Origin: Alphaproteobacteria bacterium
GTDB lineage: Bacteria > Pseudomonadota > Alphaproteobacteria > Micropepsales > Micropepsaceae
Assembly (NCBI GenBank): GCA_947467345.1
Contig: CANIHD010000015.1
Span: 1 to 64,000 of the forward strand
Direction: 5' to 3'
DNA length: 64,000 nt
Shown here: piece after piece, positions 1 through 64,000 of the stretch
How positions within the stretch are numbered: the stretch's first letter is position 1
How the letters are laid out: each line of letters starts with the position of its first letter
Made by a program: the position numbers and the translations under genes
Notes under the pieces: generated by a model
Told to the model about the DNA's origin: nothing
Seen by the model: the letters and a program-made list of their open reading frames with translations, nothing else
The model's database searches: none

Positions 1-149
1 CAGCCTCGGCTACCGACCACCGGCCCCGGAAACCGCGACGCCGCCATTGCCGCCTTCCGGTTCCGCTACGCTCCACCTCCAGGCAGCAATGGCCAAGGAG
101 GAAGCAATGCACTAACATTCAAACCGGACCACCTAATGGGGGCCGATCA
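1..149 (+). mobile_element. Right end of an IS3/IS481-like insertion sequence (partial)
   Basis: The first 149 bases look like the right end of an insertion sequence whose body lies upstream of the window. They hold the last 37 codons of a transposase, then a short tail containing ACCGGACCACCTAATGGGGG and ending in GATCA. A terminal GGACCACNNNATGGGGGC-type repeat ending in CA is typical of IS3-family elements. After base 149 the sequence turns at once into the 3' part of an unrelated gene. The left end, full length and target duplication cannot be seen, so family assignment stays approximate. Confidence 0.7.
2..115 (+). CDS. Transposase C-terminal fragment (DDE/rve type, partial)
   Basis: This frame is open from the window edge to a TAA at 113-115 and encodes 37 residues starting SLGYRPPAPET. 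The (S/A)LGYRPPAP motif is the usual end of the integrase-core (DDE) transposases of IS3 and IS481 elements, where it follows the catalytic glutamate region. The catalytic residues lie outside the window. The 5' truncation is due to the window edge and need not be biological. IS3 is favoured over IS481 because of the terminal repeat that follows. Confidence 0.75.
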   Translation, partial: SLGYRPPAPETATPPLPPSGSATLHLQAAMAKEEAMH

Positions 150-362
150 TGGGCGTTGCGCCTGATGGGCTTCGCCGGGGACAAGCCGCACGTGCCCGGC
201 CCCATCAAAATGATGTTCATCGCGGACAAGACCGCCCTCGCGGCACAGCTCAGGCAATGGGCCGCGCTTCCGTCGCTAAAACGGATTATCGTTTCGCATG
301 GCGCCATCATCGAAACCGACCCGCAAGGCGTGTTGCGGAACTTGGCTGCCTCGCTCGCGTAA
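150..362 (+). pseudogene. 3' remnant of a gene cut by the insertion sequence (possible MBL-fold hydrolase)
   Basis: From the first base after the element an open frame runs to a TAA at 360-362. It encodes about 70 residues beginning WALRLMGFAGDKPHVPGP and containing RIIVSHGAIIETDP near its end. It has no plausible start or ribosome-binding site of its own, although a TTG at 156 is in frame, and it reads like the natural C-terminus of a larger protein. The HG-x-I-I-E-x-DP ending resembles C-termini of MBL-fold/DUF4336-like hydrolases, which is a recollection of the family rather than a demonstrated match. Most likely the insertion removed or displaced the 5' part. Confidence 0.5.
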
Positions 363-548
363 AAGCCAAGCGCGCGCTTTTGCCTTCGCCCGGGCGCAGC
401 GCCACAGAGCACGCGTGGCAGTCCTGAAAAAACGTTTCCCGGCTACGCGACGACTTGAAAACCCGCGCTGGACATGGGGAGGGAGGCTCTTCTACAAAGC
501 GCGCCTCCCCGCGGCCCGTAAGTCCTCTGGCCTGGGAGAAAGCTTTGG

Positions 549-624
<76 letters not shown>

Positions 625-699
625 TTATATTTCAATGGGTTAGTGCAATCGGACGTGCTGCGTTTCGACGGCGTGTAACGCCTGTATCGCGTCCGGGCT

Positions 700-933
700 C
701 TATTCGTCCTCGTCCGGGCTGGCACCCGGCGCCGGGGGCCCGCCACCAGCCCCCTCGTCCCCATCTTCGTCGTCATCGTCCTCGCCGGGCTTGGCAGGGA
801 TGATATAGGCCCCGCCCAGCCAGCGCCCGAAATCGAGATCGGCGCAGCGTTTGGAGCAGAAGGGCCGATGGGCCAGCACCGCCGGCTTGCCGCAATTAGG
901 GCATTTGCGAAGGGGAACTGTGGTCGCGCTCAT
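700..933 (-). CDS. yacG: YacG, zinc-binding DNA gyrase inhibitor
   Basis: This 77-residue protein has the YacG zinc knuckle: Cys11-x2-Cys14, then Cys26-x3-Cys30, followed by the conserved [13 protein letters not shown] segment. Family members bind GyrB and inhibit DNA gyrase. Residues beyond about 50 form an acidic, low-complexity Asp/Glu/Gly/Pro tail that is variable in the family. Its ATG overlaps the stop of the upstream ribonuclease gene by four bases (930-933), so the two are probably translationally coupled. The maf/RNase G/yacG neighbourhood is common in alphaproteobacteria. Confidence 0.93.
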
Positions 934-2393
934 GCGGTTTCTACCGAATAGGTTTCGCGCGCGCGCGCCGGCTCGGCGACAATCCGGAAATCAGCGGCGC
1001 CGCGCCGCGCCAGAGCTGGCTTCAAGATAGATGCACGCGCATCGAGCCATGCGGCAATCTCGGGCGCAGCGTAAACAATAACCGGTTTTCCAGGCGCAGC
1101 CGACGCGTGATGTTCGGCACGGCGCAGGATTTCATGCGCCACCGCGCTCGCCGTGCGCCGGCGCCCATGGCCGTCGCAAACCGCGCACGGCTCGGCGAGA
1201 CGGCGGTCGAGCGAATCGTGGGTGCGTTTGCGCGTCATCACCACTGGCCCGCCCCCAGGCACGGCAGCGATATCCGCCGGTACGCCGCCGCGCCCCATGG
1301 CGGCGCCGAGCGCAGTCACAAGGCGATTGCGATGTTCCGGGTCTGACGTTCCAATAAAATCGATCACGATCAGTCCGCCGATTCCGCGCAACGCGAGCTG
1401 GCGGGCAATTTCCTCAGCGGCTTCCAGATTGACCGCAAGGCTCGCGGAATCGCCGTCGCCGACATGCGCGATTTTACCGGAGTTCACATCGATGGCGGTC
1501 AGCGCTTCGGTGTGTTCGATCATCAACCAGCCGCCGGCTTTCAATTCGACGCGCGATGAAGCGAGACTCGCGATCTCATCTTCAATACCCAAATCCTCGA
1601 ACAGTGGCCTTCGCGAGTCATGGGCAACAATTTTACTCGCGAATTCCGGCATGGCCTGTTCGCAATAGACGCGCGCCGCTGCCAACGCCTCGGCGCCATC
1701 AAAGACGACGCGCAAGACATCATGCGCATTGTCGCGCAGAGCCTTTTCCAACGGCGGCAATTCGCGGTGAAGAATGGCAGGCGCGCTGGCCGACTCCGAC
1801 GTAGCTGAAATGCCACGCCATTTTTCGATGAGCGCAAATGCTTCTCGTCGCAAAGCCTCTTCGCTCGCCTCTGACGCCGCTGTACGAACAACAAAACTGC
1901 CACCGGACGTACCGCGAATGACGGCCACCGTTTGAATCAAACGCGTGCGCGTAGCGTCGTCGGCAATGCTGCGCGACACATGCACCCCGCTACCGTAAGG
2001 CGCATAAACCAGAAGCCTCCCGGCTAGCGAAATTTCTGTGCCGACGCGCGCGCCCTTGTCCCCGATCGGGTCTTTCAAAACCTGTACGAGAATGGCTTCG
2101 CCCTCGCGCACGAAATCGCCGATATGTGCGCCGGGCTGCTTGCCGGGCGCAGCTCGGCGAATATCACGCACGCTCAGAAACCCGGCGCGCGATTGTCCGA
2201 TATCGACAAAGGCGGCTTCCGCCGCCGGCAACAGGCGCCGCACACGGCCCCAAACAATATCGCCAACGTGACTGGGCCCATCGCCTGCATCGCCCAGAAT
2301 CGCATCCTGCCAATAGCGCGACAGAACTCCGTCGCTCAGAACCGCGAAGCGCAGCTCGGCGATGCCGGCATGGATGATGAGTTCATTGACCAT
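930..2393 (-). CDS. rng: Ribonuclease G/E family endoribonuclease
   Basis: A 487-residue endoribonuclease of RNase G size, lacking the long C-terminal scaffold of RNase E. An S1-type RNA-binding domain lies at about residues 44-125 (GDIVWGRV ... AAFVDIG). The two Mg-binding catalytic aspartates are visible at Asp302 (TAIDVNSG) and Asp345 (GLIVIDFIG). The zinc-link cysteines are Cys403 and Cys406 ([12 protein letters not shown]). The enzyme matures rRNA and tRNA 5' ends and takes part in mRNA decay. It sits between maf upstream and yacG downstream on the minus strand and overlaps yacG by four bases. The name rng is chosen on length; the genome may also carry a separate RNase E. Confidence 0.93.
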
Positions 2394-2416
2394 CGCAGCA
2401 TCTTACCACGCGTTCT

Positions 2417-2995
2417 TTACGGGGCGCGTAAGCCTGCGCCCGTGAGAAGCCCCAGCGTCTCGTAAAGCGGTAGGCCCACCACGTTGGAATAGGAGCCGTT
2501 GATCTGGCGCACAAAGGCCTCAGCGCGGCCCTGAATGGCGTAACCGCCCGCTTTGCCCAGGCCTTCGCCAGAGGCGACATAGGATTGAATCTCGGCCGGC
2601 GTCAGGCGTTTGAAATTGACCTTGGTGGCGACCACGCGGTTGCGAATTTTTTCGCCGACCCCGACAGCTACAGCAGTGAGCACAATGTGACGGCGCCCCG
2701 AGAGAAGGTGCAGGCAGGACGCGACCTCTTCGTCCGTCTCCGCCTTGGGGAGGATGCGGCGTCCGCAGGCCACCACCGTATCGGCGGCGAGAACGACAGC
2801 CCCCTCTGGCGCGCCAGCAGCGCGCAATTTGTCCAGCGTCACGCGCAACGCATAAAGACGGGGTGCCTCGCTCTTGCGCGGCGTTTCGTCCACCGATGGC
2901 GTAAGAATTTCGCTCGGCTCGATGCCAGCCTGACGCAACAACGCCGCGCGCCTCGGGCTGGCGCTCGCCAGAACCAGGCGCGGCAAAGCATCCAC
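2417..2995 (-). CDS. maf: Maf-family nucleoside triphosphate pyrophosphatase
   Basis: This 192-residue Maf protein begins with the diagnostic LVLASASPRRAALLRQAGI segment, whose S-x-SPRR loop binds phosphate. The metal-binding region ILTPSVDE and the central VVLAADTVV motif with the catalytic aspartate follow. Near the end are GKAGGYAIQGRAE and INGSYSNVVGLP. Maf proteins hydrolyse non-canonical or methylated NTPs and are linked to septum control. The gene lies 9 bases after infA and 23 bases before the ribonuclease gene, in one minus-strand transcription unit. Confidence 0.95.
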   Translation of the reverse strand: MDALPRLVLASASPRRAALLRQAGIEPSEILTPSVDETPRKSEAPRLYALRVTLDKLRAAGAPEGAVVLAADTVVACGRRILPKAETDEEVASCLHLLSGRRHIVLTAVAVGVGEKIRNRVVATKVNFKRLTPAEIQSYVASGEGLGKAGGYAIQGRAEAFVRQINGSYSNVVGLPLYETLGLLTGAGLRAP

Positions 2996-3004
2996 CTTGG
3001 TGGC

Positions 3005-3223
3005 CTATTTGAAGCGGTAGGTGATGCGGCCCTTGGTGAGATCGTAGGGCGTCATTTCCACCAGGACCTTATCGCCGACGAGGACCCGGATACGGTTCTT
3101 GCGCATCTTGCCAGCCGTATGAGCGATGATCTCATGCCCGTTCTCAAGCTTGACGCGGAACGTCGCGTTCGGAAGCAATTCCGAAACGTTTCCGGGAAAC
3201 TCCAGCAGTTCTTCCTTGGCCAT
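3005..3223 (-). CDS. infA: Translation initiation factor IF-1
   Basis: The 72 residues are almost textbook IF-1: [20 protein letters not shown] at the start and [20 protein letters not shown] in the middle, forming one S1-type OB fold. It binds the 30S A site during initiation together with IF-2 and IF-3. The gene precedes maf by 9 bases on the minus strand. The 148 bases upstream, back to the phosphatase gene, may hold its promoter, though none is clear by eye. Confidence 0.98.
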
Positions 3224-3371
3224 TCAGGTCCTTTTTCGGGTGTCTCGCGCCGGTGGCGCGGGTCGGGCGGGAGGATGCACTTGGGCAGGCGAAAATCAAT
3301 GGCTGAATGGCGCGATAGGCCCGGGAATGCTGTGAAAAGCCCAGATTGGACCCTTCGCGCCACAGCAATTG

Positions 3372-3818
3372 CTACGAAGGACCCACAGGAAAGCGCGCCC
3401 GGACGCGGCTGGCCAAATTGTCGCGAATTGAACGATAGGCGTTCAAGGTCTGCTCACGCGAGCCCTCGAAAATGCTGGGGTCGAGCATGGGCCAATATTC
3501 GATCTCCAGCGCCAGCCGCTCGGTCAACCGCGCCGCATGGTGCTGCGCTTCCGGCGACAGAGACACGATCAGGTTGAAGAAATTGTCGCCCAGATCTTCG
3601 AATGTTCGAGAGCGATGATGGCCCATCTCGATGCCGATTTCGGCCATGACCTGAACGGCGAAGCCGTCGGGCTCGCCGCGCGCCAATCCAGCGGAGGCCA
3701 CATAAATTTTGTTGCCATGGAGGTGGTGCAGTAAAGCGGCCGCCATCGGCGAGCGCACCACATTACGGGTGCAGGCGAAGAGAACGGCGTCGGGCAATTT
3801 GCGTGTTTCGTTTGCCAT
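3372..3818 (-). CDS. Low-molecular-weight phosphotyrosine phosphatase family protein
   Basis: This 148-residue cytosolic protein has the P-loop C-x5-R at Cys16-Arg22 (FACTRNVVRSP) directly after the first beta strand. That is the layout of LMW protein tyrosine phosphatases and of the related arsenate reductases. A DPSIFEGS segment near residue 113 probably supplies the general-acid aspartate. It lies 3 bases after the UPF0262 gene, in a conserved alphaproteobacterial order with infA. Whether it acts on phosphotyrosine or arsenate cannot be decided here; the genomic context favours a housekeeping phosphatase. Confidence 0.85.
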   Translation of the reverse strand: MANETRKLPDAVLFACTRNVVRSPMAAALLHHLHGNKIYVASAGLARGEPDGFAVQVMAEIGIEMGHHRSRTFEDLGDNFFNLIVSLSPEAQHHAARLTERLALEIEYWPMLDPSIFEGSREQTLNAYRSIRDNLASRVRARFPVGPS

Positions 3819-3821
3819 CGC

Positions 3822-4301
3822 TCAGCCCTTCATATGCAGAACGCAGATGAGGGTGAAGAGCCGGCGGGCGGTGGCGAAATCGATTTCCACTTTGTCTTCC
3901 AGCAATTCCGTCAGCAGCCTGGCGCCATCATCGTGCAGCCCGCGCCGCGCCATATCGAGCGTTTCAATGCGCTGGCGCGAGGCATCGCGAATGGCCGCGT
4001 TATAAGACTCTACGATCATCAGATATTCTTTGACCTTGCGCGTGAAGGGCACCAGCGACAACACGAAGCGTCCGCATTTTCTTCCCGACGCGTAGTCGAC
4101 GTCGAACACCAGCCGGTTTTCCGTGACGCTCAAATGTAGGTGATAGGCGCCGCGCGGCGAGCCCTTGGGCGCAAAATGATTGTGGACCAGAAGATCGCTG
4201 ATGGCGACTTCGCGTTCCTGCGCCAAATCGCGCGACCGCTCCGACGTCCAAGCTTCGTCGAAGGTGATCTGCGCAATGTGGTGAAGGGACGGCTCTGACA
4301 C
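3822..4301 (-). CDS. UPF0262 family protein
   Basis: This 159-residue protein matches UPF0262, a family confined to alphaproteobacteria and nearly always found between hisD and the LMW phosphatase. Recognisable parts are SDLLVHNHFAPKGSPRGAYH, the RLVFDV(D) segment and SLVPFTRKVKEYLMIVESY. There is no signal peptide or membrane segment, so it should be cytoplasmic. No biochemical role is established for the family. It starts 5 bases after the hisD stop. Confidence 0.88.
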   Translation of the reverse strand: MSEPSLHHIAQITFDEAWTSERSRDLAQEREVAISDLLVHNHFAPKGSPRGAYHLHLSVTENRLVFDVDYASGRKCGRFVLSLVPFTRKVKEYLMIVESYNAAIRDASRQRIETLDMARRGLHDDGARLLTELLEDKVEIDFATARRLFTLICVLHMKG

Positions 4302-4306
4302 GAAGC

Positions 4307-5611
4307 TTAATCAACGCCGCGTTGGTTCATCCGGATGGAGATGGAGCGGCCATGCGCCGCCAAGCCTTCCGCTTCAGCCATCGCAACGGCCGCAGGCCCA
4401 AGCTTAGCGAGCACACCGGAATCACAGGACAGCATTGTGGTCCGCTTCATGAAATCGAGAATCGAGAGGCCCGACGAGAACCGCGCCGTGCGCGAAGTCG
4501 GCAATACGTGGTTGGGGCCTGCAATGTAATCGCCCATCGCTTCCGGCGTGAAGCGGCCCAAAAACGCGGCACCGGCATTCTTCACGCGCGCGAAAAACGC
4601 TTCCGGATCGTCGGTCGCGATTTCCAAATGTTCGGGCGCGATAGCATCGACCAACGGCGCCGCCGCATTCAAATCCGGGACGAGAATGATGGCGCCGTGT
4701 TCGTGCCAGCTTGCGCCCGCGATTTTTGCGCGGGGCAGCAGAGCGATCTGGCGTTCGACTTCCGACGCGACGCGATCTGCAAACGCGGCATCGTCGGTGA
4801 TCAATATCGATTGCGACGACGCGTCATGTTCGGCCTGGCTGAGAAGATCGGCCGCCACCCAAGCGGCGTCATTTTTTCCGTCCGCCACCACGCAAATTTC
4901 GGATGGCCCCGCGATGGAATCGATGCCGACAATCCCGAACACTTCGCGTTTGGCGGCGGCGACATAGGCGTTGCCGGGGCCGACAATCTTGTCCACCGGA
5001 CGAATGCTGGCGGTGCCATAAGCCAGCGCCGCCACGGCCTGCGCGCCGCCGACGCGGTAGATTTCGCTGACGCCCGCAATTTTTGCGGCGGCCAGCACAA
5101 GCGGATTGATCGCACCTTTGCTGGCCGGTGTGACCATCACCATGCGGCTCACACCTGCTACGCGTGCGGGCACCGCATTCATCAGCACCGAGCTGGGATA
5201 GGTCGCGGTTCCGCCTGGCACATAAAGTCCGACGCTTTCCAGCGGACCCCAGCGCCAGCCCAGCTTGGCGCCGCTGGAATCGGTGAAGCTCTGGTTCTCG
5301 GGAATTTGGAGGCGGTGATAAGCCTCAATCCTTTCAGCCGCGAGGTTCAGCGCAGCGATGAGCTTCGGATCGGTGGCGTTGAACGCGGCGTCGATATCGG
5401 CTTGCGGCACGCGCAAAGTCTGCGGCGTCAATTCCACGCCATCAAAACGACGTGCCAGTGCGACGAGCGCTGCGTCGCCGTCGCGGCGCACATCGGCGAT
5501 AATCTCGCGCACAACGCGCGAGACATCTTCATCGGCATCGCGGTTAGCATTAAGAAGCTGATCGAAGCGAGCCGCGAAATCCGGCTGGCTTGCATCCAAT
5601 CGCAAAGCCAT
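4307..5611 (-). CDS. hisD: Histidinol dehydrogenase
   Basis: A 434-residue enzyme that oxidises L-histidinol to L-histidine in two NAD-dependent steps, the last reactions of histidine synthesis. Family signatures include GLYVPGGTATYPSSVLMNAV, DKIVGPGNAYVAAAKR and IAGPSEICVVAD (zinc/NAD region), and APEHLEIA. The start at 5611 is chosen because ATG there overlaps the DUF2948 stop as TGATG; a longer in-frame start at 5656 would add 15 unrelated residues. The genes for earlier steps are elsewhere, except hisZ/hisG near 47-49 kb. Confidence 0.96.
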   Translation of the reverse strand: MALRLDASQPDFAARFDQLLNANRDADEDVSRVVREIIADVRRDGDAALVALARRFDGVELTPQTLRVPQADIDAAFNATDPKLIAALNLAAERIEAYHRLQIPENQSFTDSSGAKLGWRWGPLESVGLYVPGGTATYPSSVLMNAVPARVAGVSRMVMVTPASKGAINPLVLAAAKIAGVSEIYRVGGAQAVAALAYGTASIRPVDKIVGPGNAYVAAAKREVFGIVGIDSIAGPSEICVVADGKNDAAWVAADLLSQAEHDASSQSILITDDAAFADRVASEVERQIALLPRAKIAGASWHEHGAIILVPDLNAAAPLVDAIAPEHLEIATDDPEAFFARVKNAGAAFLGRFTPEAMGDYIAGPNHVLPTSRTARFSSGLSILDFMKRTTMLSCDSGVLAKLGPAAVAMAEAEGLAAHGRSISIRMNQRGVD

Positions 5612-6087
5612 CAGCCCTGCTCCAGATCGTGCACAGGGCGTGCTTTGGCGGGCCATGGTTCTGAAATATCGCGCAAAGCAGCACCAATATATTCGACTTC
5701 AAGCCGAATGCCGCCGCCGCCCGCCAGCCAGAGATCGACCACGCCCGTTCCATCTTCGCCGGGCGTGAAATCCATAGCGAGAAGTTCGATCACCGCTTCC
5801 GGATCGTCGCGCCGCAAATTGGTCGATTGCGCGCGCAGGACACCGTCAAAATGCAGCCCCGCACGCACCCGCGCACATGGCGCGTCTTCGTCGCTGCAAT
5901 CGCTCTCCCACAAATAGCGATTGAGCAGCACCGCGAAGCGCTGCGCGCGCGGCAGCCAGGCGATGTCGCCGACGCGAATGACGGCATCCTGCAAATAGAT
6001 GGAAAGGATGCGCAAATCCTCTGCATCCTCCGCCATCAGGCGCAAAGACTGTTTGGCCAATGTTTCTGGGTTTTGGGGTGAGTTCAT
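5611..6087 (-). CDS. DUF2948 family protein
   Basis: This 158-residue cytosolic protein belongs to DUF2948, an alphaproteobacterial family regularly placed between murA and hisD. Visible family features are [20 protein letters not shown], the following [20 protein letters not shown], and the C-terminal [19 protein letters not shown]. The start at 6087 is preferred because ATG overlaps the murA TGA by four bases; an upstream in-frame start at 6117 would read into murA. No function is known. Confidence 0.88.
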
Positions 6088-7364
6088 GTCGTCAGCCGCT
6101 CGATATCGGCGCCGCATGCGCCGAGCTTCGCTTCAATGCGCTCGAAGCCACGGTCGAGATGATAGACGCGGTTGACGATGGTTTCGCCCTCGGCCGCTAA
6201 CCCTGCGAGAATCAAGCTCACCGAGGCGCGCAGATCGGTCGCCATCACCGGCGCGCCCTTCAGCTTTTCGCGCCCACGCACCGTCGCTGTGTCGCCGTGC
6301 ACGCTGATATCGGCGCCCATGCGCAAAAGTTCGGGAACATGCATGAAACGATTCTCGAAAATATTTTCCTGAATGACGGAGGTCCCGTCAGCGACAACCA
6401 TCAGCGCCATATATTGGGCTTGCAGGTCGGTTGGAAAGCCCGGGAAAGGTTCCGTTCGCACATCCGCCGCGCGCGGACGGCCAGTGCCTCGCGAGACCCT
6501 GATGCCGTTCGGCGTGGCGTCGATCTCAGTGCCACTCTTGCGCAGCAAGGGAACGAGCGCGCCGATCAAATCGAGTTCGGTGCCGGAAAGTTCTACCTCA
6601 CCGCCGGCAATGGCGGCCGCGATGGCGTAGGTGCCGGTCTCGATACGGTCGGGCAGCACGCGGTGGACGGCGCCGTGCAGTTCCTTCACGCCTTCGATCA
6701 CGATGGTGCTGGTGCCAAGGCCCGAAACATTGGCGCCCATCGCCGATAGGCAATTACCGAGATCCACGATTTCCGGCTCGCGGGCGGCATTGACGAGGGT
6801 TGTGCGCCCGTTCGCCAGAGTCGCCGCCATCATGAGATTTTCGGTCGCGCCGACCGACACGGAAGGGAATGCGAACTCCGCGCCCTTAAGCCCATCGGGC
6901 GCGCGCGCCAGCACATAGCCGCCGGCGAGCTCGATTTCGGCGCCCATCGCCTCGAGGCCCTTGAGGTGAAGATCAACCGGCCTCGCGCCGATGGCGCAGC
7001 CGCCGGGCAGCGAGACCGTGGCCTCACGCACGCGCGCCAGCAGCGGGCCGAGAACCAGGAAGCTCGCGCGCATTTTGCGCACCGTGTCGTAGGTGGCGAG
7101 GCTTTGCGGGCGCCCACGCGCCTTCAGCTCCATGGTGCCGCCTTGGCCTACGGGAACATCCATACGCCGCGTCACTGAAACGCCGAGCTGACTCAGGATT
7201 TCGGCCATGTACATCACGTCGGCGAGGCCCGGCACGTTGGTGAAGCGGAGCGATTCCTCGGTCAGAAGGCACGCCGCCATCAAAGGCAGAGCTGCATTCT
7301 TGGCGCCGCTGATGGGAATCGTGCCCTTCAACCGGCGGCCGCCGCGAACGCGAATACGGTCCAT
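6084..7364 (-). CDS. murA: UDP-N-acetylglucosamine 1-carboxyvinyltransferase
   Basis: MurA transfers enolpyruvate from PEP to UDP-GlcNAc, the first committed step of peptidoglycan synthesis. The 426-residue length is normal for the family. The N-terminal [20 protein letters not shown] is diagnostic. The catalytic, fosfomycin-reactive cysteine is Cys123 in [13 protein letters not shown]. Near residue 306, [17 protein letters not shown] contains the conserved aspartate. The gene heads a tightly packed minus-strand run with DUF2948 and hisD, with four-base and one-base overlaps. Confidence 0.98.
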
Positions 7365-7433
7365 GAAATTGATGCTCCTGGGGACTTGGGGAATGAACGA
7401 AGGATGGGACTAAGAAGGATGCAGGGCCGCTTT

Positions 7434-7622
7434 CTAGCGATGGTTTTCGGCGGCTTTGGGGCCGGTTGCAAATTCTTCTTCCGCCGCCATGCCTTCCCCC
7501 TCGCCCGCCTCTTTGGCGCGAGCCTGGGCTTTTCGCCGCTTCAAGTTCTCCCGCAGGGCCGCGGCCAGGCGTTCGGCCCGATTCTGCGGCTTTTTGGGCC
7601 TGCCGATAGTTAGATTCGGCAC
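7434..7622 (-). CDS. Small conserved basic/coiled protein upstream of murA
   Basis: This 62-residue ORF starts at GTG 7622, preceded by GGAGAG six bases upstream. A longer open frame extends back to 7835 but would run through the tRNA-Thr gene on the other strand, so that start is rejected. The core PKKPQNRAERLAAALREN then LKRRKAQARAKEAGE is very basic and probably helical. Similar short proteins precede murA in other alphaproteobacteria, as I recall. The tail is acidic. Function unknown. Confidence 0.65.
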   Translation of the reverse strand: MPNLTIGRPKKPQNRAERLAAALRENLKRRKAQARAKEAGEGEGMAAEEEFATGPKAAENHR

Positions 7623-7688
7623 CTTTCGCTCTCCAAGGTCATGGGCTATAGCAACGCTCCTTCGCGCCGAAATTCTCGGCAATGGTGC

Positions 7689-7763
7689 GCCGCAGTAGCG
7701 TAGTGGTAGCGCAACCCCTTGGTAAGGGGTAGGTCGCGAGTTCAATTCTCGCCTGCGGCACCA
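7689..7763 (+). tRNA. tRNA-Thr (GGT)
   Basis: This 75-base cloverleaf has acceptor GCCGCAG with CTGCGGC and anticodon stem ACCCC/GGGGT enclosing TTGGTAA, giving anticodon GGT. The T-arm is GCGAGTTCAATTCTCGC. The 3' CCA is encoded. It lies between two minus-strand genes. Confidence 0.96.
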
Positions 7764-7848
7764 GCCTCTTCCTGGCTTTTCTTCCCCTTCTGGGGAACAT
7801 GCGCCCCCTCCCGTGTGAAGGGAGTGCTCTCCCATAGAACTATGGTCT

Positions 7849-8814
7849 TTAGGCCGGCGCCGCCGACGACCACACCGACCCGGCCAGGAAACGTGCCTCA
7901 GGCTTCGTCCCGCTGTTCAGGCTGTTATGGACGTAGGTTGTGGCGATGGCGGCGTGGCCGAGGGCGACCGCCATCTGATCCAGCGCATCCACCACATCGC
8001 CGATTGCCCACACGCCTGAGATCGACGTGCGCTGATGCTCGTCCGTGGGAATACACTCGTTGGCCGTCAATTTCCCGCCCATCTGCGTGTAGAGCGACGT
8101 GCGCGGCTTGGATCCCATCGCCGGATAAACCACATCGAAACATTTCTCCTCGCCGCTTTTCAATTTCGCGGTGATCGCCTGTCCGTCCCAGTTCAGGCTT
8201 TCAACCGGCTCCGTGGGAAGCAAAATGCCTGCTTCCCCCAACTTGCTCGCGAGATCGGATGGGCACGCAACATCGTCCGTACACAGAAGAGTGAGGTTGC
8301 TGGTGAACCCACGCAAGAAGAGCGACTTGTGAAGCACCCGGTCCGCGGGCCCGTAAATCGCAACCGGCTTATCCGTAACTTCGAAACCATCGCATACCGG
8401 GCAGAGACGCATGCGGCCGGCATTGATGTGCTCGGGCACGTTTTCCATATCCGGCACAATGTCGACCACCCCAGTCGCCAAGATCACGCGCCGGGCGGTG
8501 ACCGTTTTGCCATCGGCGGTCGCCGCTTCGAACAACCCGTCATCGCGTTCGTGCAGGCGCTCGACCATGCCGTTCTGCACCTCGGCGCCGTAGCGCGCCG
8601 CATGCGCCTTCAGCCGCGAGATGATTTCGACCCCGGAAATCCCATCCGGAAATCCGGGAAAATTATGGCTCTTGGGAATGAGCGCCGCGCGGCTTGCGCC
8701 GGCATCGATCACCCGTGTTTGCCGCCGGAAACGGGCAAGATAGATCGCCGCGGTCAGGCCGCCTGGCCCTCCGCCTACGACCAAACAATCAAGATCGGCT
8801 TTTGTCTGAGACAT
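7849..8814 (-). CDS. Thioredoxin-reductase-like FAD/NAD(P)H disulfide oxidoreductase
   Basis: This 321-residue flavoprotein has the class II pyridine nucleotide-disulfide oxidoreductase layout. An N-terminal FAD Rossmann motif [18 protein letters not shown] is at residues 12-29. The redox pair is Cys138-Pro-Val-Cys141 (RLCPVCDGF), then comes a nucleotide-binding region AIYGPADRV, and the C-terminal FAD contact is [15 protein letters not shown]. Classical TrxB uses CATC and GGGNSA, so this is a divergent relative rather than clear TrxB. It is divergent from the 1-Cys peroxiredoxin at 9025, sharing a 210-base promoter region, which suggests a joint role in peroxide defence. Confidence 0.8.
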
Positions 8815-9024
8815 GTCTGAATTTGCACAGGCGAGCCGACCCAGCCCGCCCCCTCGCCCTGGTCGGATATAAAGAGATTTACAAGTCTACGCCCCTTCGG
8901 TGGTGAAATTCCACGGCCTTCACGGTTCCGGAGATGGTGATATAAGACTGCCGGCTTGAAAAAAGAGCCCGGCGCGAGCCACGCACCGGCACCTAGCCCG
9001 CACATCATTCGAGAGGAGAATCCC

Positions 9025-9684
9025 ATGGCATTCCGGATCGGAGACACCGCCCCCGACTTTCAGGCGGAAACAACGCAAGGCCCCATCCGCTTTCATGATT
9101 GGCTGGGCGATTCCTGGGGCATTCTTTTCTCGCATCCCAAGGATTTCACGCCCGTCTGCACCACCGAGCTGGGCTATATGGCCAAGCTGAAGCCGGAATT
9201 CGACAAGCGCAACGTGAAGATCATCGGCCTCTCGGTCGATCCGGTGGACCGCCACGACGGCTGGGCCAAAGACATCGCGGAGACGCAAGGCACAGCCGTG
9301 AATTTCCCGATGATCGGCGATCCGGACCTCGCAATCTCCAAGCTCTACCACATGCTCCCCGCCGAGGCCCATGGCGATCCGGCCAAGCGCACCGCCGCCG
9401 ACAATCAAACGGTTCGGAACGTGTTCGTCATCGGACCGGATAAGAAGTTCAAACTCATCCTCATCTACCCGATGACCACCGGCCGTAACTTCGACGAAGT
9501 GCTGCGCGTGGTCGATTCCATGCAGCTCACCGCGAAGCACAAGGTGGCGACTCCAGTGAATTGGAAACAGGGCGAGGACGTCATCATTGCCGGTTCGGTG
9601 AATGACGAAGACGCGAAGAAAATCTATCCGAACGGATGGAAGGCGCCGCGCCCGTACTTGCGCATCGTTCCGCAACCGAAATAA
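9025..9684 (+). CDS. 1-Cys peroxiredoxin (Prx6 type)
   Basis: A 219-residue peroxiredoxin with peroxidatic Cys45 in DFTPVCTTELG. The long C-terminal extension is typical of the Prx6/1-Cys group, and the typical 2-Cys VCP resolving motif is absent. It reduces hydrogen or organic peroxides in the cytosol. The start at 9025 follows GAGAGGAG with good spacing; an in-frame extension to 8956 lacks support. An inverted repeat with a T-run follows the stop. The divergent neighbour is a disulfide oxidoreductase that could recycle it directly or through a small thiol. Confidence 0.93.
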   Translation: MAFRIGDTAPDFQAETTQGPIRFHDWLGDSWGILFSHPKDFTPVCTTELGYMAKLKPEFDKRNVKIIGLSVDPVDRHDGWAKDIAETQGTAVNFPMIGDPDLAISKLYHMLPAEAHGDPAKRTAADNQTVRNVFVIGPDKKFKLILIYPMTTGRNFDEVLRVVDSMQLTAKHKVATPVNWKQGEDVIIAGSVNDEDAKKIYPNGWKAPRPYLRIVPQPK

Positions 9685-9696
9685 TCGCCGCACAAT

Positions 9697-9736
9697 AAAA
9701 AGCCCGCCTCTCTCACTGAGGGGGGGGCTTTTTTTA
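9697..9736. terminator. Bidirectional rho-independent terminator
   Basis: AAAAAGCCCGCCTC pairs with GAGGGGGGGGCTTTTTTT across a short loop, with A-run and T-run on the two sides. It lies between the convergent peroxiredoxin and TonB receptor genes and can end both. Confidence 0.85.
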
Positions 9737-9756
9737 TGCCTTGTCTTTAGCGCGGA

Positions 9757-12008
9757 TTAGAAACTGACCCGGCCGACCAGTTGGAATACCGGACCCGCCT
9801 TTTCCGTTTCGCGCTCAAACTCGTCGAGCGCATCAACGTCGCCCGACAATTGATCGGCGATCGTGTCCCATTTGTTGAACACTTCGTCTTTGTGCGCGTC
9901 GAGGAGATTCGATCCCGTCAGGCGCAAAGTGAAATGCTCGCCGAAACGCTTTTCGACAAATACTTCCAGGTCGCCGCCATAGGTCGTCTTCACGGTTTCG
10001 CCCTGAACCTGCGAGAAGGCCGAACCTTGCTTGCGATAGGACGTGCCGAAGGACGCGCCCCATTCCGGAACGTCATGAATGAAGCCGACGTTCAGCACCG
10101 ATTTGGCTTGATCGTTGAAGCGGCGGTCGCGCCCATCCACCGGATCGGTCAGCGAAGAGTTCAGCCAAGAATAGTTCAAGAAGAGGCCGGTGTTCGGCAG
10201 ACCAATCACGGTGAGCGGCGCAGAGAAGTCGAACTCGACGCCCCAGACCTGGCCGTTGCCGACATTGCGCGGCTGAAACACAAGGCCGTCGCCGGAAGAC
10301 GACACTTCGCCCGTGCTCGTGAGCTCGATGAGATCCGAGATGTCGCGGTAGAAGAAGTTCACGCCGCTGACTCCGCGCGCGCCCAGCCGCCGCTCATAAC
10401 CGATATCGAACCCCCAGGCATTTTCCGGTTTCAAATCCGGATTGCCGAGAAAATCGCTTTCGTCGATCGGCTCTTCTTCGAGAAGGACGGGCGCGAGACT
10501 GTCAAAATTCGGCCGGCGCACGGTGCGCACCGCAGACAGCGAAATGCGGTCCTGATCGTTAAGCTGAAAGCGGATATGGCCAGAGGGAAGGATGAAGCCG
10601 TAGTCGGCCTTGCCGCTGATGTCGGTCACGCGATCGACGATTTTGGACGTCGTGTGTTCGTAACGCATGCCGGCTTCCCAAGAAAACGCGCCGCTGGTGC
10701 CGGAAACCATCGCGAACGGATCGATCCGCTCTTCCTCGATCGTGTAGAAACCGCCCGTCACCGGTTCGGGATCGGGATAGGCATCGCCCGGCGAGTCGAT
10801 TTCCGCTTCGGCAATATCTCCGTCGCGCTTCTTGTTGTTGTAGTCGGCGCCGATCTCCAGCGTCGCCATGCCGATCGGATGTTTGTGATCGATCCGCAAG
10901 GACCACGCGCGGTCGACTGTATCCGAGAACGTACGCGTGCCGCCGAAATCATCGACATCGGGATAGGGATCGTATTCGGTTTCCACTTCCGTCGAGACAA
11001 CGTCTTCGCTGAAGCGTGTGAAGTCGCCGGAGAAACCGGTCTCGCCGCCGAACATCTTTTGCGTGATTGCCGCAGCCAGCGTGTAGTTGTCCTGCGAGAT
11101 ATCTTCGAATTGCGGCGTCAGAACGGTGAGGTCCGCCGGATCCACGCTGGTGAGGTCTTCGTATTCGCGTGAGGTTTCCGATTCGGTTCTGTCGGTGTGA
11201 ACCACAAATCCCGTCAGCTTGAGATCGCCGGTTCCAACCGGGAAAGCCAGTTCGCCATTAGCGGAGTAATCCGTGCCGTCGCGCACGTCGGACTGATCTT
11301 CGCGATTGGCAAATTCCAACACGCCATCGCCCGGCTCGTAGCGATAGCTTTCCTTCTGCTTCGGATTGTGCCGGCCCTGGATGTTGATGCCCAAGAGTCC
11401 ACGGCCCGGACCAATCGCGCCGGACATCACCGCGCCAAGAACCGGCTTCAACTTTCCGTCATCGAAGTAGAGAGCGCCGGCCCGCGCATAGGTGCCGTTA
11501 AACTCAGGGTATCGCGCAGCACGATATTGAGCGCGCCGGCAACCGCATCGCCGGAGCGATTCGTGGACGCGCTGCGCACGATTTCAACGCGGTCGACCAA
11601 TTCGGCGGGAATACGATCCACCCAGAAGGAGCGGTCCACATCGGCGCCCAGAACGCGTTTGCCGTTGATGAGAATCTGCGTGTAGCCCGGATCGAGGCCA
11701 CGCATTCTAACGCCGTCGAATTCCAGAATATCCGAAACGAAAGCGACGCTAGGCGTGCGCTTCAGCATATCGCCGACAGTAAGCGGCTCGAAGGGTTGGA
11801 AATAATCGAGGCCGTATTCCAGCGTCGGCGCGATAGCGGCCGAGCGATCCCGATAGATATTGCCTGTAACAACGATGTTTTCGTTGAGTGGCTGGGCGGC
11901 GGCGGCGACCTGCTGCGCTTGAGCCCCTACGGGCAACAACATGGCGCCCGCAACGCCGATAAGAAAACGCGCGCGTAAAGCTGCCCGCGAAGTGCTTCCA
12001 AATTTCAT
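9757..12008 (-). pseudogene. TonB-dependent outer-membrane receptor, frameshifted (probable phytate-linked receptor)
   Basis: Two overlapping frames together encode one TonB-dependent receptor. The 5' part starts at ATG 12008 after a G-rich ribosome site. It has a signal peptide ending in GAQAQ and a plug domain with LTVGDMLKRTPSVAF, RMRGLDPGYTQILINGKRV and RIPAELVDRVEIV. That frame stops at 11448. The barrel continues in another frame from about 11500, through GTYARAGALYFDDGKL, to the terminal VGRVSF at 9757. Restoring one base near 11500 (AGTTTAACGGC) gives a continuous 750-residue receptor. It is divergent from the phytase; receptor plus beta-propeller phytase is a recurrent pair in Proteobacteria. 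It may be a real mutation or a read error in the T-run. Confidence 0.85.
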
Positions 12009-12079
12009 TTTTACCCCCTGCAACTTGCGCGAAAACATTTCGCGTGAACGCCGTTGAAGGACGCGCCTAGGGATTACGA

Positions 12080-12109
12080 ATGACAATTTTATTTCCAGAA
12101 GAATGACAG
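12080..12109 (-). promoter_or_regulatory. PhoB-box-like direct repeats in the receptor/phytase divergent region
   Basis: On the minus strand the region reads CTGTCAT-TCTT-CTGGAAA-TAAAA-TTGTCAT. The outer units match the Pho-box half-site CTGTCAT (7/7 and 6/7). They are spaced 23 bases start to start, with a weaker unit 11 bases after the first. The known alphaproteobacterial PhoB box is CTGTCAT-N4-CTGTCAT. The site lies about 70 bases before the receptor start and about 120 before the phytase start. PhoB control would fit phosphate release from phytate, but it is inferred from the motif only. Confidence 0.5.
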
Positions 12110-12227
12110 TTTTTTTCGATGTTTTGTGACGCGCAGAATTCACAGAAGCGCGGTTGACAAAGGCGCGCGCCGTTCCGTATCGGCATTGCAACGACTTATG
12201 TCGGCAAGCTTTGAGGATTCAATTTTG

Positions 12228-13280
12228 ATGCGCTCGGTCGTTGTTCTCCTTCTCGCCGCAACTGCGCTCTCCGGATGCGCCACGCAAATGCGCGATCCTT
12301 CGTTTCCGGTTCTGGCCGCGCGCGAAACCGCTGCAGTAGGATCAATGGATGATGCTGCCGACGATCCGGCGATCTGGGTCGACCGCGCCAATCCGGAGCA
12401 ATCGCGAATCATCGGAACCGATAAACAAGGCGGTCTGTATGTGTACGATCTGGCGGGCCGCGAATTGCAGTTCGTGCCGGCCGGCCTCGTCAACAATGTG
12501 GATTTACGCAACGGGTTTGCATTTGGCGACGGCGCTGCGCCGATTGTCGTGGCGTCAGATCGCGACGATCAAACTATCGGGATCTTTCGCTTCGATCCGG
12601 CAACGCGCCAGCTTCGACCGGCGCAGATAGCCGCCATCTCGAGTGGATTTCCGGAAGTCTATGGCGTGTGTCTGTATCGCGCACCCAATGGCACGACACA
12701 ATTGATCGCCACCAGCGCGCTAGGCGCGGTGAAGCAATGGCGCCTTGAAGGCATGGGCACTAGCGTCACCGCAACCCAGGTTCGCCGTTTCGACCTCGGC
12801 TCTATCGCGGAAGGCTGCGTCGCCGATGACGCCACCGGCGCGCTCTATATCGCGGAAGAAAATGTCGGCATCTGGCGTCTCGGCGCGGATCCGACATTCG
12901 GCGACAATCGCGTGCTAATCGACCGCACCGGCACCGGACATCTCACGGCAGATGTCGAAGGGCTTGCGATCTATGCCGGCGCCAATGGAACCGGATATGT
13001 GGTCGCCTCAAGCCAAGGCAGTTCGCAATTCGTGCTTTACGAGCGGCGCGAAGATAACGCTTACGTCGGCACGTTCTCTATCGGCGCCAATGGCAACGTA
13101 GATGGCGTCTCCGGCACGGACGGCATCGAAGTAAGTTCCGCCAATCTTGGACCGGATTGGCCGGGCGGCATCATGATTGCCCAGGACGACGAGAACATGA
13201 ATCCGACGCAGCCACAGAATTTCAAAATGGTTCCGTGGCGCGCCGTTGAAGAGGCGATTGCCAAGATGCGGCTAAAGTAG
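12228..13280 (+). CDS. Beta-propeller phytase, lipoprotein
   Basis: A 350-residue 3-phytase-type beta-propeller enzyme that releases phosphate from inositol hexakisphosphate. The start at 12228 gives a lipoprotein signal with lipobox LSGC, so the enzyme is probably anchored in an outer envelope membrane. Family motifs are DAADDPAIWVD (Ca/phosphate site), GTDKQGGLYVYDL, NNVDLRNGFA, SDRDDQTIGIFRFD, IAEENVGIWR, ADVEGLAIY, SSQGSSQF, GTDGIEV and AQDDENMNP. It is divergent from a TonB receptor across a Pho-box-like element. Longer in-frame starts upstream would destroy the lipoprotein signal. Confidence 0.93.
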   Translation: MRSVVVLLLAATALSGCATQMRDPSFPVLAARETAAVGSMDDAADDPAIWVDRANPEQSRIIGTDKQGGLYVYDLAGRELQFVPAGLVNNVDLRNGFAFGDGAAPIVVASDRDDQTIGIFRFDPATRQLRPAQIAAISSGFPEVYGVCLYRAPNGTTQLIATSALGAVKQWRLEGMGTSVTATQVRRFDLGSIAEGCVADDATGALYIAEENVGIWRLGADPTFGDNRVLIDRTGTGHLTADVEGLAIYAGANGTGYVVASSQGSSQFVLYERREDNAYVGTFSIGANGNVDGVSGTDGIEVSSANLGPDWPGGIMIAQDDENMNPTQPQNFKMVPWRAVEEAIAKMRLK

Positions 13281-13332
13281 ACGCACCCGCTTTCTGTTAG
13301 ACTCTCCGCATAACACATAAGAGGAGAGTTCC

Positions 13333-13494
13333 ATGGAAACCTTCACCGGTGTCAGCTTGATTACCATCCAACCCATCGTGGCGCTTATCTCCGGGATTTT
13401 GGTTCTGGTGGTTCCGCATCTGCTGAACTATTTGATCGCCGGCTATCTGATCTTCATCGGCGTCGCCGGCCTGTGGCCGCAACTTTTCAACTAA
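13333..13494 (+). CDS. DUF3096 family small membrane protein
   Basis: This 53-residue protein has ATG at 13333 after GAGGAGAG and a TAA at 13492-13494. The segment ITIQPIVALISGILVLVVPH, then LLNYLIAGYLIFIGVAGL, forms two hydrophobic helices and matches the DUF3096 pattern (TIQPI.ALIAGIL.L..P.LLNY.VA.YLI..G..GL). It is probably an inner-membrane hairpin protein. Role unknown. It follows the phytase by 52 bases, but its own ribosome site suggests independent or at most distal co-expression. It is convergent with dsbD. Confidence 0.85.
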   Translation: METFTGVSLITIQPIVALISGILVLVVPHLLNYLIAGYLIFIGVAGLWPQLFN

Positions 13495-13502
13495 GCGACG
13501 AG

Positions 13503-15608
13503 TTACAGCGCGGGCTTAGTTTCCATCGCCGCGAGAACAATGGATTCCGTGAGAAGCTGCGGCAGCACTTTCGGCTCGGCGCCGGGCGCAATGTAAATAT
13601 AAAGCGGCACGCCTGAGCGTCCGTATTGCGAGAGTAGCGCGGTGATCTCGGGATTCTGATTGGTCCAGTCCGCCTTCAGCGCTACGACGCCCGCTTTGCT
13701 GAAGGCGTCGCCGATGGCGCCGCCGGAGAGCGCGACGCGTTCATTGACAAGGCAGGTGATGCACCACGCCGCGGTAGCATTCACGAACACCGGCTTTCCC
13801 GCACCCCGCAATTCGGCAAGGCGGGTTGCGCTGTAAGGCTCATAGGGAAGCGAAGAGGCGCTCGCGCGTGATGCTTCCGCAGGCTGGCTCTGGCCAACCA
13901 TGGCGGTGAGTGCAACGGCCAAGACCAACCCCACAATCGCGGCGATGCGTCCGAGTCCCTGGCGCTCGGCGCGCTGGCTGATGCCATAGGCCCAAAATGC
14001 GAAGGCTAGCGCGAGCGCGGCACCCAGTACGGCGAACAAGCCATCGGGGCCAGTCTGCTGGCTGAGCACCCAAATGAGCCAGATGGCCGCGCCATACATC
14101 GGGAACGCCAGAACCTGCTTGAACACATCCATCCAGGTGCCGGGGTGCGGCAGACGCCGCAGCAATGCCGGGCTGAAACCGACCAAAACAAACGGTGCGG
14201 CGAAGCCAAGAGCGAGTGCAAAAAATACGGACAATGCGATGGCGGCACTTTGCGTCGCCGCGAACCCGATAGCCGCCGCCATGAACGGCGCCGTGCAGGG
14301 CGTTGCAACCACGACAGCGAGCATGCCAGTGAAGAAACTTCCCGCTGCACCACCGCTCGAAGCGAGGTTTTGACCGGCGCCTGCTAAACGCCCAATGTTG
14401 AATCCATAAAGCCCGGAAAGATTGAGTCCGACCGTGAACATCAACAGCGCGAGGCCGGCCACGAATATTGGCTGCTGCAATTGAAAGCCCCAGCCCGCCG
14501 CCTGTCCGCCTTCGCGTAGCGCGATCAATAACGCCGCCAAACCCAAAAACGTGACGAGAACACCCCCGCCATAGGAGAGCGCTTCGGAACGCGCCTCGCG
14601 AGGGCTATGCGCGTTCTTGGCCAGAGCCAGCGCCTTCATCGACAACACCGGCAGCACGCATGGCATGAGATTCAGAATGAGCCCGCCGAGGAAGGCGAGC
14701 AGCATGGCCTGCACCACACCGAGCCCGGATTCGGGTGCGACAGGCACGATTCCTTTTTGCGCCGTCACGGCGAACGCATCGGTGCGGCCGTCGAGGCCGG
14801 TCAGAACCAGCACGCCGTCAATATTGCCAGCGGCATCGCGTTTCGCCGCGCTATCGAGATCGGGGCCGGGTGCGCTTTCCAAAGCCAAGCCATCCGGTGT
14901 TACGCGCACGCGCTGCTCGGCAGCGGGCATGACAAGACTGCCGGCATTCGGAAAGAAGATGGCTTCGCGCGGATTTGCCGTCGCCAATTCCGGGCTGTGA
15001 ATCAGCATGCCGAAACGCGCATCACCGGCTTGATAAGTTACATCCCACGGTGCGGGACGCGGCAGCGCACTGCGGGCACGCGCGAAAAGCTCCGTCTCCT
15101 GTGGGGGTGAAGGCGTCGCCGCGATGCTGAGTGCGAGATCGAGCTTGGCACTTTCCGGAATGCACACATCGGCACAGACCAGCCAATCGACATCGGCGGG
15201 AATGCGCATCGTTTCGCCGACCACCGCATCAGCCGGCACAGTGATATCGACCAGCAGCGCAACCTCGTCGGCATAGCCGAAATTCATCAGCGGTCCGATC
15301 GGGATGCGGTGCGGATACGGCCATTGAATATCGCCGGCTTTCCAGCCCGCCGGCAATTGCCACGCGATCCTGGTCGCCGCGCCGGAATCGCCCGGGTTGC
15401 GCCAATAGGTATGCCAGTCCTTACGGATCACCTGATGCAGCGCGACGGTGACGGTGGAGCCCGGCGTCACTTGCGCGTGCTCGGCAACGAAGCGCGCTTC
15501 CACCTTGGGCAGATTGTCGGGCTGCGCGCGCGCAGGCACACCCGGGAAAACGGCCCCAAAAGCGGCGACGGCAATCAGTGTAAGGACACGCCAAATCATG
15601 GCGCCCAC
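13503..15608 (-). CDS. dsbD: Thiol:disulfide interchange protein DsbD family
   Basis: This 701-residue inner-membrane protein carries reducing power from cytosolic thioredoxin to the periplasm. After a signal peptide (ending about VPARAQ) comes a periplasmic domain with a C-x3-C pair (WLVCADVCIPES). About eight membrane helices follow, with the paired cysteines of the ScsB/DsbD core (LNLMPCVLPVLSMKAL and VVVATPCTAPFMAAA). The C-terminal thioredoxin-like domain has WCITC (NATAAWCITCLVNE). The N-terminal domain resembles ScsB-like/DsbC-domain proteins more than E. coli nDsbD. The start may be 15608 or 15599 (MIWRVLTL), both upstream of the signal. Confidence 0.9.
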   Translation of the reverse strand: MGAMIWRVLTLIAVAAFGAVFPGVPARAQPDNLPKVEARFVAEHAQVTPGSTVTVALHQVIRKDWHTYWRNPGDSGAATRIAWQLPAGWKAGDIQWPYPHRIPIGPLMNFGYADEVALLVDITVPADAVVGETMRIPADVDWLVCADVCIPESAKLDLALSIAATPSPPQETELFARARSALPRPAPWDVTYQAGDARFGMLIHSPELATANPREAIFFPNAGSLVMPAAEQRVRVTPDGLALESAPGPDLDSAAKRDAAGNIDGVLVLTGLDGRTDAFAVTAQKGIVPVAPESGLGVVQAMLLAFLGGLILNLMPCVLPVLSMKALALAKNAHSPREARSEALSYGGGVLVTFLGLAALLIALREGGQAAGWGFQLQQPIFVAGLALLMFTVGLNLSGLYGFNIGRLAGAGQNLASSGGAAGSFFTGMLAVVVATPCTAPFMAAAIGFAATQSAAIALSVFFALALGFAAPFVLVGFSPALLRRLPHPGTWMDVFKQVLAFPMYGAAIWLIWVLSQQTGPDGLFAVLGAALALAFAFWAYGISQRAERQGLGRIAAIVGLVLAVALTAMVGQSQPAEASRASASSLPYEPYSATRLAELRGAGKPVFVNATAAWCITCLVNERVALSGGAIGDAFSKAGVVALKADWTNQNPEITALLSQYGRSGVPLYIYIAPGAEPKVLPQLLTESIVLAAMETKPAL

Positions 15609-15722
15609 CTATACCCCCTCCAGGGCCTGGCGCAAAAGCGCCCTAAGAACTGGGCCTAAGCCCTTGTCGCATCTGTGAGAGCCGGTTAACCGTCGCGGGA
15701 ACATGTCCAAAGAACCCTTCCA

Positions 15723-16307
15723 ATGCGCGTGACCGCCGGACGTCTAAAGGGCCGGAATCTGGTCGCCCCGCCGGATATGACGGTGCGTCCGACCTCGGAC
15801 AAGGTACGTCAGGCGATATTCAATATATTGGAGCACAGCGCGCTGGTGGATGGGTTTACGCTCCAGAACGCGCGGGTGGTCGACCTTTTCGCCGGAACAG
15901 GCGCGCTCGGGATCGAGGCTCTGTCGCGCGGCGCGCGATATGCGCTTCTGATCGACGATGCCGCCGAGAGCCGCGGCTTTATCCGGCGGAACGTCGAGGC
16001 CTTCGGCCTGACCGGCATCACCAAGATCTGGCGGCGTGACGCAACCGATCTCGGTCCCGTTTCTGGAGATGGCTTCGATCTGGCGTTTTTAGATCCGCCC
16101 TACCGCAAAAATCTCGTCGCTCCTGCCCTGGCCGCGCTTCTCAGCGGGAAATGGCTTTCGCCCAGTGCCGTCATCGTGGTGGAGATTTCCGCCGAGGAAC
16201 CGCTGCCCGATACCAGCGGATTCGAAATTCTCGACACACGCGACTATGGCGACACACGCGTGTTGTTTATGGGCGTAGCAGGAATTAATTCACCGCCGGC
16301 TGCGTAG
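15723..16307 (+). CDS. rsmD: 16S rRNA (guanine(966)-N2)-methyltransferase RsmD
   Basis: A 194-residue SAM-dependent methyltransferase acting on G966 of 16S rRNA during 30S assembly. Markers are the opening MRVTAGRLKGRNL, RPTSDKVRQAIFNIL, the SAM motif VVDLFAGTGALGIEALSRG and the catalytic DPPY in DLAFLDPPYRK. The last 23 bases overlap, tail to tail, with the convergent gene at 16285-17022. Confidence 0.96.
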   Translation: MRVTAGRLKGRNLVAPPDMTVRPTSDKVRQAIFNILEHSALVDGFTLQNARVVDLFAGTGALGIEALSRGARYALLIDDAAESRGFIRRNVEAFGLTGITKIWRRDATDLGPVSGDGFDLAFLDPPYRKNLVAPALAALLSGKWLSPSAVIVVEISAEEPLPDTSGFEILDTRDYGDTRVLFMGVAGINSPPAA

Positions 16308-17022
16308 GGCGCAAATCCAGATAGATGTCGTTTGGAATCGCGTTGTTCACTGCAGCGTCGACATCCTTCATCGCCAGATAGAGTAGCGCCTTGCCGCGGC
16401 GTTCGGTGTCCGGCCCTGAAATCCGAAACTGGTTCACCGCCGCATTCAATGTCTCGCGGATATAGCGGTTGTTGTTCATGGCAACGCTGGCTTTCCACGA
16501 GACATAAAGATTCATGCCAAAGAAATTGACGACTTGCGGCTGGATGTGCGGATTCAGGATCGTGACATCGACGTATTTCTTCATCTCCACGGGGCCCTTG
16601 AGCCAGAGCGAGTTGAGTTCTGGCGGATCGAAGAGGCCAAGAAAATCGCGAGCGCCGGCAGAGAGAACCGGAATCTCGAAGATTTGCGCACGGGGGTCCG
16701 TGATCATGATCGTGCCCGTCGTCGTGCCGGTCAATTCAAGAATCAAATCCGATTCATTTGGCGTCAATTTCTTGTCGAGATAGAGAAGCGGTCCGAATTC
16801 GCGTGCGATGTCTTCGCTGATCGCTTGCGTTCCTACGGATTTGCGCAGAGCGGCCGCGACGGCGGGATCTTCGACGGTGATCTTGCGGTCCGTTGCGGAA
16901 TTGATAGTTGTCGTGGCGTTAGCGGCCGTTGGGGCATTGGCGGGCGTTGTGGCATTAGCGGCCAACGCAATGCTCGGCAAAAGGACCAGCGTTAGAACAG
17001 CAATTGTCCGCGTCGCATTCAT
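16285..17022 (-). CDS. Secreted protein of unknown function
   Basis: A 245-residue protein with a clear Sec signal (MNATRTIAVLTLVLLPSIALA) and an Ala/Thr/Asn/Pro-rich linker before residue 45. The mature part is soluble and mixed alpha/beta, with ITDPRAQIFEIPVLSAGARD, LGLFDPPELNSLWLKGPVEM and a C-terminal DIYLDLRPTQ. I do not recognise a family. It follows mutL on the minus strand by 24 bases and overlaps the 3' end of rsmD by 23 bases on the other strand. Periplasmic location is inferred from the signal. Confidence 0.75.
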   Translation of the reverse strand: MNATRTIAVLTLVLLPSIALAANATTPANAPTAANATTTINSATDRKITVEDPAVAAALRKSVGTQAISEDIAREFGPLLYLDKKLTPNESDLILELTGTTTGTIMITDPRAQIFEIPVLSAGARDFLGLFDPPELNSLWLKGPVEMKKYVDVTILNPHIQPQVVNFFGMNLYVSWKASVAMNNNRYIRETLNAAVNQFRISGPDTERRGKALLYLAMKDVDAAVNNAIPNDIYLDLRPTQPAVN

Positions 17023-17046
17023 CGAAAACCATCCTTTGCGTTCGCA

Positions 17047-18888
17047 TTACCGCCGCCCGAACAGGCGTTCGATATCAGCCAATTTCAATTCGACATAGGT
17101 CGGGCGCCCATGATTGCACTGCCCGGTATTCGGCGTGCCTTCCATGTCGCGCAACAAGGCATTCATTTCGTCCGCGCTCAATTTGCGTCCGGCGCGCACA
17201 CTGCCATGACACGCCATGGTGGCAAGAATGTGATCGAGCCGTTCCTTCAGCGTGTGCGCGGCGTCGGTCTCGGACAATTCGTCCGCAATATCGCGGACCA
17301 GCTTCTTGATATCGAGCTTGCCCAATTGCGCCGGAATCTCGCGCACCAAAACCGCGCCGGGGCCGAATTCTTCGATGCCGAGACCGAGCCCGGCCAAATC
17401 GCCGGCGCGCTCGACGACACGCGCCACCAGGGTTTCATCCAGCTCCACAACTTCCGGTATCAGTAGCGCCTGGCGCGCGATCCCGCCCGCCAACGCAGCC
17501 TTCTTCATGCGTTCGTAGACGATGCGTTCATGCGCGGCGTGCTGGTCCACAAGAACCACGCCCTGTTCGGTCTGCGCCACAATATAGGTGTCGTGCAGCT
17601 GTGCCCGTGCGCGGCCCAATGCAGGCTCCTCATGCGCATGGTCATGTGCGTGATCATGATTGTGCGCAGAAAAATCGCGGGGCGTATAATCCATGTTCGG
17701 CGGCGCGTAGGAAGACGATTCAGATTCCGCGAATCCGGTCGAACGCGCGCGGAAAATATCCGACGCCTGCGGCAGCGTCATAGCGCCCTGCACCGACCCG
17801 GGTGCGCGGAAGGCCTGCAGCGCGGCGGAGGAAACCGTGGTGGCCGCACGGTGGCCGGCCTCGTGCAACGCTGCTTTCAGCGCGCCGACAATGAGCCCGC
17901 GCACGAGGCCGACATCGCGAAAGCGCACTTCGGTTTTGGCAGGATGCACATTGACGTCCACGAATTCGGGATCGCAATCGAGAAACAATGCCAAAGCGGG
18001 ATGGCGATCGCGCGCCAGAAAATCGGCATAGGCGCCGCGCACCGCGCCGAGCAGCAAGCGATCACGCACCGGGCGGCCATTCACGAATAGAAACTGCATC
18101 TGCGCATTGGCGCGGTTATAGGTGGGAAGCCCGGCGAAACCGGCAATGCTCACATGCTCGCGCGCGGCTGAGATTTGCGCCGCGTTGTCGGCGAAATCGC
18201 GCCCCAGAACGCGGGCGAGGCGCGGCAGCCTGCCATCGAACATGGTCACTTCGGCGGCCAGTGAGAACACCACGCGTCCTTCATCGGTTAGCGTGAAGGC
18301 AATATCGGGGCGCGCCATGGCGAGGCGCTTGACGGTGTCGATCACCGCCAAAGATTCAGAGCGCGGCGATTTCAGGAATTTCAGTCGCGCCGGCGTGGCG
18401 AAGAAAAGATCGCGTACTTCGACGCGCGTGCCGCTCTGCCCCTTTCCGAGAAATCCGGTAGGCTCAGGGCCACGAATAGTTCCGGCATCGATGTGAATGG
18501 CATGGCCTTCACTCAAGGCGGTGCGGCTGGAAATCTGGAGCCGCGAGACCGAGCCGATAGAGGGCAAGGCTTCGCCGCGAAAGCCGAGCGTCGCGATGTG
18601 GCTAAGATCGTCGCTACCATCGCTCGCGACCGGCAATTTCGAAGTGGCGTGGCGTTCGATGGCGAGGTGAAGCGAGGCCGCATCCATGCCGATGCCGTCG
18701 TCTTCAACGACAATCAGCTGCGCCCCACCGTCCGCAATGGTGACCGCAACGCGCTTCGCGCCAGCATCGACGGCGTTTTCGACCAATTCCTTGACCGCGC
18801 TTGCCGGACGCTCCACCACCTCGCCGGCCGCGATCTGATTGATCGTGCCTTCTTCGAGACGACGGATCGGCGCGCGCGGGCTCGTCAA
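17047..18888 (-). CDS. mutL: DNA mismatch repair protein MutL
   Basis: This 613-residue mismatch repair ATPase links MutS recognition to strand incision. The GHKL ATPase is at residues 1-330: [29 protein letters not shown] and [12 protein letters not shown]. The C-terminal half holds the metal-dependent nicking motif DQHA-x2-E-x4-E ([15 protein letters not shown]), then CHGSVRAG and CNHGRPTYV. It should therefore be an endonuclease-active MutL, as in bacteria lacking MutH. The start is TTG 18888, overlapping the pgi stop as TTGA, which implies coupling. His/Asp-rich repeats ([12 protein letters not shown]) mark the linker. Confidence 0.96.
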
Positions 18889-20174
18889 GCCCGGCGTCCC
18901 TCAAGGTAAGAGCGCGCCAGAATTTTGCCTTCTTCCACCGCCGGCTGATCGAACGGATCAATCGCCATAATGCTTCCCGTGACCATGGTCTCGAGCATGA
19001 AATGCATGAACAGCGCACCGATGGCGCGCTCATCCACTTTCGGAAGATGGATCACGCGCACGGGACGACCGCGGCGCGCGAGCGTTTCGACAGTGGCGCG
19101 CGCTTCGGCGTCAACGAGATCACCCATGTGCCATGCACCGAGATAGGCCGCGCCTAAATCTTTGGCGGCGTCGGCGGAAATCAAGGGACCTCTTCCCACT
19201 GTGTCCGCCGTGACCACTGTAAACAACGAGTTTCCGGGGCCGTCGAGAAATAATTGCAGCTGGCTGTGCTGATCCACCGGACCAAGCGCAGCGATAGGCG
19301 TACTGCCCTGTCCGCCTTTGCCAAGGCTCTCGGCCCAAAGTTGGCGCCACCAACCACCGAATGTTTTCAGCCGGTCGCAATAGGGCCAAAGAATAGTCTC
19401 GCGCAACTGTCCGGCGCGGGCGAGCGCCATATGGAGCGCGGCGCCGACGACTGGACTGGCATCGCCGAGCGTGCCGTTCCGGCAACCGCCAAGAACGTCG
19501 CATGCACCCGCGCGGACGGCGCCAGCGTCTAGCCCCATCAGAAGCGCTGGCAACATGCCGACAAGACTGAGCACCGAATAGCGGCCGCCAATGCCGAGCG
19601 GATGATCGAGCACCGGGCAACCAATTTCTTCAGCAAAGCGCCGCAAAGGGCTGGGCTTCGGTTCGGTGACCACTGCGAAATGGTGCTTCAGATATTTCTC
19701 GCCGCCGGCTTGGCGCAAAGCATCGGCAGCGGCGAGCACTTGCATCAGCGTCTCCGCCGTGCCGCCCGATTTGGAGATCGCTAGGAAACGCGTGGTCCTC
19801 AGATCGACGCTGCTCAACGCTTCGCCGAAGGTGAAGGGATCGGGATTGTCGAGAAAGATCACATGCGGCTGCCGCTTGGTGCCGAAGGGGAGAAGATTTT
19901 GCAGCGCCTGACCGCCGAGACTCGAACCGCCAGTGCCCAGGACATAAATAACACTCGTGTTCTGACCTAGGGTTTTGGCCACGATGGAGGCCGTAGCGAG
20001 ATCGTCTATGCGTCCAGCATTGGAAAAAAGTTCCAGGGGCTGGACGGCGTTCACATAGGCTGTGAGCGCTGTATTCGCCTCGCGCAACGCGTCGGAGTAG
20101 ACGGCGGAGGACGGGGCGCCTTCGCCCTTGAGGGCATGCGACAGCGAGACTTCAAAAGGCAGATTGTGGGCCAT
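18885..20174 (-). CDS. pgi: Glucose-6-phosphate isomerase
   Basis: A 429-residue Pgi that interconverts glucose-6-phosphate and fructose-6-phosphate; it is shorter than the 550-residue E. coli form. SIS-fold motifs are [34 protein letters not shown] and [35 protein letters not shown] and [13 protein letters not shown] are the usual catalytic and substrate segments. The start at 20174 ([10 protein letters not shown]) is taken over 20234, which would add an unrelated stretch. It is coupled to mutL downstream by a four-base overlap. Confidence 0.9.
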
Positions 20175-20318
20175 GAATGGGAGACTCCAACGCGGGGCGA
20201 TGCGGGCGACAGACAGCGAAACTAGCGCGCCCAAACTAGTGGGGTTAGGCGCGCCGGAAAACGCAAATCCCAGACTATCTTAACTCGCCGGCTTAATGTC
20301 GCGGCTTAATCGCCCCGC

Positions 20319-21641
20319 CTATCGCGCAGGCGCGGCGGCGGCCGGTGCCGGTGTTCCGGCGATCACGATGGTGAGCTTGTTCACGTCGTAATATTTCTTC
20401 GCCATCGCGTTGACCTGCGCCAGCGTTACCGCCTCAATCATCGCATTGCGCTTGAACACGTAATCGGGGGCTAGGCCGGCACGCTGATAACCGCCCAATG
20501 CGCCCGCGATCTTGCCGTTGGAGTCGAGCCCTAAGGGGAATGACCCGGTGAGATAGGTCTTGGCATCGGCCAGTTCCTTTTCAGTGACGCCCTCATTGGC
20601 GAAGCGGGTCATCTCGGCCTTGGTCACTTCCAGCGCCGTCAGAATAGTGCCCTTTTCGCTTTCGACGGAACCGCGAACGATCGCCGCCGTGCGCATATCT
20701 TCCTGGCCGGTGCCGATGCCATAGGTGAGGCCGCGCTTCTCGCGCACCTCTTCCATAAGGCGAGAGGCAAAACCGCCGCCGCCGAAAATATAATTGGCGA
20801 CAAAGGTCGGGATGAAATCCGGCGTCAGGCGCATAGGACCCGGTAGGCCGAAAATGGCCGCCGGCTGCGGGACGTTGAGCGCAATCGTTTCGGTGCCGAG
20901 CTTCGCTATTGTCTGCGGGCGCGGAACGGCAACGACATTGCCGACCGGAAGTGGGCCGAATGTCTGCTGCAAAAGCGTGCGCAGGCGCGCTTCTGTGATG
21001 TCGCCGGCCACAGCGACTTTGGCGCCGCCGCGTACGAGATGGGCGCGCGCGAAGGCCTTGATGTCGTCGGCGGTGATGGCGTTGAGCGAGGCCTCTGTGC
21101 CGTCACCTGGGCGGCCATAGGGGTGATCGCCGAAATAGGCAGCCGACCAAGCCTTGCTCGCGATGGTGGAAGGATCTTCCTCATCTTGCTGGAGGCCCGC
21201 CAACATCTGTGCGCGCATGCGCTCGATATCGTTTTCTTCAAAGCGTGGCTGCGACAACGCAAGACCAAGAAGCCGGAAGGCTTCGTCAGCGTTCTCGGTC
21301 AAGGTCGTCATGGTGACGGTGAGGTAATCGCGCCCTGCCCCGAATCCGATACGGATGGCGCGCTTCTCCATCGCTTCCTTGAATGCGGCGCTATTCAGAT
21401 CGCCGGCGCCTTCATCGAGCAGCGACGCGGTGAGCGAGGCGAGGCCCAATTTGTCGGCTGGATCGTAAGCCGTACCGCCTTGCAGCGAGATGCTGACGGC
21501 GATCATCGGAATCGTATGTTCTTCGGAATGCCACGCCTCCACGCCTTGCGGTGCGGGCACGGTCTTCACGGTCAGCGCATACGCAAGCGACGGTGCGGTC
21601 ATAGCGAGCGCGAGAATTGCGGTTTTGAAAATGGCGTTCAT
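20319..21641 (-). CDS. M16 family peptidase-like protein, non-catalytic partner
   Basis: A 440-residue secreted protein with a signal peptide ending near SLAYA. It has the M16 fold, but the zinc motif is lost: the position of HxxEH reads KLGLASLTASLLDEGAG. A glycine-rich loop typical of M16 regulatory subunits is visible (IFGGGGFASRLMEEVREKRGLTY). It follows the catalytic M16 gene with a four-base ATGA overlap at 21638-21641, so both are probably made in equal amounts and pair in the periplasm. Such alpha/beta M16 pairs are widespread in Proteobacteria; natural substrates are unknown. Confidence 0.9.
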   Translation of the reverse strand: MNAIFKTAILALAMTAPSLAYALTVKTVPAPQGVEAWHSEEHTIPMIAVSISLQGGTAYDPADKLGLASLTASLLDEGAGDLNSAAFKEAMEKRAIRIGFGAGRDYLTVTMTTLTENADEAFRLLGLALSQPRFEENDIERMRAQMLAGLQQDEEDPSTIASKAWSAAYFGDHPYGRPGDGTEASLNAITADDIKAFARAHLVRGGAKVAVAGDITEARLRTLLQQTFGPLPVGNVVAVPRPQTIAKLGTETIALNVPQPAAIFGLPGPMRLTPDFIPTFVANYIFGGGGFASRLMEEVREKRGLTYGIGTGQEDMRTAAIVRGSVESEKGTILTALEVTKAEMTRFANEGVTEKELADAKTYLTGSFPLGLDSNGKIAGALGGYQRAGLAPDYVFKRNAMIEAVTLAQVNAMAKKYYDVNKLTIVIAGTPAPAAAAPAR

Positions 21642-22981
21642 GGCGCCTCCGGTGACACGCGACCGGTCACCGCCTCCTTCTTGATGAGATATTCGCTGGC
21701 GGAACGATGGACATCTTCCGGCGTCACCTTGGCAACGCGATTGGGCCAATCCTCGACATCGGCGATGGTCATGCCGACGATCAGCGAGGAGCCGTAATCC
21801 ATCGCAAGCGCGTATTGGCTGTCCTGCTCGTAGGTGTGCGCCGCCACCAATCGCGTGCGCGCACGCTCAAATTCCTCGGCGGCCGGCGGCGTCGCCGCCA
21901 TGGTTGCGATCACTTCATCTATCGCCGCCTCCAGCGCGTCGAAGCTGACGCCTGGGCGCGGTACGGCATAGACGCCGAACTCGGCAGCATGGCGCGCGCC
22001 GCCTTGATAATAGGCGCCGGCATTCACGGCGAGGCGCTTCTCCACCACCAAAGTGCGGTAAAGCCGGCTGGTCGGTCCGCCCCCAAGAATGGTCGAGAGC
22101 ACGTCGAGGGATTCCGGAATGCCGTCTTTGGTGTTGCCGTAAGACGGCACGCGGTAGACGCGGTTGAAGCTCGGCAATTGCACATTGGGGAGCTTAAAAT
22201 CGATGCGGGTTTCCGCGTAGCGCGGCGGCACCACGACTTTGGCGCGCGGTGCAACTTCGCGGCGGGGCAATTGCCCGTACGTCATTTCCGCAAGGCGCAA
22301 AACTTCCGCAGGCTCTACGTCACCGACCACAACCAGCACCGCGTTATTCGGCGCGTAATGGTGCTGATAAAAATCGATCGCTTCAGGACGACCGATGTTT
22401 TGAATTTCCGCGTCCCAGCCGATTACCGGGCGGCCATAAGGATGGGAGAGATGCAGCGCCGCTGACATTTGTTCGCCGGCAATGCCGTTGGGGTCGGACT
22501 CAATGCGGGTCCGGCGCTCTTCGCGCACCACTTCGCGCTCGGTGCGCACGTTCTCTTCCGACAGATTCAAATTCACGATGCGGTCGGCTTCCAGCTCCAT
22601 CACCAATTGCAGCCGGTCTTTGGCGATACGCTGAAAATAGGTGGTGAAGTCGTGCGAGGTCATGGCGTTGTCCTGGCCGCCATTGCGCGCGACGATCTTG
22701 GACAATTCACCCGGCGGGATCTTCTGCGTTCCCTTGAACATCAAATGTTCAAAGAAATGGGCGATGCCGGAGAGGCCCGGCGGATCGTCCATCCCGCCGA
22801 TGTAATACCAGACCATATGCGTCACCACGGGCGCGCGATGATCAGGCACCACCACAATCTTCATGCCGTTTTGCAGCATGAATTCGCTGGCTTTGGCGGC
22901 GTAGGATGGCGTGGAGGCAAAGGACAGAAAAGCGACGACAATCGCTGCAAGCGATCGGCCAAGAGTCTTCATTGCATCCAT
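21638..22981 (-). CDS. M16 family zinc metallopeptidase, catalytic subunit
   Basis: A 447-residue periplasmic peptidase with a signal peptide ending STPSYA. It carries the inverted zinc motif HFFEH (SGIAHFFEHLMFKGT) with the downstream glutamate in ERREVVREERR-like context (RTEREVVREERRTR). The family degrades peptides. The start at 22981 (MDAMKTLGRS) is chosen over the in-frame position 23242, which would run through the neighbouring lipoprotein gene. It is upstream of and overlaps the non-catalytic partner, and lies 25 bases after the DUF3035 gene. Confidence 0.93.
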   Translation of the reverse strand: MDAMKTLGRSLAAIVVAFLSFASTPSYAAKASEFMLQNGMKIVVVPDHRAPVVTHMVWYYIGGMDDPPGLSGIAHFFEHLMFKGTQKIPPGELSKIVARNGGQDNAMTSHDFTTYFQRIAKDRLQLVMELEADRIVNLNLSEENVRTEREVVREERRTRIESDPNGIAGEQMSAALHLSHPYGRPVIGWDAEIQNIGRPEAIDFYQHHYAPNNAVLVVVGDVEPAEVLRLAEMTYGQLPRREVAPRAKVVVPPRYAETRIDFKLPNVQLPSFNRVYRVPSYGNTKDGIPESLDVLSTILGGGPTSRLYRTLVVEKRLAVNAGAYYQGGARHAAEFGVYAVPRPGVSFDALEAAIDEVIATMAATPPAAEEFERARTRLVAAHTYEQDSQYALAMDYGSSLIVGMTIADVEDWPNRVAKVTPEDVHRSASEYLIKKEAVTGRVSPEAP

Positions 22982-23006
22982 CCTAGGAGGTCGGCCCTCG
23001 TTGTTA

Positions 23007-23492
23007 TTATTGTGCAGCCGGAGCGGGCGCCGCTGCCGGCGGCGCGCCATTCGGGTAAAGAACGCTATTGGCAAAGCCCGGCCCTTCGTCGGTCTGTCCG
23101 GTCTCGGTCGCGATCGCGCGGCGGATCGCAGGATCGGCCGTGGCACCACCCGATTTCGCGAGAAGCGTTTTTTCGCCATCACTGAAATTGGCGCCGAGCG
23201 CGGCCGCGGCGGCAGCAGTATCACTCGGGAAAAGCGCAGCACGCGCCAGGTCGGCCGGCGCGCCCTGATTGCGATCGGGGGCGCCCGGCATTGGCGGGCG
23301 CAAATTGAAATCCGGCGGAATGATCAGCGGCGCTTTGGTCATCACCGCAAATTCGTCTGGCTGCACCTTGGCCGCGCCGGTAGCTTCGCGAAAGCTTTGG
23401 CAACCGACTAGCGCGCCGGCAACGCCAACCAACGCGGCAAGCTTCAGCCCACGCAAGAGATTCGCTCGGAGATTTTCGACTCGTACTGTCAT
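23007..23492 (-). CDS. DUF3035 lipoprotein (BamF-type)
   Basis: A 161-residue lipoprotein with lipobox LVGC (GALVGCQSFREA). The family core PDEFAVMTKAPLIIPPDFNL and LRPPMPG is obvious. DUF3035 proteins are alphaproteobacterial; in Caulobacter a member was found with the BAM complex and called BamF. The C-terminus is Pro/Ala-rich. It lies between lspA and the M16 pair on the minus strand. Outer-membrane inner-leaflet location is inferred from the lipobox. Confidence 0.88.
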   Translation of the reverse strand: MTVRVENLRANLLRGLKLAALVGVAGALVGCQSFREATGAAKVQPDEFAVMTKAPLIIPPDFNLRPPMPGAPDRNQGAPADLARAALFPSDTAAAAAALGANFSDGEKTLLAKSGGATADPAIRRAIATETGQTDEGPGFANSVLYPNGAPPAAAPAPAAQ

Positions 23493-23550
23493 CCTAGTTC
23501 CGGATCACCGGCTCCCTTGAACGCGTGAACTCAACACTATGCGACTTCGG

Positions 23551-24048
23551 CTACTTCAATTCGGGCTTGGGGTCGGGCCGCAAGAACGCATCCAGCAGCA
23601 GCACCAGGACGCCGACCGTAATCGCGACGTCCGCCACGTTAAACACATACCAGTCGCGTCCCCAGGCATAAAAGTGGAAAAAATCGGCCACCGCCCCATA
23701 GATCATGCGGTCGATCACGTTACCGAGCGCACCGCCGATCAAAAGACCCACGCCAGCAGCCAAAAAACGGCGATCCAGCTGCACCAACCACCAAGTTAGG
23801 CCGGCGACCGCGGCGAGTGAAAAAACCGTTAGAATGAGCCAACCCTGAAAGGAGCCGGCCTGGAACAGGCCGTAAGAGACGCCGCGGTTCCATACCATCA
23901 CCAGCGAGAAGACCGGCAAAAGCTCGATTCGGTCGAAAGGCTGCATGGCCCGGAAGTCGAGGCCGTAAAGCAGGACATTCTTCGACACCTGATCGGCGAT
24001 CAGCGCCAAGGCCGCGAACAGCAATCCGATGCGCTGGGGCTGCTTCAT
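23551..24048 (-). CDS. lspA: Lipoprotein signal peptidase
   Basis: This 165-residue inner-membrane aspartyl protease removes lipoprotein signal peptides after lipidation. Four hydrophobic helices are present. The catalytic dyad is Asp122 ([11 protein letters not shown]) and Asp140 (FNVADVAI), preceded by the conserved [22 protein letters not shown] matches the N-terminal NxGxxFG-like motif. Its ATG overlaps the ileS stop by four bases; the ileS-lspA pair is common. Several lipoproteins in this window (phytase, BamF-like, OmpA, OppA) would be its substrates. Confidence 0.96.
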
Positions 24049-26912
24049 GCCGAAACGGCCTCTTCGCAGCGTTGACAGAGATCAGGATTGGAGAGTTTAC
24101 CGACCTCGGGCAACACCATCCAGCAACGCGCGCACTTGCCGCCGCCCGCATGCGCGAACACAACTGCCGCGCCCGGCACATCGTTCAGACGGAACGCGCC
24201 TTCCGGCGCCGCGCCTTGAACCAAAGAGGCATGCGAGGTGATCGAGATTTCCGCGAGATCTAGCGTCGCGAACAAAGCGACATCGTCGGCGGACTCGACA
24301 TAGAGCGTAGGCGACGCTTCGAGGCTGGCACCGATGATCTTGTCGCGGCGCGCGATTTCAAGCGCACCGGTGACGACACGGCGAAGCGCGCGCACGCGAT
24401 TCCATTTGGCGACCAACGCGTCGTCGCGCCAATCCTCAGGCGTCGGTGGGAAGAGTTGCAGATGCACGCTCTCGTCTTTGCCGAAGCGCATGGTCCACGC
24501 CTCTTCCATGGTGAAGCAGAGGATGGGCGCTAGCCACGTCACGATGCGATTGAACAGCGCGTCGATAACCGTGCGGACAGCGCGGCGGCGCGACGTCGTT
24601 TTGGGATCGCAGTAGAGCGCGTCTTTGCGGATGTCGAAATAGAACGCCGACAAATCACTGGTGGCAAAATTGAATACCGCCGAGAACACGCGGTTGTAGT
24701 CATATTGTGCGTAACCATCGCGAACCAAAGCATCGAGTTCAGCTAGGCGTGCCAGCACGAAGCGTTCCAGCTCGGGCATTTCGGCATGCGAAATGCGTTC
24801 GCTCTCATCGAAGCCTTCGAGATTGGCCACCATGTACCGGATGGTGTTTCGAAGCCGCCGATAGGCATCGACATTGGTTTTGATGATTTCTGGACCGATG
24901 CGTAAGTCCTGGGTGAAGTCGGAACTCGCCACCCAGAGGCGCAGGATTTCCCCGCCGTTCTGATCCGCGACTTTCTGCGGTGCCACCGTGTTGCCCAACG
25001 ACTTGGCCATTTTGCGCCCCTGCTCATCGAGCACGAAGCCGTGGGTCAGAACCGCATCATACGGCGCGCGTCCACGCGTGCCGCAAGATTCCAGAAGCGA
25101 GGATTGGAACCAGCCGCGATGCTGATCAGAACCTTCGAGATAGAGATCGGCATGCGCTGCTTTCGGCCATGCAGCTTCGACCGGATTCTCAACTACAAAC
25201 GTGTGGGTACAACCGGAATCGAACCAGACATCGAGAATGTCGGTGGCGGGCTGATAATCGGCTTCCTGATATTTGTCGCCGAGAAAGCGCGCAGGATTAC
25301 CGTCGAACCAGGCATCTGCACCGTCGCGCGCAAACGCGTCGGCGATGCGCGCATTCACCTCATCATCGCGCAAAAGCTGCCCGTCTTTGCGCGACACGAA
25401 AACCGCGATGGGAACGCCCCAGGCGCGCTGACGCGACAGCACCCAATCGGGGCGGTCTTTTACCATGGCGCCGATGCGATTTTCGCCGGCGCGCGGAAAC
25501 CAGCGCGTGTTGCGGATCGCTTCAGTCGCCAGCTGGCGCAGCGTGTTCGTGCGGCCGCCCGCTTCCACATCCTTGTCCACCGCGATGAACCATTGCGGCG
25601 TGGCGCGGAAAATGACCGGCGCCTTCGAGCGCCAGGAATGCGGATATTGGTGACGCAGCGTGCCCTTAGCGAGCAGTGCTTTGCGCTCAATCAATTCCTT
25701 GATCACCGCGCCATTGGCGTCGCCGTCTTTGCCTTCCGGCGTGAGGACGCGCTTGCCCGCGAAGATCGGAACGCTCGCGAGGAATGAACCGTCTTCGCCA
25801 ACCGTGAACGGCACTTCCAAATTGAATTTGCGGCCCATCTCGAAATCGTCTTCGCCATGGCCAGGCGCCGTATGGACAAAGCCGGTGCCGGTATCAGCCG
25901 TGACGTGATCGCCGGGGAGCAGCGGCACATCGAATTCGTAACCGCCGCCGGCAAAAGGATGGCGGCAGATAAGGCCCGAAAGCTCGCTTTGTGCGACGTC
26001 GCCAACCCGCTTGAGTGTGGTCTTGGAATCCTTCGCGACGTTTCCCGACAATCCGTCGGCCACAACGATGAGCTGGCCTGAAGTGGCAAGCGAACCTTCG
26101 CTCGCTTCGGTGATTTCATAGAGGCCGTAAGCGAGCGTCGGCGAGAAAGCGATGGCGCGATTCCCCGGGATGGTCCACGGCGTCGTCGTCCAGATGACGA
26201 CGGACGCATCCTTCAAACGCTCTGCGCCACGCGCCACCGGAAATTTCACATAGATCTGCGGCGAGGATTTCTCATGATACTCGACCTCGGCTTCGGCAAG
26301 CGCGGTCTTTTCCACCGGCGACCACATGACGGGCCGTGACCCGCGATAGAGAAGTCCGTTCATGACGAATTTATGCAGCTCACGCACAATCTGCGCTTCG
26401 GCTGCGTACGCCATCGTCGTGTAGGGCTGATCCCACAAACCGATTCCACCCAGGCGCTTGAATTGCTCGCGCTGCACGCCGATCCATTTTTGCGCGAAGG
26501 CGCGGCACATCGCGCGAAGTTCGCTGACCGGCACTTCGTCTTTCGATTTGCCCTTGGCGCGGATTTCTTCTTCGATCTTCCATTCGATCGGCAGGCCGTG
26601 ACAGTCCCAGCCCGGAACGTAGGGCGCGTCCTTGCCGAGCATGCCTTGGCTGCGCACGACAAAGTCTTTGAGAATCTTGTTCAACGCCGTGCCGATATGG
26701 ATGTCGCCATTGGCGTAAGGCGGTCCGTCGTGAAGGATGAAAAGCGGCCGGCCCTTGGCGCGTTCGCGCAGGCGCTCGTACAGCTTCATCTCCTGCCAAC
26801 GCGCGAGCCATTTCGGCTCGGCCTCGGGCAAGCCTGCTTTCATGGGAAAGTCGGTCTGCGGCAGGAACAGCGTGCCGCGATAGTCGCGCTTGGAGTCAGG
26901 TTCGGTGGTCAT
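24045..26912 (-). CDS. ileS: Isoleucyl-tRNA synthetase
   Basis: A 955-residue class I synthetase. The HIGH motif is in [14 protein letters not shown] (residues 61-74) and the KMSKS loop is KMAKS ([13 protein letters not shown]). The editing (CP1) domain has [16 protein letters not shown]. The C-terminal zinc finger is CARCW ... CQRC. Length and layout are those of the eubacterial type, which is generally mupirocin-sensitive. It is followed by lspA with a four-base overlap. The 173-base gap to ribF upstream holds G/C-rich hairpins; no T-box features were seen. Confidence 0.98.
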
Positions 26913-26950
26913 GAAAAGAATCCGGGTTCGGGTAGGAGGGATAGCACGTC

Positions 26951-27060
26951 AGACCCGGCGGCGCGCGAGGCGTCCCTGAGGGACCGGCTCAAGCCGCCGG
27001 GCGACGAATTCGCTGTCCTGACCTAATGGTCACGGTCGGCCCTTCCCAAAAGCGGGCCGT
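26951..27060. other. G/C-rich inverted repeats between ribF and ileS
   Basis: CCCGGCGGC (26955-26963 region) pairs with GCCGCCGGG near 26994-27002, enclosing a smaller GTCCC-TGA-GGGAC hairpin. A second stem, CGGCCC ... GGGCCG, lies at about 27036-27060. Neither has a clean T-run on either strand. They may form leader structure for ileS or a weak terminator of ribF; this cannot be decided by eye. Confidence 0.35.
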
Positions 27061-27085
27061 TTCTAACAGCGGAAGGCTTAAGGGT

Positions 27086-28039
27086 CTACGGCGTACGCGC
27101 AGGCACCGGTCCGGCCGCCGCCAGGATTTTCCGGGCCTCGTCGCAGTCCCGGGCTAGCTGCCCCTTAAGGGCGTCGAGACCCTCGAACCGCGCCTCGGGG
27201 CGCAAATAGGCGATCAGCTCGGCACGAAGGGTCTGGCCGTAAATATCCCCTGCAAATTCAAAGAGATAGGCTTCGAACAAGGGCGTCGCTATTTCGAACA
27301 TCGGCCGGCGACCGAAATTGGCGACACCGTTATATCGGGCGCCACCGACCTCCACCCGCACGGCATAGATGCCGAAGGCGGGCAGTAGCAGGCCTTCAAG
27401 GGTCAGATTCGCGGTGGGGTAGCCGAGCGTCCGCCCGCGCTTGTCGCCATGGATGACAACGCCCTCGACGCTCCACCAATGACCAAGAAGACGGCCGGCC
27501 TCATCGGGACGGCCCTCCTTCAGCGCGGTGCGGATACGCGAAGACGAGATCTTTTCGTGGGCGTCCGCGACCAATGGCGGGTAGACGGTAACGCCGAAGC
27601 CTTCCATCTCGCCCATATAAGCGAGGACGGATGCGTCTCCGCCCCTGCCCTTGCCGAAGCGAAAATCCTCGCCGACAACGACATGTGCGACGCCGAGATC
27701 GCGCACCAGGACATCAAGCACAAAATCCTGCGCGCTCATGGCCGCAAGCGCGGCATCGAAATGGAGGACGATGAGGTAATCGGCGCCCAGGCCTTCCACA
27801 ATGCGGGCTTTGCTCGCGAAAGATGTGAGGCGCTGCGGCTCGGCCGAGGGACGAAAGAATTCCAGCGGATAGGGTTCGAATACGATGACCGCGAAGGGGC
27901 GCTTGTCTTCACGCGCACGCGCCCGGGCGGCAGCGAGAAGAGCTTTATGTCCGCGATGGACCCCGTCGAAATTGCCGAGCGCGACGACCGCCCCGCGTGC
28001 CGCTTCCGGCACATTGCGGTGGGTTTGGAGAATCTGCAT
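27086..28039 (-). CDS. ribF: Bifunctional riboflavin kinase / FAD synthetase
   Basis: A 317-residue enzyme that makes FMN and then FAD from riboflavin. The N-terminal nucleotidyltransferase domain has ALGNFDGVHRGHKALL (HxGH type) and SSSRIRTALKEG. The C-terminal kinase domain has HGDKRGRTLGYPTANL and a PxFG-like GIYAVRVEVGGARYNGVANFGRRP. Cytosolic. It lies 20 bases downstream of the MaoC gene on the same strand. Confidence 0.96.
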   Translation of the reverse strand: MQILQTHRNVPEAARGAVVALGNFDGVHRGHKALLAAARARAREDKRPFAVIVFEPYPLEFFRPSAEPQRLTSFASKARIVEGLGADYLIVLHFDAALAAMSAQDFVLDVLVRDLGVAHVVVGEDFRFGKGRGGDASVLAYMGEMEGFGVTVYPPLVADAHEKISSSRIRTALKEGRPDEAGRLLGHWWSVEGVVIHGDKRGRTLGYPTANLTLEGLLLPAFGIYAVRVEVGGARYNGVANFGRRPMFEIATPLFEAYLFEFAGDIYGQTLRAELIAYLRPEARFEGLDALKGQLARDCDEARKILAAAGPVPARTP

Positions 28040-28059
28040 CGCCTATGTCGAAAAAGCGC

Positions 28060-28494
28060 TCACGCCTTACGCGACGGAACCATCAACATCGCTTCGGCGT
28101 CGATGACGACCGTGTCGCCTACTTTGCAGACGCAATCAAAGATCACGCGGCGCTTGGCGGCGATGATTTCGCGCACCGTGCAAACGGAGATCACCGTATC
28201 GCCGATGCGGACCGGCGCCTTGAAGCGGATGGTAGCGCTCATAAAGATCGCGCCGGCGCCCGGTATCTTGGTGCCAAGAACGGTCGAGATGTAGCCGGCG
28301 CTCAAGAGACCATGCGCGATGCGGCCGCGAAATAAGGTCTTGCTCGCGTATTCCTCATCGAAATGCACCGGATTGAAGTCGCCCGTCACTTCGCCGAATT
28401 TCTGGATGTCGTCTGCTGTAACGACGCGCTCATAAGAGCCCGACATGCCTACTTCAAGCTCTTCGATCGTATAGCCTGTTGGCTGCTCGGCCAT
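28060..28494 (-). CDS. MaoC family hot-dog hydratase
   Basis: A 144-residue single hot-dog protein. The catalytic motif of R-specific enoyl-CoA hydratases is present as TGDFNPVHFDEEYA, followed by FRGRIAHGLLSAGYISTVLG. Such enzymes hydrate trans-2-enoyl-CoA to (R)-3-hydroxyacyl-CoA, feeding PHA or related pathways; the substrate here is unknown. The C-terminal VVIDAEAMLMVP is also typical. It sits between a HAD phosphatase gene and ribF. Confidence 0.88.
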   Translation of the reverse strand: MAEQPTGYTIEELEVGMSGSYERVVTADDIQKFGEVTGDFNPVHFDEEYASKTLFRGRIAHGLLSAGYISTVLGTKIPGAGAIFMSATIRFKAPVRIGDTVISVCTVREIIAAKRRVIFDCVCKVGDTVVIDAEAMLMVPSRKA

Positions 28495-28560
28495 AGGCGC
28501 TCCTCAGCGTTGGTGATGGCGACAGACCCTCTTATCGAGGCAGGGGACCGGCGGCAAGCG

Positions 28561-29436
28561 CTACCAGCGGAGTGCGTCCATGCGCGCATGCGCGCGCACG
28601 CCGTGATGCGCAAACATCTGTTTCAGGCGCTCATCTGCCTGTTGGGGCGGCAAATTGCCGATCTCAGCGGCGGCAAGACCGCCGGCAATGAAAAGCGAGT
28701 CCAAATTCATGAGGTTGGCGCCGCGTATGTCCGTCTCCAAACCGTCGCCTATGAACAGAATGCGCTCTGCCGGAGCAAATGTGCGGACGGTTGAAAGGGC
28801 GGCCTCGAAAATGGGGCGATAGGGTTTGCCGAAATAGACCACCTTGCCGCCCATCTCTTCGTAACGCCGGGCAAGAGCACCGGCGCAATAGATGATCACG
28901 CCGCCCCGCCGCACGCTCACGTCGGGGTTGGCACAAATGAACAGCAAATCCCGCGAGCGGAAGCGCTGGAGAAGCTCGGTGTAGTCGTCCGGCCCCTCGA
29001 CTTCGTCGTTGAAGAGCCCCGTGCAGAGCACCAGTTCGGCCTCGTCCGCCCCCACAGGCGAAACAGGCAGGCCTTCATAGGTCGCCTTATCGCGCTCCGG
29101 TCCTAAATTGAAAAAAGCGAGATGCCCGGTGACCGCGGCTCGCGCCGCCAGTTCGGCACGCGCGGCCTCGCCGGAGGTGACGATAGCGTCGCAGCAGGAA
29201 CGGCTGACACCGATGCGATCGAACTGAGCGCTTATGTCGCTCGCAAGCCGAGGAGCGTTGGTGAGGAGAACAACCGGTTTGCGATCCCTACGAAACCGCG
29301 TCAGTGCTTCGACGGCTGATTGAAACGGCGTGTGACCGTCATGCACCACACCCCATATGTCGCAAATGAGCGCGTCGTAATCAGCGGCGATTTCGCGGAG
29401 TCCGGAAATGGCGCGCGGCAGGATCCCCTTGGTCAT
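28561..29436 (-). CDS. HAD superfamily class IIA hydrolase (TIGR01459 type)
   Basis: A 291-residue HAD phosphatase. Motif I is DALICDIWGVVHDG, with the second Asp position replaced by Trp-Gly as in this alphaproteobacterial subfamily. Motif II is VVLLTNAPR, and motif IV is ILFIGDGLETDIRGA. The class IIA cap contains VCANPDVSV-like ICANPDVSVRRGG and the GKPYRPIFEAAL segment. Related enzymes (NagD, PGPase) hydrolyse small phosphoesters; the substrate is not known. Confidence 0.88.
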   Translation of the reverse strand: MTKGILPRAISGLREIAADYDALICDIWGVVHDGHTPFQSAVEALTRFRRDRKPVVLLTNAPRLASDISAQFDRIGVSRSCCDAIVTSGEAARAELAARAAVTGHLAFFNLGPERDKATYEGLPVSPVGADEAELVLCTGLFNDEVEGPDDYTELLQRFRSRDLLFICANPDVSVRRGGVIIYCAGALARRYEEMGGKVVYFGKPYRPIFEAALSTVRTFAPAERILFIGDGLETDIRGANLMNLDSLFIAGGLAAAEIGNLPPQQADERLKQMFAHHGVRAHARMDALRW

Positions 29437-29492
29437 GCGCGAAGGGCTCGCACAGCCCTCGGCATCACGTCAATTCCACCGACCCAACGCGC

Positions 29493-30761
29493 CTAGCCGG
29501 CCAGACGCTTATTAAGTTCGGCAGGAAGAATGCTGCCATGGACGGGCTGCGACACGCGCGGATCATGGGCATCCGCGACTTCGCGAATGGGTTTGGGTTC
29601 GCCGAAGAGATAGCCCTGACCGAAATCGACATTGTAATCGAGAAGCTGCACGACGGTTTTCTCGGACTCGATGCGTTCGACGATCAGGCTTAAACCATTG
29701 CGCGCCAACAAATCTTTCAGATCCTCGGCGGCGACGGCCGCGTGGGCATTCTGCATCCCGGAGATCAGCGTTTGGGCCGGCACTTTGATATGGCGGAAGC
29801 CCAAGGCTTTCAGGCGCGCGAAATCCATGTCGAGAACGCTGACCTGATCCATCGAGAGTGCGAAGCCCAGACCAGAGAGGTACTGCAAATTCGCCTCTTC
29901 CTGATCGCCCGCTTTCAGCACGGCGCTTTGCGTAAACTCGAACACGATCTGGCCTGTCAGGTCGCGGTGATGATGCAGGAAGTCGAGGAACTGCGGAAAG
30001 AATTCCGCATCGCTCAACGTGTGACCGGAAATATTGCAGAAGACGCCGACGTCACGGCGCTTTTGCGTCAGCCGGCGCACCACCTGGATGCAACGGAAGA
30101 GAAGAAGATTGTCCACGACGCTCATCAGACCGGCAGGCGCCGCGATACGAATATATTGCGCCGGCATAATCACCCGGCCGCCTCCCGACCGAAGACGCGA
30201 AAGCGCTTCATAGAAGCGGATTTTACGCTGCGGCAGTGCGACAACAGGCTGCAAATGGAGATCGACGTGGTTTTCTTCGAGAGCGCGGCGGATGATTTCG
30301 AGCATGTCGGTTTCGCTATTGGAAGCGGCGTTGTCGGCGATCGCAGGAGTACTTCCCGGTTGGGATAAAGGCAGTGCCTGCTTTTCCGACTCGGTCTTGC
30401 GCGCGACACCGGCCGCGAATTCGCGAACCAGACTCTCGATAATATGCAATTCGCCGATGACCTTCTTTTCCTGGGCATCGGAGCGTTTGGCTAGGGCGAG
30501 AGTGATGTCCGTCACTTTCCGCCGCGTCTCTTCGAGCTCGGTCCGAATGGATGCGTTGGAGGCTCTCAGGCTCGTGAGTTCTCGCGCCATTTTCCGCTTC
30601 AGCAACCGGTTCAAAACCGTGTTTTGGATCTGCATCGCCACGACAAAAACGGCCGCACCGGACAAGAGCGCACTCGGCACATCTATCTCGATCAGCAACA
30701 ATGCCGCCGACGTAAGCGCCGCCACGAGGGCGTAAAGCAGGAGCAGAATATCGCTGGACAT
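29493..30761 (-). CDS. TipF-like membrane protein with degenerate EAL domain
   Basis: This 422-residue protein has two N-terminal membrane helices (about residues 1-45), a coiled coil (about 50-110) and a C-terminal EAL domain. The same layout is seen in TipF, a c-di-GMP receptor that positions the flagellum in Caulobacter. EAL is kept in RFYEALSRL, but later metal positions are altered: FEFTQ in place of LEITE, and SMDQVS where active enzymes have DDFG. It is probably a c-di-GMP binder rather than a phosphodiesterase. The start at 30761 is preferred because 30791 only adds a Pro-rich stretch. No flagellar genes are nearby. Confidence 0.7.
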   Translation of the reverse strand: MSSDILLLLYALVAALTSAALLLIEIDVPSALLSGAAVFVVAMQIQNTVLNRLLKRKMARELTSLRASNASIRTELEETRRKVTDITLALAKRSDAQEKKVIGELHIIESLVREFAAGVARKTESEKQALPLSQPGSTPAIADNAASNSETDMLEIIRRALEENHVDLHLQPVVALPQRKIRFYEALSRLRSGGGRVIMPAQYIRIAAPAGLMSVVDNLLLFRCIQVVRRLTQKRRDVGVFCNISGHTLSDAEFFPQFLDFLHHHRDLTGQIVFEFTQSAVLKAGDQEEANLQYLSGLGFALSMDQVSVLDMDFARLKALGFRHIKVPAQTLISGMQNAHAAVAAEDLKDLLARNGLSLIVERIESEKTVVQLLDYNVDFGQGYLFGEPKPIREVADAHDPRVSQPVHGSILPAELNKRLAG

Positions 30762-30950
30762 TGGTGCCGTCTCAGGAGGCTTCGTGGGCATCCTGGCAGC
30801 GGCAGAGTTTCCAGACGGTTAACCATAGAAGTGTCAGCAGGAAGAAGCGGCGAGCGCCACCATTCGTAAATACGAATTAACGAATATAACTATTCCCTGT
30901 TACTTGCTGGAATACAGGCAGCGGTTTCACCTTCAGCGTGCTGCATCTTG

Positions 30951-30979
30951 TGGATGGCCCGCTGTGGCGGGCCATGACA
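30951..30979 (+). repeat. Left arm of a 29-bp perfect inverted repeat
   Basis: TGGATGGCCCGCTGTGGCGG plus GCCATGACA is the exact reverse complement of 31050-31078. The arm itself contains a palindrome, GGCCCGC-TGTG-GCGGGCC, so each arm can fold alone or the two can pair around a 70-base loop. This is the design of REP/BIME-type intergenic repeats. Confidence 0.85.
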
Positions 30980-31049
30980 AATTTAAAAGCAAGCGTGCGA
31001 AATCTACTCAAGTCACCGCTTGCAACACAAAACCACACTAAATACTCGA

Positions 31050-31078
31050 TGTCATGGCCCGCCACAGCGGGCCATCCA
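31050..31078 (-). repeat. Right arm of the 29-bp perfect inverted repeat
   Basis: This arm is fully complementary to 30951-30979 and has the same internal GGCCCGC/GCGGGCC palindrome. The loop between the arms (30980-31049) is A/T-rich and shows no gene. The whole 350-base gap between the TipF-like gene and the OmpA gene holds only these repeats and the hairpin at 31109-31131. Confidence 0.85.
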
Positions 31079-31108
31079 GGTGACGCAACCACGGAGCTAG
31101 TCTCGGCA

Positions 31109-31131
31109 CCCTCTCCCACAAGGGGAGAGGG
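31109..31131. terminator. CCCTCTCC/GGAGAGGG hairpin downstream of the OmpA gene
   Basis: ACCCTCTCCCACAAGGGGAGAGGG forms an 8-bp stem just after the OmpA stop on the minus strand. There is no T-run, so it may serve as a stabilising 3' hairpin or be a dispersed repeat; similar CTCTCCCACAAGGGGAGAG elements recur in many alphaproteobacterial genomes. Confidence 0.5.
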
Positions 31132-31142
31132 ACGTTCCATCC

Positions 31143-31820
31143 TCAGCCGCGGCGCGCTTCCAGCACGATTTCCACGCGGCGATTGCGCACCTCGGTCGTG
31201 TTGTCCGGCGTTTGAATGCGCAAATTGGATTCGCCGTAGCCGCGCGGCGAGATGCGGCGGGGATCGATGCCGGAGCGTACGAGTTCATCGGCCACCGCTT
31301 CGGCACGCAGCTGCGAGAGCTGCGTATTGTGTTCGCGCGTGCCGATCGTGTCCGTGTAGCCGTTCACGCCGACATAGGTGTCGCCGTATTTCTTCACCAC
31401 GAGGCCAACCGAGCGGATGATGTCGCGCGCACGCGGCTCCAAATAGGCGGCATCGACACGAAACAGAATGTCGTCCTGCATGTTGAGATAGATATTATTG
31501 CCCTGGCGTGTGACGGACACGCCGGCCTGGCGCAATTGCTGACGCAGCTCGGCCTCCTGGTGGTCCATTTGGTTGCCGATGACGCCGCCGGCGACCGCGC
31601 CGATAGCGCCGCCGATCAAAGCGTTCTCAGTAGCGTCGCGCGGATTAGAAAGCGCGCCGATGGCTGCGCCTGCGAGACCGCCGATGACGGCACCGCGCGT
31701 CGCGTTCGAGGTTTGGGTTTGGTCCGTATACGCGTTTTGTGTCTGACAGCCCGTCAGCAGCACAGCGCACAGCGCGGCCAAACCAATGCATTTCTCACTA
31801 TTCAACATTGCATGCTCCAA
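31143..31820 (-). CDS. OmpA family lipoprotein with glycine-zipper region
   Basis: A 225-residue lipoprotein with lipobox LLTGC (CAVLLTGCQTQ). The N-terminal region has a glycine zipper (AVIGGLAGAAIGAL then NALIGGAIGAVAGGVIGNQM). The C-terminal OmpA domain binds peptidoglycan: VNGYTDTIGTREHNTQLSQL, RAEAVADELVRSGIDP, RISPRGYGESN. It resembles YiaD/Pal-like proteins that tie the outer membrane to the wall. The start may be 31820 or, four codons in, 31808 (MLNSEKC). Confidence 0.92.
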   Translation of the reverse strand: MEHAMLNSEKCIGLAALCAVLLTGCQTQNAYTDQTQTSNATRGAVIGGLAGAAIGALSNPRDATENALIGGAIGAVAGGVIGNQMDHQEAELRQQLRQAGVSVTRQGNNIYLNMQDDILFRVDAAYLEPRARDIIRSVGLVVKKYGDTYVGVNGYTDTIGTREHNTQLSQLRAEAVADELVRSGIDPRRISPRGYGESNLRIQTPDNTTEVRNRRVEIVLEARRG

Positions 31821-31943
31821 TATTTGGACGGGTGTTTCGAGAACTGATTGAAAGCCCCAAATAACCGCTCGTCGGATCCCGCCCCTCCACGATTCGCCTA
31901 TACTACGCCGAAGCGTGGCAAGATTGTGGTGCAGCGAAAACGC

Positions 31944-33065
31944 TTAATAAAGCCTGAGAATTTCCTCGGCATGTATGAAGGATAGGCCCTGCGCCTGGGC
32001 GACCGCGCCATAGGTGATGGCGCCCTTGTAGATGTTCAGGCCGGCGCGCAAATGCGGATTGTCCGCCATGGCGCGCTCGGGCCCTTTGTCCGCCAATTGG
32101 CGTATGAACGGCAGCGTGGCGTTGTTGAGCGCAAAGGTAGAGGTGCGTGCGACGGCGCCGGGCATATTGGCCACCGCGTAATGCACCACGCCATGAACCA
32201 GATAGGTCGGATTGGCGTGGGTGGTAGCGCGCGACGTTTCCGAACAGCCGCCCTGATCGATGGCGACATCGACGAGCACCGAACCCTTTTTCATCTGACC
32301 CACCATGTTTTCGGTGATCAGCTTGGGTGCTTCCGCGCCGGGCACCAGCACAGCGCCGATGACGAGATCGGCCGCGAGTACATGTTCTTCGATCGAGTCG
32401 ATGGTCGAGAAGATCGTGTGCATCCTGGCGCCGAATTGCAGATCGAGCGCGTAAAGGCGCGGCAGTGAAATATCGAGAATGGTGACATGCGCTTCCATCC
32501 CCATCGCCATGCGCGCCGCATTGGTGCCGACAACGCCGCCGCCGAGAATGACGACCCGCGCCGCCGGCACACCGGGAACGCCGCCAAGCAATTGCCCGCG
32601 CCCACCGGCTTCCATTTCCAGACAATGCGCACCGGCCTGTATCGACATGCGGCCCGCGACCTCGCTCATCGGTGCCAATAACGGCAATCCGCCTTGCGCA
32701 TCGGTGACGGTCTCGTAAGCGATGGCGACGGCACCGGAGGCCACCAGTGCTTTCGTTTGCGCCGCATCCGGCGCGAGATGAAGATAGGCTAAGAGCGTTT
32801 GCCCCGGCCGCAAGCGTTTGATCTCTTCGGGTTGCGGCTCCTTCACCTTGACGATCATGTCGGCGACGCCGAACACCTCGGCAGCGGACGACAATATAGT
32901 GGCGCCGGCGCGCACATAGATCGGATCGTCAAGACCGATGGCGGCGCCGGCATTGGTTTCGATATAGACCTGATGGCCGCATGCCGCGAGTTCGCGCACC
33001 GCGGCGGGTATCATCCCGACGCGAAATTCGCTGTTCTTGATTTCCTTGGGAACGCCGATGCGCAT
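31944..33065 (-). CDS. ald: Alanine dehydrogenase
   Basis: A 373-residue NAD-dependent enzyme interconverting L-alanine and pyruvate plus ammonia. Diagnostic segments are MRIGVPKEIKNSEFRVGMIP, the catalytic KVKEPQPEE, APMSEVAGRMSIQAGAHCLE and the NAD motif VVILGGGVVGTNAARMAMGM. The conserved aspartate and histidine lie in VDVAIDQGGCSETSRATTHA. It begins 2 bases after the stop of an omega-transaminase gene. The pair can form a cycle: the transaminase makes alanine from pyruvate and Ald regenerates pyruvate and releases ammonia. Confidence 0.97.
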   Translation of the reverse strand: MRIGVPKEIKNSEFRVGMIPAAVRELAACGHQVYIETNAGAAIGLDDPIYVRAGATILSSAAEVFGVADMIVKVKEPQPEEIKRLRPGQTLLAYLHLAPDAAQTKALVASGAVAIAYETVTDAQGGLPLLAPMSEVAGRMSIQAGAHCLEMEAGGRGQLLGGVPGVPAARVVILGGGVVGTNAARMAMGMEAHVTILDISLPRLYALDLQFGARMHTIFSTIDSIEEHVLAADLVIGAVLVPGAEAPKLITENMVGQMKKGSVLVDVAIDQGGCSETSRATTHANPTYLVHGVVHYAVANMPGAVARTSTFALNNATLPFIRQLADKGPERAMADNPHLRAGLNIYKGAITYGAVAQAQGLSFIHAEEILRLY

Positions 33066-33067
33066 TC

Positions 33068-34399
33068 TTAGCTCAGCTTTCCAAGAACTGCGCGAATGGA
33101 CTCTGCCATACGCGTGATCTCGTCGGCGCTGGCGATAAGGCTGGGCGCCAGAACCAGCGTGTCGCCCGAGAGGCGCAGCACCAGGTTTTGCTCCTTGAAC
33201 AATCTCTGCATCGCTTCGTATCCGCGCTTGCCCGGCGCACCGGAAGCGGGCTCCAACTCCACCGCTGCGGCCATGCCGATGCTACGGATATCTATGACAA
33301 AAGGTGCGCCTTTCAGGGCATGAACCGCATCTGAGAGCGCCGGTTCCAAAGCCTTGCCGCGTTCGAACAATCCCTCTTCCCGATAGAGATCGAGCGTCGC
33401 CAGCCCCGCCGCCATCGCCAGCGGATGGCCGGTATAGGTGTAGCCGTGAAAGAGATTGATCGCGTGATCATCGGCTTGCGCGAAAGCGTCGTGAATTTTT
33501 TTGGACACCAACACGCCGCCAAGCGGTACGGCGCCATTGGTGATGCCTTTGGCAAAACAGATCATGTCGGGAATGATGCCGTAACGCTCGGCCGCGAATG
33601 CATGGCCAAGTCGCCCGAAAGCGGTGATCACCTCGTCAAGGATCAGCAGCAATCCGTGGCGGTCGCATATCGCGCGCAGACGCTGCAGATAACCTTTCGG
33701 CGGAGGAAAGACGCCGCCGGATCCCGTCATAGGTTCAACGATCACAGCGGCAATGGTGTTGGCTCCGTGAACGGCGACAATGCGTTCCAGCGCGTCAGCA
33801 TAGGCGTCCCCGCCCTCCCATTCCGTCGGGGTGAAGCCGTGGCGGGCGCGGTCATAGGGCAGCGGCAAATGATCGTCCGTACCCGGAACAAGTGGGCCAT
33901 AGGCTTTGCGGTTATTGCCGATGCCGCCGACCGACAAGCCGCCGAAATTGACGCCGTGATAGGCGCGCTCGCGGCCGATCAGCCGGAACCGCTGCCCTTC
34001 GCCTTTTGCCTGAAAATAAGCGCGCGCGATCTTGAGCGCGGTGTCCGCCGCTTCCGACCCGGAATTGACGAAGAAAACATGTTCCAGCGAGGGGGGGGCC
34101 AGCGCGACAATCCGCGATGCGAGCTGAAAGACTTTGGGATGGGCGAATTGAAAGCTGGGCGCGAAATCAAGCTCGGCGGCTTGTGCTGCGATCGCACGGG
34201 CGATGGGCGCGCGCGCATGCCCGGCATTGACGCACCACAGACCCGCCATGCCGTCCAGAATTTTACGGCCTGCGACGTCCCAATAATACATGCCCTCGGC
34301 GCGCGCGAGGAGACGCGGATTGGCCTTGAAATGACGGTTGGGGGTGAACGGCATCCAGAACGCATCGAGGTCGTTCGGAACAGGCGATATATCGGTCAC
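33068..34399 (-). CDS. Omega-amino acid--pyruvate aminotransferase (class III, PLP)
   Basis: A 443-residue class III aminotransferase of the beta-alanine/omega-amino acid:pyruvate group. Features are the substrate-entry segment FWMPFTPNRHFK, the cofactor ring FVNSGSEAADTALKIAR, AYHGVNFGG, VIVEPMTGSGGV, LLILDEVITAFGRLG and the PLP lysine in ICFAKGITNGAVPLGG. It likely uses pyruvate as amino acceptor, yielding alanine. Its immediate coupling to alanine dehydrogenase supports a catabolic role for amines, beta-alanine or polyamine breakdown products. Exact donor unknown. Confidence 0.9.
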   Translation of the reverse strand: MTDISPVPNDLDAFWMPFTPNRHFKANPRLLARAEGMYYWDVAGRKILDGMAGLWCVNAGHARAPIARAIAAQAAELDFAPSFQFAHPKVFQLASRIVALAPPSLEHVFFVNSGSEAADTALKIARAYFQAKGEGQRFRLIGRERAYHGVNFGGLSVGGIGNNRKAYGPLVPGTDDHLPLPYDRARHGFTPTEWEGGDAYADALERIVAVHGANTIAAVIVEPMTGSGGVFPPPKGYLQRLRAICDRHGLLLILDEVITAFGRLGHAFAAERYGIIPDMICFAKGITNGAVPLGGVLVSKKIHDAFAQADDHAINLFHGYTYTGHPLAMAAGLATLDLYREEGLFERGKALEPALSDAVHALKGAPFVIDIRSIGMAAAVELEPASGAPGKRGYEAMQRLFKEQNLVLRLSGDTLVLAPSLIASADEITRMAESIRAVLGKLS

Positions 34400-34525
34400 G
34401 GGAGCTCTGCTGAATCAGACGCGGGGGCACTGTCGATTTCCGGGCAGGTGGCGTCAAGGAATCGCTGAGTTAGAGCTTCTTAATCCGTAACGACCGGATC
34501 ACCGCGCAAGACACGATAAATATTC

Positions 34526-34570
34526 AGAAAAAAGCGAATGACGCCGCCAGGAGGGTGGCGGCCTCATTCC
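34526..34570 (-). terminator. Rho-independent terminator after the small secreted protein gene
   Basis: On the minus strand GAATGAGGCCGCCAC ... GGCGGCGTCATTC forms a stem followed by GCTTTTTTCTG. It ends transcription of the gene at 34588-34896. Confidence 0.8.
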
Positions 34571-34587
34571 TGCCAGAGGGACAAGTT

Positions 34588-34896
34588 TTACCAGCGGTCA
34601 TTCCAGCGACCGCGATAGGGATATGCGCCGCGATAGCTCTGACGACATACCGGCCGCCACGCGACGTGACGTTGACCCCAACGATCGACCCAGACCTGGC
34701 GCACAGGGCGACATGCGCGATCACGGTAGCGATAACCCGGGTCGCCATAGGCATAGCCGGGTCCGCCGCTATTGAAGGAGAAGCCGAAGCTCGGCCCATT
34801 ATCGTAATAACGTTGCGCCATTGCCGGCGCCGGGACGGACACTGTCGTAACCGCTAGGGCGCCAACAATCAGGGCCGCCTTAAGAAGTGTAGTCAT
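34588..34896 (-). CDS. Small secreted Tyr/Arg/Gly-rich protein
   Basis: This 102-residue protein has a signal peptide ending APAMAQ. The mature part is rich in Tyr, Gly and Arg (GGPGYAYGDPGYRYRDRACR) with two Cys (RACRPV and RPVCRQ) that could form one disulfide. The W-V-DRWGQRHVAWRPVC section resembles short periplasmic proteins of alphaproteobacteria with no assigned role. It has its own terminator and lies divergent from groESL, separated by 268 bases. Real gene status is supported by the signal peptide and terminator. Confidence 0.7.
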   Translation of the reverse strand: MTTLLKAALIVGALAVTTVSVPAPAMAQRYYDNGPSFGFSFNSGGPGYAYGDPGYRYRDRACRPVRQVWVDRWGQRHVAWRPVCRQSYRGAYPYRGRWNDRW

Positions 34897-35041
34897 GGTT
34901 GCCTCCGTTTGCGTTGCTGCACCAACGCCCCTCTCGCAAGCATGATCAGGCTATGGCTTTTCGCCTGAACCCCGCCTGAACGGCAGAGGCGTCCGAATTG
35001 AAAACGCGGTTCCACTAGCGTGGTTTCGGCTGGACCTGCCC

Positions 35042-35070
35042 TTGACGGAGTCCCAGCGCTTTCCTAAGTA
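35042..35070 (+). promoter_or_regulatory. Possible groESL promoter (-35 TTGACG, -10-like TAAGTA)
   Basis: TTGACG at 35042 and TAAGTA at 35065 are spaced by 17 bases and lie just upstream of the CIRCE element, so the start point would fall inside or next to the operator. The -10 match is weak. Confidence 0.35.
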
Positions 35071-35082
35071 ACCGCCCGACGG

Positions 35083-35109
35083 CTGGCACTCGTGCATGCT
35101 GAGTGCTGC
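35083..35109 (+). promoter_or_regulatory. CIRCE operator (HrcA site) upstream of groESL
   Basis: CTGGCACTC-N9-GAGTGCTGC matches the CIRCE consensus TTAGCACTC-N9-GAGTGCTAA with the exact 9-base spacer. HrcA repressor binds CIRCE and releases it on heat shock, as in Caulobacter groESL. Confidence 0.92.
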
Positions 35110-35164
35110 CATTTTGGCACATTCCGTCTAAACGATTGAATTCACTACGCTATAGGAGGCATCA

Positions 35165-37161
<1,997 letters not shown>

Positions 37162-37195
37162 GTCCTGTTGTCATCGTCGTTTGAGTATTAGTGGC

Positions 37196-37226
37196 GAAAA
37201 GGCCGGGGCATTCCCCGGCCTTTTCT
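37196..37226 (+). terminator. Rho-independent terminator of groESL
   Basis: AAAAGGCCGGGG-CATT-CCCCGGCCTTTT is a perfect stem with a T-run, 35 bases after the groEL stop. Confidence 0.93.
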
Positions 37227-37274
37227 ATATGTGGCGCCGAAAGTGGACATTAGGCCTATGGGCGGGCGGTAAAC

Positions 37275-37299
37275 GGAACCATTACGGCGAAGATACGTT
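37275..37299 (+). promoter_or_regulatory. EcfG-type general stress promoter
   Basis: GGAAC-N16-CGTT matches the EcfG sigma consensus of alphaproteobacteria with the preferred spacer. It lies 73 bases before the start of the duplicated-domain secreted protein. Confidence 0.65.
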
Positions 37300-37372
37300 T
37301 CCTGGCTGACGCAATGTGACGGGCGCGAAAATATGCGTACCCCGAACGTGTGAAATCCAGGAGGACTCCCCC

Positions 37373-38266
37373 GTGAGAAAATCTCATTTCTTTTCCGCCG
37401 CAGCTTTTATCGGCGCGACATGTTCGATGGCCGCTCTGGCACAACCGGGCTATGGCCCGCCGGGCGGTCCGGGGCAAGGCGGTCCTGGTCCTTGGGATCG
37501 CATCGGTTCGGTGCAAATTGACAGCCGCCCCGACCGCGAAGTCGCCTACACGAATTTCGGCGGCAGCGTTGAACGCTTGGCGTTTCAAGCCAATGACGGC
37601 GACGTGACGTGCCGAAACATTTCGGTGCTGTTCGCCAATGGTCAATCGGCCGTGGTGTTCAACGGCACTTTGCAGCGCGGTCGTCAGACCGTGGTCGATA
37701 TTCCGGGTACGGCCCGCAATATTCGCCAGGTCGCTTTCAACTGCCGCGTGAATGGCCCGGCACGTCAAACCGATGTCGATATCGCCGCCGATGTCGGCCG
37801 CTATCGCGCGGAATGGCGCAACGGACCGAATTGGGAACGCCAATGGTCGCGCGTCTTCGCTTGGGCGAATGACCGCGACAACAATCGCGGCCCAGATCGT
37901 GGTCCGGATCGTGGTCCAGGACGTCCCGGACCGGGTAATGGACCTGGCGGTTGGATGCCGATCGGATCGGAACGTTTTGAAGGTCCGCGCGACCAAGAAA
38001 CGACCTATGCCGGCGCACGCGGCCAGGCCATCGAGACCGTTGGCATTCAGGCGATGGACAACGATGCGCGCTGTTCGCGCCTGACGGCGACGTTCGACAA
38101 CGGACGCACGACCGACCTCTATGTAAATCGCGGCGGCATTTTGAATCGCGGCCGCATGTATGAGGTCGATCTGCCCGGCAATCGCCGCAACCTCGAGCGG
38201 TTGGACATGACTTGCCGTGGCGAGCGCGGCCGCCCCGTCACCGTTCAAATTTCAGCCCATCGCTAA
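37373..38266 (+). CDS. Secreted protein with two similar beta domains, unknown function
   Basis: A 297-residue protein beginning at GTG 37373 after AGGAGGA; the earlier in-frame start at 37316 has no ribosome site. A signal peptide ends near MAALAQ. A Pro/Gly linker and a first domain (about 40-150) are followed by an Asp/Arg/Gly/Pro linker (RGPDRGPDRGPGRPGPG) and a second domain (about 185-297). The domains align: IGSVQIDSRPDRE/IGSERFEGPRDQE, LAFQANDGDVTCRNI/VGIQAMDNDARCSRL, LFANGQSA/TFDNGRTT, RNIRQVAFNCR/RNLERLDMTCR. Each keeps two cysteines. An internal duplication is clear. No family recognised. It is under an EcfG-like promoter. Confidence 0.75.
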   Translation: MRKSHFFSAAAFIGATCSMAALAQPGYGPPGGPGQGGPGPWDRIGSVQIDSRPDREVAYTNFGGSVERLAFQANDGDVTCRNISVLFANGQSAVVFNGTLQRGRQTVVDIPGTARNIRQVAFNCRVNGPARQTDVDIAADVGRYRAEWRNGPNWERQWSRVFAWANDRDNNRGPDRGPDRGPGRPGPGNGPGGWMPIGSERFEGPRDQETTYAGARGQAIETVGIQAMDNDARCSRLTATFDNGRTTDLYVNRGGILNRGRMYEVDLPGNRRNLERLDMTCRGERGRPVTVQISAHR

Positions 38267-38278
38267 TAGGAGCTGTCT

Positions 38279-38668
38279 ATGAAAGACCGCGATCCCATCA
38301 CAGACGACACCGACGTGTCGGATGACACGATTTTCACGGGGCCTACGAGTGTAGGCACAACGTCGAAACCGACTGTAGGCCACCGTCATTTTCATGACGC
38401 CCTGCATCCCGGCGGTATCCAGGGCGTGAAGACGACCATGGACACTGAAGGCTCGCTGGGCTCTCAAAGCGGTCCGCAGCCCAGCGGCGGCCGCACGGGA
38501 ATGGCCGAACATGTCGGCGCCGAAGATCGCTCCGGCCAGACCAGCCTCACAGACGAATTGTCTGGTGTTGAAATCGGCCATTTTGGCGAAGGCGGCACCG
38601 GCAAGCAGAATGGGCCCAAACCGAGCGGAGTTGCCCCCGCTACGCCACTTCGGATCGTTAAGCGCTGA
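38279..38668 (+). CDS. Hydrophilic, probably disordered stress-linked protein
   Basis: A 129-residue protein without cysteine, signal peptide or hydrophobic segment, rich in Gly, Thr, Ser and Asp (DTDVSDDTIFTGPTSVGTTS, GPQPSGGRTGMAEH, QNGPKPSGVAP). PQPSGG/PKPSGV-type motifs repeat. The composition suggests an intrinsically disordered cytosolic protein; no function is known. It starts 12 bases after the secreted protein gene and so is probably co-transcribed from the EcfG-like promoter. A terminator follows. Confidence 0.65.
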   Translation: MKDRDPITDDTDVSDDTIFTGPTSVGTTSKPTVGHRHFHDALHPGGIQGVKTTMDTEGSLGSQSGPQPSGGRTGMAEHVGAEDRSGQTSLTDELSGVEIGHFGEGGTGKQNGPKPSGVAPATPLRIVKR

Positions 38669-38693
38669 GTCGCGCCCAAGAGGCCCAGATCAG

Positions 38694-38732
38694 GAAGCCC
38701 GGTCGCCCCAAGCGATCGGGCTTCTTGCTTTT
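38694..38732 (+). terminator. Rho-independent terminator
   Basis: GAAGCCCGGTCGC-CCCAA-GCGATCGGGCTTC followed by TTGCTTTT, 26 bases after the upstream stop. Confidence 0.88.
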
Positions 38733-38853
38733 AGGAGTACTGCAACCCTCGCCATCGGGCGCGTGTATTTCAGGTTCTTGCATTTAAGGGGCGAGCTTCA
38801 TAGGTTCGCGCCGATTGGGGAGGCCCGCCCTTGAGGCTGCTTCCCTGGCCCTT

Positions 38854-38930
38854 GCAGTTGTAGCTCAGCTGGTTAGAGCGCCGGATTGTGGATCCGGAGG
38901 TCGGTGGTTCGAACCCACCCAACTGTACCA
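38854..38930 (+). tRNA. tRNA-His (GTG), alphaproteobacterial type
   Basis: This 77-base cloverleaf has anticodon loop TTGTGGA (GTG) and encoded CCA. The acceptor begins G1 opposite T72 and the discriminator is A73; the base before G1 is T, so no G-1 is encoded. That departs from the usual bacterial G-1:C73 but is the known pattern of many alphaproteobacteria. It borders the accessory segment that follows. Confidence 0.96.
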
Positions 38931-39028
38931 ATTGTTCATGACTGAATTCGGCAGCCAGACTTGGGACTTCGTCGCTACTTGACGTTGCGTCGCTATCGCC
39001 TGGGTAAAAGCTGTTAGTTCACCAAAGC

Positions 39029-40450
39029 TCAATCGCTCTGAACAGGATCACGGCGAGCAAGCATTTCCAGATACGCCGGTATAGTTTCATAGGTAGGGAT
39101 GGGATCGGTCTGTTCCGTGACCAGAGTTCCCGACCACAGAATATTTTTCGGATAGAAAGCTCGGCTCTCCCACTCGCCGCTTTGGAACGTCCAATGCGTT
39201 GCCTCTGGAAGGAGCGCATTGGGCAGCGCATAGCGCGCATATGGATTGTGGAACACCTCAAGTTCGGCGCACCAAGGCTCGTGCATTTGCGGCCAAATGG
39301 AAAGATATTCTTCGCTGGTCACGTCCATACAAAAGGGGACGCCGTCTAGCGCGCCAGGTGTCCAATCCGCAAATTTTCCGTATCGAACATAGCGTAGGTC
39401 ATGATTCGTCGCGCCACTCGACACAGCGACGCGATTAAGTTTGCTGAGTGTGCACGCATTGGTGAAAATTATGGCGGACAATTCAGCATGCCGGTCATCG
39501 CGAAAGAGTCCGGTAGGAAACTCTGTAGTTCCCTGAAGCTGATCTGCTTGAAGCACAACAGCTACGCGCTCGCCATTTACTTCGCTGATCTCAGCGCCCA
39601 GACCCGTAAGGTAGCCCATCAGAGCTTCTCGACTCCATATCATGGAGGCGGGCGCATGAAAGTCTGCCAACGCGAGTGCAAACGGTTGGCCGACGACATG
39701 TGGCAGTTGATCATAACGGCGCTGAAGTTTATTGCCGATCGTCTTGGCGAAGCGGAGCGCGGCCGAGCCGAAAAAGAGATCGATATTTTTTTGGGGTTGA
39801 AGCGTTGGAATCGCATTTACATGTTCGTAGCGAGCCGCCGGGTTGGCGGTCACTGCTTCAACCCAAGCACTCCCGCCTAGACGATTTTCAATTCGGAAAT
39901 CGGGATTTTCCTTCGGTTGGGTAACCAGCAAACCCTGCTCTCGAAAGCATGCCAAGAGTTGCGCTTCCCATAAGCGCGTATGGAAATTTCCGGTCTGGCA
40001 ATCTGATGCCCAGTTTCGGTCCGGTCGTGGAAGCGCGAGATAAAGCTGGTTGAGAAGCCAGCCGGCATTTCGATGACTTCTGCCACAGAACAATTTGAAT
40101 ATTTCGCTCGGCGATCGGTCGCCAAAATCATGCAAGGCCATTCGGCGTGGGGTGCCAGGTGGAACGGGTTCGCATGGCAAGCCTTCCCTAAGCTCTATTT
40201 CAGCTTTGTTCCGCGGAGCATCAATCGTCTGAATTCCTGCAGCCTCGCATGTGACAGTCCAAACATCGTCCACACGCCGTCGCATAACGACCACGCCATA
40301 GTCTCTTGTCTCACAGTGCAGCGTCACCGCCGCCCATCCATAACCGTCATCACTGCCCCACGCCTCCACCGGTGGGCGTTCGCCGAATCCATGGCCGCGA
40401 GGCAATGCAAGCGCGCAAATATCGAAAAGACCGTTATGCATCTGTCTCAT
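39029..40450 (-). CDS. Unknown protein with PD-(D/E)xK-like motif next to tRNA-His
   Basis: A 473-residue soluble protein with no signal or membrane segment. I recognise no family. Residues 155-205 hold a suggestive nuclease-like pattern: Glu162 in TRLWEAQLLACF, then PDF at 183-185 in KENPDFRIENR, then WVEAVTANP with Glu198. This mimics the E ... PD ... (D/E)xK order, but Lys is replaced by Val. The C-terminal half is mixed and without repeats (SKLNRVAVSSGA; FCMDVTSEEYLSIWPQ). The gene appears less G/C-rich than its neighbours and stands alone beside tRNA-His, a usual place for acquired DNA. Start is ATG 40450 or 40441. Confidence 0.6.
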   Translation of the reverse strand: MRQMHNGLFDICALALPRGHGFGERPPVEAWGSDDGYGWAAVTLHCETRDYGVVVMRRRVDDVWTVTCEAAGIQTIDAPRNKAEIELREGLPCEPVPPGTPRRMALHDFGDRSPSEIFKLFCGRSHRNAGWLLNQLYLALPRPDRNWASDCQTGNFHTRLWEAQLLACFREQGLLVTQPKENPDFRIENRLGGSAWVEAVTANPAARYEHVNAIPTLQPQKNIDLFFGSAALRFAKTIGNKLQRRYDQLPHVVGQPFALALADFHAPASMIWSREALMGYLTGLGAEISEVNGERVAVVLQADQLQGTTEFPTGLFRDDRHAELSAIIFTNACTLSKLNRVAVSSGATNHDLRYVRYGKFADWTPGALDGVPFCMDVTSEEYLSIWPQMHEPWCAELEVFHNPYARYALPNALLPEATHWTFQSGEWESRAFYPKNILWSGTLVTEQTDPIPTYETIPAYLEMLARRDPVQSD

Positions 40451-40513
40451 AAGGGCTTATTTCGCAGTATTAAGCTGCGGTGTCACGAGATCTCAGGTCG
40501 TCAGTTCGCCCCT

Positions 40514-40613
40514 TCACCCCCACATGAGATCGCAATTTCGCAAGGGCAGATCGCGGTAGCGTTTTCTGGTGATCTGGAAAATCCATCCACGATGCCCGAT
40601 TGCAGCGAGGTGC
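40514..40613 (-). pseudogene. Decayed copy of the 3' end of the molybdenum hydroxylase gene at 42058
   Basis: About 100 bases match the last 100 bases of the gene ending at 42058 at roughly 80% identity by eye, including the shared blocks GCAAGGGCAGATCGCGGTAG and GATGCCCGATTGCAGCGA. The copy still encodes TSLQSGI at one end and YRDLPLRN-DL-WG-stop at the other. A missing base near 40583 puts these in different frames. No upstream part of the gene is present. It is a relic of a past duplication or of a deleted paralogue. Confidence 0.75.
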
Positions 40614-40630
40614 GCCGCTCGCGCCTGGAC

Positions 40631-40655
40631 GGAACATTACCAAGCTAAGCCCGTT
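40631..40655 (+). promoter_or_regulatory. EcfG-type general stress promoter
   Basis: GGAAC-N16-CGTT, identical in spacing to the sites at 37275 and 40994, begins 81 bases before the 24-residue peptide gene and just beyond the hydroxylase relic. Confidence 0.65.
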
Positions 40656-40711
40656 AGATGAGCGCGCCTCTGTTCAAGGGGCCGAGAGAAATCGAACGAG
40701 GAACACACACC

Positions 40712-40786
40712 ATGAACAGCATCATCTATCTCGTCGGTCTTGTCGTCGTGGTTGGAGCCATCCTGTCATTTGTTGGGCTGAGGTAG
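40712..40786 (+). CDS. 24-residue single-pass membrane peptide
   Basis: ATG 40712 to TAG 40786 encodes MNSIIYLVGLVV, a short hydrophobic run, and a terminal LSFVGLR. One membrane helix fills almost the whole peptide. GAACGAGGAA upstream can serve as ribosome site. Nearly identical short peptides (MN-IIY-VGLVV ... LSF-GLR) recur in alphaproteobacteria, as I recall, usually annotated as hypothetical. The EcfG-like promoter upstream suggests stress induction. Function unknown. Confidence 0.7.
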   Translation: MNSIIYLVGLVVVVGAILSFVGLR

Positions 40787-41092
40787 TCTCCGGCACCACG
40801 ACCGCCGACCATCGAAAACTGCATCATCATTGTGGAGCGTTGCGACTGCGACGTAGCTGCAAGCTCTTGCGGTGTTCTAGCCTCTCCCCGTCACGCGTCC
40901 CCACGCATTTGCCTCACGTCACCAAGCATTTGCGTTTTTTCATCCGTTCAAATCGGCGCCGCATCTCTCCTTGCACAAAATTTTTGCAAATGAGGAACCG
41001 ACGCCTCGGCGGCTCGTTCGTGATTCACGATCCCATGGGAAATTTTCCTGGCGGTACGCCCACGCCGCGCACTTTCCAACAAAGGCACTCCG
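40787..41092. other. Intergenic stretch with an EcfG promoter only
   Basis: No gene is supported here. GCATTTGC occurs twice (near 40910 and 40925), and TTTTTGCAAATGAG precedes the EcfG site at 40994. No terminator with a T-run was seen after the 24-residue peptide gene. Confidence 0.5.
40994..41018 (+). promoter_or_regulatory. EcfG-type general stress promoter
   Basis: GGAAC-N16-CGTT lies 75 bases before the membrane protein gene at 41093. This is the third such site in 3.8 kb. Confidence 0.65.
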
Positions 41093-42004
41093 ATGGCCAA
41101 CGCGCCGGTTCTCACGCAAGTGATCGAATATGACATCGACAATTTCTCTTGGACGGCTGTGATCGCCGGCGCCCTGGTTGCCACGGCGACTATGGTCTTC
41201 CTGCTCGCGCTGGGCGCGGGGGTTGGCCTTTCCATTACCACCGCGTGGGAAGCGGATACGGGCACCGCGAAGACCATGCTGACCCTTGGCGCCATCTATT
41301 TTTTGGCGGTGCAGGCTTTCGGGTTCCTGATCGGCGGCTATCTGTCCGGCCGGTTGATCGGCCCATTATTGGAACGCCCGGCGGAGGAGCGCTTTCATTC
41401 CTTCGCGCATGGTTTGGCGACATGGGCGTTGTGCGTTGTTGCCACCGGGTTGCTCGTTACTGCTTCCGGCACGGTTCTCGGCGGCTCGGCGCTGAACGCA
41501 TCGGCGCAGGTCGGCGCCGCTGCCATTGAAAGCGAGACGGCTGGAGACGACATGAACGGTTACTGGGTTGATACGCTGTTTCGCCCCGATGCGGCGGCAC
41601 AGCTTACAGCAGCCCCAGCGTTCCAAGATCCGGCGAATCCGGTTGTCGGCGTAGCGCCCATCATGCCCCGAAACAATGACGCCGCGGGGGGAGAAGCCGG
41701 CCGGATTCTGACTATGGCCGCCGTGCCGGGCGACAAGCTTTCGCCGGCCGACCGCGGCCGCTTGGCCTCGCTGGTTTCAGAGGAAACTGGTCTGTCTACC
41801 GAACAATCCAGTCAACGCGTGGATACAATCGAGACGCAGATGGAGCAGCGCGCGCTCGCGGCCGCAGAGGCGGCGCGGCTGACCGCGCAATATATCGCGT
41901 TCTGGACGGCGCTCGCGCTGATCCTCGGCGCAGCGTGTGCGGCGGTGGGCGCACGATTGGGCCGCGAGATGGACGACGAGGCGCGCGGACTGGTTCGCGC
42001 CTAA
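41093..42004 (+). CDS. Integral membrane protein of unknown function
   Basis: A 303-residue protein with three N-terminal membrane segments: WTAVIAGALVATATMVFLLA, then a segment within TLGAIYFLAVQAFGFLIGGY, then ATWALCVVATGLLVTASG. A soluble loop of about 110 residues (150-260) follows, then a C-terminal helix (AFWTALALILGAACAAVGA). Gly-rich GAGVGL and GGYLSGRLIG mark the membrane part. Related proteins are annotated only as hypothetical or PhnA-like in rhizobia, from memory. The EcfG-like promoter suggests an envelope stress role. Confidence 0.7.
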   Translation: MANAPVLTQVIEYDIDNFSWTAVIAGALVATATMVFLLALGAGVGLSITTAWEADTGTAKTMLTLGAIYFLAVQAFGFLIGGYLSGRLIGPLLERPAEERFHSFAHGLATWALCVVATGLLVTASGTVLGGSALNASAQVGAAAIESETAGDDMNGYWVDTLFRPDAAAQLTAAPAFQDPANPVVGVAPIMPRNNDAAGGEAGRILTMAAVPGDKLSPADRGRLASLVSEETGLSTEQSSQRVDTIETQMEQRALAAAEAARLTAQYIAFWTALALILGAACAAVGARLGREMDDEARGLVRA

Positions 42005-42057
42005 GCTTAGATTTGAAGGGAAGCGAGCCCCGCCCTCATCGGTGGGGTTTTTCCCAT

Positions 42058-44385
42058 TCACCCCCATGTCAGATCATAATTGCGCAAGGGCAGATCGCGG
42101 TAGCGTTTGCCGGTGACCTGGAAAATGGCATCGGCGATGCCCGATTGCAGCGACGTGCCGCGATCATGGCCCATGCCGTCCAGCCAATGCTCCGACTTGA
42201 AGAAGTGAATGTTGAGCTCGGGCGGATGTTCATTGAGCCGTGAAAGGATGAAACGGTCGAAATTGTTTTCCTTCATGCGTCCGTCAACGACATTGCTCTC
42301 CTGATACATCGCGTCGTTCAAGAACCAGGTGTTCTGACCCTCTAACTGTTTCTTGACCGACAGCGGATTGATCAGGCTGAGGCCTTCGTCGTGCGCGATG
42401 TCGGTGCGTAAGAGGCGCACCTCGCCCTGCTTACTGATCGAGATCTTATGCACCTGCGCGCTGAAAGTGGCGTGGCCGTCGCCTTCCGCGCCGCGTTCTT
42501 CGAGCGCGATGACACGCACCGTGCCTTGCGGCAGCGGCGTGCCCCAGTTCGACATCTCGGCCGCCATGTCGAGTGCTTTGATCATGTCGTCCTTATAGAA
42601 AAGGTTGCCGCGCTGGATGAGTTCGCGGCGATAGAGATAGGGGTCTTTGCCGGCGGCGTGCGCCAGCTCGTCCATGAAGCTTTCGCGATAAAACGTTTGC
42701 GCCGGCGCGCCGACGCCGCGCCGCGTACCCACCGGAATATGAAACTTCGCGGTGTGGGTGGAGAAGCGGTAATTCGGCACGTAATACCGCGCGGCGATGT
42801 CGAACCCTGCGGCTGGACCAGGCGCATTCTGGTCCGCCGCCGTTCTTACCTCCATCGCGATGGGCCAGCCATCGGCGTCGAGCGCGGCGCGCAGGCGCGC
42901 AACGCCGATGGAGCGATAGGTCGTGTTGATGAAATCTTCCTCGCGCGTCCACAAAAGGTGTATGGGCGTGCCGCGATTTTTATTGGCGATGTACAGCGCC
43001 TGCTCCGCCTGCGGCCCGTTGCCGTTGCGCCCATATCCGCCGCCAAGATGGCAGAGATGAAGATAAACGCTGGTTTCCGGCAGGCCGGTAATTTGCGACG
43101 CGGAGTAGCGCGTTTCCTGCGGGCTTTGATCGCCGATCCAAATGTCGACGCGATCATCGGTGACCAGCACGGTGGCATTGCCCGGCTCCATGCGGGCGCG
43201 CGGCAGATACGGTACGGAATATGTCGCCTCCACCATGCGCGTGCCGCTGGCAAAGGCCGCGTCGCAATCGCCGATATTGGTACGCATGGTACCGGGCGCA
43301 TCCAGCGACGCCATCAGCGCGGCGCGAATCTTCGCCGTGTCCATGGCGGCGTTTTGCGGGGGGATGTCCCATTCGATAGGCATTTTGTCGATGGCGGTTT
43401 TGGCCTGATACCAGGTGTCGGCGAGCACAGCGACGCCGCCGCCGAACACACGGCCTCTGATGAGAGCCGGATTGGGAATGGGAAACGGAATCGCCAAGAT
43501 GACGCCCGGCTCGCCGCGGACTTTTTCGAAATCATAGCTCTTCACCGAACCGCCATAGACGGGACACGATTTCACCGCAGCCCATTTCATGCCGGGCAAG
43601 CGCACGTCGATGCCATAAATCGTCTTGCCCCTTACCTTGTGGGGCACATCGAGATTTTTTTGCTCGGTGCCCATCAGAGTCCATTCCGATGGCGGCTTGA
43701 TGCGTATGGCTTTCGGATTTGGATGCGGCGTCTGCCCGGCAAGCGCGGCAACTGCGCCGTAGGTAGTCGTGCGTCCTGTGGGCTTATGTGTGACGACGCT
43801 GTTGGCGGAACTCACCTCCGCCACCGGTACGTTCCAAACCTTCGCCGCAGCAAGCAGCAAACGCTCGCGCGCTTCGGCGCCGGCAAGCTGCAGATAATAG
43901 CGCCCGTCTTTCACCGACGCCGCCGCGTTAGTCCGCATCCGCCGATAGAGGCTATCCGGAATTCCGGTGACGCCGGTCTTAGAGCGGTCGAGAAAATCGG
44001 GGGAGCCACCGCCATTCGGATCTCTGCCGCCATTGCCCATGACGTTGAGCGTCCAATCCGGCGCCATCTCGCGCGCGTCGCGATTGACCGACGCGTATTC
44101 AGGGCGAACTTTCGCCCAGTCGCATTGCAGCTCTTCGCACACCATCATGGGGTTCGACGTCCACACGCCTTGTCCGATTTCCGTTTGCGCAATGCGGATG
44201 GTTACCGTCTCGTCGGGCGCGACGACAACCCAGGCATTGACCTCAGGGTTCGCCGTTGGCTTGGTCCATACCGCGCCTTCCGGATTGATGATTTGCCCCG
44301 CGGCCTTTGTCGGGATCCAGAACCCGATAATGAGCGCGCCTGATGCAGCGAGTATGTCGCGCCGGGAAAGCTTTGCGGCGGCCAT
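42058..44385 (-). CDS. Xanthine dehydrogenase family molybdopterin-binding subunit (IorB-like), atypical active site
   Basis: A 775-residue large subunit of a two-component molybdenum hydroxylase of the isoquinoline 1-oxidoreductase type. A Tat signal (KLSRRDILAASGALIIGF) sends it to the periplasm. Family segments include TEIGQGVWTSNPMMVCEEL and EPGNATVLV. Where the family has the catalytic glutamate as GVGE before the final helix, this protein reads WLDGMGHDRGTSLQSGIADA, placing His at the Glu position. The start at 44385 gives the Tat signal; the extension to 44592 does not. It follows the 2Fe-2S subunit by 47 bases. Confidence 0.88.
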   Translation of the reverse strand: MAAAKLSRRDILAASGALIIGFWIPTKAAGQIINPEGAVWTKPTANPEVNAWVVVAPDETVTIRIAQTEIGQGVWTSNPMMVCEELQCDWAKVRPEYASVNRDAREMAPDWTLNVMGNGGRDPNGGGSPDFLDRSKTGVTGIPDSLYRRMRTNAAASVKDGRYYLQLAGAEARERLLLAAAKVWNVPVAEVSSANSVVTHKPTGRTTTYGAVAALAGQTPHPNPKAIRIKPPSEWTLMGTEQKNLDVPHKVRGKTIYGIDVRLPGMKWAAVKSCPVYGGSVKSYDFEKVRGEPGVILAIPFPIPNPALIRGRVFGGGVAVLADTWYQAKTAIDKMPIEWDIPPQNAAMDTAKIRAALMASLDAPGTMRTNIGDCDAAFASGTRMVEATYSVPYLPRARMEPGNATVLVTDDRVDIWIGDQSPQETRYSASQITGLPETSVYLHLCHLGGGYGRNGNGPQAEQALYIANKNRGTPIHLLWTREEDFINTTYRSIGVARLRAALDADGWPIAMEVRTAADQNAPGPAAGFDIAARYYVPNYRFSTHTAKFHIPVGTRRGVGAPAQTFYRESFMDELAHAAGKDPYLYRRELIQRGNLFYKDDMIKALDMAAEMSNWGTPLPQGTVRVIALEERGAEGDGHATFSAQVHKISISKQGEVRLLRTDIAHDEGLSLINPLSVKKQLEGQNTWFLNDAMYQESNVVDGRMKENNFDRFILSRLNEHPPELNIHFFKSEHWLDGMGHDRGTSLQSGIADAIFQVTGKRYRDLPLRNYDLTWG

Positions 44386-44432
44386 CAGGGCGTCCCCGCT
44401 GCCTTCATCATCGCCGCCGACAGACGCACGGC

Positions 44433-44855
44433 CTAACGGATGCGATGATAGGTGCTGCAGCGGCACGCATTGGTCATGCCTGCGTCGATCTCCGCGTCGC
44501 TGGGATTCGGGTTTCGCGTCAGCAGCGCCGCGGCACTCATAATCTGGCCAGATTGGCAGTAACCGCATTGCGGCACGTCGAGCGAGATCCACGCCTGCTG
44601 AATGGGATGGTTGCCGTCAGGCGACAGGCCTTCAATCGTGGTGACGTTGCGCCCCGCAGCGGCAGACACCGGAAAGCTGCAGGAGCGCACGGCCTGCCCA
44701 TCGACATGCAGCGTGCAGACGCCGCATTGCGCAATGCCGCAGCTGAATTTTGTGCCGGTCAATTCCAACTGTTCGCGGACGACCCAGAGCAGCGGCGTGT
44801 CGGGCGCGACATCAATCGAATGGCGCACACCATTCACCGAAAGGTCTATTGCCAT
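44433..44855 (-). CDS. 2Fe-2S subunit of the molybdenum hydroxylase (IorA-like)
   Basis: A 140-residue electron-transfer subunit with two [2Fe-2S] clusters. The plant-type ferredoxin cluster is [15 protein letters not shown] with a later Cys (RSCSFPV). The second cluster is [10 protein letters not shown] and [10 protein letters not shown]. The protein stops right at this motif, a few residues shorter than its paralogue at 51727. It passes electrons from the molybdenum site of the downstream large subunit to an outside acceptor. Start 44855 gives the normal MAIDLSVNG opening. Confidence 0.93.
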
Positions 44856-45177
44856 GGTGCTATCCCCCGATCCCAAGCCGACCTTAGATATCGAATAGAA
44901 TGCCGGGCACGTTTTGCACGCAAGCCGTTTCGCCGCGTGCGTAATGAACGCGGCGTAATGAGCCCCGGCGCGGCTTCGGTGGCGGCCCGATTTCATGAGG
45001 CGGGGCGACCGCGTCATCAGCTTGCCCCCTCCCGTCCGCCGGCCGGTTCGGCCGCCCTGTGGATAACCGCCCCCGACCGACCAAATTCCCTAGCAATTCC
45101 GCGGGATACTGGCCTTCCTTGCAGCCCCCTACCCAAGCCGCTATTTAGGCGCACTTTTTCAAAGGCCCGGCACATTC
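44856..45177. other. Divergent promoter region between the hydroxylase operon and hisS
   Basis: No gene was found in these 322 bases. GCGTAATGA occurs twice as a direct repeat (44939-44947 and 44953-44961), 14 bases apart, and could be an operator for the hydroxylase genes. No known binding consensus was recognised. Confidence 0.4.
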
Positions 45178-46656
45178 ATGACTCAGGAACAGTACCGCCC
45201 TAGAGCGCGGCTGCCGCGTGGGTTCCGGGATCGGACCGCCAGCGAGATCGCCACCGAGCGCCAGATGCTGGATACGATCCGGCGCGTCTATGAAAGCTAT
45301 GGCTTCGAGGCCCTAGAAACCCCGGCCCTCGAATATGCCGATGCGCTGGGCAAATTCCTGCCTGACCAGGACCGCCCCAATGAAGGCGTGTTCTCGTTCC
45401 AGGACGACGACGAGCAATGGGTGTCGCTGCGCTATGATCTGACCGCGCCCCTCGCGCGCTACGTCGCCGAGAATTTCCAGAACCTGCCCAAGCCCTTCCG
45501 CCGCTATCAGACCGGCACGGTGTGGCGGAACGAGAAGCCGGGTCCGGGGCGCTTCCGCGAATTCATTCAGTTCGACGCCGACACGGTGGGCTCAGCTTCG
45601 CCCTCCGCCGACGCCGAACTTCTGATGATGCTGTCGGATACCTATGAAGCGCTGGGGCTGAAACGCGGCGACTATCTGATCAAGCTGAACAGCCGCAAGC
45701 TGCTCGACGGCGTGCTGGAAATCGCCGAAGTCGATGCCACGAGGCGCGGCACCGTTTTGCGCGCCATCGACAAATTCGACCGCCTTGGCGCACGCGGCGT
45801 GGAGGCGCTTTTGGGCGCGGGCCGCAAAGACGACTCCGGCGATTTCACCAAGGGCGCGGATTTGAGCGCGAATGCGATTTCGCGCGTGCTGGCTTTCGTA
45901 ACATCGGAGCAAGCGCAAGATTCGAACGAAGCGCTCAGCGCGTTAGGCGATGCCATTCGTGGCAGCGCTGTCGGCGAAGAAGGCCTAGCGAATCTGCGCG
46001 CCATTCTCGGCCTTGCTGAAAAAAGCGGCTATGGCCCAGACCGCATTCGCCTGGACACCGGCATTGTGCGCGGCCTCGATTATTACACCGGCCCCGTGTT
46101 CGAAGCGCAGCTCACCTTTCCGGTCACCAATGAAGCGGGCGAAACCATCGTGTTCGGTTCCGTCGGCAGCGGCGGGCGCTATGACGATCTTGTTGCGCGC
46201 TTCACCGGACAGCGCGTTCCGGCCAGCGGCGTTTCCATTGGCGTCAGCCGGCTTCTGACCGCGTTGAAAACACGCTCCACAGCAGATGCTTTTGCGGCCA
46301 ATCCGCTCGTCGTGGTGCTGGTTTTGGATAAGGCCGAAGCTGCATCAAGCTTCGCCATGGCACGCGATTTGCGCGAGGCCGGATTTCGCGTCGAAGCCTA
46401 TACCGGCGAAGCGGGCATGAAGGCGCAGTTCAAATATGCCGACAGACGCAATGCCGCTGTCGCCATCATTGAAGGTTCGGATGAGCGCGCGCGCGGCGAA
46501 GTCATGGTGAAAGATTTGGTGCTCGGTGCCGAGTTGGCGAAGTCCGTCGAAGGGCGCGCCGCCTGGGTAAAAGACCGCCCAGCGCAAGCCGCCGTGCCGC
46601 GTGATCAATTGATCACCTATTTGCGGAATTTGTTTGAAGTGCGGGGAGGCGAATAA
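45178..46656 (+). CDS. hisS: Histidyl-tRNA synthetase (alphaproteobacterial type)
   Basis: A 492-residue class II synthetase. Motif 2 is FRRYQTGTVWRNEKPGPGRFREFIQFDAD, cited in part: QTGTVWRNEKPGPGRFREF. The histidine-binding segment is LDTGIVRGLDYYTGPVFE and motif 3 GRYDDLVARFTGQ-ASGVSIGVSRL. The PGPGRFREF form of motif 2 and the RLPRGFRD start mark the alphaproteobacterial lineage, which co-evolved with tRNA-His lacking G-1:C73. That tRNA is in this window at 38854. First gene of hisS-hisZ-hisG. Confidence 0.96.
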   Translation: MTQEQYRPRARLPRGFRDRTASEIATERQMLDTIRRVYESYGFEALETPALEYADALGKFLPDQDRPNEGVFSFQDDDEQWVSLRYDLTAPLARYVAENFQNLPKPFRRYQTGTVWRNEKPGPGRFREFIQFDADTVGSASPSADAELLMMLSDTYEALGLKRGDYLIKLNSRKLLDGVLEIAEVDATRRGTVLRAIDKFDRLGARGVEALLGAGRKDDSGDFTKGADLSANAISRVLAFVTSEQAQDSNEALSALGDAIRGSAVGEEGLANLRAILGLAEKSGYGPDRIRLDTGIVRGLDYYTGPVFEAQLTFPVTNEAGETIVFGSVGSGGRYDDLVARFTGQRVPASGVSIGVSRLLTALKTRSTADAFAANPLVVVLVLDKAEAASSFAMARDLREAGFRVEAYTGEAGMKAQFKYADRRNAAVAIIEGSDERARGEVMVKDLVLGAELAKSVEGRAAWVKDRPAQAAVPRDQLITYLRNLFEVRGGE

Positions 46657-47834
46657 TGGCTGCCTTGCCGGATTACGATTCCGACCAGCTCGATATCTTA
46701 AGCGCGCAAAGCGGCGCCACGCTGGGCGTGTTCGCTGGCAAAGGCTATGCGCGCGTGGAGCCAGCGATTCTGCAACCGGCAGAGCTCTTCCTCGATCGCT
46801 CGGGCGAAGAAATTCGCCGCCGCACCTTTGTGCTCACCGATCCGGGCGGGCGCGAACTATGTCTCCGGCCTGATCTCACCATTCCCGTCTGCCGCATGTT
46901 TCTGGCGGGCGGCGGCAAAGTGCCGGCCCGCCTCGCCTATCACGGCCCTGCTTTTCGCTTTCAGCCCGGCGAGGCCGAACGCCCGGCGCAATTCTTACAA
47001 ACCGGCGTCGAGTGCCTCGGCGTCGAGTCGCGCGACGACGCCGATATCGAAGTCTTGAGCCTCTGCGTCGAAGGCATTCGCGCGGCGGGGCTGAAGGATT
47101 TCTCGGTCAAGATCGGCGATGTCGGTTTGTTCGCCGGCCTGATCGATGCGCTCGACATTCCGCCGCTGTGGCGCGGGAGATTGAAGCGCCATTTCTGGCG
47201 GCCGCAATATTTCAGCGAGTTGTTGGAGCGTCTCTCCGGCAATGGCCCGAAACCGACGCAAGCCTATCTCGCGCATCTCGGCCAGCTTGGTCCGACGGAA
47301 TCGCGCGCGGCGCTTGAAGGGCTGATGGATTATCTCGGCGCCACGCAGGCCAAAACATCCGGCGGGCGCACGCGCGACGAAATCATCGACCGCCTGATCG
47401 AACAGGCGGCGGAAGCGGCGGCTGTGCATCTCGACCAGAAATCGGTCGCGTTCATCGAGCAGGTTTTGTCGGTCTCAGGCAGCGCGAAAGAATCGCTCGC
47501 CTCGCTGCGCGCGCTTTCCAGCGAAGCGAAGATATCGCTCGACGCACCATTGGCCGCAATGGAGCGGCGCATCAATGCGCTCGAAAAACTCGGCGTCGAT
47601 AAAGCGAACACGAGCTTCGCCGCGCGCTTCGGGCGCAATATGGAATATTACACCGGCTTCGTGTTCGAGCTGTGGTCCAAGGACTCCGAGGGCGACGTGC
47701 AGATCGCGGGCGGCGGACGCTACGACACGCTGCTGAAAATCTTGGGCGCCACACGCGACATTCCGGCCGTCGGCTGCGCTATCCGCACCGAGCGCGTGCT
47801 GGCCGCACGACGCGCCACGGGAGCCCTGTCATGA
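46656..47834 (+). CDS. hisZ: ATP phosphoribosyltransferase regulatory subunit
   Basis: A 392-residue HisRS paralogue without synthetase activity that complexes with HisG and confers histidine feedback. It keeps the class II core (LRPDLTIPVCRMFLAGG, FRFQPGEAERPAQFLQTGVE and RNMEYYTGFVFEL). The anticodon-binding domain of HisRS is missing. Its start overlaps the hisS stop by one base (TAATG) and its stop overlaps hisG by four. Confidence 0.95.
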   Translation: MAALPDYDSDQLDILSAQSGATLGVFAGKGYARVEPAILQPAELFLDRSGEEIRRRTFVLTDPGGRELCLRPDLTIPVCRMFLAGGGKVPARLAYHGPAFRFQPGEAERPAQFLQTGVECLGVESRDDADIEVLSLCVEGIRAAGLKDFSVKIGDVGLFAGLIDALDIPPLWRGRLKRHFWRPQYFSELLERLSGNGPKPTQAYLAHLGQLGPTESRAALEGLMDYLGATQAKTSGGRTRDEIIDRLIEQAAEAAAVHLDQKSVAFIEQVLSVSGSAKESLASLRALSSEAKISLDAPLAAMERRINALEKLGVDKANTSFAARFGRNMEYYTGFVFELWSKDSEGDVQIAGGGRYDTLLKILGATRDIPAVGCAIRTERVLAARRATGALS

Positions 47835-48808
47835 GCGCGCTCGTCATTGGCCTTCCCTCCAAGGGACGTCTGCAGGAACAGGCGACGGCCTATTTGCGCG
47901 ACGCTGGGCTCGTCGTGAAACAGACCGCGCGCGAATACCGCGCGACGCTTGCCGGCCAACCCGATATCGAAGTGAAGCTTCTCTCCTCTGCCGATATCGT
48001 TTCGGCTTTGGGCTCCGGCGAATTGCATCTCGGCGTCACCGGCGAAGATCTCTTGCGCGACACGCTGCCCGACATGGATTCGCAAGTTGCACTGCTGCAA
48101 CCGCTCGGCTTCGGCTTTGCCGATGTGGTGGTCGCGGTGCCGAATGCGTGGATCGACGTGTCGACCATGGCCGACCTTGACGATGTCTGCTCGGCCTTCC
48201 ATGTGCGCCATCACAAGCGCCTTCGCATCGCCACCAAATATACCGGCCTCACGCGCAATTTCTTCGCGGCGCACGGCATTGTCGACTATCGCATTGTCGA
48301 AAGCCTGGGCGCCACCGAAGGCGCGCCGGCGTCCGGTACGGCAGAAGCCATCGTGGATATCACCACCACAGGTGCAACGCTGGCGGCGAACGATCTGAAG
48401 ATTCTGGACGACGGAGTCATTCTGAAAAGCCAGGCGCAACTCTCGGCGTCGCTGAAAGCACGCTGGGACGATGCGGCATTGGCAGCTGCAGGACGCCTCA
48501 CCACGCGTATCGCAGCGCGTGAATTGGCGCGCGGCTCGCATATTTTGCGGCTGCGCATCGAAATCGCCAGTGATGAGATTGTGGACATGCTCGTGCGCGA
48601 CGCGGATTGCACGCTGCTGTCGGGCCCGGCGCAAGGAAACCGCACCGGCGAACACGCCATACTCTGCCCGCGCGAGAAATTGATGACCGCGCTGAAAGTG
48701 TTGCGCGCACGCGGCGTGCACAACGCCGTGACGGTGCATCAGGCGGATTACGCTTTCGTCGAAAGCAACCCGATGCTGGCAAAGCTCAAGGCTGCTTTGG
48801 CGAAATAA
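47831..48808 (+). CDS. hisG: ATP phosphoribosyltransferase, catalytic subunit
   Basis: HisG couples ATP and PRPP in the first step of histidine synthesis. The catalytic core has IGLPSKGRLQEQA, LGVTGEDLLRDTL, RIATKYTGLTRNFF and ESLGATEGAPASGTAEAIVD, as in HisZ-dependent HisG of rhizobia. At 325 residues it is about 100 longer than those short forms; the extra C-terminal part includes LRLRIEIASDEIVDMLVRDA and LRARGVHNAVTVHQADYAFV. Whether this is a true ACT-like regulatory domain is unclear. The start at 47831 overlaps the hisZ TGA (ATGA). Confidence 0.95.
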   Translation: MSALVIGLPSKGRLQEQATAYLRDAGLVVKQTAREYRATLAGQPDIEVKLLSSADIVSALGSGELHLGVTGEDLLRDTLPDMDSQVALLQPLGFGFADVVVAVPNAWIDVSTMADLDDVCSAFHVRHHKRLRIATKYTGLTRNFFAAHGIVDYRIVESLGATEGAPASGTAEAIVDITTTGATLAANDLKILDDGVILKSQAQLSASLKARWDDAALAAAGRLTTRIAARELARGSHILRLRIEIASDEIVDMLVRDADCTLLSGPAQGNRTGEHAILCPREKLMTALKVLRARGVHNAVTVHQADYAFVESNPMLAKLKAALAK

Positions 48809-49402
48809 TTATCTCGGCGCCGCCGGGGCTTGCGCCGTCGCTTCCGGAATCAATGGCGGCTGCGGGCCGATCACGGCGATCAGCGCGTCACGAGCGCATG
48901 TTTGCTCATCATAAGTCGGCGTGCGGTCACCGCCTGGAATACCGCCGACGCCGATAGCGCCGATCATTTGCTTATCGACGATGATCGGAAATCCGCCCTC
49001 CTGCACCGTCAGATCGTATTGCAGCATATGCGTCTCGGTGAAGGAATCGCGCGCTTGCCGATTGGCAAGAAGCACCGAAGGCGCACGCGTACGAAGCGCA
49101 GTCTGTGCTTTGTTGACGGCGGCGATGATCGACACATAGCCGATCCCATCCATGCGGTGCTGATGCACCACCTGGCCGTAAGGATCCAGAATCACGATCA
49201 CGGCTTGGCTATTGTGCTGTTTGGCGATCTCCTCGCACGCCATCGCAAGTTTTCGCGCGGTATCGCCATTGATGGAGATGCGGTCGTTCAGCCGCTCCGC
49301 CGCCTTGCCGCTGATGACGAATTTCTCCGGCAACTGTGCAGCGGCCACGCTTGCGAGAAGCACCGCTCCACAGATCGAAACCATCAGAGTCCGTGCGCGC
49401 AT
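48809..49402 (-). CDS. GlcG/HbpS-family secreted protein
   Basis: A 197-residue protein with a signal peptide (MVSICGAVLLASVAAAQ). The GlcG/HbpS core shows ISINGDTARKLAMACEEIAK, VIVILDPYGQVVHQHRMDG and a C-terminal GGFPIIVDKQMIGAIGVGG. HbpS members bind haem; others sit next to molybdenum hydroxylase genes, as here. It is the third gene of the run (2Fe-2S subunit, large subunit, GlcG) on the minus strand. Its stop directly abuts the convergent hisG stop. A Pro/Ala tail follows. Confidence 0.85.
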   Translation of the reverse strand: MRARTLMVSICGAVLLASVAAAQLPEKFVISGKAAERLNDRISINGDTARKLAMACEEIAKQHNSQAVIVILDPYGQVVHQHRMDGIGYVSIIAAVNKAQTALRTRAPSVLLANRQARDSFTETHMLQYDLTVQEGGFPIIVDKQMIGAIGVGGIPGGDRTPTYDEQTCARDALIAVIGPQPPLIPEATAQAPAAPR

Positions 49403-49449
49403 GCTTCCCTCCCCAGAGAATTTACGGCAACGAGTTTACGGCAACGAAT

Positions 49450-51717
49450 TTAAGCCAGCGCGCCGCGAACACGCTCCGGCGTTAGTGGTCCACGGCGAAT
49501 GCGTTTGCCGGTAGCTTCGAAAACTGCGTTGCTAACGGCCGCTGCCAGGATGCGGATGGTGGCTTCGCCGGCGCCGGTTGGCGGAATTTCCGGATGGTCG
49601 AGCAAAACGATATCCACTGTCTCGGGCGCCTCGGTGATATCGAGAATCGGATAGGTGAGCCAATCGACGCTTTTGACGCCGCGGCGGTCGAACTTGACCT
49701 CTTCGTGCAGCGTGCGCGACAGGCCTTGCACGACATTGCCTTCAATCACCGTGCGCATCGTGCCGGGATTGATAACGAGGCCGCAATCCTGCGCCACGGT
49801 GAATTTGCGCGCATAGACTTGGCCAGTGCGCATATTCACCTCCACCTCGGCAATCATCGCCACGATGGTGCCGCCGCGCGAAGCATAGGCAACGCCCTGC
49901 CCTGTCACGATATCGCCGCGCCTTCCGCGCCGTGTTCCGGCCGGACCAGGTTTCCAGCCGGCCTTCTCGGCCACCGCTTTGAGCGCCGCGACGTCACGCG
50001 GGCGGGTGATGAATTTCAGGCGGAATTCGATCGGGTCGACACCGGCAGCTTCCGCCACTTCGTCCATGAAAGATTCACTGCCGAAATGCACTTGCGGTCC
50101 AATCGGATCGCGCAAATGCGTCGTGCGCAAGGGCGAGGCCTTGGCCAGAAGCGTCGGCACGGTTTCCCAGGCAATGCGGGCCACGGGAAATTCGTAAGCG
50201 CCTTCTGGCGAACCGAAATTGACAAGCCGTTCGCCTGTCATGCCCAGCAATTGCCCGGCCAACGTATCCTTGGGTTCGGACTCATTGGTGTCAGTATCGT
50301 TGCGCGACATGCCACGCGAGGTGAACTCCAGAGCAATCATATTGCCGGCGGCATCCAGCGCCGCGCGCGCTTTGTGAACCGAGGGCGGTCCCTTCGGATC
50401 CCAACCGGTGCCTTCATGCCGCATATATTGCACGCGCACGGGGCGGCCCAGCGTTTGGCTAAGCACGCACGCATCCATCAACGCATCGCCGGCGTCGTTA
50501 CGGCCATAAGACCCCGGCCCCTGAACCCAAATGCCGTGGACATTCTCGAGCGGCAATTTGAGAATGGCGGCAGCGCCTTCCGCCGCGTAATGCGGCTTCT
50601 GCGTGCCGGTCCAAACGGTGGCGCGGTCGCCGCGCACATCGGCGATGGCGCAACCGCCCGCCATGCTGGCATGGCTCTGATACGGCCATTCATATTCGGC
50701 TTCGACAATGCGCGCCGCACCAGCGAAGGCAGCTTCTACCGCGCCCTTGTCGGTGGTGACCTGGCGTTTCGTAACGGTGGACGCGCGCAGATGGTCATAA
50801 ATTCCCGCGTCGCCGGGGAATACATCGACCGGCGCCGACCACGTCACTTTCAAATCGCGCGCCGCGCGTATCGCATCCCATTCCTTAGGCGCGACAACAC
50901 CGAGGAAATCATTCTTGTGCACCACCTGCGCGCCCGGGATATGGCGAATGGAAGCTTCGTCCACCGCTACGGGAACCGAGCTGGCATTCTCGGGACGGAT
51001 CATACGCCCGTGCAACATGCCTTCGACCTTGATGTCGGTGACATAGGGCCGATAGGCGAAAACTTTGCCGCGCACATCGGCGCGCGGGGCGGATGTACCA
51101 ACCACGCGATATTGGTCAGGCGTTTTCGGCTTCGCTTTTGCGGTGAGGCCGAGCGCATTTCCGTATTGATTATTCCAGGCGATCTTGTCGTTGAAATATT
51201 TGCCGCCGATCAATGCGGCGCAGGTCATGCTGCGCGGATCGCCCGCGATGGTGATGACGCCGTCATTCACGCTAAGGCGCTCGGGCGCGACGCCCCACGC
51301 GATTGCCGCGCGTTCCACCAACATGCGGCGCGCTTCGGCGCCCGCCTGGCGCAACGCGGCGCCGCCTTGCGCGACGCCGGTGCTGCCTGATGCGCCGCCC
51401 TGATTGCAGGTCAGCGCCGTATCACCCATGATCACATTTATGCGCGAGACGGAGATGTCCATCTCTTCGGCAACAATCTGCGCAATCGCGACGTCCGTTC
51501 CTTGGCCGCCGTCGATCTTGCCAAAGAAGATTGTCACCGAGCCGTCCGGCGCGATGGCAATCCAGCTATCCATTTCGGTCGGATGCAGCGGCGGCTTAAC
51601 AGCGCCGGCGGCTTGCGCCAGCGCGGTGCCGACACCACCGGCGTTGAAAGCAATGACCAAAGCACCTGTGGTTTGCAGAAGCGTGCGGCGAGAGAGCGAA
51701 AAATCTTGCGTGTTCAT
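49450..51717 (-). CDS. Xanthine dehydrogenase family molybdopterin-binding subunit
   Basis: A 755-residue large subunit with a Tat signal (SLSRRTLLQTTGALVIAF). Molybdopterin contacts appear as GGQGTDVAIAQIVAEEM, NQGGASGSTGVAQGG, QGPGSYGRNDAGDALMDAC and DPIGPQVHFGSESFMDEV. In contrast to the paralogue at 42058, the catalytic glutamate motif is kept (IPPTGAGEATIRILAAAVSN). It should oxidise an aldehyde or heteroaromatic substrate in the periplasm together with the 2Fe-2S partner 9 bases upstream. The substrate is unknown. Confidence 0.93.
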   Translation of the reverse strand: MNTQDFSLSRRTLLQTTGALVIAFNAGGVGTALAQAAGAVKPPLHPTEMDSWIAIAPDGSVTIFFGKIDGGQGTDVAIAQIVAEEMDISVSRINVIMGDTALTCNQGGASGSTGVAQGGAALRQAGAEARRMLVERAAIAWGVAPERLSVNDGVITIAGDPRSMTCAALIGGKYFNDKIAWNNQYGNALGLTAKAKPKTPDQYRVVGTSAPRADVRGKVFAYRPYVTDIKVEGMLHGRMIRPENASSVPVAVDEASIRHIPGAQVVHKNDFLGVVAPKEWDAIRAARDLKVTWSAPVDVFPGDAGIYDHLRASTVTKRQVTTDKGAVEAAFAGAARIVEAEYEWPYQSHASMAGGCAIADVRGDRATVWTGTQKPHYAAEGAAAILKLPLENVHGIWVQGPGSYGRNDAGDALMDACVLSQTLGRPVRVQYMRHEGTGWDPKGPPSVHKARAALDAAGNMIALEFTSRGMSRNDTDTNESEPKDTLAGQLLGMTGERLVNFGSPEGAYEFPVARIAWETVPTLLAKASPLRTTHLRDPIGPQVHFGSESFMDEVAEAAGVDPIEFRLKFITRPRDVAALKAVAEKAGWKPGPAGTRRGRRGDIVTGQGVAYASRGGTIVAMIAEVEVNMRTGQVYARKFTVAQDCGLVINPGTMRTVIEGNVVQGLSRTLHEEVKFDRRGVKSVDWLTYPILDITEAPETVDIVLLDHPEIPPTGAGEATIRILAAAVSNAVFEATGKRIRRGPLTPERVRGALA

Positions 51718-51726
51718 GGCCGGCCC

Positions 51727-52188
51727 CTAGCCCATCGCCGCGGCGCGTTTGATCGCGCGCAGGATTGCCATATGGGTTCCGCAGCGGCATTTCAGGCCGG
51801 TCATTGCCTCGCGGATTTCCGCGTCGGTCGGCTTGGGTGTTTTCTTCAGAAAGGCCGCCGCCGTCATGATCCAGCCATTGATGCAATAGCCGCATTGCGG
51901 AACTGCTTCTTCGACATAGGCCGCTTGCACCGGATGCGGTTTCTCTTCGGTGCCTAGCCCCGCCAATGTCGTAACTTGACGCGTCCCGACCGCACCCATC
52001 GGCGTGACGCAGGAGCGCGTGGGTTCGCCATCGAGATGGACCGTGCAGGCGCCGCATTGCGCCAAGCCGCAGCCGAAATGTGGATTATGCAGGCCGAGAT
52101 TGTCGCGCAGCGCATAGAGCAGCGGCATGTCGGCGTCGGCGTCCACCTGTTCGGCGCGCCCATCCACCTGAAGAGTATAACGCGGCAT
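51727..52188 (-). CDS. 2Fe-2S subunit of molybdenum hydroxylase
   Basis: A 153-residue protein with both [2Fe-2S] clusters intact: CGLAQCGACTVHLDG with a later Cys (RSCVTPM), and CGYCINGWIM with CRCGTHMAILRAIKR. First gene of the operon with the large subunit and the GlcG-like protein. It has no signal peptide, so it is probably exported with the Tat-bearing large subunit. It is divergent from the iron transporter permease; 165 bases separate the starts. Confidence 0.95.
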   Translation of the reverse strand: MPRYTLQVDGRAEQVDADADMPLLYALRDNLGLHNPHFGCGLAQCGACTVHLDGEPTRSCVTPMGAVGTRQVTTLAGLGTEEKPHPVQAAYVEEAVPQCGYCINGWIMTAAAFLKKTPKPTDAEIREAMTGLKCRCGTHMAILRAIKRAAAMG

Positions 52189-52353
52189 GATCCGACCTCC
52201 TCGCGCGGGGCTCCGGCGCCCGCTTTGGGCAGAATCCTATCACCCGCTACCCGGTTTGTCGCCCGAGTGGAGGCCGCCCGGGGCTCAAATCCCTGTTTTC
52301 CATTCCCATTTCGGGCGCTGTTTTCTTGCCCGGGAACGCGCTACGCCTCAAGC

Positions 52354-54066
52354 ATGGCCATTGTCGACCGCCATGAAACCTCGCCACTCCCGCCGCCCCG
52401 TGCCGGCCGGGCCTGGGGAAAATTTTGGGGGCGTTGGACGGGGTTCGACGTGGCTGCCTCCGCAATCGCTCTTGTGGTCGTCATACCCATTCTATCGGTG
52501 GTGGGTATTGCCTTCACCGGCGACGGCACGGCCATCGCCCATCTGGCCTCGACATTCCTGCCCGAATATGTGGCCAACACGCTGGCCTTAGGCCTCTTGG
52601 TTGTTGCAGGTGTCCTTCTCATCGGCGTGCCCGCGGCCTGGCTGGTGGCGGCGTGCGAATTTCCCGGACGCCGCGCACTGGAATTCGCGCTGGTGTTGCC
52701 GATGGCCGCACCCGCCTATGTGCTGGCCTACGCCTATGCCGATTTTCTCGCGGCATTCGGGCCGGTGCAGAGTCTGTTTCGCGCCTGGACGGGATTTGAA
52801 GTCGGCGCCTATTGGTTTCCCGAGATACGGTCCTTGCCCGGCGCGGCGTTGATGCTGACGCTGGTGCTCTACCCTTATGTCTACATCCTGGCGCGCGCGC
52901 ATTTTCTGAATCAATCGGCAGCTGCGCTGGATGCGGCACGCTCATTGGGACGTAGTGCCTGGGGCAGTTTCGTTGCCGTGACCTTGCCGCTGGCGCGGCC
53001 CGCCATCGTTGCCGGCGCCGCTTTGGCACTGATGGAAACCTTCGCCGATTACGGCACAGTCTCCTATTTCGGCGTGCAGGTGTTCACCACCGGCATTTAC
53101 CGCGCTTGGATTTCGCTCAGCGATCTCGCGGGCGCGGCGCAATTGGCAACCGCACTTCTGGTGTTTGTCGCGTTGGTGCTGATGCTCGAACGCAATGCAC
53201 GCGGCGCACGCGCCTTCCACGAAACCGGCCGGCGCGACCGACGGCCAGAACGTATTGTGCTGCATGGTGCGCGCAGCGTTGCCGCGATGGTGGCGTGCAC
53301 ACTGCCGCCGATTTTCGGTTTCGTTATTCCTGTGGCGGTCTTGATATCGCTTCTGCTCGGGGCCGGTCCGCCGGCGCGCGAGTTCTCTCTGCACCTCTTA
53401 CACAGCCTGGTGCTGGCCTTTCTCGCCGGCGCGGTTGCGACCTGCGTCGCTTTCGTTCTGGGCCTCGCGCGTAAGCAAGGACCGGCCAGCATTGCGAGCC
53501 GCGCTTCCTTCATTGCCGGATTGGGCTATGCCGTTCCCGGTGTCGTGGTCGCCATCGGCGTTCTGATGCCCTTCGCATGGTTCGACAACACGCTGGACAG
53601 CGCTTTGCGCGCTAGCTTCGGCGTCTCCTCCGGATTGGTGCTGACAGGAAGCATCGCCGGGCTCGTGTTCGCCTATACGGTGCGCTACCTCGCCGTGGCG
53701 CTGCAAAGCGTCTCCGCCGGCTTGGAGCGGATCACGCCATCCATCGAAGCAGCAGCCAAGCTCTTGGGGCGCGGGCCGTGGGATGCGGTGCGGCGCGTTT
53801 ATCTGCCGTTGATTGCGCCCAGCGCATTGACCGCCGCGCTTCTCGTCTTCGTGGATGTGATGAAGGAATTGCCTGCGACGCTCATGCTGCGGCCGTTCAA
53901 TTTCGATACGCTTGCCGTGGCGGCACACAATTATGCCGCCGACGAACGCCTCGGGCACGCCGCGGCGCCGTCACTGGTCATCGTCGCTGCCGGTATTGTG
54001 CCGTGCATACTTTTGCTACGCACCATCTCGCGCATGTCGGAAAAAAACGGGACGCCGGAAACGTAG
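52354..54066 (+). CDS. Fe(III) ABC transporter permease, duplicated (FbpB type)
   Basis: A 570-residue permease with two homologous halves and about 12 membrane helices, as in FbpB/SfuB iron transporters. Each half has the EAA-like loop contacting the ATPase: AALDAARSLGRSAWGSFVAV in the first and IEAAAKLLGRGPWDAVRRVY in the second. The start at 52354 (MAIVDRHE) lies at the beginning of the natural cytoplasmic leader; upstream in-frame sequence overlaps the divergent gene. The likely binding protein is at 54540-55577 on the other strand. No ATPase gene was found in the window. Confidence 0.93.
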   Translation: MAIVDRHETSPLPPPRAGRAWGKFWGRWTGFDVAASAIALVVVIPILSVVGIAFTGDGTAIAHLASTFLPEYVANTLALGLLVVAGVLLIGVPAAWLVAACEFPGRRALEFALVLPMAAPAYVLAYAYADFLAAFGPVQSLFRAWTGFEVGAYWFPEIRSLPGAALMLTLVLYPYVYILARAHFLNQSAAALDAARSLGRSAWGSFVAVTLPLARPAIVAGAALALMETFADYGTVSYFGVQVFTTGIYRAWISLSDLAGAAQLATALLVFVALVLMLERNARGARAFHETGRRDRRPERIVLHGARSVAAMVACTLPPIFGFVIPVAVLISLLLGAGPPAREFSLHLLHSLVLAFLAGAVATCVAFVLGLARKQGPASIASRASFIAGLGYAVPGVVVAIGVLMPFAWFDNTLDSALRASFGVSSGLVLTGSIAGLVFAYTVRYLAVALQSVSAGLERITPSIEAAAKLLGRGPWDAVRRVYLPLIAPSALTAALLVFVDVMKELPATLMLRPFNFDTLAVAAHNYAADERLGHAAAPSLVIVAAGIVPCILLLRTISRMSEKNGTPET

Positions 54067-54083
54067 AATTTCTGAATGATGGA

Positions 54084-54509
54084 TCAGCACACCGGGCAGT
54101 GATCGATATCCTCGGTCGCCTTATAGCTCCGCCGCGCGATCTCCTCGAGCACGCCCAAATCCACATCGGCCACCTTGTTGATATAGAGACAGGCCTTGGA
54201 GGTTTTATGCTTGCCGAGCTTCGCGAGCAGCGCCTCATATTCAGGAAAGCCGCCGACATAGAGCACGAGATTAGCCGAGCGCGGCGAGAAGCCGATGCGG
54301 CACATGTCGCCCTCGTGTCCGCTGGCGTAGCGATAGTGATAGGTGCCGAAGCCGACGATTGAAGGACCCCACATCATCGCGGGTTCGCCGGTGACACGCT
54401 CCATCATCGTGCGTATCGCCTTGCCATCGGCCTGACGAACAGAGTGCGCCACGCCGTCGAGGAAGTCGTCGACGCTCACATCCGTGGGCTTGGTCTTAAT
54501 CTCCGCCAT
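54084..54509 (-). CDS. DUF1801 domain protein
   Basis: A 141-residue soluble protein of the DUF1801/YdhG-like group. Family features are VDDFLDGVAHSVRQADGKAI, MWGPSIVGFGTYHYRYASG and ANLVLYVGGFPEYEALLAKLG, then a C-terminal KHKTSKACLYINKVADVDL. No function is established. It follows the iron-binding protein gene by 30 bases on the minus strand and converges on the permease gene. Confidence 0.9.
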   Translation of the reverse strand: MAEIKTKPTDVSVDDFLDGVAHSVRQADGKAIRTMMERVTGEPAMMWGPSIVGFGTYHYRYASGHEGDMCRIGFSPRSANLVLYVGGFPEYEALLAKLGKHKTSKACLYINKVADVDLGVLEEIARRSYKATEDIDHCPVC

Positions 54510-54539
54510 GTGCGCTTCTCTAGTGCGATAGGCTTTGCA

Positions 54540-55577
54540 TCACCGCCAACCGGCGCGATCGAAAATCATCTGCGCGGTAGCCTGGTTCTGGCCGTAAAGC
54601 GACACATTCGTGGGATCGGTTTTAAACTTGCCGAGCGCCGCCAATTCTTTGCTGCGCGGCACGCTGGCGACGGCGGGGAATTCGTAATTGGCGTTGCCGA
54701 AAATATGCTGGGCTTCGTCGCTGGCGAGATATTCCAGGAATTTAATGCCCGCAGTCTTATGCGGCGCAGTCGCGACGAGCCCCGCGCCCGAAATATTCAC
54801 ATGGGTGCCGACGCTATTGTGATCGGGGAAGATCACCGTAAGTGCCTTGGCGGCGGCCCGCTCGCTCGCGATCTTTGAATTCTGCAGACGTACATAATAA
54901 TAATGATTGGCTATGGTGGCACCGCACGCGCCCGCCGCAACGTCGAGCAGCAACGAGGTATCCGCGCCTTGCGGCTGGCGGGCGAAATTGGCGACGACGC
55001 CTTTGACCCAGCCTTCCGCTTTCGCCGCTCCCAGCCGCGCAACCATACCGCCCAGCAGCGACAGATTGTACGAGGCCGTGCTGGAGCGCATGCACAATTG
55101 CCCCTTCAACTTGGGATCTGTGAGCGCCTCGTAACTGACCGCGAGCTTGGGATCGACCTTCTTCGCATTGACCACGATGATTCGCGCGCGCGTCGAGAAT
55201 CCGAACCACAAATTCTTGGGACTTTTCAGCGGCGCCGGAATCCGCGCATCCAGAATTTTGGAAGCGACCGGCTGAAACACGTTCTGCTTCTCGGCAATCG
55301 AGAGATTGCCGGCATCTACCGTTAAATAAATATCGGCGGGAGAATTGCGCCCTTCGGCGCGCATGCGCGCCAGAAGTTCCGGCCCGCCCGCTTCGATCAC
55401 GTTGACCTGAATTCCGGTCGCCTTCTCAAAGCCGTCATAGAGAAGCTCGTCGGAGTCATAGTGCCGCGCCGAATAAATATTCACGGTTTCAGCGGCAATC
55501 GCCTCTGAAGCGCCGAATGCCGCCATCAACCCGATGCCGAGCAGAGTTCCTTTGAGAGCGGCGGCGAAACGCGTCAC
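54540..55577 (-). CDS. Periplasmic Fe(III)-binding protein (FutA/FbpA type)
   Basis: A 345-residue solute-binding protein of the ferric-iron class, with signal peptide ending ASEAIA. Ligand residues fit the FutA pattern: VNIYSARHYDSD (Tyr), the YNLSLLGG segment and the IANHYYYVRLQ tyrosines. GTG 55577 is chosen as start; the in-frame ATG at 55631 falls in the Fur box, so coding from there is unlikely. It delivers iron to the permease encoded at 52354, on the opposite strand. Confidence 0.9.
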   Translation of the reverse strand: MTRFAAALKGTLLGIGLMAAFGASEAIAAETVNIYSARHYDSDELLYDGFEKATGIQVNVIEAGGPELLARMRAEGRNSPADIYLTVDAGNLSIAEKQNVFQPVASKILDARIPAPLKSPKNLWFGFSTRARIIVVNAKKVDPKLAVSYEALTDPKLKGQLCMRSSTASYNLSLLGGMVARLGAAKAEGWVKGVVANFARQPQGADTSLLLDVAAGACGATIANHYYYVRLQNSKIASERAAAKALTVIFPDHNSVGTHVNISGAGLVATAPHKTAGIKFLEYLASDEAQHIFGNANYEFPAVASVPRSKELAALGKFKTDPTNVSLYGQNQATAQMIFDRAGWR

Positions 55578-55616
55578 GAATATGGTACCTTTGGAAAACG
55601 GATGGTCGGCAGATTT

Positions 55617-55635
55617 GAGAACGATTATCATTTGG
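55617..55635 (-). promoter_or_regulatory. Fur box upstream of the iron-binding protein gene
   Basis: The minus strand reads CCAAATGATAATCGTTCTC, matching 14 of 19 positions of the Fur consensus GATAATGATAATCATTATC. It lies about 40 bases before the GTG start. Iron repression is inferred. Confidence 0.7.
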
Positions 55636-55738
55636 CGCGCCGTGAGAGAAGTCCGCCTTTGGGACCTCTCTGGAGGCCCGAGCCCAAGGCACCGCAGCAA
55701 ATGTACCAAACGGAGCATATGCTTAAGGAAACGCCGCA

Positions 55739-57621
55739 ATGAGGGGCAAAACTCGTTGGGTGCTCGCGGCGACGGTCGCGATGGCAGCCCTGGCGGCCGC
55801 CCTGCCTTTCCTCGTCTCAGCCGCATCGTTTAAAGACGTGATTGAGGCGGCGGCAACGCGCGCCGTTGGCCGCGAGGTGCGCATCACCGGCGATATGGGT
55901 TTCACCCTCTATCCCGAGACCGGAATCACCGCGCGCGATGTCCGGATGGCAAACATGCCGGGCGTGCGCCATCCCGAAATGGTTGCGGTCGAGCGACTGA
56001 TCGTCGGCGCAAAATTCTGGCCCCTGCTTTCGGGTCACCTAGAGGTGACGCGGCTGCATCTGGAAAATCCGGTTGTCCATCTCGAGACAAATGCGAGCGG
56101 TGTTCACAACTGGGAATTGCCGGCGCCGCAGCAGCCGCAAGTGGCGAACGATGGTGAAACCGGCGCACGCGCTGAAGCGGGCACACAAGATGTGCGCATC
56201 ACCGGTGGGACCATCACCTATGACGACGCGACGACGCAGAGATCGCTCGTCTTCTCTGATGTTGCTCTCTCCTTCGATTTTGCTGGTGTCGATCAGCCAT
56301 CGCGATCGACATTGCAGCTACCTACAATGGCGAAAGGCTGAATCTGAAAGCCGAAATCGACAGCCTTTCGGCGCTCGACTCCGATCAAGGCGCCACCACA
56401 AAGCTCGCTGTGACATCGCCGCTGATGACCGCGATTTTCGACGGCGTGCTGTCAACGAGCGGTGAAACGAGCGGGGCCTTGAAAATCGAAGCGCCTTCGT
56501 TCCGTCGTGTTGCGACTTGGGCCGGCTACGCGATGAGCAATGGCGAGGCTTTCGGACCATTTACTTTGGACGGATATATCTCCCGCACGCCGGACCGCGT
56601 AGCCTTTACGCGTTCTATCGTGACGCTGGATGCCATACGAATGGCCGGCGATCTGACGGTCGATAGCAGCGGCGATATTCCGAATCTGACCGGGGCCGTC
56701 GGCGTCGAAGGTCTCAAGCTGGACGCGCGCACCGCCGATTCAGCAGCAAATGAAGAGAACGGCCCCAGCACTGAAAAGCTTGATTTCTCCGTGCTGAAAT
56801 CGGCCAATGCCGATCTTACTTTGCGTCTCGGCAAGTTTGTCGCGAGCAGGCTGACCGTCGATTCCGCGAACGTACATCTGACGCTGAAAAACGGCCTGCT
56901 GACTGCTGCCTTGCGCGATGTCGTTTTCTACGGCGGCAAGGGCACCGGCACGCTGGTGATCGATGGCGCCAAGAACGTGCCTGACCTCGCTGCCCGGCTC
57001 AGTGTGGCCGGAATGACGATGCAGCCGTTCTTGCGCGATTCTATCCGGGCCGACCGCGTCAGCGGCACCGGCAATTTGGAATTGGAAGTTTCGGCGCGGG
57101 CGGCAACCGAAAAGGGCATTTACGAAACCCTGTCGGGGGAGGCTCGCCTGGCTCTGGCTGACGGCGACATACGCGGCGTCGATCTGACGGCGGTTCCCAA
57201 CATCGTGAAGAACCTGATCGCGACACGGCAAACCGGGATTATCGGTGACGACGCGAAGACCCCATTTGATCGGATGAGTGTCGTCTTCACACTCCTCAAT
57301 GGCGTGGCGCATACTGACAATTTCAAGCTGGAAGCACAGAAATTCCGAGTCGCCGGCGCAGGTGAAATCGATATTGTGCGCCGGACGCTGGACTTCCACC
57401 TTGAGACCCGAACCGCGGCCGCCATCCTGCCCGGCAGCCGGATGGAGATACCGCCGCTCGGCGTGCCTTTCCGGGTGCACGGAGATTGGGACAGTCTCAG
57501 CTACGGACCTGATGTCGGCAGGCTGGCCCGGGGGCTGATGGACGCCATCGCCCGCGACCCGTCCCGGATCATCCGGAACCCCGGGCAAGCATTGCAATCG
57601 CTGTTCGGTTTGGGCAGGTAG
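55739..57621 (+). pseudogene. AsmA-family envelope protein, frameshifted
   Basis: The 5' frame (55739-56341) begins with a membrane helix (WVLAATVAMAALAAALPFLV) and the AsmA start GREVRITGDMGFTLYPETGI. It ends prematurely after VDQPSRST. The same protein continues in the next frame from about 56298 (AIAIDIAATYNGERLNLKAE) to FGLGR at 57621, with the usual AsmA C-terminus (GVPFRVHGDWDSLSYGPDVG). Adding one base near 56297 (GATCAGCCATCG) restores 627 residues. AsmA-like proteins span the periplasm and affect lipid traffic and outer-membrane biogenesis. True mutation or a missed C in a C-run are both possible. Confidence 0.85.
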
Positions 57622-57626
57622 TTTGC

Positions 57627-58742
57627 ATGAGATTTCCCCGTTGGTTGAAATACGGTCTCGGCATTTTGGGCGCGGTCCTTGTGGCCGGTGCCGCCTATAT
57701 CGCTTGGCCGATCGTATTTCCGCCGCCGAATTTAACAGTTGCGAGCTGGGGCGAAGACTATGGCCGCGCGCAGATGGTCGCCATGTTTCATCCGTTCACG
57801 GATGAAACCGGCACCGATGTGGACGCCACCATCTATGGCGGCGGCCTCGCCGACATTCGCCGCCAAGTCGAATCCGGCATGATCGAATGGAACGTGGTCG
57901 ATTTTGAATTGGCCGACGCCCAAGCCGCCTGCCGCGAAGGATTGTTGGAGCCACTCACCGATCTCGAATTGCCACCCGGCGCAAACGGCACGCGCGCCGT
58001 GGCCGATTTCGTGCCCGGAGCTTTGGGCCCATGTTGGGTCGGCACCTCGGTCTATTCGCAAATCATCGCCTATGCGCCCAAAACATTTCCGGAAGCGCCG
58101 ACGAGCCCCGCCGATTTTTTCGACCTGGTGAAATTTCCCGGCGCGCGAGGGATGCGCGACAACGGCCCGATGTATAATTTGGAATTGGCGCTGCTCGCCG
58201 ATGGCGTCGGCCTCGTCAATGTCTACCCGACCTTGGCAACGAAGGAAGGCGTCGATCGAGCCTTCGCCAAGCTGGACACGATCAAGGAGACGCTGCGCTG
58301 GTGGAAACGGCTGAACGATCCCGTCGATTGGATCGAGCGCGGCGAGGTGGCCATGACCACCGTTCTGAACGGCCGGGTCTTCGATGCCGTTCTCGCGGGT
58401 AAAGAAATTGCCCCGGTCTGGAACGGGCAGCTTTATCAAATGGACGTGTTCGGCATTCCCAAAGGCAGCGCCAATCTGGATGAGGCGCGCGATCTGATCC
58501 GCTATGCCACCTCCTCCGGCCCGCAAGCGGCGCAGGCCAATTGGCTGCCTTATGGCCCGGCGCGGCGTTCGGCCATTGCCCTGATGGGCAACCATCCGAC
58601 GCGCGGCACCGTCATGCGCCCCTTCATGCCGACGGCGCCGGAGAATTTCGCCAATGCCTTGGCCATCAATCCGGACTGGTGGGACGAGCACGGCGCCGCC
58701 ATTAAGGAGCGGTGGGCCGCCTGGCGGATTCCGAGTGAGTAG
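57627..58742 (+). CDS. Polyamine-type ABC transporter binding protein (PotD/PotF family)
   Basis: A 371-residue exported or membrane-anchored binding protein; the N-terminal helix (LGILGAVLVAGAAYIAWPIV) has no clear cleavage site. The fold is the PotD/PotF group: LTVASWGEDYGRAQMVAMF, VVDFELADAQAACREGLLEP, and ADFFDLVKFPGARGMRD. No polyamine permease or ATPase lies nearby, although a peptide ABC operon follows 129 bases later. It starts 5 bases after the AsmA gene and so may be read with it. Ligand unknown. Confidence 0.85.
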   Translation: MRFPRWLKYGLGILGAVLVAGAAYIAWPIVFPPPNLTVASWGEDYGRAQMVAMFHPFTDETGTDVDATIYGGGLADIRRQVESGMIEWNVVDFELADAQAACREGLLEPLTDLELPPGANGTRAVADFVPGALGPCWVGTSVYSQIIAYAPKTFPEAPTSPADFFDLVKFPGARGMRDNGPMYNLELALLADGVGLVNVYPTLATKEGVDRAFAKLDTIKETLRWWKRLNDPVDWIERGEVAMTTVLNGRVFDAVLAGKEIAPVWNGQLYQMDVFGIPKGSANLDEARDLIRYATSSGPQAAQANWLPYGPARRSAIALMGNHPTRGTVMRPFMPTAPENFANALAINPDWWDEHGAAIKERWAAWRIPSE

Positions 58743-58871
58743 GCTGGCGGTGAATTCCCCAGGAGGGGCAAGGGCCTGGTGAGCAATAAGAAACTGGACT
58801 TGGTCCCCCGCTCCCTGTTCACTACCCGCTAAGCAGAACGCGCCGCTTTTCCGAGGAGCTCCACGCCTTCG

Positions 58872-59816
58872 ATGTTGTCTTATGCGATCCGGCGAACTCT
58901 GGGCGCGATTCCCACCCTGTTCCTGATCATTACATTCGCGTTTTTCATGATGCGGATCGCCCCTGGCGGTCCCTTCGACGGCGAAAGGCGTCTTCCGCCC
59001 GAGATCGAGGCCAATATCAACGCGGCCTACAATCTCGATAAGCCGCTCTATGAGCAGTACTTCATCTATCTTGGGCGCCTGGCGCAGGGGGATTTCGGCC
59101 CCTCCTTCAAGACCAAGGATTTTACCGTCACCGAGATGATCGCCTCCGGCCTGCCGGTCAGCATCAAACTGGGACTGACCGCCATTGTGCTGGCGCTTCT
59201 TATCGGGACGTTTCTTGGCGTCTTCGCGGCCCTACGGCAGAACCGGCCCGCCGACTATTCGGTGATGACGATTGCCATGGTCGGCATCACGATTCCGACC
59301 TTCGTGACCGCGCCACTGCTGACGCTTCTGTTCGGCGTCTATGGCGTTCACATATTCGGGCTCGATATCACGCTGCCGGTCGGCGGCTGGAACAATGGCG
59401 CGCTGCGCAACATGATCCTGCCGGTGATCGTGCTGGCGTTGCCGCAGATCGCGGTGATTGCGCGCCTGACGCGCGGCAGCATGGTGGAGGTTCTGCACTC
59501 CAATTATGTGCGCACGGCGCGGGCTAAGGGGCTTTCCTCCTGGCGCGTGGTTACACGCCACGCCATGCGCGCCGGGCTCTTGCCGCTGGTCAGCTATCTC
59601 GGCCCCGCCATTGCCGGCCTCGCCACCGGCTCGCTCATCGTGGAGCAGATTTTCGGCATTCCCGGCATTGGCCGCTATTTCGTGCAAGGCGCGCTCAACC
59701 GCGATTACACGCTGGTTCTGGGCGTCGTGATTTTCTATGCGACATTGATCATTCTCCTCAATCTTGTCGCGGACATTCTCTACCGCGTGCTCGACCCGCG
59801 CGTGAGATACGATTGA
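58872..59816 (+). CDS. oppB: Peptide ABC transporter permease OppB
   Basis: A 314-residue inner-membrane permease with six predicted helices. The family N-terminus YAIRRTLGAIPTLFLIITFA and the EAA-type loop YVRTARAKGLSSWRVVTRHA are clear; GLATGSLIVEQIFGIPGIGR follows. It imports oligopeptides together with OppC, the fused ATPase and OppA. Its stop overlaps the oppC start by one base (TGATG). ATG 58872 follows GAGGAGCT. Confidence 0.95.
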   Translation: MLSYAIRRTLGAIPTLFLIITFAFFMMRIAPGGPFDGERRLPPEIEANINAAYNLDKPLYEQYFIYLGRLAQGDFGPSFKTKDFTVTEMIASGLPVSIKLGLTAIVLALLIGTFLGVFAALRQNRPADYSVMTIAMVGITIPTFVTAPLLTLLFGVYGVHIFGLDITLPVGGWNNGALRNMILPVIVLALPQIAVIARLTRGSMVEVLHSNYVRTARAKGLSSWRVVTRHAMRAGLLPLVSYLGPAIAGLATGSLIVEQIFGIPGIGRYFVQGALNRDYTLVLGVVIFYATLIILLNLVADILYRVLDPRVRYD

Positions 59817-60748
59817 TGTCGCCCATTCTACCCTCCGAACGCGCCGAATTGATGCAGGCCGCGCGCGCCGTGAAAGGCCGCAGCCTATGGAAGGATGCGC
59901 AGCGCCGCCTTTTCCGCAATAAGGCCGCCGTGGTCAGCATGGCAATTCTCGCCGTCCTCACCGTGCTCGCCATTTTGGCGCCATTGCTCTCGCCTTACTC
60001 CTATCAAGTCATCGACTACGCGCTGGTGAGCTGCGCCCCGCCTTGGTGGGGCGGCGATCCTTTGTGCCGCGCTACCGGCGCGCATTGGTTCGGCATGGAT
60101 TCGGTGGGGCGCGATCTCTTCATCCGCACGCTCTACGGCGCCCGCGTTTCGCTGGCGGTCGGATTGGTGGCGACGACGGTGAGCCTCTTGATCGGCGTGC
60201 TTTATGGCGCCACGGCAGGCTTTATCGGTGGCCGCGTCGACGCCGCCATGATGCGCTTCGTCGACATTCTCTATTCCCTGCCCTTCATCTTCTTCGTCAT
60301 CATCCTGATGGTGATTTTCAACCGCAATTTCATTCTGATGTTCGTGGCCATCGGCGCGGTAGAGTGGCTGACCATGGCGCGGATCGTGCGTGGCCAAACG
60401 CTTTCGATCAAACAGAAGGAATTCATCGAAGCAGCGCGCGCCGGCGGCGTGGGCACATTCGGCATCATCACCTGCCATGTCATCCCGAATGTTGTGGGCC
60501 CTGTCATCGTCTACGTCACGCTGACCATTCCCGCCGTCATCCTGGCGGAAAGCTTCCTCTCGTTTCTCGGTCTCGGCATTCAAGAGCCGCTGACCTCCTG
60601 GGGCGTGCTGATTTCCGAAGGCGCCAACACGCTGGAGACGGCGCCCTGGATGCTGCTCTTCCCCGCCACTTTCATGGCGGTGACTCTGTTCTGCTTCAAC
60701 TTCATCGGCGACGGGTTGCGCGACGCGCTCGACCCGAAGGAGCGCTGA
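59816..60748 (+). CDS. oppC: Peptide ABC transporter permease OppC
   Basis: A 310-residue permease paired with OppB. The N-terminal cytoplasmic stretch SLWKDAQRRLFRNKAAVVSM leads into the first helix. The periplasmic loop carries HWFGMDSVGRDLFIRTLYGA, and the EAA loop is IEAARAGGVGTFGIITCHVI. GINSP-like LGLGIQEPLTSWGVLISEGA precedes the last helix. ATG 59816 overlaps the oppB stop; the TTG just before it (59813) is not needed. Confidence 0.95.
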   Translation: MSPILPSERAELMQAARAVKGRSLWKDAQRRLFRNKAAVVSMAILAVLTVLAILAPLLSPYSYQVIDYALVSCAPPWWGGDPLCRATGAHWFGMDSVGRDLFIRTLYGARVSLAVGLVATTVSLLIGVLYGATAGFIGGRVDAAMMRFVDILYSLPFIFFVIILMVIFNRNFILMFVAIGAVEWLTMARIVRGQTLSIKQKEFIEAARAGGVGTFGIITCHVIPNVVGPVIVYVTLTIPAVILAESFLSFLGLGIQEPLTSWGVLISEGANTLETAPWMLLFPATFMAVTLFCFNFIGDGLRDALDPKER

Positions 60749-60752
60749 GGCG

Positions 60753-62570
60753 ATGGCGGAACCCGTTCTCAGCATCAAATCGCTCGACATCCGCTTTAAG
60801 ACGCCGGACGGCGAAGTGCATGCAGTCAAACATATAGATCTCGATATCGCGGAAGGCGAAGTCGTCGGCGTAGTCGGCGAATCCGGCTCCGGCAAAAGCC
60901 AATTGTTTCTCGGCGCCACCGGGCTTCTCGCCGGCAATGGACGCGCCACAGGCCAGGTCTTTTATCGTGGCCGGCAAATCCTGGGCGCGTCGCCGAAGCA
61001 GCTGAACGACATTCGCGGCTCCAAGATCACCATGATCTTTCAGGACCCGCTGACCTCTTTGACGCCGCATATGCGCATCGGCGACCAGATCATGGAGGCG
61101 TTGCGCATCCATCTGAAAATGAGCCGCGAAGCTGCCTTCGCGCGAGCCGTGGAAACGCTGGAATTGGTGCGCATTCCGGAAGCGAAGCGCCGTATGCGGC
61201 AATACCCGCATGAACTCTCGGGCGGCATGCGCCAGCGTGTCATGATCGCCATGGCCACCGCCTGCGGGCCCGATCTTCTGATCGCCGACGAGCCCACCAC
61301 GGCGCTCGACGTGACGGTGCAAGCGCAAATCCTCGACATCATGCGCGATCTGAAAACCAAGCTGAAGACATCCATCGTCCTGATTAGCCATGACATGGGC
61401 GTAATCGCCGCCATGTGCGACAGGGTCGCCGTTATGCGTCACGGCGAATTCGTGGAGCAAGGATCGGCGGAGGATATTTTCTACCGCCCGCAGCATCCTT
61501 ATTCGCGCATGCTGCTGGACGCCATGCCGCGCCTGGACCGCCCCGAGCGGCCAGGCCACGCGCCGCTGATCACTGTTGCCGACCGCGAAGCGCGGCCGTT
61601 TCTTCTGCAGGTCGAAGACGTGAAAGTGCATTTTCCTATCCGCGTCGGCGGTACGCTGTTTCCCAAATACAAACCCTTGCGCGCCGTGGACGGCGTCAGC
61701 TTCGAGCTGCGGGAAGGCGAAACGCTGGGCGTGGTCGGCGAATCCGGCTGCGGAAAATCCACGCTCGCGCGCGCCGCCATTGCGCTTCTGCCCAAGACGG
61801 CAGGCCGCGTGGTGTGGTGCGGACGCGACATGAGCGAGACGACCAAGGAAGAATTGCGCCTCCTGCGCAAGGATTTCCAGATCGTCTTCCAAGATCCGCT
61901 GGCAAGCCTCAATCCGCGCATGACCATCGGCCAGAGCATTTCCGAGCCGCTGCGCACGCTGGAGCCGGACCTCTCGCGCGTTGAGGTGGCCGAGCGCGTG
62001 CGCGCGATGATGGAGCATGTCGGTCTCGATCCCGCCTGGATCAACCGCTATCCGCACGAATTCTCCGGTGGGCAGAATCAACGCGTCGGCATCGCTCGCG
62101 CCATGATTGTCGAACCCAAGCTTGTGATTTGCGACGAAGCCGTGAGCGCGCTGGACGTTTCCATACAGGCGCAGATCGTCGATCTCATCCTGGCGCTGCA
62201 GCGCAAATTCGGCATGTCGCTGATTTTCATCAGCCATGATTTGTCGGTGGTGCGCCAGGTTTCGCACCGCGTAATGGTTCTCTATTTGGGGCGCGTGGTG
62301 GAGCTGGCCAACCGCAACGCGATCTATACCGACCCGCGCCACCCTTATACGCGCGCGCTGATCTCGGCGGTGCCTATTCCGGATCCCAAATTGGAACGGG
62401 CGAAACCCCGCGTTCCTTTGCCCGTGGACCTGCCGTCGCCAATGGATTCGCGCTCCGCCCTGACGTTCCTGAAATCGAAGCGCATCGACGATCCGGACGC
62501 AGTGCAATACGTGCCGCGCCTGGAGGAAGTCGTTCCTGGGCATTTCGTGGCCGAGCACGATCCTGTGTAG
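60753..62570 (+). CDS. Peptide ABC transporter ATPase, OppD-OppF fusion
   Basis: A 605-residue protein with two complete nucleotide-binding domains in tandem. The first half (1-270) has Walker A GESGSGKSQLFLG, signature LSGGMRQRVMIAMA and Walker B LLIADEPTTALD. The second half (from about 285) has GESGCGKSTLARA, FSGGQNQRVGIARA and LVICDEAVSALD. The C-terminal peptide-family extension (DPRHPYTRALISAVPIPDP) ends each half. It replaces separate oppD and oppF. It lies 4 bases after oppC in the operon. Confidence 0.95.
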   Translation: MAEPVLSIKSLDIRFKTPDGEVHAVKHIDLDIAEGEVVGVVGESGSGKSQLFLGATGLLAGNGRATGQVFYRGRQILGASPKQLNDIRGSKITMIFQDPLTSLTPHMRIGDQIMEALRIHLKMSREAAFARAVETLELVRIPEAKRRMRQYPHELSGGMRQRVMIAMATACGPDLLIADEPTTALDVTVQAQILDIMRDLKTKLKTSIVLISHDMGVIAAMCDRVAVMRHGEFVEQGSAEDIFYRPQHPYSRMLLDAMPRLDRPERPGHAPLITVADREARPFLLQVEDVKVHFPIRVGGTLFPKYKPLRAVDGVSFELREGETLGVVGESGCGKSTLARAAIALLPKTAGRVVWCGRDMSETTKEELRLLRKDFQIVFQDPLASLNPRMTIGQSISEPLRTLEPDLSRVEVAERVRAMMEHVGLDPAWINRYPHEFSGGQNQRVGIARAMIVEPKLVICDEAVSALDVSIQAQIVDLILALQRKFGMSLIFISHDLSVVRQVSHRVMVLYLGRVVELANRNAIYTDPRHPYTRALISAVPIPDPKLERAKPRVPLPVDLPSPMDSRSALTFLKSKRIDDPDAVQYVPRLEEVVPGHFVAEHDPV

Positions 62571-62654
62571 GGGCCCGTGTAGCTCCGCCCGTTGCCGGGA
62601 AGGCCTGCGGTTGTGTTAGATTCTGTGCTGCAAACACGCTGCCCCGGAGCGCTC

Positions 62655-64000
62655 ATGATTGCCGCTATTTTCACCCGCGCCCGCTTCGCTGCCGCTATTG
62701 CCGCCATTCTCGTCATCAGCGCTTGCGGCCAGAACGAGCAACAGGCTCAGACGGATGCGCCGGCAGCGCAGGCGCAAATGTCGATTACTCGTGGCGAAGC
62801 CGGCGAGCCAGACACGCTCGATCCGGGACTGGCAACAACCACGTCAGAGCACGCAATTTTGGGGGAGGTGTTTCTGGGCCTGACAACTGAAGACGCCAAG
62901 GCGCAGCCGATCCCGGGCGCGGCCGAGCGTTGGGATGTGTCCGCAGACGGATTGGTATGGACATTCCATTTGCGTGATCACACCTGGTCGGACGGCACGC
63001 CCGTTACCGCCGAAGATTTCGTATCCGGGTGGCGCCGCGTGCTCGATCCCAAGACCGCCGCGGCTTACGCGCTTATCCTTTACGACTTCAAGAATGCACA
63101 GGCGATCAACGCCGGGAAAATGCCAGTGGAACAACTGGGTGTACGCGCTGTCGATGCTCGCACCGTGGAAATCACGCTTGAACACCCGGCGCCTTATCTG
63201 CCGCAGTTGTTACGACATCAAGCCACCTTTCCGTTCCCCCGACATGTTTTTGCTGCGCACGGCGCGGACTGGATCAAACCAGGAATTCAGATCGGCAATG
63301 GTCCCTATATTGTTACCGAGTGGCTGCCCAACGACCACATCACGTTGGTCAAGAACTCACGTTTCTACGATGCAGCCAACGTCGCCATCGACCGCATCAC
63401 CTTCATCCCCATAAACGATCCCAATGCCGCTTTGCGGCGTTACCGTGCGGGGGAAATGGACGCGTTGAACTACATTCCTGAGGATCAGATCGACTGGTTA
63501 AAGGCCAATCTCGCTGATCAATTGACCATCGTGCCGAAACTGACCATTGCAGCGGTGGTGCTGAATGAAACGCGCAAGCCGTTTGATGATATTCGCGTTC
63601 GCGAAGCGCTGAACCTTGCCTACGACCGCGATCTCATGACCAAAACCATTATTCGGACAGGTCAGGAACCGGCCTATTCCATCGTTCCTCCCGGTATCGC
63701 CGACTATCCGATGACGGCCCAATTATCCTTTAAGAACTTAACCCAGCCCGAACGCATTGCGCGGGCCAAGGAATTGATGCTGCAAGCCGGCTACGGCCCA
63801 CAAAAACGCCTGGCACTTACGTTCTCCACGATTGCTTCTCAGGACGCCAGGCGTGTGACGGCAGCCATTCAGCAAATGTGGCGTGAGGTTTTTGTCGATC
63901 TTGAGATTGCTCAGTTCGACGGGCGAGTTCTGGTTAGCAAACGGCGCGCCGGAGATTTCGATGCCGCCCCGACCGGATGGCTCGCCGACTACAACGACGC
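62655..64000 (+). CDS. Oligopeptide-binding lipoprotein OppA/MppA type (3' end outside window)
   Basis: The frame is open from ATG 62655 to the window edge (448 codons seen). The signal peptide ends in a lipobox (VISAC). The class 5 peptide-binding signature is present: EPDTLDPGLATTTSEHAILG, then VWTFHLRDHTWSDGTPVTAE and YALILYDFKNAQAINAGKM. VREALNLAYDRDLMTKTII and the final GWLADYNDA match OppA/MppA. It binds the peptide for the upstream oppB-oppC-oppDF system. The truncation is due to the window only. Confidence 0.95.
   Translation, partial: MIAAIFTRARFAAAIAAILVISACGQNEQQAQTDAPAAQAQMSITRGEAGEPDTLDPGLATTTSEHAILGEVFLGLTTEDAKAQPIPGAAERWDVSADGLVWTFHLRDHTWSDGTPVTAEDFVSGWRRVLDPKTAAAYALILYDFKNAQAINAGKMPVEQLGVRAVDARTVEITLEHPAPYLPQLLRHQATFPFPRHVFAAHGADWIKPGIQIGNGPYIVTEWLPNDHITLVKNSRFYDAANVAIDRITFIPINDPNAALRRYRAGEMDALNYIPEDQIDWLKANLADQLTIVPKLTIAAVVLNETRKPFDDIRVREALNLAYDRDLMTKTIIRTGQEPAYSIVPPGIADYPMTAQLSFKNLTQPERIARAKELMLQAGYGPQKRLALTFSTIASQDARRVTAAIQQMWREVFVDLEIAQFDGRVLVSKRRAGDFDAAPTGWLADYND

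What the first reader, a model, noticed from the sequence alone, without database searches (positions are those of the whole stretch)
37275..41018. Three EcfG-type general stress promoters with identical 16-base spacers in 3.8 kb
GGAAC-N16-CGTT occurs at 37275, 40631 and 40994. Each lies 73-81 bases ahead of a gene start: a secreted duplicated-domain protein (with a disordered partner), a 24-residue membrane peptide and a membrane protein. All four products lack known functions. Together they look like a small general-stress cluster interrupted by tRNA-His and an accessory gene.
Basis: partly seen in the sequence, partly recalled or inferred. Interest (0 to 1): 0.6.

Follow-up and report, generated by a model that had tools for sequence, protein, structure and literature searches.

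The report
Stress promoters driving a membrane micropeptide pair
The three promoter sites look real and are shared with related bacteria; two of them serve a widespread but unannotated 24-residue membrane peptide and the membrane protein encoded beside it, yet the sigma factor, anti-sigma factor and response regulator that normally control such promoters are missing from this genome assembly.

Summary
All three GGAAC-N16-CGTT sites exist, are intergenic and correctly oriented. Genome-wide the bare pattern is not enriched (38 hits, 63 for the reversed control), but 13 of 38 hits are intergenic and all 13 point at a gene within 160 bases; none of 31 N18-19 control hits does. Homologues of the secreted and membrane proteins in other genera keep the site, so these are EcfG-class promoters. 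The "cluster" reading is half right. The 24-residue peptide (40712) and the membrane protein (41093) form a conserved pair: 16 of 80 peptide loci have the membrane gene directly downstream, and 9 of 11 plasmid-borne membrane genes have a 24-25-residue hydrophobic peptide directly upstream. In Alphaproteobacteria 25 of 64 peptide loci carry the exact site, 46 of 64 with at most one mismatch (about 1.5 expected). Neither peptide nor membrane protein reaches a Pfam or NCBIfam cut-off. The secreted protein (DUF2541-like) is a separate target; the accessory gene is a PD-T7-1-type defence gene. EcfG, NepR and PhyR are absent from this 96%-complete assembly, and the locus holding them in congeners is contiguous without them: either they lie in the unassembled part or the regulon is read otherwise. 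Expression and function are untested.

The parts
37275..37299 (+). EcfG-class promoter, GGAAC-N16-CGTT, 73 bases before GTG 37373
   Evidence: Exact match. An exact GGAAC-N16/17-CGTT lies upstream of the homologue in G004, G015, G023, G003 and G006; none in G007, which lacks the GSR regulators
37373..38266 (+). Secreted protein of two similar beta domains, DUF2541-like
   Evidence: Three of 12 aligned homologues match PF10807 (best 2.4e-11); the window protein itself is below cut-off. Two beta domains, pLDDT 76
38279..38668 (+). Low-complexity partner ORF, 12 bases after the previous gene, probably co-transcribed
   Evidence: No Pfam or NCBIfam match; no convincing homologue near the relatives' secreted gene
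40631..40655 (+). EcfG-class promoter, GGAAC-N16-CGTT, 56 bases before ATG 40712
   Evidence: Exact match. 25 of 64 alphaproteobacterial peptide loci have the exact site, at spacing 16 (18 loci) and 17 (7 loci); 0 of 14 non-alpha loci
40712..40786 (+). 24-residue membrane peptide MNSIIYLVGLVVVVGAILSFVGLR
   Evidence: 80 of 80 pattern loci end at 22-24 codons (77 at 24), although the pattern fixes only the first 12 codons. pN/pS 0.27/0.65 in codons 13-24
40994..41018 (+). EcfG-class promoter, GGAAC-N16-CGTT, 74 bases before ATG 41093
   Evidence: Exact match. Exact site near the start of the homologue (or of its peptide) in G005, G021 and G010
41093..42004 (+). Membrane protein, long hydrophobic helices and a soluble loop; partner gene of the peptide
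   Evidence: Pairing; no family above cut-off; helical model pLDDT 80, pTM 0.69; no PDB match with E<=0.001

Best explanation
The three sites are genuine ECF15/EcfG-class promoters of a general stress regulon. Two of them serve a conserved two-gene membrane module: a single-helix peptide of about 24 residues and a roughly 300-residue helical membrane protein. Where both occur side by side in other species they look like one transcription unit, often behind one EcfG-type promoter; here they lie 306 bases apart and each has its own. The likely mechanism, inferred, is that on stress the sigma factor turns on both genes, the peptide inserts into the inner membrane and acts as a small partner or regulator of the membrane protein, and together they adjust membrane state, comparable in kind to E. 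coli YohP. The third site drives a separate secreted DUF2541-like protein. The tRNA-His and the PD-T7-1-type defence gene in between are unrelated. Shown by computation: the promoter class, its conservation and the gene pairing. Inferred: expression, stress dependence, physical interaction, effect on the membrane. The sigma factor most likely exists but lies in the few per cent of the genome not assembled.
For: 13/38 motif hits intergenic and oriented vs 0/31 for a spacing control. The congener with the GSR genes, G004, shows 31/71 and relatives without them 1/15 each. Homologues keep the site. The peptide is class-wide with the site at spacing 16-17. Pairing found in both directions: 16/80 peptide loci have the membrane gene directly downstream; 9/11 plasmid membrane genes have a hydrophobic 24-25-residue ORF 2-41 bases upstream, against 15/190 background genes, p about 6e-9. 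Other promoter hits in this genome precede genes of the same kinds as in G004 (PRC barrel, DUF1328-like, TonB-like) and an HWE histidine kinase followed by a single-domain response regulator. A PRC-barrel gene is also an EcfG target in Sphingomonas melonis, where target motifs concentrate within 100 bp of the start (PMC6599016).
Against: No NepR, PhyR or EcfG orthologue in the 96.3%-complete assembly, and the locus that carries them in congeners is contiguous without them. 18 of 64 alphaproteobacterial peptide loci have no site within one mismatch, so other promoters serve the peptide too. The peptide occurs without the membrane gene nearby in most of the 80 loci, and in Beta- and Gammaproteobacteria without the site. 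No direct evidence of transcription, translation or interaction.
Confidence: 0.72

Rival explanations
1. The sites are chance matches of a short, gapped pattern; the genes use other promoters.
For: The bare pattern is not enriched genome-wide (38 vs 63 reversed control); a cluster of three has P about 0.05.
Against: Intergenic and oriented in 13/38 vs 0/31; conserved upstream of homologues in other genera; spacing peak at 16-17 across the class.
Confidence: 0.04
2. The genome has lost EcfG, NepR and PhyR, and the promoters are a decaying remnant read by nothing.
For: Regulators not found; the locus is contiguous without them; fewer promoter hits than in the congener G004 (13 vs 31).
Against: Thirteen perfect, well-placed sites would have to persist without selection; an HWE kinase gene, of a kinase family that feeds PhyR, still carries the promoter.
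Confidence: 0.15
3. The promoters work but another ECF sigma factor reads them after loss of EcfG.
For: Functional-looking promoters with no EcfG found; two other ECF sigma genes were seen (C14, C9).
Against: Both are only 31% identical to EcfG over the match; the C14 one sits beside a ChrR-cupin protein, a group that from general knowledge uses a different promoter.
Confidence: 0.12
4. The peptide and the membrane protein are merely neighbours in the same regulon, without joint function.
For: Many peptide loci lack the membrane gene nearby; in the window they are 306 bases apart with separate promoters.
Against: Pairing with short gaps in several orders, and two different-looking peptide types in the same place upstream of the same membrane family.
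Confidence: 0.25

Closest known systems
EcfG (ECF15) general stress response regulon of Alphaproteobacteria (PhyR-NepR-EcfG)
   Same: GGAAC-N16/17-CGTT, mostly within about 100 bp of the start; targets include small membrane proteins and PRC-barrel proteins
   Different: The PhyR, NepR and EcfG genes are not found in this assembly
E. coli YohP (27 residues, PF25659)
   Same: Single-helix membrane peptide of similar length; YohP rises in stationary phase and changes membrane composition and potential (PMC12719787)
   Different: The window peptide scores 14.2 against a cut-off of 27; its own sequence pattern MNxII(Y/W)xVG...GLR; its gene neighbour is a membrane protein gene not reported for YohP
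DUF2541 (PF10807)
   Same: Domain of some of the secreted protein's homologues
   Different: Two copies in tandem; the window protein itself is below the cut-off
PD-T7-1 anti-phage defence protein
   Same: The gene at 39029-40450 matches over nearly its whole length (2.8e-60)
   Different: Not part of the stress promoters; a neighbour only

Membership tests
EcfG-class (ECF15) promoter | -35 GGAAC and -10 CGTT at spacing 16-17 | tested here: met
   Three exact N16 sites
EcfG-class (ECF15) promoter | Intergenic, oriented, close to a start codon, beyond chance | tested here: met
   13/38 vs 0/31 spacing control
EcfG-class (ECF15) promoter | Conserved upstream of homologous genes | tested here: met
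EcfG-class (ECF15) promoter | Genome encodes EcfG with NepR and PhyR | tested here: not met
   None found; locus contiguous without them. The assembly is 96.3% complete, so absence from the organism is not proven; the label here is for promoter class on sequence grounds, not for proven EcfG control
EcfG-class (ECF15) promoter | Transcription depends on EcfG and stress | not testable with these tools
   Needs expression data
YohP (PF25659) | Score above the curated cut-off | tested here: not met
   14.2 vs 27 bits; 8 of 28 relatives match weakly, best E 0.0035
DUF2541 (PF10807) | Score above the curated cut-off | tested here: inconclusive
   Window protein 14.8 vs 28.2 bits; three homologues match, best 2.4e-11
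PD-T7-1 defence protein | Near full-length profile match | tested here: met
   Residues 47-445 to profile 47-447 of 452, E 2.8e-60; activity not tested

The most novel reading that the evidence does not exclude
The organism has lost the whole PhyR-NepR-EcfG switch but keeps a working EcfG-type regulon that a different sigma factor now reads, with the micropeptide and membrane protein pair among its outputs.
Probability: 0.12. Interest if true: 0.8.

Novelty: new member of a known kind. Interest (0 to 1): 0.55.

Why it matters
The promoters are of a known class, but they lead to a membrane peptide of 24 residues that is spread over Alphaproteobacteria and some other Proteobacteria, is too short for ordinary annotation, reaches no curated family cut-off, and is often encoded directly before one uncharacterised membrane protein. 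Many targets of the general stress response are of unknown function; a conserved peptide-plus-membrane-protein pair in tractable laboratory genera is directly testable. The apparent absence of the regulator in a genome that keeps the promoters is a clean question for a complete genome.

Tried and rejected
Counting the pattern genome-wide as a test: uninformative, because the reversed control has more hits. NepR candidate at G000:C1:6748 (17 bits): below cut-off, rejected. The idea that an assembly gap at the usual locus hides the regulators: rejected, because both flanks lie on one contig; a gap elsewhere remains possible. The two ECF sigma genes found, taken as EcfG: rejected at 31% identity. 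The search for related loci with the membrane protein found nothing, while genome search did. tblastn of the 24-residue peptide in plasmids found nothing, although peptide ORFs are present there by position, so BLAST is too weak for this length. Foldseek gave no useful match for the membrane protein, and for the secreted protein only low TM-scores, to beta-rich proteins such as XepA. Literature: no paper in the held library contains the peptide sequences. Gene calls in fetched loci come from my own hexamer script, not a published gene finder.

Full report
Observation. The pattern is short, and genome-wide it is not enriched: 38 hits against 63 for the same pattern read backwards. The test that carries weight is position. 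I fetched the DNA around all 38 hits, called genes with a hexamer model trained on the window and other stretches of this genome, and found 13 hits intergenic, all 13 pointing at a gene within 160 bases. With the spacing changed to 18-19, 0 of the 31 hits examined (of 44) were so placed; Fisher p=0.0003. A congener that carries the general stress genes, G004, gave 31 of 71; two relatives in which none were found, G011 and G007, gave 1 of 15 examined each, with doubtful gene models.

Footprinting. Homologues of the secreted protein have an exact GGAAC-N16/17-CGTT close upstream in G004, G015, G023, G003 and G006, and none in G007, which lacks NepR and PhyR. Homologues of the membrane protein have one in G005, G021 and G010. 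In the G038 locus the exact match is some 260 bases or more before the likely start and I give it no weight.

The peptide. A degenerate DNA pattern for the first 12 codons of the 24-residue peptide was scanned over the genome collection; the scan stopped at its limit and returned 80 loci. All 80 reading frames end at 22 or 24 codons (77 at 24), which the pattern does not impose. In codons 13-24, also free of the pattern, pN is 0.27 and pS 0.65. A Shine-Dalgarno-like 4-mer precedes 69 of 78. Of 64 alphaproteobacterial loci 25 have the exact promoter within 150 bases, at spacing 16 (18 loci) or 17 (7 loci); of the other spacings from 10 to 23 only one locus matches, at 22. With at most one mismatch 46 have it, against about 1.5 in shuffles; of 14 non-alpha loci none has it exactly. 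A few loci assigned to odd phyla (Opitutus, Solirubrobacterales) are metagenome bins and may be misbinned.

The pair. Clustering the neighbours showed one family that recurs: homologues of the window's membrane protein directly downstream of the peptide. A closer search found 16 of 80. Fifteen have gaps of -1 to 50 bases between peptide stop and membrane-protein start; for L279 my start choice overlaps the peptide and is probably wrong. They include Devosia, Agrobacterium, Brucella, Rhizobium, Methylocystis, Paracoccus and Rhizomicrobium electricum. The reverse test was independent: 11 plasmid records chosen only by the membrane protein. Nine have a hydrophobic ORF of 24-25 codons ending 2-41 bases before it; two (Devosia) are the IIYLVG type and seven are a second type, MGRGILLWLLGIPLPIVILLVLFMR and the like. 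A closely similar criterion is met by 15 of 190 background genes. Five of seven further homologues in relatives also have such a peptide, of either type. None of these short ORFs appears in the plasmid gene tables, which are known to be incomplete. In the window the two genes are 306 bases apart and each has its own promoter.

Proteins. Neither peptide type nor the membrane protein reaches a Pfam or NCBIfam cut-off. The membrane protein is predicted as long helices with a soluble loop (pLDDT 80) without a PDB match. The secreted protein has two beta domains and belongs near DUF2541. The accessory gene at 39029-40450 matches PD-T7-1 at 2.8e-60.

The missing regulator. NepR (PF18557) and PhyR (PF22233) give no match over cut-off in this genome, while most congeners have both. 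The best EcfG matches are two other ECF factors at 31% identity, where four congeners have orthologues at 75% or more of the G004 protein. In G004 the cassette lies between a MacB/fusion-protein pair and a small gene (DUF883-type in the window's genome), followed further on by a fadE-type acyl-CoA dehydrogenase; here the same flanks lie on one contig with an Rrf2 regulator, a TonB receptor and a TauE-type gene in between (the last three named from sequence, not by a family search). So the cassette is not at its usual place. It may have moved to the unassembled part (about 4%), or been lost. An HWE kinase gene with a receiver-domain gene behind it still carries the promoter, which favours a working system. 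Across relatives, genomes with NepR have a higher ratio of pattern to reversed control than those without (Mann-Whitney p=0.01).

Literature. The consensus, the position within about 100 bases and a PRC-barrel target agree with Sphingomonas melonis (PMC6599016). YohP, a 27-residue E. coli peptide linked to stationary phase, membrane fluidity and membrane potential (PMC12719787), is the nearest functional analogue; membership was tested and not met. No paper in the held library prints the peptide sequences, and a Sinorhizobium small-protein study did not mention it in the main text by the terms I tried. That is not proof that it is undescribed.

Judgement. Promoter class: near certain on sequence grounds. 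Gene pair: well supported. Joint membrane function: plausible, untested. Regulator: open.

Noticed in passing
39029-40450 (-): The 'accessory gene' matches the anti-phage defence protein PD-T7-1 (E 2.8e-60), next to tRNA-His.
   Followed up: partly
40509-40613 and 42053-42158: A copy of the 3' end of the molybdopterin oxidoreductase gene (91 of 106 aligned columns identical) lies just before the peptide promoter, so direct repeats flank the peptide and membrane genes.
   Followed up: partly
L394, L395, L397, L398, L402-L404, L163-L165: A second micropeptide type (MGRGILLWLLGIPLPIVILLVLFMR and similar) sits in the same place before the membrane protein; no Pfam or NCBIfam match.
   Followed up: partly
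L272:4057-6809 (G000:C5): HWE histidine kinase with PAS and GAF domains, then a single-domain response regulator, behind an EcfG-type promoter.
   Followed up: partly
L282, L309, L315, L340: In Polaromonas the 24-residue peptide follows a recJ-like gene and lacks the EcfG site, so other promoters serve it there.
   Followed up: no
L268:5162-5869 (G001:C59): A congener, 63% complete, has an EcfG-like sigma gene (55% identity) without NepR or PhyR beside it.
   Followed up: no
38279-38668 (+): Low-complexity ORF after the secreted gene; no convincing homologue near the relatives' copies.
   Followed up: partly
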